Source of the DNA: a virus
Strand: one strand, 5' to 3'
Virus record (IMG/VR): IMGVR_UViG_3300010148_000063
Span: 1-31,263 of that record
Length of the DNA stretch: 31,263 bases
Below the pieces are notes generated by a model. It searched no databases. It saw only the letters and a program-made list of their open reading frames with translations, and was not told where the DNA came from. This document shows positions 1 to 31,263 of this stretch, in pieces. The position numbers were made by a program, and so were the translations under genes. Position 1 is the stretch's first letter; every line of letters starts with the position of its first letter.

Positions 1-436
1 CATAATCCTCATCATCTGCAATTGATAGTAATTCCATATAAATGGTTTTACTAAATTCAAATAATCTAACACCTTTATCTTCTTCACCTCTAACAATAAC
101 AGGTGCAAATACTCTCAATTTTGGATCTAATTTCTTAGCTAATCTCCAATTTTCAGAATCACTTGTTGTTCTTAATTTTTTAGTAAAATCCACTACAGGA
201 TCTTGTTCACCCCAGTTTGTTAATGCTACTATTGGATATTTTCCAACTCCATAATGCATATAAACCTCTTGAAATGGGTTATTTTTATTTATTAAAGAAG
301 GTACAAATCTGATTTGATATTTTCCTTCTTGTCTTGGTTTCCAATAGACTAATGTATAGTCTTTTTTCTCACCTGTTTTTGGTTTGGCATCCTGATTTAA
401 AGATGACAAACGACTCTTAATCGCGTTTAAATCCAT
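1..436 (-). CDS. 32: gp32-like single-stranded DNA-binding protein (partial, 3' end outside window)
   Basis: The ATG is at 436 and about 145 codons are visible before the window edge. The reading starts MDLNAIKSRLSSLN and contains YWKPRQEGKYQIRFVPS, then VRGEEDKGVRLFEFSKTIY and ELLSIADDEDY near the edge. This matches the core of the T4 gp32 family, which coats single-stranded DNA in replication, recombination and repair and binds its own mRNA. The region that carries the zinc ligands in T4 gp32 reads ALTNWGEQDPVVDF here and has no cysteine, so the zinc site appears to be absent. The acidic C-terminal tail would lie outside the window. A 67-nt intergenic leader separates it from the gene before it. 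Family assignment is by recognition of sequence pattern; confidence is high for gp32-like, lower for details. Confidence 0.85.
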   Translation of the reverse strand, partial: MDLNAIKSRLSSLNQDAKPKTGEKKDYTLVYWKPRQEGKYQIRFVPSLINKNNPFQEVYMHYGVGKYPIVALTNWGEQDPVVDFTKKLRTTSDSENWRLAKKLDPKLRVFAPVIVRGEEDKGVRLFEFSKTIYMELLSIADDEDY

Positions 437-503
437 GTTTTATAACTTTTTAAATAATAATACTTAAATATAATAAAGGTTTGACTGATAGCCAAACTAT
501 GGC
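437..503 (-). promoter_or_regulatory. Leader of the gp32 gene with a small hairpin
   Basis: The 67-nt leader holds a 5-bp hairpin (479-483 with 493-497, GTTTG/CAAAC, 9-nt loop), followed on the sense strand by about 40 nt that are almost only A and T up to the ATG. T4 gp32 represses its own translation by binding a structured leader and adjacent unstructured A/U-rich RNA, so this arrangement could serve the same purpose. The hairpin is followed by CTTTATTAT and could instead be a weak terminator for the preceding gene. The decamer TTTGGCTATC (487-496) is repeated before the polymerase gene. Confidence 0.3.
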
Positions 504-977
504 CTATGAGAGGTCAATTATGTCATGAATCTTTGTATTTAACTGTTTTAAATCTCCATGTTGAGTCAGTAAAACACAATTTCTATAATGTTGCCAGTTA
601 ATTGGAAATTTAGTATCAACAACACCACCATTAAGCTTTTTAATTAATTCATTTAAAGCATTAATAGTGTATAAGGTATTTGTTTCTTTTTTTCTATGCA
701 CTAAAATAGTATTATCAGGTATTTCACTAACATTACCCTGATCCACATTATAAGTTATTACATACTCATCATTACTCTTAATATATAGTACAAACATTTT
801 GTTATACATTATATTATAGGTAGTGGAAAGTTCTTTAACTTTGGAATCAATTTCTTCTGATTTTACAAAGGTGCAAAATAATTTGTTATTCAAGTCGCTT
901 AAATTTATAAATTTATCATTGTCATATTCTATGGTATAAATATCAAGCGTTTGTTCAAAAGTCATAACTGTTTCCAT
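504..977 (-). CDS. Unknown protein between the polymerase and gp32
   Basis: A 157-aa soluble protein with no signal peptide or membrane segment. I do not recognise the family. It has an even mix of charged and hydrophobic residues and a C-terminal part reading INALNELIKKLNGG, then FPINWQHYRNCVLL. It begins inside the end of the polymerase gene: the ATG at 977 overlaps it by 23 nt, and a second in-frame ATG at 965 would overlap by 11 nt. The two are therefore probably translationally coupled. Lying between a DNA polymerase and gp32 suggests a replication or recombination role. T4 gp59 and gp33 are encoded near gp32 in T4, but I see no sequence support for either identity. Start choice between the two ATGs is open. 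Confidence 0.75.
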   Translation of the reverse strand: METVMTFEQTLDIYTIEYDNDKFINLSDLNNKLFCTFVKSEEIDSKVKELSTTYNIMYNKMFVLYIKSNDEYVITYNVDQGNVSEIPDNTILVHRKKETNTLYTINALNELIKKLNGGVVDTKFPINWQHYRNCVLLTQHGDLKQLNTKIHDIIDLS

Positions 978-2211
978 GTGTAATTTTTGTTTTTAATTTA
1001 TATTTTTTAAACACATCTAATATGCGCTCTAATGTGGTTCTTTCTGTGATTTTAAAATCTAATAAAAAAGCATCATATGTGTATAAAACTAATTTTGTGT
1101 CCTTATTTTTTAATATTTTGATTATGTCCCATAATATATGAACATTTTTTGCTGTCTCCAAATTTTGTAGTAAATAATTAAATAACTTTTGTGGGTTCAT
1201 ATTATCTAATTTAGATTTTTCAAATTTATATTTTGAAATAGGACATTCAATGAATCCTTTAGTTTGGAAATCATCCCATAAATTATCAATAAAATTTTGT
1301 ATTTTTTGAAAAAATTCTAAATGTTTATATTGATCAAATACTCCACCATATAATTGTTTAAATGTTAATTCTTTAGACTTTTTGTAATCCACTCCATACA
1401 TTTTTGCAAATGAGGCATGAATATCTCTATCATCAAAGCTATAATGAATAAGGGAGCTAGCAAGAGTAGGATGGTAAGCTGAAATATCAATTTCAACCAG
1501 TTTATCATTTTTTGGTATAAATGTTTTACGTATTCCATTTTCTTTATTTAAAGCTGCAAAATTTATTCCTCCAAATCTATTTGAGGGTCTTGTGGTTGTT
1601 GTTCTATAATTGTATTGTGTATAGACTTTATCTCCCCAATCTTGATTGAAGTGTTCTTTAAAGAGTTCTCTATCCACTTGTATTCCATTCCTTTCAATGG
1701 CATTGAATACCAATGGTACTCTGTTGTTGTAAAATTCGTTGATAGGTTCATTTATGTATTGTTTTAGATTGTTATAATTTTTTTCACATGTCTCATAATG
1801 TTTAACAATAGGAATTATTCTATTTATATCTAATTTATCTTGATTCCTTTGAGTTAAAATTTGATGAGCTTTTGTAGTTTCTAATTCGTATTCTGGTGAT
1901 AATAATGATAAATCTTTAATATTTTTATGCACGTAATAATGCAAAAACTCTTTTTTACCCCAAACATGCAGGGTATTATAATTACTAATTAATTTAACAA
2001 TATATTCGCTATTTAATGATATTGACTCACTATGGTCTATTGATAAGATATATCCTTTTTTTGATTTTAAAGGTCTTAAATAAATTAAACTAATGTTTGT
2101 TTTTATAGGGTGAGTTTTATAAGAATAGGGTATAATTTCTATATAAGCTTCTTTATAATTTAATTTATATAAATTTAAGAGTTGTTTATTATTTTCTATC
2201 AGCCAAAACAT
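955..2211 (-). CDS. Compact family A DNA polymerase-like protein
   Basis: A 418-aa protein whose second half carries the palm and fingers motifs of family A (Pol I-like) polymerases. Motif A is VEIDISAYHP (residues 239-248, catalytic Asp242). Motif B is KELTFKQLYGG (280-290), keeping the Lys, Phe and Tyr-Gly spacing of KxxxFxxxYG. Motif C is YTYDAF (377-382, catalytic Asp380), where the usual HDE has become YDA. SNRFGGINF (210-218) corresponds to the conserved stretch before motif A. The Arg of the canonical motif B is not obvious. The first 200 residues are short and I could not find clear 3'-5' exonuclease motifs; at 418 aa the protein is much smaller than Pol I or T7 polymerase. It probably synthesises DNA, either as the replicase or an accessory enzyme. 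It sits just upstream of gp32 and starts with ATG 38 nt after the previous stop. Confidence 0.75.
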   Translation of the reverse strand: MFWLIENNKQLLNLYKLNYKEAYIEIIPYSYKTHPIKTNISLIYLRPLKSKKGYILSIDHSESISLNSEYIVKLISNYNTLHVWGKKEFLHYYVHKNIKDLSLLSPEYELETTKAHQILTQRNQDKLDINRIIPIVKHYETCEKNYNNLKQYINEPINEFYNNRVPLVFNAIERNGIQVDRELFKEHFNQDWGDKVYTQYNYRTTTTRPSNRFGGINFAALNKENGIRKTFIPKNDKLVEIDISAYHPTLASSLIHYSFDDRDIHASFAKMYGVDYKKSKELTFKQLYGGVFDQYKHLEFFQKIQNFIDNLWDDFQTKGFIECPISKYKFEKSKLDNMNPQKLFNYLLQNLETAKNVHILWDIIKILKNKDTKLVLYTYDAFLLDFKITERTTLERILDVFKKYKLKTKITHGNSYDF

Positions 2212-2237
2212 TAATTGAATATAACAATTTTATTCTG

Positions 2238-2247
2238 GATAGCCAAA
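2238..2247 (-). promoter_or_regulatory. Repeated decamer TTTGGCTATC upstream of the polymerase gene
   Basis: The sense-strand decamer TTTGGCTATC lies 26 nt before the polymerase ATG. The identical decamer occurs at 487-496, 50 nt before the gp32 ATG, and a near match (CTTGGCTATG) lies at 13369-13378. The two exact copies both precede replication genes and neither has the virion-gene motif, so it could be part of an early or middle promoter. Two copies make this weak. Confidence 0.25.
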
Positions 2248-2249
2248 TT

Positions 2250-2909
2250 TTAAATATTATATTTAGAATATTTAACAAATTTTTTATTAAACCAAGAAGA
2301 AAACCCAAACCAACGCAATTCTCTTTCTTTTTCTCTAGTTCTATTTCTATTAACAACATATAGAGCATTTCTACTTATACCTGTTAAATTCCATGTCATT
2401 TTTGTAGCTGTATATAATTCCCATACAATATCTTTCTTTTTCTCTATTAATTTGTTGTATGTATCTTTATCAATTTCAAAATATAAATACTCATTATTTT
2501 TTTTACAAAAATATCTATCAAAAGATCCTTTTTTCATTTCTTTATCTGTTGGAAATGTTATATTAGATGTTGGTATAAATCTTGATATTGGTTTTACATT
2601 CATTATTCTATTGTAAGTTCCAGAATCAAAGTCAGTAAATGGATATGGATATTTTTCTTGATCTGTTATTAATATCTCTACAAGTGGAGCTTGTGATGAA
2701 GCTTGAGTTGGAGATGAAGGATCAGTATTAAAAGTAGGTTCTAATACCATATTGGGTCCATCTCCTGGAAACCTACCAGTATGTTTGTTTCCATTTGATA
2801 AACAATAATAATATCCTTTATATGGGGCTTGTGTAGCTTTTATTTTATATTCTGAGCCCTCAGTATATTGGTCTTTTTTTATTTGTGATTTAGGATAATA
2901 TTGAGCCAT
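2250..2909 (-). CDS. Unknown protein at the end of the baseplate cluster
   Basis: A 219-aa protein beginning MAQYYPKSQIKKDQY and rich in Tyr, Asn and Lys, with no membrane segment. The N-terminal third includes YKGYYYCLSNGNKHTG followed by FPGDGPNM, a short glycine-containing pattern that looks like a small beta module. A Pro/Ser/Thr/Gln-rich linker follows (about 60-75). It starts 10 nt after the hub stop codon, so it is almost certainly co-transcribed with the hub and is likely a virion or baseplate-assembly component. I cannot name a T4 counterpart. It is the last gene of the structural block before the replication genes. Confidence 0.75.
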   Translation of the reverse strand: MAQYYPKSQIKKDQYTEGSEYKIKATQAPYKGYYYCLSNGNKHTGRFPGDGPNMVLEPTFNTDPSSPTQASSQAPLVEILITDQEKYPYPFTDFDSGTYNRIMNVKPISRFIPTSNITFPTDKEMKKGSFDRYFCKKNNEYLYFEIDKDTYNKLIEKKKDIVWELYTATKMTWNLTGISRNALYVVNRNRTREKERELRWFGFSSWFNKKFVKYSKYNI

Positions 2910-2919
2910 AAGTTATATT

Positions 2920-5900
2920 TTATAAATTATCAAAATCATTTAATGTAGCCACATCTGGTTTTCCATAAAAAGTAATTGGGTTAAGCCTTGATCTTAAGTA
3001 AACCACATTAAAACAATTATCTAAATTAATTGACCATCTTTTATATTTTTTAGACCAACCTCCATATACAAAATCAGAATGAGCAAAATCTGATATAAAG
3101 GGTTTACTTCCTCCTAAATACATTTGAATATGTCCATATTTTTGATAACCTCTTTCACCACCATCTAATCCTGATGAATCCCAATATATTATTATATCTC
3201 CTGGGAAGTAATCAATAGCTTGTATGTGATTTCTTAAAGCAGTGGCGTAATTATCACCTGGTTTTAGCCCTGAACCTATTCTATATATTTTATAGCCAAA
3301 TAAATTTGATAAATTCATAGCTGTTAACTTTGATTTAGCATCTTGTGTTCCATCTGTAGCTTGAGTAAATCCATATTGACCTGAGCCATATTGTCCACTT
3401 GAATTAAATGTTCCTCCTACAGCTTGCCAAGCTGGGGCTCCAGACGCTTTATATAATGAAGTATCATAATTGTCCCATTCTGTCCAAAATTTATTAGCTA
3501 AGTTTTTAACAAATCTAGAACATAAACCAGAAGATTTATCATTCCCCTCTAAAGTAGCCCATATATTACTTAATAATCCTAAAGCTTTAGCATAATCAGG
3601 ATTTTGGTCTGTACTTGCGTATTTGTTATATTGATTTGTTAAAACAAAAGTATATTTTTGTGGATCATATGGCGCACATCCTATATATCCACTATATCCT
3701 GAATCATCTATCTCTCCTAAATTATTACCAGAAATATCAGCTAATTCTAATTCTTCTAAAGCTGCATCTATTGAAAATATTTCAGGTAAAGGAGCATTAC
3801 GCTTAAATGTACCTATTGTTGTAGCTTGTGTTGTTAAAGTAGTTTGCCATTTATTGTCTTTTACAAAATGTTTTAAACCTGTTGATAAAAAATCTAAAGT
3901 TTGAGGGTAATTTGTTGGTAAAAATGAAATATCTATATTGGCTTTTTCATAAATTTTTATGCCAGATAATCCATCCATGTCTATTTGTAAGTTAATAGGT
4001 AAAAAACCAGGTTGGGCTGATAGGGAATGATCATTAGCTATTGAAGCTGATGCCATTAACATTTTATAAAACTCAGTTCCTATTGATAAATTTTTTAAAA
4101 TTAATTCATCATTTAAATTACCAGGAACATTAAATTGAAATCCTACAGCTCCATCTTGGGTTGGGGGAGGTAAAGTATCACCAAAATATGGATAATACTC
4201 ATCTTGGCCTACTTTATAAAAATTATCAATTATAAAGTTACCATAATCTATTCTAATATTGTCCCAATTTTTAGCAAAGGAACTGGATGAATTGGTCTCA
4301 GTTCCATCAGCATTTAAAACAGGTGACATAAATCTATCTGTTATTCCTTCATTCCATTTTGAAAACATTGTAGATTCTTCACCAACAACATATCCACCTT
4401 GAGCAGCTGCTCCTATGGCTAACATTGTTGACATATTTTTAGTGACACTAGTTGATAAATCTATATTATGTATAAAATTTGATGATTCATCCTTGGGATT
4501 ATAACCATATAAATTAAGATCATATTTTATAGATCCATCAGCTAAAGTAAATTTATTATAATTAAAACTTTTTAAATTTGATGGGTAATTATATTTTTTT
4601 GGATTTGTTTTATGTAAAAAATCAGTTATTTCTTTGATATTAGGTAATCTTGATGAATCTATAATTTTTAGACAATTTGTTTTTTCATCAATTACAGGTT
4701 CTAAATTATTTATACCACCCATAGCTTCATTAACTGCATTACAAATACCACTTAAAGCTTCATATAAATAAACTTTTTTAGAATCATCAGCAGATGTACA
4801 ACTATCCATTACCTCTTGAACTAAAGCAAAATTTAAATAAATATTCATTACTTTACCATAATAAGGGTCTGTACTTTGAAATTCATTCATTCCATCAAAA
4901 GTTTGAACAAATAATTCTTTAAATTTAAATTGATTATTAACAATACATACCTTTTGATTTAATGAAATGTGATTTGGTAATTTATACATAACATTAGATA
5001 ATTCATCAGTATCTATATCTATAATAGGAGTATTAGGAATATCATTTTTATCTTTGTCGTTAGGTGTGTCTCCAATTTTATATAGAACTTTTTCTCTTAT
5101 AAAATTTAATAAACATCCAAATCTTATAAAAAATCCAAAATCATCTGGATGCTCGGCATTATTATCAATATAATCCAACTTAGCTATTTCACAGCTTAAT
5201 GTTTTTTGTGGATATAAAAAATCTCCACTAGGTTGTACTCCTTGCCATGATTCCCATAAATTAAGAGTTTTACCAAAAGGTTGATATATAGGATCACTTC
5301 CATCAGGACCAATTTGAAAATGAATATCAGGTTTACCTAATGAATCTTCTAATTTTTGTAAAGCTTCAGCGGTTTCAACTGCTGTAGTGTACATATCAAT
5401 TTCATTTGCTAAAGCTTGACCATCAACATCAAAACTAACAGAATTCTCATCTTCTATTTCTTCTAAATCTTCAAAGGTATTAAGAGACCCATCTTTTAAA
5501 CCTGCACTAATGTCATATCTAGTGTCAGACCCAATTAAGACTTGTACACCATAATGTTGTCCTAACCCCTGGTCATCTATAATTACTGACTCTACTTGTG
5601 ATGCTAGTATTGCTTTATCAAATGCCTCCTGACCTCCTTCGTCTATTCCAGTTTCTAAAAAACCTTGGTATGATAATACTAATCCAGATTTTTTACCTCC
5701 TAAATGTTTATTCCAATCACTTCCTTCATCATCAAAAGGGCTTAAAAGTGTATCTGTATCATCTAATAATACATCTGTTATTAATATTTTTAATTCTCGA
5801 TTTAATTTATATTGATTTTCAAATTTTGTAAGTTTTTTTGCTTCCCATGAACCAATATTATCAATCATATTAGTAGCTGTTGGATCTTTAGGTGGTGTAT

Positions 5901-7194
5901 ATGATATTACAACATCTTCAAAATACTCTACCATATTCTTTTTAAGAAACCATTCTCCCTGATATTTAACATATTCTTGAGGAGGGAAAATTAATCCAGT
6001 ACCTGTAAGGTCATCCTTATCATGTAAATAGGTATCACTTTGATTAGATTTATTATTTTCTAAATAATCATGAGGAATAGCTATTGTATCATACCCTCCT
6101 CTTTTTATAGATTTATTTAAAGCAGGTAATGCTAATAAACCCTCTAATGTAACATTTGTATATACTGTTGATGGTGTTGGGGCTGTAGGAGCTGTTCCAT
6201 CTGGGTCTTGTTCTTCTGTTGTCTCAGGAGGTAAAACATCAGCTTCTGTTGTTGGAACAAATCTATACTTATGGAAATTTTTAATATCTTCTAAATATTC
6301 ACTAACAACATTACGAGTATATGATGGATTAGATGTTCCATTATTACTTAAATCATTTGAATTTTTTGAACCTGGGTGAGATATTGTTAAAGATTCTGCT
6401 AGATCTCCTAAACTATATAAGTCAATTCTAATGTTATATGTTCCATCATTTTCAAAACTCCAATGAAAGTTTGTTATTCTACCAAATAGAGCATCATAAT
6501 TTCCACAAGTTTCAAATCTTTTTTTCTCAATTAATGGTAAAAGTTCAAGATATGATTTTTTAGCTATAGTTTGATTGAAAAATTTTTCTTCTAATATGGT
6601 TGATTCTAAATTTACAACTTTTCCTTTATTATTAATATATTCACTATGACCAAATTCTATCATTAAAGTATATCCTAACCTTAAATATAATACATCTATT
6701 AAATCTAATTGTTGTCTGTTATAAGCTTTTATTGTAATTTGAGCTTTTCTTAATGATCCTCTAGTACCTGCATGATTAATTTGCATATCTACTATACCAG
6801 GCATAGGAGAAGGTCCAAACTCAACACCCCCTAATCCATAAGCAAAATTATTTTTGAAACTATTTCTATTAGATAAGGGACCTTTAAATATTCCTTCTCT
6901 TTGAGTTATTTTACCATTAGATCCATTGCTCTTTGTTTTAACCTTAGATGTTCCATTAAATAAAACAAATTCTTTTGCTAAAGAAAGACCTTCAGAAAAC
7001 ACCCCTTGTAATCCTAACATTTTAAGTCTAGAATTATCTACAGACACCCCAGATACTAATTTCACCCAAGCTGTACGAGAATTTAAGTAAGCTAATTCTT
7101 TTTGTGTTCTATTTTGCTTACCATGAACCTCTTGTCTTTTTATTATTTGTTTTCTAACATAATTAGAAAACCCATCTCCTAAAAGGTTTGCCAT
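2920..7194 (-). CDS. Baseplate hub-like protein with C-terminal NlpC/P60- or CHAP-like peptidoglycan hydrolase domain
   Basis: A 1424-aa virion protein, the largest in the window. The N-terminal part (about 115-190) reads FAYGLGGVEFGPSPMPGI, then a stretch with RGSLRKAQITIKAYNRQQLD and LYLRLGYTLMIEFGHS, a beta-rich layout seen in hub proteins of marine T4-like phages. The C-terminal 200 residues look like a cell-wall hydrolase: GLCSRFVKN with Cys1225, FPGDIIIYWD, YGHIQMYLGG with His1355, and FISDF with Asp1369. This Cys...GD...GHI order is that of NlpC/P60 and CHAP enzymes. In T4 the hub lysozyme is in gp5; here the enzyme appears fused to the hub and would open peptidoglycan on tail contraction. 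It follows the LysM-like gene by 2 nt. The hub assignment rests on context; the hydrolase on motif order. Confidence 0.75.
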   Translation of the reverse strand: MANLLGDGFSNYVRKQIIKRQEVHGKQNRTQKELAYLNSRTAWVKLVSGVSVDNSRLKMLGLQGVFSEGLSLAKEFVLFNGTSKVKTKSNGSNGKITQREGIFKGPLSNRNSFKNNFAYGLGGVEFGPSPMPGIVDMQINHAGTRGSLRKAQITIKAYNRQQLDLIDVLYLRLGYTLMIEFGHSEYINNKGKVVNLESTILEEKFFNQTIAKKSYLELLPLIEKKRFETCGNYDALFGRITNFHWSFENDGTYNIRIDLYSLGDLAESLTISHPGSKNSNDLSNNGTSNPSYTRNVVSEYLEDIKNFHKYRFVPTTEADVLPPETTEEQDPDGTAPTAPTPSTVYTNVTLEGLLALPALNKSIKRGGYDTIAIPHDYLENNKSNQSDTYLHDKDDLTGTGLIFPPQEYVKYQGEWFLKKNMVEYFEDVVISYTPPKDPTATNMIDNIGSWEAKKLTKFENQYKLNRELKILITDVLLDDTDTLLSPFDDEGSDWNKHLGGKKSGLVLSYQGFLETGIDEGGQEAFDKAILASQVESVIIDDQGLGQHYGVQVLIGSDTRYDISAGLKDGSLNTFEDLEEIEDENSVSFDVDGQALANEIDMYTTAVETAEALQKLEDSLGKPDIHFQIGPDGSDPIYQPFGKTLNLWESWQGVQPSGDFLYPQKTLSCEIAKLDYIDNNAEHPDDFGFFIRFGCLLNFIREKVLYKIGDTPNDKDKNDIPNTPIIDIDTDELSNVMYKLPNHISLNQKVCIVNNQFKFKELFVQTFDGMNEFQSTDPYYGKVMNIYLNFALVQEVMDSCTSADDSKKVYLYEALSGICNAVNEAMGGINNLEPVIDEKTNCLKIIDSSRLPNIKEITDFLHKTNPKKYNYPSNLKSFNYNKFTLADGSIKYDLNLYGYNPKDESSNFIHNIDLSTSVTKNMSTMLAIGAAAQGGYVVGEESTMFSKWNEGITDRFMSPVLNADGTETNSSSSFAKNWDNIRIDYGNFIIDNFYKVGQDEYYPYFGDTLPPPTQDGAVGFQFNVPGNLNDELILKNLSIGTEFYKMLMASASIANDHSLSAQPGFLPINLQIDMDGLSGIKIYEKANIDISFLPTNYPQTLDFLSTGLKHFVKDNKWQTTLTTQATTIGTFKRNAPLPEIFSIDAALEELELADISGNNLGEIDDSGYSGYIGCAPYDPQKYTFVLTNQYNKYASTDQNPDYAKALGLLSNIWATLEGNDKSSGLCSRFVKNLANKFWTEWDNYDTSLYKASGAPAWQAVGGTFNSSGQYGSGQYGFTQATDGTQDAKSKLTAMNLSNLFGYKIYRIGSGLKPGDNYATALRNHIQAIDYFPGDIIIYWDSSGLDGGERGYQKYGHIQMYLGGSKPFISDFAHSDFVYGGWSKKYKRWSINLDNCFNVVYLRSRLNPITFYGKPDVATLNDFDNL

Positions 7195-7196
7195 AA

Positions 7197-7496
7197 CTAT
7201 TCATTTATTTCTTTAAATTCAGCTATTATAGGAACTGGATTTGAAGGTATTCTAATCTGTGATCCTATAGTAGGGGTTAATGAGTTTTGTAATAAAGTTT
7301 CATTTGCTATTGATATAATCCACCATAATGAAGAATCACTATAAAATTGTTGAGCTAAAGTATCGAATCTATCTCCTGCTGTCACAAAAATATAAGTATC
7401 ATTTTCTGATCTTGGGATTTCAGGATAGCGTACTGTGGCATACATCCTTTTATCATTTGGTGATTTTATTATTTCTGTATTACTATAACGGCTCAT
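7197..7496 (-). CDS. LysM-like baseplate wedge protein (T4 gp53-type candidate)
   Basis: A 99-aa protein. Residues about 38-88 form a LysM-like module: TAGDRFDTLAQQFYSD, then LWWIISIANE, then PTIGSQIRIP. This order (GDxxxxLA, WW/A-N, G..I.IP) is typical of tail proteins such as P2 gpX and of the T4 gp53 family, which sit at the baseplate. In a virion the module more likely serves protein-protein packing than peptidoglycan binding. It lies 4 nt after the 639-aa gene and 2 nt before the hub gene, so the three form one translational block. The wedge function is inferred from size, fold pattern and position. Confidence 0.75.
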   Translation of the reverse strand: MSRYSNTEIIKSPNDKRMYATVRYPEIPRSENDTYIFVTAGDRFDTLAQQFYSDSSLWWIISIANETLLQNSLTPTIGSQIRIPSNPVPIIAEFKEINE

Positions 7497-7500
7497 TATT

Positions 7501-9420
7501 TTATGTGTCTATGTTTAATTTTCTATCATCATTTATAATTTCAATAGGATCTGCTGGTTGATTATCATAAGCATTATTTTTACCACCATCATCTAATTGA
7601 ATAAATCTTTGTTTACCATATTCTGTAATTGTTCTTATTTCTTGGTCTTTCCATTTAGTATATTTACCATCTCTAACACCTTCTTTATTTTTAAAATCAA
7701 TTCCAAATGCTCCTTTATCTCCAAATAAGTTTTTCTGTTTAGATGGATTAAATCTATGTATTGGAGTAAATACAAATCCTGATACTTTACATATCATAGG
7801 CATTTCTTTAACTTCAGAATCTCTAAATTTTATACCACCATGTTCATCCTCTCCATCTAAATTTGGTATACCTATTTCCCAAGGTGATTCTTCTGGAACA
7901 TCTAAAGTCATACTTTTAATAAAACCAGGTAATTCATAACACCATCCTCCAAGAGTTAATTGAACTAATGGGCCTGCCATATAACCTGATTTTGTATAGT
8001 CTGGAGCTAGATTAGAAACTAAAAAATTGAGTTTTTTATACATTATCATCATTTCTTCTCTTGATTGAGCAGCTACTGTGAATCCCATGTTTATATCTCT
8101 TGTAAAACTATCATATTTGTGAAATATTTCACCCCTTCCCATATATTTTTGTTGCATCCAATTAGAGTTATAATTGTCTGAGAATGAATCAATATAAGCT
8201 CTAAAGTGAATAAATTCTCTAACATTGGGGTTATCATTATCTACAGCTCCTATTCTGAATTTTATTAAATCATTTTTAACAGGATCAGCTATAACATAAC
8301 CACTTCTATATATTGGCAATGCGTTTATTCTATCAACAGGACCTAATTTTTCTCCTGTTTCACTTAACTTTCCTTGAGTATAATCTATAACATTTCCTCT
8401 TTGGCCTGGTGTTGTATAATTTATTCTTGATGTCCCTGCATTATTATCTATAGTTTGGTTATTAGCAGGATTATAAGAAGGTGCTACCCCCATTATAGTG
8501 GATACACCTTCAGCATCTTTTAATTTATCTCTTCTAAAATCTTGTTGAGATGCTTCTCTATATTTAACAAATTCCTTATTCCTTGATGGTACTTGAATAC
8601 CATTTGGAAAACCTATATTACCTCCATATAATTTAACATTTCCTATTCCTGTTGTTAATGGAGCTCCTAATCTACCTAAGGCTATTTTTATTTGTGTTCC
8701 ACCTACACCTAACACAGAATCAGGACCACCTCCATATGATAATACTTCAGTATCAAATTTTGAAATTTGGTTGTCTTTTTTATATTTTTTCTTCCATGGT
8801 TCACCTTTTCTTTTTACCTCATTTAATTGGACTAATCTATTATTAAAAATAGGTTGTGGTGGTAAAGGAGGAGGTGGTAAAGCATCATTTATAAAAGACG
8901 TAACTGACCCCATTGGGGTTGTATCTGATAAGATTTCAGATGTTATTAGGGGTTTTATACCTTTATTCTCATTAATTTGATCTTGTAAAGCATCTAAATA
9001 TTTATTTGGCCCTCTAAAAGTTATTAAACCTTGCTTTGGAATATGTCCTCCTTCTATACTAATTCCAGCTTGAGCTAAAGTATTAAGGGGGTTATAAGCT
9101 CCTTCATTTAAAAGAAAACCACTAGCTTGGGTTCTAACACCTATCCTAGATAACATTTCTTGTTTAAGAACAAATTGAGCTCCTAAAGGTGATGTTCTAT
9201 CATTTAAAAATTTAGATAATCTAAGTAAATCTTCAGCTGTTTCACCAGTTACACCTGTTGTGCCCCCTCTTAATAAAAAATCTGGATAATTTGGTTCTAT
9301 TTGTTCATTAGGACCTGGGATAGGAGCTACTATATAAGGTTGTTCGCTATCCGTAAGTCCAGGTCTATCATTCCCAAACTTTAAATCTTTTAAATTAGTT
9401 TGAAGGTTAACTAACGGCAT
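7501..9420 (-). CDS. Baseplate or tail-tube initiator candidate (gp48/gp54-like position)
   Basis: A 639-aa structural protein. The first 250 residues are Pro/Gly/Asn-rich and look extended. The C-terminal half is compact, with IKFRIGAVDNDNP, FRAYIDSFSDNYNSNWMQQKY, GRGEIFHKYDSFTRDINMGF, SREEMMIMYKKLNFL and GPLVQLTLGGWCYELPGFIK. This pattern of a tube-like beta core that fixes the tube to the baseplate is what I would expect of a gp48/gp54-type initiator. The location downstream of the tape measure matches T4 order 29-48-54. I cannot tell which of the two it represents, or whether it combines both. It starts 7 nt after the stop of the 106-aa gene. Confidence 0.6.
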   Translation of the reverse strand: MPLVNLQTNLKDLKFGNDRPGLTDSEQPYIVAPIPGPNEQIEPNYPDFLLRGGTTGVTGETAEDLLRLSKFLNDRTSPLGAQFVLKQEMLSRIGVRTQASGFLLNEGAYNPLNTLAQAGISIEGGHIPKQGLITFRGPNKYLDALQDQINENKGIKPLITSEILSDTTPMGSVTSFINDALPPPPLPPQPIFNNRLVQLNEVKRKGEPWKKKYKKDNQISKFDTEVLSYGGGPDSVLGVGGTQIKIALGRLGAPLTTGIGNVKLYGGNIGFPNGIQVPSRNKEFVKYREASQQDFRRDKLKDAEGVSTIMGVAPSYNPANNQTIDNNAGTSRINYTTPGQRGNVIDYTQGKLSETGEKLGPVDRINALPIYRSGYVIADPVKNDLIKFRIGAVDNDNPNVREFIHFRAYIDSFSDNYNSNWMQQKYMGRGEIFHKYDSFTRDINMGFTVAAQSREEMMIMYKKLNFLVSNLAPDYTKSGYMAGPLVQLTLGGWCYELPGFIKSMTLDVPEESPWEIGIPNLDGEDEHGGIKFRDSEVKEMPMICKVSGFVFTPIHRFNPSKQKNLFGDKGAFGIDFKNKEGVRDGKYTKWKDQEIRTITEYGKQRFIQLDDGGKNNAYDNQPADPIEIINDDRKLNIDT

Positions 9421-9427
9421 TTAATTA

Positions 9428-9748
9428 TTATATATTTCCTACTCCCTCTGTTGGGCAACTAAGTTTATAAGTACCATTAGCAAATCCTGCTCCAAATTGT
9501 GGTTTATTAGCCGGTGCTAAAGGTGATACTGGATTGACTCCATCTAAATCCATTTCTGATGGTAATGGTTTAGATTGATAATGTGTAAAATACCCATTCA
9601 TTGGTATATTTGGTATACCATTAATTGAATATTCATATTGGAGTTTTGAAGATGGAGTAGCACCTATTGGTGTAGCAGGAGTTGTACCATTACCTTTTGA
9701 ATATGGTGAGCCTGCTCCATTTATTAATTTATCTTTTAATCCTGACAT
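9428..9748 (-). CDS. Small Pro/Gly-rich protein after the tape measure
   Basis: A 106-aa protein of low complexity: rich in Gly, Pro, Ser, Thr and Asn, with PATPIGATPSSK and VSPLAPANKPQFGAGF. No domain is recognised and it looks largely extended. The ATG at 9748 is 23 nt after a copy of the promoter-like motif that overlaps the tape measure stop codon, so it may head the baseplate transcript. The gene probably encodes a minor virion or baseplate-assembly component. A spurious ORF is unlikely because its start and stop fit tightly between neighbours. Confidence 0.65.
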   Translation of the reverse strand: MSGLKDKLINGAGSPYSKGNGTTPATPIGATPSSKLQYEYSINGIPNIPMNGYFTHYQSKPLPSEMDLDGVNPVSPLAPANKPQFGAGFANGTYKLSCPTEGVGNI

Positions 9749-9771
9749 AATGTTTGTTTTTAATTTGTTTA

Positions 9772-9782
9772 TTATAAATATT
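9772..9782 (-). promoter_or_regulatory. Promoter-like motif copy, AATATTTATAA
   Basis: Located 23 nt before the ATG of the 106-aa gene; it starts inside the tape measure stop codon. Confidence 0.6.
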
Positions 9783-12255
9783 AGTTCATTCCACTATAAT
9801 TTATACTTTGTTCTCTTATAAATGCGTTTTGGTTGAAATTAACATTTCTTGTTGTACGTAATACTGCTGTTAATTGTCTTGTTTGATTATCAATTGCTTC
9901 TTGAACACCAGTTGATCCTTGTTCTGTTGCTTTTTCTTGGTCTGATCCATATTCTGAAAAAGCTGCCATTCCACCACCTATTAAACCTCCTACTACTCCT
10001 CCTATAGCTGTTCCAACACCAGGTATTATTGAACCTATCATTGCCCCTGTGGCTGCTCCAGATACTGCTCCTCCAGCAACACTAGTTGCTTTACCTAATT
10101 CTTCATGGCCTGATTCTTTTAAAGCATCTGCTCCATAACTTAATCCTATACCAGCTATTAAAGAAAGGGGATTACCTGCTAATCTTCCAAATTTAGCAAA
10201 TCTACCAACTTTACCTAAGTTACCTAATTTGCTAGCTTTACTAGCCATATTACCTACACTTACTCTTCTTCCTGTTTTAGCATCATAATGAAATTTTCTA
10301 CCTAATTTGTCTGTACCTGCTTTTACACCTTTTGGTAAAGCATTAGAACCACCTGTAGGGCCACCCATAAACATAGGTCCACCCATACCGCCACCAGGTC
10401 CTCCAGCAGGACCATAAAAGGGCATTCCCATTCCTGGTCCCATCATCATTGGTCCTCTCATACCTCTAAATAAACGAGCCATCATCATTACTCCTCTAAC
10501 AATAGGACCTCCTATTGCTAAAGCGGCTAAACCACCCATTAAAATGCCAGCTGAACCTCCCATTTTTTCAAGTAAACTATCTATCACTTTGAAAACAGGT
10601 TTAACATATTTATCAAGAACATCATACATTTTCTCAATCATTTTGTTCATTTTATCCTGCATAGATAGGTTTTTAGCTCTATTTAGCATTTCACTTTTTC
10701 CGAATTTTTTCACTAATTTGTCATAAGATTCTCCAGCTAATAATCTTCTTCTCATTTCTTCAACTACTTCAGACTCTGTTTTAAGACCTTCTTTAGAGAA
10801 CTTTTTTAAAGCTTCATTTTGAATTAACATATCAGCAAATTCATCTCTTTGCATTCCAAAGGAGGCTGCTATAGAATCTTGTGCTATTTTATTCATGTTA
10901 GCAAAATCAGCAGCTGTTCCTACATTTTTAGCTATTTCAGCTGTAAAAGTAACCATATCATTATTTAGATATGCTGATCTAGCTCTTTCAAGATTTAATT
11001 CTTTTCCTGTTATAAGTTCTGCTTCAAGCTCATTTGCTATAGATTGTTCGAAATCCAATAAAGAATTTCCAATTTTTTCCATATCAGCTAGATTAAGACC
11101 TAATTTTCTAGCTTCAAAAGCTGCTTTACCTAAACTTTGACCTTGAGCTTGCATTGACATTTTAGTAGCACTACTTAAATTAGCAATATCATTAATAACT
11201 GCTCTTTGATCAATCATAATACCTGAAAGTGCTGTCTCCGCTACAACAGTACCTTGAATTTCTGCTGTAAAATCCATGAAGTTTTGGCCTGTAGCTGCTG
11301 AGAAATTAGCTAAAGATCCAGCTGCTTCAGCAGCTATTCCCATTCTTTCAGTTAATATATTAAATGTACGTAATGTATCATTATTAAGTTTAGCTGTTGT
11401 ACCAAACATAGTACCTAATGTTGCTTGTGCTTTTATTAAATCATATGATGATTGTAATAATTCATCATTAGCTTGAGCAGCAGCTGTAAACATTTCTTTC
11501 ATATCAGCAGCTTCCATCTTACTGATATTCATTTGGTTGGCTAGATTAACTGAAGATTCATCTAATGTTTTAATAGATTTTATAAAAGTTCCTACTATAA
11601 AAACTTGAGCTGCTTTAGAAGCTAACCTTAAATATTCCTTCATTCCAGCAGCAAGAGCCTTAGTTCTACTTCCTGTATCTACTAAAGTATCATTAAATTT
11701 ATCTGAGGCAGTAGACATATCCTTTAATAATTTACTTAATATAGGTACACCTTCAATTAATTCAGCTAACCCACTAAATGGATTAACAGCATTAAGTTTT
11801 CTACTTAATTTTAAAATAGCTTCATATTGATCTGCTATGTCTTTGGAGAAGCCTCTGGCTGCTTGAAGTTGATGAATACTTTCTAATAATATCTTTCTTT
11901 GTTGTTCATATTCTTCACCCTGTAATGTTGCTGCTTTTGATCTAAGATCATTGATTTGAGCATCTATTTTAGCTTGTTTTTTTCTGGATTCAATGAAAGC
12001 ATCATTAAGCTTTTTAATTCTAGATTTAGATTTTAAGTCATCTCTTGTAATTTTAGCTAATATATTAGCTTCTTTTGTAAGAGCTTTTACACTATCTCCA
12101 GCGTTTCCAACCTCTTCACGGTATATTTTGGAATTTTTGGCTAGGGTATTAAATACTTTACCAATATCTTTAAAGGTATTCTCCATTTGAACACCTTCTA
12201 AATTTAATTTTTTTAAATTATCATCAATATTTTTTAAATCATCCTCTAAAGCCAT
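9781..12255 (-). CDS. Tail tape measure protein
   Basis: An 824-aa protein with the usual tape-measure profile. Residues 1-150 are a charged coiled coil (LKNIDDNLKKLNLEG, TKEANILAKITRDDLKSKSR). The middle (200-550) is an Ala-rich helical region. A hydrophobic stretch (about 565-600) leads into a Met/Gly/Pro-rich segment (585-638), and a glycine-zipper-like region follows (about 698-765, AGGAVSGAATGAMIGSIIPG). At roughly 1.5 angstroms per residue it would fit a tail near 120 nm, somewhat longer than T4. It sits directly downstream of the chaperone, as in most tailed phages. It likely fills the tube lumen, sets tail length and is ejected before DNA, with the hydrophobic parts able to contact the inner membrane. 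No shared sequence with T4 gp29 was checked. Confidence 0.88.
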   Translation of the reverse strand: MALEDDLKNIDDNLKKLNLEGVQMENTFKDIGKVFNTLAKNSKIYREEVGNAGDSVKALTKEANILAKITRDDLKSKSRIKKLNDAFIESRKKQAKIDAQINDLRSKAATLQGEEYEQQRKILLESIHQLQAARGFSKDIADQYEAILKLSRKLNAVNPFSGLAELIEGVPILSKLLKDMSTASDKFNDTLVDTGSRTKALAAGMKEYLRLASKAAQVFIVGTFIKSIKTLDESSVNLANQMNISKMEAADMKEMFTAAAQANDELLQSSYDLIKAQATLGTMFGTTAKLNNDTLRTFNILTERMGIAAEAAGSLANFSAATGQNFMDFTAEIQGTVVAETALSGIMIDQRAVINDIANLSSATKMSMQAQGQSLGKAAFEARKLGLNLADMEKIGNSLLDFEQSIANELEAELITGKELNLERARSAYLNNDMVTFTAEIAKNVGTAADFANMNKIAQDSIAASFGMQRDEFADMLIQNEALKKFSKEGLKTESEVVEEMRRRLLAGESYDKLVKKFGKSEMLNRAKNLSMQDKMNKMIEKMYDVLDKYVKPVFKVIDSLLEKMGGSAGILMGGLAALAIGGPIVRGVMMMARLFRGMRGPMMMGPGMGMPFYGPAGGPGGGMGGPMFMGGPTGGSNALPKGVKAGTDKLGRKFHYDAKTGRRVSVGNMASKASKLGNLGKVGRFAKFGRLAGNPLSLIAGIGLSYGADALKESGHEELGKATSVAGGAVSGAATGAMIGSIIPGVGTAIGGVVGGLIGGGMAAFSEYGSDQEKATEQGSTGVQEAIDNQTRQLTAVLRTTRNVNFNQNAFIREQSINYSGMN

Positions 12256-12269
12256 ATAACATTAGTTTA

Positions 12270-12280
12270 TTATAAATATA
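12270..12280 (-). promoter_or_regulatory. Promoter-like motif copy, TATATTTATAA
   Basis: Located 14 nt before the tape measure ATG, downstream of the end of the chaperone extension. Confidence 0.6.
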
Positions 12281-12291
12281 TAAAATTAATA

Positions 12292-12582
12292 TTATTTATA
12301 TGAAGTTTTTGATTGTTGAGGTCTTACAAAACTAGGTGGAGATACTGTCTTTTTTTCTCTTTTAGCTTGGTTTTTCATTTTAGGATCTACCCAACTTTTT
12401 TCTGGATTGCCTGCCTTAGCTTTATTTTCTTTTTCATAAAACTCTTGAATTTTTTTAAAAGTTAAATTCCTTAACCATATAGGCATATTATAGACAGTAT
12501 TCCAATCATACCCTCCTTTACCATGAAAAACTATTTCATGAATAGTTGTAAAAACAAATTCCCTATAATCAGGAGTCAGGCC
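12292..12582 (-). CDS. Frameshift extension of the tail assembly chaperone (long form C-terminus)
   Basis: This frame has no ATG for its first 32 codons and is open directly from the T7 run at the end of the preceding gene. After residue 242 of the short form it would add 96 residues, starting GLTPDYREFVFTTIHEIVFH and continuing through GKGGYDWNTVYNMPIWLRNL to a Lys-rich end at 12292. The joined product would be about 338 residues (+1 slip) or 339 (-2 slip). A -1 slip meets TGA within three codons. Such extensions are typical of GT-type chaperones, which bind the tape measure. The internal ATG at 12486 could start a 64-aa protein, but that would leave 30-odd conserved-looking codons unexplained. 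Slip direction cannot be decided from sequence alone. Confidence 0.75.
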   Translation of the reverse strand, partial: GLTPDYREFVFTTIHEIVFHGKGGYDWNTVYNMPIWLRNLTFKKIQEFYEKENKAKAGNPEKSWVDPKMKNQAKREKKTVSPPSFVRPQQSKTSYK

Positions 12583-13309
12583 AAAAAAAGTTAAGACCTA
12601 TAGGTAGGTCCGCGACCTCCTCTTCGCCTGTAGGTGTGTTTAGATATACTCTCATATCTAAATCAGGTGATACTTCTTGATAATATTTTCTTAATTCTCT
12701 AGCATCTTTAGCTAAAAGATAATTATTAACAAATTCTCTAATGTCTTTTGTTTCTGAACTGCCATTTACAGATGTAATAATATGAGCAAACCTAGTTGTT
12801 ACTTCACTTGATGATTGTTTATTTATTTTCTTTAAACTCTTTACTTCAGATTCTATTTTTTGTTCATCACCATGAGTTAAGATTTTAAATGTTATTTTAT
12901 TTTCTGTGTGTGGTAAAGTAAATCCAAATTCATTTTTACCATCTTTATATAAATCTTTATCTAATTCTTTAGGATCAATTTTAGATAAATCTACATTTTG
13001 AGGTTCACCTTCATATGAAAACTCATAATTTTTTCCATAAGATAAAATTCGAGCTGCTACCATAATAGCATTTTTATCTCCTATTAATAAATCATTGTAA
13101 TTAATATCTTTATTTACAATTAATGATTTTAATAATTTATCAATTACTATACCTTGTTTTATATAATTTTGATTTGTTAAAATATCTTCTTCCTTAGCGG
13201 TCATATATTTCATTTCAATTTTACCTGAAGAAAGTGGATTTTCTTTAGGGTACATTAAACCTTTAGAGGGAAGATCTATTGTCTCCGTAGGTAACTTAAA
13301 TTCTGCCAT
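12569..13309 (-). CDS. gp26/T4_baseplate-family tail assembly chaperone, short form
   Basis: A 246-aa protein beginning MAEFKLPTETIDLPSKG, then KIEMKYMTAKEEDILTN and LLIGDKNAIMVAARILSYG. This matches the T4 gp26 (T4_baseplate) family. Between the tube and tape measure genes it occupies the place of the tail assembly chaperone (lambda G position). Zero-frame translation ends in NFFWPDS just after seven consecutive T's (12589-12583). A +1 or -2 slip there enters a 96-codon open frame (12582-12292), so this protein is probably the short member of a G/GT-type pair. The ATG is 28 nt from a copy of the promoter-like motif. The family call is by pattern; the chaperone role is inferred from position and the frameshift layout. 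Confidence 0.85.
   Translation of the reverse strand: MAEFKLPTETIDLPSKGLMYPKENPLSSGKIEMKYMTAKEEDILTNQNYIKQGIVIDKLLKSLIVNKDINYNDLLIGDKNAIMVAARILSYGKNYEFSYEGEPQNVDLSKIDPKELDKDLYKDGKNEFGFTLPHTENKITFKILTHGDEQKIESEVKSLKKINKQSSSEVTTRFAHIITSVNGSSETKDIREFVNNYLLAKDARELRKYYQEVSPDLDMRVYLNTPTGEEEVADLPIGLNFFWPDS
12583..12589 (-). other. Putative programmed frameshift site (T7 run)
   Basis: Sense-strand sequence AACTTTTTTTGGCC. Zero-frame codons are AAC TTT TTT TGG. Re-phasing by +1 gives TTT GGC and by -2 gives TTT TTT GGC, both opening the downstream frame. The run lies four codons before the zero-frame stop. Confidence 0.7.
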
Positions 13310-13337
13310 AATCTTTTATTTGTTAATAACTTGTTTA

Positions 13338-13348
13338 ATATAAATATG
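13338..13348 (-). promoter_or_regulatory. Promoter-like motif copy, CATATTTATAT
   Basis: Located 28 nt before the chaperone ATG, just after a terminator-like hairpin. Confidence 0.55.
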
Positions 13349-13356
13349 AATATAAG

Positions 13357-13386
13357 AAAGGAACTTAACATAGCCAAGCTCCCTTT
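13357..13386 (-). terminator. Weak terminator-like hairpin after the glycosyltransferase
   Basis: Interrupted stem (AAAGG 13357-13361 with CCTTT 13382-13386, and CTT/AAG inside), followed on the sense strand by CTTAT. It lies between the glycosyltransferase stop and the chaperone's motif copy. Confidence 0.4.
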
Positions 13387-13410
13387 TTAAAAAATTTTAA
13401 ATTTTATCCT

Positions 13411-14094
13411 TTATAATTTATGTTTTGATTTAGCTTCATGGATTTTAGCATTTTGATTAAACCAATAATTTAATCCTTTATCAAACCATGTCCAAAGTCT
13501 AGTATCTAAAATATCATGTAAAACAACAGCTTTAGAATTAGGTTTAGTTGAATAGAAATATTCATAACCTAAAGCTAATATATCATCATCTAAATGATCC
13601 ATTAATACTTCACTAAACATAAATCCACCATTTGCCCAATTTATATCCTTATAAGTATCTAAACATATATTTATTGCTCTTGAATTTGGAGCTGATCCAT
13701 ATACAGTACAATCCAACATCCAATTTTTTTCATTACAATCTGTTCTTTTAACACCACCAAAAAATGTTATGTTCTCTGAACATTTATTTAAAATTGTATT
13801 AAATGATTTAAGAGGCTTGGCATCAACATCAACATATACTCCTCCAAAATCTCTTAGTAGTAATAATCTTATTCTATCACTAATATAAGCATATTTAAAT
13901 AGTTCTGGTTGTTTAATGTAGTTTTGAAGGAATTTATCATTTTTGTATATATCTGTAAATATTTCATTTCCCCATAAATGATATTCCCAATCTGGATGCA
14001 TTTCTTGCATTTCTTTTGTAAATTGTTTACAATGATCAGGCATTTCTTTTTCCCCTATCCAAATTTGATGGATAATTTTTGGTATTTTGGACAT
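13411..14094 (-). CDS. DXD-type sugar transferase (Gly_transf_sug family)
   Basis: A 227-aa glycosyltransferase of the OCH1/capsular polysaccharide type. Hallmarks: PKIIHQIWIGEKEMP (5-19), HPDWEYHLW (33-41), a helix with AYISDRIRLLLL (69-80), and GGVYVDVDA (84-92) with the nucleotide-sugar and metal-binding Asp89-x-Asp91. Length is near that of the catalytic domain alone and no membrane segment is seen. It would transfer a sugar from a nucleotide donor; the acceptor is unknown. It sits between the tail tube and chaperone genes, with its own promoter-like motif upstream and a terminator-like hairpin on each side, so it looks like a moron. It might glycosylate virion proteins or modify host surface polysaccharide. 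Confidence 0.85.
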   Translation of the reverse strand: MSKIPKIIHQIWIGEKEMPDHCKQFTKEMQEMHPDWEYHLWGNEIFTDIYKNDKFLQNYIKQPELFKYAYISDRIRLLLLRDFGGVYVDVDAKPLKSFNTILNKCSENITFFGGVKRTDCNEKNWMLDCTVYGSAPNSRAINICLDTYKDINWANGGFMFSEVLMDHLDDDILALGYEYFYSTKPNSKAVVLHDILDTRLWTWFDKGLNYWFNQNAKIHEAKSKHKL

Positions 14095-14107
14095 ACTAAT
14101 ATTTTTA

Positions 14108-14118
14108 TTATAAATATA
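14108..14118 (-). promoter_or_regulatory. Promoter-like motif copy, TATATTTATAA
   Basis: Located 13 nt before the glycosyltransferase ATG and directly after the terminator behind the tail tube gene. Confidence 0.6.
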
Positions 14119-14120
14119 AA

Positions 14121-14148
14121 AAGGAGTTCAACTAATGTCAAACTCCTT
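14121..14148 (-). terminator. Rho-independent terminator after the tail tube gene
   Basis: Perfect 8-bp stem AAGGAGTT/AACTCCTT (14121-14128 with 14141-14148) with a 12-nt loop, followed on the sense strand by TTTAT (with the stem end giving a run of five T's). It lies 23 nt after the tube stop codon. Confidence 0.8.
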
Positions 14149-14171
14149 CTAAAAATTTTATAATTTTATTA

Positions 14172-14660
14172 TTAGAAATTAAGTACAGCGTAATCTAATC
14201 CTAATGTTAATTCAATTTGTTTAGCTTCATTTTCTGTGTCCCAACTATATTCACCGAATATAGCTTCTTTAATAAATGCTCCTTGTAATATCCATTCTGA
14301 TACTATATCACCTACTGGTCCTAAAACATTTAAAGTTAAATTCTTTTTATAAAAATCAGAATAACCATCTCTACCTGTTACTGATTCATGATGTAATCTC
14401 ACCCATTCCATTACTGCTTGAGCTCCTGAAGGTGTGATTGGATCAAATAATGTCATTGTAACATCATTCCATACTGTTTTTCCTTTAACTTTTCTAAGAA
14501 TGTTAATGTGGTTTAATATTACCTCACCTTGTGTTAATGATATAGCACTAATTCCTTTAATGATAAAACTTGGTATACCATCCATATAAAGGATAAATCT
14601 GTTAGCTTGCTTTGGCTCAAAAGCGGTGAAAAATATTTCATTGGGATCTAATACTGCCAT
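14172..14660 (-). CDS. 19: Tail tube protein (gp19-like)
   Basis: A 162-aa protein, almost identical in length to T4 gp19 (163 aa). It begins MAVLDPNEIFFTAFEPKQAN, then RFILYMDGIPSFIIKG, and ends GEYSWDTENEAKQIELTLGL, the beta-sandwich pattern of T4_gp19-family inner tube proteins. It lies immediately downstream of the sheath gene, as in T4. It forms the hexameric rings of the inner tube through which DNA passes. A strong terminator follows its stop codon, which would allow separate high expression. The ATG is 21 nt from a copy of the promoter-like motif. Confidence 0.93.
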   Translation of the reverse strand: MAVLDPNEIFFTAFEPKQANRFILYMDGIPSFIIKGISAISLTQGEVILNHINILRKVKGKTVWNDVTMTLFDPITPSGAQAVMEWVRLHHESVTGRDGYSDFYKKNLTLNVLGPVGDIVSEWILQGAFIKEAIFGEYSWDTENEAKQIELTLGLDYAVLNF

Positions 14661-14681
14661 TTTGTTTTAATTTATTTTCAA

Positions 14682-14692
14682 TTATAAATATT
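14682..14692 (-). promoter_or_regulatory. Promoter-like motif copy, AATATTTATAA
   Basis: Located 21 nt before the tail tube ATG; would give a separate tube transcript ending at the terminator 14121-14148. Confidence 0.65.
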
Positions 14693-14706
14693 TAATTCTT
14701 TAATTT

Positions 14707-16851
14707 TTATGCTGGGAAAGTAGCTCCAGTTGGTAATATGTTGAAATCTAAGTAAATAAATTCAGCAGTTTTAGTTGGTTGAATATATATTTGACCTATT
14801 AATTGATTTCTATCAATAACATCTGGTGTGTTATTACTATCATCCATTACTACTTTAAAAGCAAATAATCCTTGTCTTTGTTGTACACTTGATAGATATG
14901 GGTTAACTTGGCTTAAGAAATTATTTCTTGTAGCTATTGTATTTTGTTCAAATACTAAATTATTAGCAATTTGTGAAATAAAGTTTTTCAAGGCTATTAA
15001 TAATCTTCTTACATTTACTCTATCTAACGCTGAAGCTTTAGATTGTAATGTTTTCTGACCAAATACTACTACTCCTGTGTTAGGGAATGTAGCTATTGGA
15101 TTTACATTAGCTTGATATAAAGTATCTCTATTACCATTTGTTAATTTTCTTTCAGCTCTTAATACTGTAGACATTCCACCTCTATTTAAACCTGCAGGTG
15201 CAAACCATGCTTCTCCTGCTGTATCATTAAAAGCAAATACTCCAGGCATCATAGTTGAAGCAGGCACCCAAACTTGTTGACCTAAATCTGGATCAATTGT
15301 TTGTAACCAAGGCCAATATGTAGCAGCATATGAAGAATCTATTGCTGAAGCTCCAGCTGTTACTGAATTAATTCCTGATCCCCAATCTCTTAAATCCACA
15401 ATTGATAAATTATCTCCCCTTTGTTGAGATATATCAATCATTGATGCTAATGGTGATGAATGACTTTGCATTGTTAATCCTGGTGCTACTATTAAATTGT
15501 ATTGGTATTCATCTCTATTAGATAATAAATTAATTGAAACATTATAATTATCATCAACTAATCCTTGTGTATTACCTGTAACACCACCATCTATATTTTC
15601 ATAAAAATTACCTGTAACTCCATCAAAAGCAGTTCCTTCAGCATCACCAAATGTGCCTGATTGAGCTACTGGGATAGAGTCAAGATATTGTGGTCTTGGA
15701 TTTCCGGCATTATCAAAATAATTTAATGTTTTTGATTCTACTGATTTTACTCTTACAAAATTACTTAATGTATTATAAGTTCCTTCATTTTTAACATAGT
15801 ATTCACCTGTTCCAGTGTCTTGAGTTACTGTTTGTTTTGAATTACCAATTACTTTTTCAATGTAATTTGGGGCATTTGGGTCTAATGATAAATCAGCCCA
15901 AGTTTCTAATACTGTTTTTGAGGTTGTTATATCATCACCTCTTCTAATTAATAAACTAAATGTTCCTGTAGCTGTGTTTGGTGATACAACTTCCCACCTA
16001 ATATTATCTTTAGTACCATTAGCTAAATTACCACCAGCTCCTTCTGAGCCTGTACTATTTTGATCTGTACCTTCTGATATTGTTTCTAAAGTAAATGAAT
16101 TACTAAAAGTAGCATCTACTCCACCTGATAAATCTAATTCTTTTGGAGCTGATCCAGCATATAGTTGAACTTGAGAACCAGCATTTAAATCAATGTCATT
16201 TCCTGCTGTACCTACATTTTTAGTTTCAAGTGTTATTATTCCACTTACATTATCAAATGATGCTTGTATACCATAATCAAATATTCCTACTCCACCTAAA
16301 TTAGTGTTAATTGAATCTGCTAACCCTTGTCCTTCTCCTGTATAATAATATATACCGGCAGCTGTAAAAGCATTATTAGATGAGGCTGATAAAAAGATTT
16401 TAGTACCGGCATTTCCATCAATTGGATTTCCTGGTAATCCTTCTATACTAATTCCTTCTATAGATGTTCCTGGTTCTGTTACATTATAGAGATAATTACC
16501 ACTAGCTGTGGCTCCTGGGGTAGCTGTGTTTCCATTTTCAACTTTTGAACTAGTTGCTGTTGTGTAAGAACCACTTACTACTCTAGTTACTAATAATGAA
16601 TCTCCTCCTTGTTGGAAATAATTATAAGCTGCTATTGATGTAAAGTAAGTGTACTCTGCACTTCCACTTTCTACTACAGCACCAAATTTATTTTTATATT
16701 CACTATATGTGGTAACTAATGTTGGAAGACCAACAGGACCTTTAACTGTGGGTCCTAATATTGCTGCTCCTGCTTGTACTGGTTGTGCTGATAGGAAAGA
16801 TTGGTCTGTTTCGCTAGCTAATACACCTGGGGATAATAATACTTCTGCCAT
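14707..16851 (-). CDS. 18: Contractile tail sheath protein (gp18-like)
   Basis: A 714-aa protein (T4 gp18: 659 aa). It begins MAEVLLSPGVLASETDQSFL and has AAILGPTVKGPVGLPTLVT, the standard N-terminal sheath pattern. The C-terminal part contains NRDTLYQANVNPIATFPNTG followed by VVFGQKTLQSKASALDRVNV and RRLLIALKNFISQIANNLVF, the conserved core that forms the interlocking sheath lattice. The middle region (about 100-430) is Gly/Ser/Thr-rich and variable, as expected for the outward-facing domain. It contracts to drive the tube through the host envelope. It has its own promoter-like motif 21 nt before the ATG, and tube follows 46 nt later. Confidence 0.95.
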   Translation of the reverse strand: MAEVLLSPGVLASETDQSFLSAQPVQAGAAILGPTVKGPVGLPTLVTTYSEYKNKFGAVVESGSAEYTYFTSIAAYNYFQQGGDSLLVTRVVSGSYTTATSSKVENGNTATPGATASGNYLYNVTEPGTSIEGISIEGLPGNPIDGNAGTKIFLSASSNNAFTAAGIYYYTGEGQGLADSINTNLGGVGIFDYGIQASFDNVSGIITLETKNVGTAGNDIDLNAGSQVQLYAGSAPKELDLSGGVDATFSNSFTLETISEGTDQNSTGSEGAGGNLANGTKDNIRWEVVSPNTATGTFSLLIRRGDDITTSKTVLETWADLSLDPNAPNYIEKVIGNSKQTVTQDTGTGEYYVKNEGTYNTLSNFVRVKSVESKTLNYFDNAGNPRPQYLDSIPVAQSGTFGDAEGTAFDGVTGNFYENIDGGVTGNTQGLVDDNYNVSINLLSNRDEYQYNLIVAPGLTMQSHSSPLASMIDISQQRGDNLSIVDLRDWGSGINSVTAGASAIDSSYAATYWPWLQTIDPDLGQQVWVPASTMMPGVFAFNDTAGEAWFAPAGLNRGGMSTVLRAERKLTNGNRDTLYQANVNPIATFPNTGVVVFGQKTLQSKASALDRVNVRRLLIALKNFISQIANNLVFEQNTIATRNNFLSQVNPYLSSVQQRQGLFAFKVVMDDSNNTPDVIDRNQLIGQIYIQPTKTAEFIYLDFNILPTGATFPA

Positions 16852-16872
16852 TTTCTACAAAATTAATTTTGT

Positions 16873-16883
16873 TTATAAATATT
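16873..16883 (-). promoter_or_regulatory. Promoter-like motif copy, AATATTTATAA
   Basis: Located 21 nt before the tail sheath ATG, the same spacing as for the tube gene. Confidence 0.65.
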
Positions 16884-16905
16884 ATAGAAATTTTTGAAAG
16901 TGCGG

Positions 16906-17154
16906 TTAAGATTTGATAAATTCACCATTTTCTAAATTTATAGTTCCTTCACCATATTTTTTATTAAGTTCATTACCTACCTTAACTTGTTTGTCTTCAA
17001 AATTTTCTATGTTTTGTTTTAAATCTCTTTTAAATTTTTCTAATGTACTTATTTGGTATTCTATTTGTCCTAATCTAAGTACAAATTCATTTTGTTCATT
17101 TTGTAACTGAGTTAAATTCTCTAACTCTTCTTTTGATAAAACTATTTTCTCCAT
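16906..17154 (-). CDS. Small coiled-coil protein upstream of the sheath
   Basis: An 82-aa, highly charged helical protein: MEKIVLSKEELENLTQLQNE followed by a heptad-like stretch to about residue 62 and a short tail GEGTINLENGEFIKS. No Cys, no membrane segment. I do not recognise a family; the hairpin of two helices resembles a small prefoldin-like chaperone, but that is a guess. The promoter-like motif ends only 2 nt before the ATG, so the message may be nearly leaderless. The position between the coiled-coil cassette and sheath suggests virion assembly. Confidence 0.7.
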   Translation of the reverse strand: MEKIVLSKEELENLTQLQNEQNEFVLRLGQIEYQISTLEKFKRDLKQNIENFEDKQVKVGNELNKKYGEGTINLENGEFIKS

Positions 17155-17156
17155 GA

Positions 17157-17167
17157 TTATAAATATT
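17157..17167 (-). promoter_or_regulatory. Promoter-like motif copy, AATATTTATAA, next to a start codon
   Basis: Only 2 nt separate it from the ATG of the 82-aa gene, which has no other Met; if it is a -10 element the message would be leaderless or start within the gene. Confidence 0.5.
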
Positions 17168-17220
17168 AAATGTTTATGTCAAAGTAAATAAAAAACTTAG
17201 GAAATCCAATTTTCTTTTAA

Positions 17221-17286
17221 AAAGCAGTTTGAGGGGGCGAGTATATTATCTATATGGAGAAAACCCCCTCAATTTTAAACTGCTTT
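17221..17286 (-). terminator. Long bipartite hairpin overlapping the stop of the 118-aa gene
   Basis: Two stacked stems: 10 bp (AAAGCAGTTT 17221-17230 with 17277-17286) and 7 bp (GAGGGGG 17231-17237 with CCCCCTC 17264-17270), separated on one arm by a 6-nt bulge. The sense strand continues TTTTTAAAAG. The outer arm covers part of the TAA at 17285-17287, so termination would immediately follow translation. Confidence 0.75.
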
Positions 17287-17641
17287 AAGCTTCTTCATTT
17301 GAATTTATTGTTAATTGAATTTCAGCTATATTACTTTCATTATTTAATATGTCATCTATTATAAGTTTTTTATTATCATCAATACGAATTCTGTATCTAT
17401 TTCCTGTTTCAGTCTCAAAAGTGACTCCTTTATTAGGAGCCAATATATTTAAATCAACAGGAATATTAGTTCCTTTTATTTTATATTCTTCATGTGATGC
17501 TTTAAGGTCTGCTATTTCTGATTTTAATTCAGCGATTTCATATCCAAGAGAAATCAGTGTTTCTCTATTTTCTTGGATGTCTTTATTTACTAAACTAAAT
17601 TTTTTTCCTAAGAATTCTCCTAGATCAGATAATATACTCAT
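17285..17641 (-). CDS. Unknown protein with N-terminal coiled coil and small beta domain
   Basis: A 118-aa protein. Residues about 10-55 form a coiled coil (LISLGYEIAELKSEIADLKA). Residues 60-110 look beta-rich (VDLNILAPNKGVTFETETG, RYRIRIDDNKKLIIDD). Together they could form a small trimeric virion appendage or an assembly factor. It has its own promoter-like motif 29 nt before the ATG and a long hairpin that overlaps its stop codon, so it may be a single-gene unit. No family recognised. Confidence 0.7.
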   Translation of the reverse strand: MSILSDLGEFLGKKFSLVNKDIQENRETLISLGYEIAELKSEIADLKASHEEYKIKGTNIPVDLNILAPNKGVTFETETGNRYRIRIDDNKKLIIDDILNNESNIAEIQLTINSNEEA

Positions 17642-17670
17642 AATACCCTTTAAAAATGTAACATTATTAC

Positions 17671-17681
17671 ATATAAATATT
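17671..17681 (-). promoter_or_regulatory. Promoter-like motif copy, AATATTTATAT
   Basis: Located 29 nt before the ATG of the 118-aa gene, just after the terminator 17702-17723. Confidence 0.6.
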
Positions 17682-17701
17682 CAGGAAATTATGAAAAAAA
17701 A

Positions 17702-17723
17702 AGGGAAGACCTAAGTCTTCCCT
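17702..17723 (-). terminator. Strong rho-independent terminator closing the coiled-coil cassette
   Basis: Perfect 9-bp stem AGGGAAGAC/GTCTTCCCT with a 4-nt loop, followed on the sense strand by a run of about nine T's. It lies 31 nt after the stop of the 138-aa gene. Confidence 0.9.
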
Positions 17724-17753
17724 ATATTGTTTTAATTGTATTAATTACAATTT

Positions 17754-18170
17754 TTATGATTTAGATGAATCACTAAAATTAAAATCCAATCCTATTTCAA
17801 CTTCAATTCTACTTAGTGCATCTTTGATTGCTTGCTTTTCTTCTTCAATAAATTTTTCAAATGATTTACTTTCAGCTTGAATAGCTGCTACCATTTGCAT
17901 AAATCCCTTAAATCCATGAGATCCATCCATCATTTGGATTACCTCTGCTTTAAGTGAATTTAAGAAGCTAGCGTGAACTGCTTTTTCTTGTTCTAACAAC
18001 GCTTGTGCCTCAGCAGTAGCGACATTTGATAAATCTTGTAAAGCACTTACAATACTATCAGCATCATCACTATATGAATCTTGATTATCATTGATACGAT
18101 CCTTATGTGAAGCAAAGGCTGTGGTTTGCGATTGATTAATAGCTAAAGCTATATCTTCTATTTTACTCAT
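17754..18170 (-). CDS. Helical protein of unknown function (third gene of coiled-coil cassette)
   Basis: A 138-aa acidic, almost wholly alpha-helical protein: MSKIEDIALAINQSQTTAFA, a long helix with AEAQALLEQEKAVHASFLNS, then ESKSFEKFIEEEKQAIKDAL, ending in a Ser/Asp-rich tail. No recognised domain, Cys or membrane segment. It follows the 169-aa gene by 40 nt and is closed by a strong terminator, so it is the last gene of the transcript that begins with the 958-aa gene. The similar helical character of all three suggests parts of one assembly, but I saw no clear sequence identity between them. Confidence 0.75.
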   Translation of the reverse strand: MSKIEDIALAINQSQTTAFASHKDRINDNQDSYSDDADSIVSALQDLSNVATAEAQALLEQEKAVHASFLNSLKAEVIQMMDGSHGFKGFMQMVAAIQAESKSFEKFIEEEKQAIKDALSRIEVEIGLDFNFSDSSKS

Positions 18171-18210
18171 AATTTTTAATTTTTAAAATTTATAATTTGG
18201 TTTCCTATTA

Positions 18211-18720
18211 TTAGCCTACATTTGATTGATTTGCATCAATTGCATTATGGATTGCTTCCATTACAGAATCAATAGCTGATAAATCAGTTGCGTCTGCTCC
18301 GTAGTTTGGGTTAAAATTATCTAAGAATTGAGCTGTTGTTCCAAATCTGAATTTTACGTCATCTAGCATGTCATTAGCAGCATTTTTCCACTCTGCTAAG
18401 TTTTTTACTACACCCTCATCCATTTCATCAATAGTATCAGCTAACTCTTTTAGATTTCTTTTACCATCTTCTTTTTCTTTGTCTGATAGATTTACTTCTA
18501 AATGATCAATTACTTCAAACACTGTGTCGTTTCTATCATTATTTAATTGACGAAAAGCAGCTCTTGAAGAATTTAAAGTTAATTTTAAATCATCCACCAT
18601 TTCATTTACTTCAGCCATGTCTCTTTTAGGAGTACTATTAAACTCAGTTCTAACTATATTATTGTTACGCTCTTGAGCTACTCTAATAGCATTACCTAAA
18701 CTTTCTAAATTACTACTCAT
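18211..18720 (-). CDS. Helical protein of unknown function (second gene of coiled-coil cassette)
   Basis: A 169-aa acidic helical protein. It starts MSSNLESLGNAIRVAQERNN, has MAEVNEMVDDLKLTLNSSRA, EDGKRNLKELADTIDEMDEG and a C-terminal helix AIDSVMEAIHNAIDANQSN. Predicted as several long helices, likely a bundle. I do not recognise the family. It starts 42 nt after the 958-aa gene with no virion-type motif of its own, which supports co-transcription with its larger neighbour. A role with the 958-aa protein is inferred only from context. Confidence 0.75.
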   Translation of the reverse strand: MSSNLESLGNAIRVAQERNNNIVRTEFNSTPKRDMAEVNEMVDDLKLTLNSSRAAFRQLNNDRNDTVFEVIDHLEVNLSDKEKEDGKRNLKELADTIDEMDEGVVKNLAEWKNAANDMLDDVKFRFGTTAQFLDNFNPNYGADATDLSAIDSVMEAIHNAIDANQSNVG

Positions 18721-18762
18721 TTTATTTATTTTTTTAAGTTAATATTAATGTTTAAGTTTGTA

Positions 18763-21639
18763 TTACACTGCATTATGTCCTGTGTAGGCTTGTTTAATTT
18801 TCTCTATATGGCTAGGATTAATTAATTCACCTTCTTCATTTCTAGCGAAAGAATAATTAGCATTATACTCTCTATCTCCTGCTGTCCATGCATCATCGTC
18901 TCTAAATCCATTACCTGAAGCCCAATCTTCATCCATTTTTTCTAAAACATCTAAAATTTTACCAACTTTTCCATTCACTGGATCTGCGTCAGCAATAGTA
19001 GATGCTAGTTCTGAAGCGACAGAAACTATTATACTATCTAACATTTGTAATGTTTTATTAGATTTAACCATAGCGTCTTGTAATATTGGGATAGCTCTTT
19101 CTATTCTTTGAGATTCTCTTTGGAAAATTAAAGAAACAGCTGCAAACATATAATTAATCTTTGATAATGCTATTCTAGCTTCCATAGCTTTTGCATGTTT
19201 ATCCAAATAATCTTGAAATTTAATAGCAATTTGCTCTTCTACTTCTTCAGCTACATAAGCATCATAAGCTGCTGTTTTATCTGCTTCTCTAGCTTCTAAA
19301 GCAGCTGTAGCCTCAGCTTTTTCTTGTTGATATTTTGCTTTATCTGCTTGAAATTGAGCCATAAGAGCTTCTCCACTTCGTTCAAGTTTATCAAACATTG
19401 TTGTATACCCTGCCAAATCAGCTGAACTATCTTCTTTAGCAGCTTTAGCTCTTTTTTCAAGGTCTACTAATTTTTTAGATGCTTCTTCAACTTTTAAAGC
19501 TTTAGTTTCTAATCTAAAGAAATTAATTGATTGATATATACCTGATCTTCTTTCAGTGTCATTAGCTATCACTCCATCTTCACTATTTTTACCTACATGT
19601 CTAAGTAATAATTTAGATGATTCTATAGCCCATTGGTCTAATGGTATATTTTCAGCATCAACCTCTGCTTTTAAAGCCATTTTAGCTGCTACATATAAAT
19701 CATTTGTTAATACATGTGATGAACCATCTTCCATACTAGAATACCAATATACACCTTCTCCTGTTTGCATACCTCTCATATCAGTAGCTTTTTGAAGAGT
19801 TTTAACTGTGTTCTCAAGATGTTGAACTGTAGATTCTTTAGAATTTTTACTACTATCAATAGCTTTTGCTGATAGTTCATTCAATTTAGAAGCATGTTGT
19901 TCTGAATACTCAGCCTCTGCTTTTTCATCTTGTGTTAAAGTTCCAACTAAAGCTAACCAATCACTTAATTCTGTAGCAAAAGCCTCATGATCTTCTTTTT
20001 GAGTATCAGATAAAGTTACAATTAAATCCATTAATTGTTGTTGTTGATCTTCTTTTAAGCCTAAGTTTCTGATAGCAGCTGGTAGAGATTCCTCTCCTTC
20101 ACCTTTTTCATAAACACCATTAAATACGCTAAACATAGCAGCGACATTATTTGTACCTAATTCTTCTGATTCTTCAGCTTGAGATGTTTTTATTTGTTCA
20201 ATTGATTCTTTTACCTCTGCTAATTTTTCATTAGCTTTAGCTACTAATTCTGCATTTAAAGATGTAAAGTATTCATTAGATTCTTCTTTTACTTCTTTGA
20301 AATCCTGAGTTAAATAAGCACCAACTTCCTGACCTAATCTCATTAATGTGGTTAATTCAGGTGTGTCACCTGCGTCTAATGGATCACTTCCTAAAGTAGT
20401 TTCATTAGCATCAGATACACCATCACCATCATCATCAGTATCAGCATTGTTTCCAATACCATCACCATCTGTATCTACTGATTCATCTGGGTTGTATGGG
20501 AATGCATCATCTACATTAAGTACAGTATCACCATCAATATCATCATCAGCAAAATCTGGAGAGCCGTCACCATCTGTATCTACAGAATAAGTGTATCCAT
20601 TTTCATCTACAGGTCTTGTACCTATAGGATCTGTACTTTCCATTGCTTTGATTTGATCTTCTATAAAAGGAATAGCATCTCCTAATTCCTCAATAGTAGC
20701 CATTGTATCGTCTAGTTGTCTTTCTAAACCTTCAGTTGGTTCACCAGCAGCTTGAGCGTCTTTTATAGCTTGTTGAATTTTAGTTTTACTATCTTTTGCT
20801 TTGATTTCATCTTTTTTAAGTTGCTCAAGTTTTCTTTTTACTTCTTGCATCTGCGATAAATCAATTATTCTAACTAAAGGTTGATCAGCTGGGGCCACTA
20901 TTACTAGTTCTCCATCATTAATTTTAGTTGATAATGAATCATACTGTGAGGAAGCTTTATCTCTACTTGCTTCTAATGCTTCTTTTTCAGCTGTGATTTT
21001 AGTTATCATGTCTGTTTTTTCAGCAATAATAGCTTCTTTTTCAGCAATAATAGCTGTTTTTTCAGCAATAGCAGCAGTTAAATCTTCAATATCCTTTGTA
21101 AGTTGAGCAATTTCAGTTTTTGAAGCAGCTTCATCAGCTTGAGCTTCAGCAAAATCCGCTTCATATGATGCTAAAGCAGTGTTTGCTGTTGTTAATTGTG
21201 TCTGTAAAGCCTGTCTGTCTGCATCAGATAACTCATCATTTTCAAGTTGAGATTCTATTGAAGCAATTTTAGCTTTTTCAGCACCAATTAAATCTTGCGC
21301 AGCTACTTGTTCTGCCAAAGCTTCTCCTTCAGCTTCTGTAGCAGCTACCTTTTTGGTTTCTTTATCTGCTTTTGTAGCCTCAGCAGCTGCTTTTTCAGAT
21401 GTTGCTACCTCTTTAGCTTCTGTTGCTACCGCTTTTGAAGTTTGAGCTTCATCTAAGCTAGCTTCATAAGATTCAAATAATGAATCACTATGTGCTATAA
21501 AATCAGCATGCGCAGCTTGGATGTTTGTCCAATCTTGTTGGGTAATCTTTGTGTTGTAAGAGAGTGGGTAGTATGGCGAGCCATCTCCTATTTCTCCTTC
21601 AACAAAAAGTCTATTTTTAAATATATCATATTTACTCAT
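18763..21639 (-). CDS. Long coiled-coil protein with thrombospondin type 3 (calcium) repeats
   Basis: A 958-aa acidic protein in four parts. The N-terminus (1-50) is a short globular-looking part with GDGSPYYPLSYNTK. Residues about 50-345 are Ala/Glu/Lys-rich coiled coil, including a short repeat IAEKTAIIAEKEAIIAEKTD. Residues 354-428 are thrombospondin type 3 repeats: three clear DxDxDG units (DTDGDGSPDF, DTDGDGIGNN, DDDGDGVSDAN), which usually bind calcium and form stiff rods. Residues about 435-930 are again long helices. No signal peptide or membrane segment was seen. This layout suggests a long fibrous virion part stiffened by calcium; TSP3 repeats are common in surface proteins of Bacteroidota. 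It heads a three-gene unit with a 93-nt leader. No T4 counterpart is recognised, and a non-virion role is possible. Confidence 0.8.
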   Translation of the reverse strand: MSKYDIFKNRLFVEGEIGDGSPYYPLSYNTKITQQDWTNIQAAHADFIAHSDSLFESYEASLDEAQTSKAVATEAKEVATSEKAAAEATKADKETKKVAATEAEGEALAEQVAAQDLIGAEKAKIASIESQLENDELSDADRQALQTQLTTANTALASYEADFAEAQADEAASKTEIAQLTKDIEDLTAAIAEKTAIIAEKEAIIAEKTDMITKITAEKEALEASRDKASSQYDSLSTKINDGELVIVAPADQPLVRIIDLSQMQEVKRKLEQLKKDEIKAKDSKTKIQQAIKDAQAAGEPTEGLERQLDDTMATIEELGDAIPFIEDQIKAMESTDPIGTRPVDENGYTYSVDTDGDGSPDFADDDIDGDTVLNVDDAFPYNPDESVDTDGDGIGNNADTDDDGDGVSDANETTLGSDPLDAGDTPELTTLMRLGQEVGAYLTQDFKEVKEESNEYFTSLNAELVAKANEKLAEVKESIEQIKTSQAEESEELGTNNVAAMFSVFNGVYEKGEGEESLPAAIRNLGLKEDQQQQLMDLIVTLSDTQKEDHEAFATELSDWLALVGTLTQDEKAEAEYSEQHASKLNELSAKAIDSSKNSKESTVQHLENTVKTLQKATDMRGMQTGEGVYWYSSMEDGSSHVLTNDLYVAAKMALKAEVDAENIPLDQWAIESSKLLLRHVGKNSEDGVIANDTERRSGIYQSINFFRLETKALKVEEASKKLVDLEKRAKAAKEDSSADLAGYTTMFDKLERSGEALMAQFQADKAKYQQEKAEATAALEAREADKTAAYDAYVAEEVEEQIAIKFQDYLDKHAKAMEARIALSKINYMFAAVSLIFQRESQRIERAIPILQDAMVKSNKTLQMLDSIIVSVASELASTIADADPVNGKVGKILDVLEKMDEDWASGNGFRDDDAWTAGDREYNANYSFARNEEGELINPSHIEKIKQAYTGHNAV

Positions 21640-21704
21640 AATTATTGTTTTAATTATTAATTTATAATTTATTATTATTTTAATACTTTTATTTGGGGAA
21701 ACTT

Positions 21705-21722
21705 GCTATACGATTGTATAGC
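21705..21722 (-). promoter_or_regulatory. Hairpin in the leader of the 958-aa gene
   Basis: Perfect 7-bp inverted repeat GCTATAC/GTATAGC with a 4-nt loop, lying between the motif copy (21733-21743) and the ATG at 21639. It has no T-run on its downstream side, so it is unlikely to be a terminator. It could stabilise the transcript or bind a regulator. Confidence 0.45.
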
Positions 21723-21732
21723 TTTATTACGA

Positions 21733-21743
21733 TTATAAATATG
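21733..21743 (-). promoter_or_regulatory. Promoter-like motif copy, CATATTTATAA
   Basis: Located 93 nt before the ATG of the 958-aa gene, the longest such distance in the window; a hairpin lies between them. Confidence 0.55.
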
Positions 21744-21778
21744 AAATTTTTCTGAGAAGTTACCAGAATTTTAAAAAG

Positions 21779-21801
21779 AAGTTATGAAGAGATCATAACT
21801 T
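21779..21801 (-). terminator. Terminator after the 202-aa gene
   Basis: Perfect 8-bp stem AAGTTATG/CATAACTT with a 7-nt loop, followed on the sense strand by CTTTTT. It begins directly at the stop codon and separates the fibre genes from the coiled-coil cassette. Confidence 0.75.
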
Positions 21802-21802
21802 T

Positions 21803-22411
21803 TTAATCACTACCTCCTGACAAAATGTTGATAAAATCTTGCACATCTTGATCATCTAATCCACCCTGTCTCTCAAATTTTGTAGGATCAAATGTTATTC
21901 CTGATGTGTGGGTTTTTATACAATTGTACATGCGATTATCAGGGGCTATAACATCAGCTCCTGCTTTATAAAAAGTATTTGGAATCCAATCTGATAAAGA
22001 TTTATTTAGACTTGGAGCTTGTTCTTCAATAACACTAATTGATATTTTAACTTCTATGTTTTTTGTTCCTACACTACTTTCAACTTCAACTCCTTCAAAT
22101 GTTAAATAATTGACAGCGCCTGCTCTAAATTTACCTGAGTTTTCAAGTATTATAAAATTAGTATTACCTTGGAGAAAATTTTTATTTAATTCTTCTATAC
22201 TAAACCCATCAATTTTTACAGCTGCTACACTAGAAAACAATCTAACATGTAATACTCTATTTTTAGCTATAGGTAATAAACCTAAAGAATGAAATTTATC
22301 TTGATAGTCTTGATAATGTTCTAGATTTTTTTTATCAAGAATCCTAAAATTAATTTCACCTTCTTGGTAAATTACTAATGTTTTTTCTTTTATTTGATTA
22401 GGATTATACAT
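21803..22411 (-). CDS. Fibre-associated protein with carbohydrate-binding-like C-terminus
   Basis: A 202-aa protein. The first 130 residues are beta-rich and unrecognised. Residues 142-180 (WIPNTFYKAGADVIAPDN, then RMYNCIKTHTSGITFDPTKF) fit the small chitin-binding-type 5/12 pattern W...Y..G..V...g..Y.C...HTS...F, which occurs at the ends of many phage fibres. Trp142, Tyr148, Tyr162 and His168 are the likely surface or core residues. It may attach to or tip the repeat-bearing fibre encoded just upstream. The promoter-like motif lies 4 nt before the ATG and overlaps the previous stop codon. A terminator follows the gene. Confidence 0.75.
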   Translation of the reverse strand: MYNPNQIKEKTLVIYQEGEINFRILDKKNLEHYQDYQDKFHSLGLLPIAKNRVLHVRLFSSVAAVKIDGFSIEELNKNFLQGNTNFIILENSGKFRAGAVNYLTFEGVEVESSVGTKNIEVKISISVIEEQAPSLNKSLSDWIPNTFYKAGADVIAPDNRMYNCIKTHTSGITFDPTKFERQGGLDDQDVQDFINILSGGSD

Positions 22412-22415
22412 TTAA

Positions 22416-22426
22416 ATATAAATATT
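22416..22426 (-). promoter_or_regulatory. Promoter-like motif copy, AATATTTATAT, next to a start codon
   Basis: Located 4 nt before the ATG of the 202-aa gene and overlapping the stop codon of the repeat-bearing fibre. Confidence 0.5.
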
Positions 22427-23945
22427 AAAAAATAAACCAACCTGTATTACCATCACTAACAATTGATATAGATTCAAATTGGTCATCTAAGTCTTCATAA
22501 TTAGAATTCCCATCTATAGTATCTGATCCTTGACATTCTAAGGCAACTAAATTAGCAGCAGCATTTTGTGTTAATTTAAAAAATATTTGTCTACCAGGAT
22601 ATGTAGCAGCATCTGGTAGATTTATTGTGATATTACCACTTGAAGGATCAATTAGTATAAATTGTTCTGTTCCTGTTAGTGTGTAAGGTGAATTTCCATT
22701 ATTTATTGAAACTGTACCTGTGTTTAAAAATGAGCCTATTATTGTAAATGATCCTGTTAGTATTTGATTATTTTTAAAATCATTAGAACCTGTTGTAGCA
22801 TAACTTCCTGTTTTAGATTGTAAATCTATTATTAATCCATCATTAGTACTTATATTAGTCTCATTACTTGTTACTCTTGTTGAAAAAGAACTACTGTCTG
22901 ATTTTAGGCCTGTTATTCTAGTTGAAAAAGATCCACTATCACTTTTTAGATTTGTTAATTTTGTAGAAAAAGAACCACTGTCTGATTTTAAATTAGTAAT
23001 TCTAGTTGAGAATGAACCACTGTCTGATTTTAAGTTTGTTATTCTTGTGGAAAAAGAACCACTGTCTGATTTTAGGCCTGTTATTCTTGTGGAAAAAGAA
23101 CCACTATCTGATTTTAAACCAGTAATTCTTGTACTAAATGAGCCACTATCTGATTTTAGGTCTGTTATTCTTGTAGAAAAAGAACCACTATCATTTTTTA
23201 GATTTGTAACTCTAGTTGAGAATGAACCACTGTCTGATTTTAAACCTGTTATTCTAGTTGAAAAGGATCCACTATCATTTTTTAAACTTGTTATTCTATT
23301 TGAAAAAGAGCCACTATCTAATTTTATTCTTTCATCAAAACTAGAACTAACTAAGCCAAAAGCTCCAGATATGTCTGAGGATATTTGTGTTGAACTACTT
23401 ATTGCTCCTTCAAATATACCTTGAAATTTTTTAGCTATAATATTTTTACTTGAACTAATATTACTTGAGGCTGTTATTGATGTTGTTAATATACCATCTG
23501 AACCTCCTATTCCTGATGAAACTTCACCTGTTGATGAAACTCCAAAATTTGTAGATACTATAGTTAAACTATCATCACCTGTATCTATTGTTAAAGGACT
23601 GTTACCTTCCACATAACTAAAAGATCCTGATGTAGCTGTTATTTTTGAAGCTGTTATATCTCCACTAGCACTAATATTTCCTGAAGCTGTTATACTAGAA
23701 AAAGGTTGAATAACACCACTAGCCATAACCATTGAAGAAGTTTCAGAGTAAGAAGAAGATATTTCTTTTAAAATTTCATGAGAAGCTGATAAAGCATAAC
23801 TAGCTGATATTGAAAAATCAGAGTGGGAAGATGTTAAAGCGTAACTAGCTGTTTCAGCTAATTCAGCTGATCCACCACTCCCACCAACATTTCCACCTGG
23901 GCTTATTGTAATACTGCTATCTACAAATCTAACTTTATCTGCCAT
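22425..23945 (-). CDS. Tail fibre with eleven 14-residue repeats
   Basis: A 506-aa fibre-type protein. The N-terminal half is Ser/Ala/Gly-rich with TASYALTSSHSDFSISASYA and alternating SGNISASGDITASKI units, typical of fibres in marine T4-like phages. Eleven tandem 14-residue units follow (consensus DSGSFSTRITGLKS; DNA 22857-23318). Phe5, Ile9 and Leu12 of each unit keep a 4-3 spacing, consistent with a trimeric coiled coil. The C-terminus reads YTLTGTEQFILIDPSSG and ends WFIF, a beta-rich head domain. It has a promoter-like motif 14 nt before the ATG. It likely forms a trimeric fibre or neck whisker; receptor binding is inferred only. Confidence 0.85.
   Translation of the reverse strand: MADKVRFVDSSITISPGGNVGGSGGSAELAETASYALTSSHSDFSISASYALSASHEILKEISSSYSETSSMVMASGVIQPFSSITASGNISASGDITASKITATSGSFSYVEGNSPLTIDTGDDSLTIVSTNFGVSSTGEVSSGIGGSDGILTTSITASSNISSSKNIIAKKFQGIFEGAISSSTQISSDISGAFGLVSSSFDERIKLDSGSFSNRITSLKNDSGSFSTRITGLKSDSGSFSTRVTNLKNDSGSFSTRITDLKSDSGSFSTRITGLKSDSGSFSTRITGLKSDSGSFSTRITNLKSDSGSFSTRITNLKSDSGSFSTKLTNLKSDSGSFSTRITGLKSDSSSFSTRVTSNETNISTNDGLIIDLQSKTGSYATTGSNDFKNNQILTGSFTIIGSFLNTGTVSINNGNSPYTLTGTEQFILIDPSSGNITINLPDAATYPGRQIFFKLTQNAAANLVALECQGSDTIDGNSNYEDLDDQFESISIVSDGNTGWFIF
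22857..23318 (-). repeat. Eleven tandem 42-bp repeats inside the fibre gene
   Basis: The period is exactly 42 bp and every copy is in frame. Copies differ mainly at codons 9-13 and at synonymous sites (the last copy is degenerate), so the array is old enough to have diverged but could still change copy number by recombination. Confidence 0.9.
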
Positions 23946-23959
23946 TTTTATTTTATTAA

Positions 23960-23970
23960 TTATAAATATT
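23960..23970 (-). promoter_or_regulatory. Promoter-like motif copy, AATATTTATAA
   Basis: Located 14 nt before the ATG of the 506-aa fibre gene; it touches the stop codon of the 105-aa gene. Confidence 0.6.
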
Positions 23971-24286
23971 ATCCAGTTGATACTTTTGGAGTACCTCCAT
24001 CATTCCATATTACACCTTCTATTCCTGGGTCTGAAGTTGGTAAAGAACTTAATGATACATTTGCCGGTGGTGATGGTTGATTAGGAAAAGTCATAGCTGG
24101 GTTATTTAACCTAGCTCCTCCTAATGTTTTTCTACTTCTTCCATCAGGGGTTGTTGTAGGATTTGACTCAAATACTTCTGGATTTGATGTGGTTTCTACT
24201 CCAAATATAATTTTAGACTTATCATTATATTTTTTAATAGCTTTCATATCTTTTTGAACTACATCAGGAACTATATATCCATACAT
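23969..24286 (-). CDS. Small virion-type protein of unknown function
   Basis: A 105-aa protein beginning MYGYIVPDVVQKDMKAIKKY. The middle is Pro/Thr/Ser/Asn-rich and likely extended (TTTPDGRSRKTLGGARLNN). The end reads GIEGVIWNDGGTPKVSTG, a short beta motif of the kind found at the ends of phage structural proteins. It lies between the gp15-like gene and the fibre, with 42 nt before it and no promoter-like motif, so it is likely the last gene of the neck transcript. I cannot name it. Confidence 0.7.
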   Translation of the reverse strand: MYGYIVPDVVQKDMKAIKKYNDKSKIIFGVETTSNPEVFESNPTTTPDGRSRKTLGGARLNNPAMTFPNQPSPPANVSLSSLPTSDPGIEGVIWNDGGTPKVSTG

Positions 24287-24328
24287 TTTTATTTCAAATG
24301 TACCTCTTACTAATCTTTCTTGACTCTG

Positions 24329-25060
24329 TTATAATTCAGTTACTGTTGTAAAGTTATCAATTCTAGCTCTAAATTTAAAACGTTCTGGATCACCCCAATA
24401 TGAGTCAGAAGCATAGTTTATTGCTTCTATTATTTTATTTAACTGTTCAACATAATAAGTTTGCACTATACAACTATAAGTTAAATTAACATAATCAGGT
24501 ACTACATTGGCTATATATTGTTTTGTAGGAATTCTATTATTTAATAAATTAAAATTACTATAAAAATCTTTTTCATTATATGATTTTTGCCATGATGTAT
24601 ATAAATTAGGTTCATTTGAATCTAATTTTCTAGATAATGATCTATTTTTTTCTAATGAATCTCTTTTAAACATGATAATAGGCATCATTATAGCGCCTTT
24701 TTTATCTCTATAATATGCATCTTTTTGGATTGATTTCCATCTTTCAGGTGAACCATATATAATAGGTACTGCTATTCTTTCCCCATTTTGTATTACAAAA
24801 GGTCTAATAATATTTTCAAAATAATACATTATAGATTCATCAATATCTTTTATACCAACTGAAAAGGGTTTAGTAGTGTCATTTTTAAATGACATTTTAG
24901 TAGACCTATTAAAAGGAATATTAGCCTCATTATTGGGTGGATATTGTGATCCTTCTCTAGCATCATTAGGATTACCATATTGAGCATCATAAGGAGTTTG
25001 TAAATCCTTTGATATTTCTCTTTGAGATTTAGGTACAGGTTTTCTATATCTTTTAGCCAT
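24329..25060 (-). CDS. Tail sheath stabiliser/completion protein candidate (gp15-like)
   Basis: A 243-aa protein (T4 gp15: 272 aa). After a Pro/Asn-rich, basic N-terminus (1-50) the core reads ESIMYYFENIIRPFVIQNGE, RIAVPIIYGSPERWKSIQKD, GAIMMPIIMFKRDS, VVPDYVNLTYSCIVQTYYVE and YWGDPERFKFRARIDNF. The order (external small loop, VPIxYxS, P-I, then a beta strand and helix) is that of gp15-type terminators that cap the tail. Its position right after gp13- and gp14-like genes matches T4 order 13-14-15. The ATG overlaps the preceding gene by 8 nt (ATGGCTAA) and is preceded by AAAGGAAGA, one of the few Shine-Dalgarno-like sequences here, although that sequence is also coding. Confidence 0.65.
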   Translation of the reverse strand: MAKRYRKPVPKSQREISKDLQTPYDAQYGNPNDAREGSQYPPNNEANIPFNRSTKMSFKNDTTKPFSVGIKDIDESIMYYFENIIRPFVIQNGERIAVPIIYGSPERWKSIQKDAYYRDKKGAIMMPIIMFKRDSLEKNRSLSRKLDSNEPNLYTSWQKSYNEKDFYSNFNLLNNRIPTKQYIANVVPDYVNLTYSCIVQTYYVEQLNKIIEAINYASDSYWGDPERFKFRARIDNFTTVTEL

Positions 25061-25616
25061 TGATTCTTCCTTTTTCTAATTGTACCTTATCAATTGGGGT
25101 ATAATGTGTTTTACAAATAATAGATAAATTACTACCAAAATTTTCTAATCCTGGATTGATTGGATTTTCAGCGTAATTGTAATCTGGGTTTTTACCTACA
25201 AAATATTGATTACCTACTATATCATCTACTTCATAGTAACCTCCATAATAATATATTACATCTCCCACTTCAGGAACTAAATCAGCCCCATAATAATCTC
25301 CCTGGTCAAATTCTTCATTAAAATCCAAATTTCTTTGCAATAAATCATCGCGTAAAAACTTAAAATCAACATTTCTATAATATCTTACACCGAGTTCATC
25401 ATCTGGGTATTCTTGTGGTTGATGTGTTATTAGACAGCTTAGTATAATACCTCTATAATAATATTTAGATCCTGCAGCTTCACCATATAAGTTAACTTTA
25501 GTTTCTTCTAATTTATATTTATAGTATATACATTCCTGAGAAATAACATCACTTATTAATTCTCTATTCACATGCCTAAATAGGCTTATATCTCTTTGAC
25601 CCCCGTATAAAGCCAT
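25053..25616 (-). CDS. Neck protein candidate (gp14-like)
   Basis: A 187-aa protein (T4 gp14: 256 aa). Key stretches: LFRHVNRELISDVISQECIY, YKLEETKVNLYGEAAG (the NLYGE motif is also present in T4-type gp14), FKFLRDDLLQRNLDF and GDVIYYYGGYYEVDDIVGNQ, then FVGKNPDYNY. This is the profile of the neck protein that, with gp13, seals the filled head and docks the tail. It starts 1 nt after the stop of the gp13-like gene and overlaps the gp15-like gene, so the three are tightly coupled. Confidence 0.7.
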   Translation of the reverse strand: MALYGGQRDISLFRHVNRELISDVISQECIYYKYKLEETKVNLYGEAAGSKYYYRGIILSCLITHQPQEYPDDELGVRYYRNVDFKFLRDDLLQRNLDFNEEFDQGDYYGADLVPEVGDVIYYYGGYYEVDDIVGNQYFVGKNPDYNYAENPINPGLENFGSNLSIICKTHYTPIDKVQLEKGRING

Positions 25617-25617
25617 C

Positions 25618-26799
25618 TTATCCTATAAAAATTGTGTAAGGAACTTTATTTAGTTCTTTTTCTAAATAATCTCCCTCTAATGATCTTCTTTCTAATAATT
25701 TATCTCTAGAAGTATCATCAAAATATGTTCTTAATCTTTCTATTAAAGCATTTTTTTCAGCTGTAGCTGCTGATAGTAAATCTTGTTGATTTAATGTTAC
25801 TTCAGCATCTGGAATTGGAACTGTAGTGTATTTTCCTCTAATATATCCTAACATTTCTTTACATATAGCTAAAGCATATTCAAATATCCATTGTCTACCT
25901 ATTGAATTTATTTCATTATAATTTGGATTTGTGAATGGAACTTGTGATACATTTGTTACTTTATTTATACCATTCCTATATGGGTTTTGTCTTTCTGAGT
26001 CTTTTATATATTGAAAACTCATATATCCACAATGTCCTCCTTTAAAATTGTTACCATAAAATTCATTACCTTGTGGAATTGGAAATATTTTTAATTGATT
26101 ATTTATTAACTCAAATGAATAATTTGATCTTCTAATAGTGTCATTAAATTCTATAGCTTGCATCACTTGCATATCATAGTTGATAGGCATCATTAAGAAG
26201 TTAATTGCAGGTGAATAACTACCCCAACCAAATGAATCCATTAAATCAATCATTCCTGTACCTGTACCTGCAAAAGGATCAAAATATCTTGTTATCGCAG
26301 GAGGTGCCTCATAAAATACTCTTTTAATTTCTATATTATCATCAGGTGTGATACTAGCACTAGCTTGAGCCCAAGCATTCATATCATAAGTTTGTTGGCC
26401 TGCTTTTAATTCTATAGAACCTGAATACCATGTTATATCTCCTCCAACTCCAGCTTCTGTTCCATATTGATCTGATAGTCTAACTATGCCTGCCATATTA
26501 GGAACCATTAATTGATCATTTGATTCTATTATAGTACTTGAATTACCTAAAGATAAATAATTTTCCCTTACTTTATAAGCATATAATTCATTTCCATATG
26601 TTGTAATAGCTTCTTCAAAAGCTGTATAAAATGAACCGGATTGGAGTTCTATATCAGTCAAAGGATATCCTAACCTCCTAGCACAAAAATCTGCTACTTT
26701 ATCAGCATCAGTTTGAAAATCTGTTTGATTATCATAAAAACCAAATGGAGTTTGGCCTGCAGCGAAGTTTGACGTACCCGTCCAAATAGGAATATTCAT
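25618..26799 (-). CDS. Neck protein candidate (gp13-like)
   Basis: A 393-aa protein (T4 gp13: 309 aa). The N-terminal part reads DADKVADFCARRLGYPLTDI, then FYTAFEEAITTYGNELYAYK, a helical connector-type pattern. The centre is beta-rich with QTYDMNAWAQASASITP and IKRVFYEAPPAITRYFDPF. The C-terminal part has EYALAICKEMLGYIRGKYTT and a long helix ending with LNKVPYTIFIG. Its place at the head of the 13-14-15 block and its helix-beta-helix layout support a gp13-type head-completion/neck role. It has a promoter-like motif 9 nt before the ATG. Confidence 0.7.
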   Translation of the reverse strand: MNIPIWTGTSNFAAGQTPFGFYDNQTDFQTDADKVADFCARRLGYPLTDIELQSGSFYTAFEEAITTYGNELYAYKVRENYLSLGNSSTIIESNDQLMVPNMAGIVRLSDQYGTEAGVGGDITWYSGSIELKAGQQTYDMNAWAQASASITPDDNIEIKRVFYEAPPAITRYFDPFAGTGTGMIDLMDSFGWGSYSPAINFLMMPINYDMQVMQAIEFNDTIRRSNYSFELINNQLKIFPIPQGNEFYGNNFKGGHCGYMSFQYIKDSERQNPYRNGINKVTNVSQVPFTNPNYNEINSIGRQWIFEYALAICKEMLGYIRGKYTTVPIPDAEVTLNQQDLLSAATAEKNALIERLRTYFDDTSRDKLLERRSLEGDYLEKELNKVPYTIFIG

Positions 26800-26808
26800 A
26801 GTGTTTTA

Positions 26809-26819
26809 TTATAAATATT
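26809..26819 (-). promoter_or_regulatory. Promoter-like motif copy, AATATTTATAA
   Basis: Located 9 nt before the ATG of the gp13-like gene; would drive the 13-14-15 block. Confidence 0.6.
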
Positions 26820-26848
26820 ATACTATTTAATAAATGTAAATTTATTAT

Positions 26849-27961
26849 TTAAGCTTGGGGATTGAAATCAATATTAGCAAATACACTACCAGATGAAGCA
26901 TCAGCATCTAATATAGTTCCAAATGGTGCTTCAGGTCCAAACTTATTCTCATTTAATGCTGTTCCTTCTGGTAGGTTTGTTCCTTTAAATTCTCCAACAT
27001 ATAGTTTAGCTCCAACATTAGCTAAAGGTGTAGCTGATGTATTAGAACTTCTTACTTGAATTTGCCATCCTGGTCTTTGAGATGATCCATCACTTGAAAA
27101 ATAAAATTTAACATATCTAGCTCCAGTATCATAGAAAAAGTTACTTCCTGAATATCCTCCTAATGGCATAGAATTAGCTCGAGATATGTCTCTTGGTAGA
27201 ACATAACCAGGAGAGGCATTAGCACTATTCCAAGCTCCACTACCATTAAATCCAGAACTCCAAGCTGGGCTTGAGTTTGAGGAGGCATTCATCCAAGTGA
27301 AAGAAGCATTAGCAAAGCTTATTCCATTATTTGAAGTTGTTATACCTAATCTATCATACATACTATATGTTGAATGTTCAAAAGACATAGAATCAAAAGA
27401 CAACTCAACTGTATTTCCTGCTAAGGCATCAAATAATATCTCATAAGTTTCTCCAGCTGCGTAGTCACTACCGGTACCCCCAGAATCTGTAAATAATACT
27501 GTAGCTCCAGCTGCTAAATTAAGTTCTGATTCTGTAGTATCATCATCTAATTTTACAAGACTTGGGGCTGTTGATCCAGTATTAAATGCCACTGTTGTAT
27601 TTCCTGATGTTAATACTAATACAGAGTCATCTATAGAGGCTGTTTCTAATGATATACCAAGGAATTCACTAGTAGCTGAAGCTGTTGTAGCTAAAACAGC
27701 ATAAGTTTTTCCTGTGGTTGATTCAATTTTTCTAGCTAAGGGTTGCCCACATACAATAGATTCAGAAGCTATATATCTAGCTGATGGTCCATAACCTATT
27801 ATACTACTACCTGTTATTTCTTCTTTTTGTCCTTGAGTAGTAGCTAAAAAAGTATAATCTTGTACAACTCCAAAAGGGGTAATTTCAAAAGTATTACCAC
27901 TTTCATCTGTGACAATCATTCCACCTCTAGCTACTAATTTTTCATTATCTTCTGTTGCCAT
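26849..27961 (-). CDS. Head or neck decoration/fibre-like protein
   Basis: A 370-aa protein. Residues about 60-130 (ARYIASESIVCGQPLARKIE, TGKTYAVLATTASATSEFLG) resemble small beta-barrel head-decoration domains (DUF2190-like), in which a short barrel is displayed on the capsid. The remainder is Ser/Asn/Gly-rich and beta-rich (SFTWMNASSNSSPAWSSGF, KFYFSSDGSSQRPGWQIQV), compatible with a jelly-roll or lectin-like fold. It lies 10 nt after the 765-aa fibre and just before gp13-like, where T4 places the whisker gene wac. Function is uncertain: decoration protein, whisker or fibre. Confidence 0.6.
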   Translation of the reverse strand: MATEDNEKLVARGGMIVTDESGNTFEITPFGVVQDYTFLATTQGQKEEITGSSIIGYGPSARYIASESIVCGQPLARKIESTTGKTYAVLATTASATSEFLGISLETASIDDSVLVLTSGNTTVAFNTGSTAPSLVKLDDDTTESELNLAAGATVLFTDSGGTGSDYAAGETYEILFDALAGNTVELSFDSMSFEHSTYSMYDRLGITTSNNGISFANASFTWMNASSNSSPAWSSGFNGSGAWNSANASPGYVLPRDISRANSMPLGGYSGSNFFYDTGARYVKFYFSSDGSSQRPGWQIQVRSSNTSATPLANVGAKLYVGEFKGTNLPEGTALNENKFGPEAPFGTILDADASSGSVFANIDFNPQA

Positions 27962-27971
27962 TTGTTTTATT

Positions 27972-30269
27972 TTAAATTCCTCTTGCTATAACTTTAATTT
28001 GATATTGTCCTGTTGTATCTTTAGACACTAAGCGAGCATTTCCATTTTTTATATCTACTTTAAATTTTAAATCTTTTGTAGTATTACCTCCAATACCTCG
28101 TGTTGAAAAATCATTATAAGTTACCCTAGGAGTTTCTGAGTTTATTTCCCATATAGATTGTACTGTACCTGACCTACCTGTAAAAAAGTCACCTGATCCA
28201 CTAGTAGCTACATAATCAAAAAATGCTCCATTATATGAACCTGTTGGTATTCTAAAGTAATATGTTTCTTGTAATGCTATTGTTGATGAGTTTACCTCAG
28301 TACCATAAAAAGCATTATTAACTTTTAAAGTATCATATGTGTTGGCTCCTGATTCTGATATTGTTAATGATCCTGTTATTACAGCATCCCCAGTAAATGG
28401 AAAAGTTCCTCCTGTACCTCCAGAATTATTAACTGTCACAACTCCACCACCATTATCAGTAACAGTTCCATTATTAAATTTAATAGTATTAACATTAGAG
28501 ACTGATGGAGAACCATCTTGTTCTGTAACTGTTAAAGATGTGCTTGATCCTCCTCCACCTTGATATGAACCAGTATGGTAAACTTGACCTGTTGAAGTAT
28601 CAATAACTAAAGTTTTAAAACCTGTATTACTATTATTAGAAGCGCTGAAAAATAAATCACCACTTGAACTTATATTTGAAGATGTTATATTAGTTATAGT
28701 AGCTCCAAACCAAGGTTCGGATTGGGTTCCTAATCTCTCACTATTTAATCCTGTAGATAAAAAATTACTTGATACTCTAGAAGTAAATGATACTGAGTCA
28801 GCTGTTGAATTACCAAATGTTACTTGGTCTTTAAAAAATGATCTACCATCTACTATGAATATAGAGGAGTTGCCTGACCCACTTATTGTTAATGAACCTG
28901 TTATTTTAGCATCTCCAGTAAATGGAAAAGCATTTCCACCACCATTTAAAGCATGTGATGCTGTTAAAGCATATGAAGCACTAACTGCTGAGGATTCTAT
29001 ATGAGCAGCATTACCCATATAACCATGATTAATACATTGATAATATAGTATGCTTGGAGTATCTTCTGTTACTGTAATTTGAGTATAGGCACCTGCAGTA
29101 CCAGCTGCTATACTACTAGTGACTACATTAGTTGTATACTCTGTATTTTTTGCCGCATCAAGATAAAATAACATTCTATGAGTAGAGTTAGTATTATCTG
29201 ATTGATCAAATTTATAAACTTTACCTGGGTAGAAATTTATATATGGAGATTCTATTGAATTAAAATAGTATCCTTGTGTTGAGGATCCTCCACCTGAAGG
29301 GTATCTATGATTTGTGGTTTTATCATCTACTGTAACTTTAATAGATGAGGTTAAATCAAATTGTCCATCTAAATGAGATGCTGCAACCCCTACTGTCTCT
29401 AATGAACCTGATATTCCTGCTGATCCTGTTATTTTTAATGAAGAAGCAAAAAGTCCAGATGCTGTTATATCTCCATTAACTATTAAAGCTTGGTCAAATC
29501 CACTTATATCTGTAGTTGGGTTTATTAATGATGCAGTTGTATTAATGAATACTTGACCTGATCCACTTACTGTAAACCCTGCATCTTGGGCTTGGAACAT
29601 TCCTTTTCTAGAAAATATATATTCTGATTTATGTCCATTAGTTCCTGCAGCTGCTCTTAATGAAATATCACTTTGATAGTTTATACCTGTACCTTCTTGT
29701 CTTTCTATTCCTATTTCTGAAGAATATGTAAGAGAGTTTGCGCCCATATATATGTGAACCGAATCATCTGCATTATCTCCTCTAATCCATAAATAGTTTT
29801 GTTGGTTTGTACCTGTATCCCCACCTTCACCTAATATTAATCTACCCCCAGCTGCAGCATTAGATCCATAACTATACAATTCTGTAGTACCATTAAATCC
29901 ACCTTCAATTGCTGTTCCTCCCCAACCATTCCATCCTAATTTTATTAATGCTGGGTTTGACCCATTATATCCTTGGATTCTAAGTGTGTTACCTTCTGAA
30001 TTAGGAGCTGAGGTAGAACCTAATAATAATTCTCTTGTAGATGACTTATAAGTAAATGAACTAGTACCTTCAATAGTATCACTATCTGTAAATATTGCTA
30101 TTTGATTATCTGCTGGAGTGCCTGTAGTATTAATTAATCCTGTTAATGCTGATCCATCTCCTATAAAATTAGAAGCTGAAATATGACCACTTGCACTTAT
30201 ATTTGAGGCAGTAATATTAGATAATATCGCATCACTGCCAGATACAATAACTTTTTTCCAATTTGGCAT
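27972..30269 (-). CDS. Fibre protein with cupredoxin-like domain
   Basis: A 765-aa fibre-type protein. The N-terminus (MPNWKKVIVSGSDAILSNI) and repeated SNISASGHISASNFIGDGSA units are typical of trimeric phage fibres. A domain at about 300-425 looks like a cupredoxin: FYPGKVYKFDQSDN, THRMLFYLD, TAGAYTQITVTEDTPS and YYQCINHGYMGN. His364, Cys412, His415 and Met418 occupy the order of type 1 copper ligands. Two related FPFTGDA...ITGSLTIS modules (about 446-460 and 620-634) show internal duplication. The C-terminus (about 670-765) is beta-rich and could be the knob. It has a 62-nt structured leader and a promoter-like motif. Copper binding is inferred only; the domain may be purely structural. 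Confidence 0.8.
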   Translation of the reverse strand: MPNWKKVIVSGSDAILSNITASNISASGHISASNFIGDGSALTGLINTTGTPADNQIAIFTDSDTIEGTSSFTYKSSTRELLLGSTSAPNSEGNTLRIQGYNGSNPALIKLGWNGWGGTAIEGGFNGTTELYSYGSNAAAGGRLILGEGGDTGTNQQNYLWIRGDNADDSVHIYMGANSLTYSSEIGIERQEGTGINYQSDISLRAAAGTNGHKSEYIFSRKGMFQAQDAGFTVSGSGQVFINTTASLINPTTDISGFDQALIVNGDITASGLFASSLKITGSAGISGSLETVGVAASHLDGQFDLTSSIKVTVDDKTTNHRYPSGGGSSTQGYYFNSIESPYINFYPGKVYKFDQSDNTNSTHRMLFYLDAAKNTEYTTNVVTSSIAAGTAGAYTQITVTEDTPSILYYQCINHGYMGNAAHIESSAVSASYALTASHALNGGGNAFPFTGDAKITGSLTISGSGNSSIFIVDGRSFFKDQVTFGNSTADSVSFTSRVSSNFLSTGLNSERLGTQSEPWFGATITNITSSNISSSGDLFFSASNNSNTGFKTLVIDTSTGQVYHTGSYQGGGGSSTSLTVTEQDGSPSVSNVNTIKFNNGTVTDNGGGVVTVNNSGGTGGTFPFTGDAVITGSLTISESGANTYDTLKVNNAFYGTEVNSSTIALQETYYFRIPTGSYNGAFFDYVATSGSGDFFTGRSGTVQSIWEINSETPRVTYNDFSTRGIGGNTTKDLKFKVDIKNGNARLVSKDTTGQYQIKVIARGI

Positions 30270-30347
30270 AATACTTTTTTATTGTGGTTGGTTACTCAAT
30301 ATGAGCCCACTTCCCGAGGGCCAACAATTTGTGATAAATATCAACCT
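30270..30347 (-). promoter_or_regulatory. GC-rich structured leader of the 765-aa fibre gene
   Basis: On the sense strand GGCCC and GGGCT can pair around TCGGGAAGT (within 30303-30322), and CTCATATTGAG forms a second short hairpin (4-bp stem). The patch is unusually GC-rich for this genome. A motif copy (30332-30342) lies upstream of it. It could be a terminator-like element, a regulator of translation or a protein-binding site. Confidence 0.3.
30332..30342 (-). promoter_or_regulatory. Promoter-like motif copy, GATATTTATCA
   Basis: Located 62 nt before the ATG of the 765-aa fibre gene; here it sits in a small inverted repeat (TGATA/TATCA). Confidence 0.45.
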
Positions 30348-30530
30348 CTATTTAGAAGATTTACGTCCTCTTGGAGTTTTTTGTTCTTCTTTTGGAGGAC
30401 CTTGTTGAATATTATGAATATGTGTTTCTACTTTTTCTTGTAATGCTGCTAATAATTTAGCTTCTGATCCTTTTATTGTTACTGTTTCTAGACCTTGTCT
30501 TAAAACAGTTAATTCTGTAACGTTAAACAT
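30348..30530 (-). CDS. Small protein of unknown function
   Basis: A 60-aa protein: MFNVTELTVLRQGLETVTIK, a short helix LLAALQEKVETHIHNIQQG and a basic, Pro-rich tail (KTPRGRKSSK). It starts 2 nt after the TAG of the gene before it, which supports translation as a pair. The basic tail could bind nucleic acid or an acidic virion surface. No family recognised. Confidence 0.6.
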   Translation of the reverse strand: MFNVTELTVLRQGLETVTIKGSEAKLLAALQEKVETHIHNIQQGPPKEEQKTPRGRKSSK

Positions 30531-30532
30531 AA

Positions 30533-30727
30533 CTATTTATTTTGTAAACTTTTATATTGATTTTGAAGTTTAATAACTAAATTGTATAAAGATTCTACAT
30601 CTTTACCTTGAAAACTACTGTCACGAACCATTTTCATTAAAACTTCAATTTCATCAGATGTTAATTGATTGTTTTGCTTTGGTTGTATGACATTTGAAGA
30701 GGATTTATTTCCTGCTCTAAGCCCCAT
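30533..30727 (-). CDS. Small helical protein of unknown function
   Basis: A 64-aa protein starting MGLRAGNKSSSNVIQPKQNN and ending in an amphipathic helix (SLYNLVIKLQNQYKSLQNK). A longer frame with a TTG start at 30763 exists, but that would put the start inside the promoter-like motif; the ATG at 30727 gives the usual 33-nt leader, so I chose it. No family recognised; probably a minor virion or assembly protein. Confidence 0.6.
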   Translation of the reverse strand: MGLRAGNKSSSNVIQPKQNNQLTSDEIEVLMKMVRDSSFQGKDVESLYNLVIKLQNQYKSLQNK

Positions 30728-30760
30728 ACTTAAAAACTTTTTTAATTTTAAAACTATTGA

Positions 30761-30771
30761 CAATAAATATA
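30761..30771 (-). promoter_or_regulatory. Promoter-like motif copy, TATATTTATTG
   Basis: Located 33 nt before the chosen ATG (30727) of the 64-aa gene; supports that start over the upstream TTG. Confidence 0.45.
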
Positions 30772-30801
30772 ATACAAAAAATTTGCTAATCCAAATTTAT
30801 T

Positions 30802-31263
30802 TTAAGCATAAATCCAAATTCCATCACTTGAATCAACAAATATATTACCTTTTTGCTTCATTTCTGTTGAGGTAACATTTGCTACATTTGGATCTGTTGC
30901 TGTTGAAGCTGATGTTAATCCCATAAATCCAGCAGCTGTAAAATCTCCTGTAGCACCAGCATTAAAAGATGATGTTATTGCCCATCTACTACTAGCATCT
31001 TGATAACCAAATAATTGACCTTTATTTTGTGTATTTGCTGTTTGTACAATAAGACCACCTTGATCACCTGCTGTTGATCCTGAATTTAATAGAATATATC
31101 TATCTTTAATTAATAATGTTTCTTCATTTTGGAAAGAAGCAGTACCTGCTACTACAACATTACCATTGAATGTTGTTGTATCAGAGACTGTACCAACAGA
31201 TATAGTATTAGTACCTTCTGTAATTTTAGAATCTACAAATGCATCTCCACTCCATTTAACTAA
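30802..31263 (-). CDS. C-terminal part of a fibre-like protein (partial, 5' end outside window)
   Basis: An open frame of 153 codons runs from the window edge to TAA at 30802. It reads VKWSGDAFVDSKITEGTNTI, then TTTFNGNVVVAGTASFQNEE and LIKDRYILLNSGSTAGDQGG, and ends TDPNVANVTSTEMKQKGNIF, VDSSDGIWIYA. The beta-strand repeats and the FNGNVVVAGTASF unit are typical of the C-terminal part of phage fibres that display repeated three-stranded modules. The following gene starts 75 nt downstream. Its N-terminus and full size are unknown. Confidence 0.75.
   Translation of the reverse strand, partial: LVKWSGDAFVDSKITEGTNTISVGTVSDTTTFNGNVVVAGTASFQNEETLLIKDRYILLNSGSTAGDQGGLIVQTANTQNKGQLFGYQDASSRWAITSSFNAGATGDFTAAGFMGLTSASTATDPNVANVTSTEMKQKGNIFVDSSDGIWIYA

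Follow-up and report, generated by a model that had tools for sequence, protein, structure and literature searches.

G-T frameshifting, the mechanism of which is described for phage lambda in the review of Atkins et al., is stated there to be widely conserved 'except T4' (PMC5009743). The same review considers the tail chaperone of the haloarchaeal myovirus HSTV-2, a G/T-type gene, as very likely shifted in the +1 direction, while the heptamer of gene 17.5 in phage SPP1 was reported to be U UUU UUC (PMC6316719). Further +1 shifts have been described at CCC codons of capsid or tube genes, in cps and tsh of Listeria phage PSA and in 17.1 of SPP1 (PMC5009743, PMC6316719). As for T4, its gp51 was reported to be absent from the final particle (PMC3004832). 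In a literature search, outside of which most subscription papers fell, we found no prior report of such a frameshift in T4-like phages, of a switch in its direction or of an equivalence with gp26/gp51. The idea that gp26 and gp51 function as chaperones is itself not new, because tape measure chaperone labels are carried by one or the other in some recent annotations (KP1079, Konradin, Moon). Lastly, the +1 frameshift of E. coli prfB proceeds by re-pairing of a Leu-tRNA at CUU U and serves autoregulation.

The window analysed here, 31,263 bases long, is a virus record. On its minus strand lies a PF12322 gene (12569-13309, 246 amino acids) that ends in AAC TTT TTT TGG CCT GAC TCC TGA. The protein belongs to PF12322 (T4_baseplate), with 30.3 bits against a gathering cut-off of 24.5, and also matches phrog_150, 'baseplate hub'; we regard this core, closed by the TGA at 12569-12571, as the putative short form, G-like and T4 gp26-like. 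The run of seven T's within AAC TTT TTT TGG (12583-12589, minus strand) is the probable place of a +1 slip on a Phe codon, and the near-invariant recoding site around it, TTTTTTTGGCCTGAC (12575-12589, minus strand), reads F F W P D in frame 0 and F F G L T in the +1 frame. Past the run, the zero frame reads W-P-D-S and then stops at 12569-12571, the -1 frame closes after F-L-A, and the +1 frame continues for 96 codons plus a stop, beginning with the GGC at 12582 and closed by a stop whose last base is 12292. Given the base composition of the window the probability of 97 open codons is about 0.001, so the +1 frame exceeds chance. This T-like extension (12292-12582, minus strand) starts GLTPDYREFVFTTIHEIVFHGKGGYDWNTVYNMPIWLRN and is related, via intermediates, to the C-terminus of T4 gp51. 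Joined to the core it gives a predicted long form of 338 amino acids (12292-13309, minus strand; GT-like, or T4 gp51-like), which aligns collinearly with positions 10-271 of the 282 of the phrog_150 profile; the short form covers 10-233. In the +1 frame no ATG comes before codon index 32 (12486); the one there opens a detached ORF of 64 amino acids (12292-12486, minus strand), which is what a gene caller would report. To judge from the alignments, this ATG is probably not a real start because it sits within a conserved YNMP motif. The first-pass annotation had thus read the locus correctly in claiming a stop four codons after seven T's, a 96-codon frame without ATG for 32 codons that a +1 slip would open, a -1 slip that fails at once, a long form of about 338 amino acids and a lone 64-residue ORF as the only trace left by ordinary gene calling; the database search with the joined sequence that it proposed is the phrog_150 comparison above.

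The genomic context is that of a G/GT-type gene, which lies between the tube and tape measure genes. Directly downstream of the chaperone gene is that of the tail tape measure protein (9781-12255, minus strand, 824 amino acids; phrog_167, 5.6e-11), and upstream are those of the tail tube (14172-14660, minus strand; phrog_4542, 5.2e-16) and, from profile matches, of the tail sheath (14707-16851, minus strand). One extra gene in this tail module, glycosyltransferase-like (13411-14094, minus strand, 227 amino acids; Gly_transf_sug DXD, 4.7e-13), is inserted between tube and chaperone. The tube, chaperone and tape measure placement recurs in immuto and SP-15. In cyanophages and jumbo phages the PF12322 gene does not always adjoin the tape measure gene, which counts against our reading. 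Elsewhere among the structural genes, a 958-residue protein (18763-21639, minus strand) has a weak match to bacterial TSP3 repeats (2.8e-4) and is otherwise unknown. At 23945-24286 (minus strand) the long frame of gene 22425-23945 runs on without a stop over the end of the gene before it (23969-24286), which is probably just a normal gene junction.

Searching viral contigs with the core returned 80 relatives of 60-97% identity. All 80, as well as the window, carry TTTYTTTGGCCTGA at the same position, followed by a conserved +1 extension of 79-113 codons where complete. Because one of the search peptides had spanned the site, the scan was repeated with only the downstream part of the extension, and TTTYTTTGG with a +1 extension was again found in 79 of 80 cases, locus L242 being the sole exception. 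Among 60 non-redundant relatives, stops per 80 codons amount to 0.017 in the +1 frame, 11.4 in frame 0 and 5.1 in frame -1. Variation in the extension is of the coding type in these members, third positions being the most variable as in the core (heterozygosity at codon positions 1/2/3 of 0.355/0.270/0.499 for the extension and 0.327/0.195/0.482 for the core gene), and the +1 frame of the extension is under purifying selection. The 15-nt site TTTYTTTGGCCTGAC is essentially invariant, synonymous positions included: in the same 60 sequences the third positions of both Phe codons are constant, and nothing changes but the second codon, where TTT gives way to CTT. Some relatives and Flavobacterium phage immuto carry TTTCTTTGG at the site. 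No conserved stimulatory RNA structure was found at the +1 site, with a mean z near 0 over the 60 nt downstream. An upstream AGGAGG, a conceivable Shine-Dalgarno-like stimulator, is kept in many, though not all, of the relatives.

The exception proved informative. L242 reads AAT TTT TTC TGG, which contains the canonical U UUU UUC heptamer, and has its extension in the -1 frame. A pattern scan for this version returned 46 stretches, 23 of which are family members; in each of these 23 the +1 frame soon runs into a stop and the extension is found in the -1 frame instead. The canonical -1 arrangement, X XXY YYZ together with an open -1 frame, is present in 23 family members and in 80 cyanophage-type loci and absent from the window. 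When 184 loci were tested with HMMs in all six frames, TTTYTTTGG went with a +1 extension in 161 and TTTTTTCTGG with a -1 extension in 23, while no locus combined them differently or had both frames fused into a single ORF. The 184 loci include near-copies and so represent fewer independent events. The -1 members are split on the core tree between a clade of 11 rows (100/96) and one row beside +1 sequences (93/58); therefore the slip direction, as inferred from this tree, probably changed more than once. Slip site and frame switch together, which is hard to explain without programmed frameshifting and would not be expected of a separate gene, of an error in sequencing or of a decayed gene. We therefore consider a programmed frameshift at the PF12322 gene of the window very likely, and the +1 direction in its lineage likely, although no wet-lab evidence exists for either. 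For the C-terminally extended second product that a G/GT-type pair would make through a conserved frameshift, the evidence is comparative only (184 of 184 loci) and the product has not been seen experimentally. The first-pass annotation had asked for the T-run and both frames to be kept across relatives, which they are in all 161 TTTYTTTGG loci. It would have given way to an in-frame fusion in relatives or to a conserved start of the downstream frame; the former is absent from the 184 loci, and of the latter there is none.

Frame switching at the same position extends across the wider T4-type family. A +1 overlap at the FF codons is present in RM378, Mel-JY01, SP-15, LIS04, GXN1 and a 484-kb phage. 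All 80 cyanophage-type loci, by comparison, have a -1 site, T TTT TTC, at the Phe-Phe that ends the core, with a stop shortly after and an extension of about 60 amino acids with a MIPWER-type motif. The -1 version, which across these phages reads T TTT TTC/TTT/TTG, also occurs in the jumbo phages RaK2, PBECO4, BF, 7t3, PA5oct, Atu_ph07, SCTP-2, RAS14, XacN1 and a 595-kb phage, in Stenotrophomonas phage BUCT608, in the Emmerichvirinae VmeM32 and Aswh_1 and in Rhizobium phage RL38J1, while the -1 extension of Vibrio phage BX-1 is at G TTT TTC. The family is not tied to +1, since a subclade and most other T4-like phages arrive at the same extension via -1; what seems to be conserved is hence the pair of products and not the direction of the slip. 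Salmonella phage barely (Kuttervirus; L203, 1495-2298) has an open -1 extension after its PF12322 gene without a canonical heptamer (GAA ATT TTC ATT TAA TTT TTG), and the route to this extension is unexplained. The 60 nt after TTTTTTC at the cyanophage-type sites (L117-L196) have a mean folding z of -1.96 against plain shuffles; a search for a consensus RNA structure downstream of these sites gave no convincing one.

Both T4 gp26 (208 amino acids, 8.8e-64) and gp51 (249 amino acids, 3.9e-52) match PF12322 and are therefore paralogues. A direct hhalign comparison of the window-family extension with gp51 was not significant (E 0.55), though in the expected register, and for this reason sampling was widened. 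The cyanophage extension HMM matches the C-terminal residues 213-247 of a gp51-type protein (L098) with 24.8 bits, against 8.0 for its best decoy, and scores below zero on gp26. Other extension profiles connect jumbo phages with LIS04 (21.4 bits) and Mel-JY01 (16.1), and Firmicute phages with the window family (16.1 bits) and the 595-kb phage (14.8). As a control, 3,440 shuffled decoys scored 7.3-8.0 at best (8.0 for the cyanophage profile, 7.3-7.7 for the others). The window extension is thus connected with gp51 only indirectly, cyanophage, jumbo and Firmicute-phage sequences being the intermediates. The tree places gp26 and gp51 together in a single clade (98/87); its sister group is the frameshifting Emmerichvirinae (96/81), and all of these are Straboviridae. 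The detached extension ORF of cyanophage S-BM1 has already been named 'gp51' by its annotators. In Klebsiella phage KP15 and Cronobacter phage Invicta genes 51 and 26 are adjacent, overlapping and on one strand, the long before the short. These tandem pairs are at L110 2001-3295 and L116 1163-2456, and the two genes of T4 diverge; the KP15 and Invicta arrangement is possibly closer to the state just after duplication. T4 gene 26 (L090, 4803-5090) has an annotated internal-start product, 26', so that the short-form gene also makes two products. PHROG calls gp51 a 'baseplate hub assembly catalyst', a historical label that, by analogy with gpGT, might fit a long form needed in small amounts. The simplest history compatible with these sequences would be a duplication of the frameshifted gene in the T4 branch, after which the extension was retained in frame by one copy and lost from the other.

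Structure predictions add to this picture within limits. The AlphaFold model of the core (pLDDT 90.5) matches SP-15 and several T4-like 'baseplate hub' proteins in BFVD, together with a 225-residue entry of the same length as the RM378 protein, and that of gp51 (pLDDT 86.9) matches gp26 proteins and SP-15. Sequence and fold searches of the PDB found no relative, and a Pfam search gave no tail-chaperone match for the window protein. As the gp51 model matches nothing solved, kinship with lambda G cannot be claimed. The first-pass suggestion of a T4-like equivalent of lambda G/GT is accordingly supported in architecture and context, and reaches further than proposed, to gp26/gp51, while homology to lambda G remains unshown.

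Our preferred reading, to which we give a probability of roughly 90%, is that a T4-type contractile tail has its pair of tail assembly chaperones encoded at this locus, with T4 gp26/gp51 as the split form of the pair. Most ribosomes would stop at 12569 and yield the short protein of 246 residues, and a minority would slip +1 on the UUU of AAC UUU UUU UGG to yield the 338-residue long form. If lambda G/GT is a guide, coating of the tape measure protein would fall to the shared domain and recruitment of tail tube subunits to the extension. Duplicated genes would supply both products in T4 and its near relatives, gp26 the short and gp51 the long one with the extension in frame. Beneath this proposal lie comparative observations, namely the conserved site and frame, the joint switch of both, the relation of the extension to the gp51 tail and the single gp26/gp51 clade; the shift in cells, its efficiency and the binding roles are inferred, without ribosome profiling, peptide or reporter data.

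Several alternatives have to be weighed. The frameshift could be real and T4 gp26/gp51 nonetheless not its counterparts, their likeness being that of an old duplication with other roles, and both have indeed long been listed as hub or hub assembly proteins (PMC3004832). Yet the extension-like tail is on gp51 alone, the gp26/gp51 clade is nested beside frameshifting Straboviridae, and recent annotators label both proteins as tape measure chaperones; we find this alternative unlikely, though not negligible. That gp26/gp51 are the split form of a T4-type G/GT equivalent remains likely, even without wet-lab evidence. We also think it quite probable that T4 is no exception: PF12322 chaperones would come in a short and a long version throughout the T4-type tail lineage, the slip at one and the same pair of Phe codons would have reversed its direction several times without loss of the extension, and in the T4 branch of the Straboviridae the recoded gene would have been replaced by duplication, with gp26 short and gp51 long.

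A second alternative concerns the slip itself, which the first-pass annotation had left as +1 or -2. A -2 slip, as in phage Mu, reaches the identical frame with one extra Phe before the Gly, and TTTTTTT would let a single Phe-tRNA re-pair at -2. The sites of other +1 phages (GXN1, TTC TTT CGT; the 484-kb phage, AAC TTT CTA; SP-15, GAA TTT TTT CAC; RM378 and Mel-JY01, TTT TTT TGG) all permit a Phe-tRNA on UUU to re-pair with UUU or UUC one base on, but those of GXN1 and the 484-kb phage, which allow TTT to TTC, pair poorly at -2. TTTCTTTGG is at best weakly compatible with -2. Because TTCTTTCGT and AACTTTCTA suit +1 re-pairing and hardly -2, we favour +1, which stays unproved, and regard -2 as improbable. 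The frame named in the first-pass annotation stands, with the reservation that the family does not hold to one direction, given the -1 subclade.

The polymerase might slip in place of the ribosome, a minority of mRNAs having one U fewer or two more; long T runs are prone to slippage, and the window and most relatives do have T7. Such slippage would call for a conserved homopolymer, and the TTTCTTTGG relatives share the architecture with a longest run of three, which argues more strongly against this explanation than against -2 and makes it unlikely as a general mechanism. Since the -1 relatives moreover have the canonical ribosomal heptamer T TTT TTC, we give transcriptional slippage very little credence. 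Even less can be said for the downstream frame as an independent small gene, started by reinitiation or at a non-ATG codon. The ATG of the 64-residue ORF exists, and cyanophage annotators label a small ORF here 'gp51', but neither ATG, GTG nor TTG occurs before codon 32 of the extension, a start at the first Met within YNMP would lose the conserved HEIVFHG..GGYDW half, conservation is unbroken across the slip site, and the site type predicts the extension frame in 184 of 184 loci. A sequencing or assembly error, to which homopolymer runs are prone, or a decayed gene can be practically dismissed, as the same frame relation holds in 161 loci from many assemblies, two MAG contigs and isolates such as immuto and RM378.

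If the ribosomal +1 shift and the split into gp26/gp51 are correct, T4 would fit the frameshift rule, both proteins would gain a defined and testable role, and the family would offer a clean case of a recoded gene replaced by gene duplication. The natural series in which one extension is reached via +1 or -1 at the same codons could be useful for studying how frameshift direction evolves. Many phage annotations, finally, would be missing the long product or calling a spurious small ORF.

Compared with known systems, the locus would resemble lambda gpG/gpGT and SPP1 17.5/17.5* in a gene between tube and tape measure, a frameshift near its 3' end and a short and an extended product, and SPP1 17.5 shares U UUU UUC with most T4-like relatives. 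In contrast to lambda G/GT, the window lineage would shift +1 at UUUYUUUGG, in a layout of 246 + 96 codons, and its family, PF12322, could not be matched to lambda G either in sequence or through a solved structure. With cps/tsh of PSA and 17.1 of SPP1 it would have in common a programmed +1 shift near the end of a structural gene and an extended minor product, but those shifts are at CCC, whereas here UUU/CUU before UGG in a chaperone gene would be used. HSTV-2 very probably shares +1 in a G/T-type gene, though in an archaeal virus. The re-pairing at CUU U in prfB is what the TTTCTTTGG variants would allow; prfB, unlike the window, has a stop codon in the A site and autoregulates, while the window has the Trp codon UGG and would make two products. 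T4 gp26 and gp51 share the family and the core with the window protein, and in the case of gp51 a C-terminus related to the frameshift extension, but are the products of two genes without recoding.
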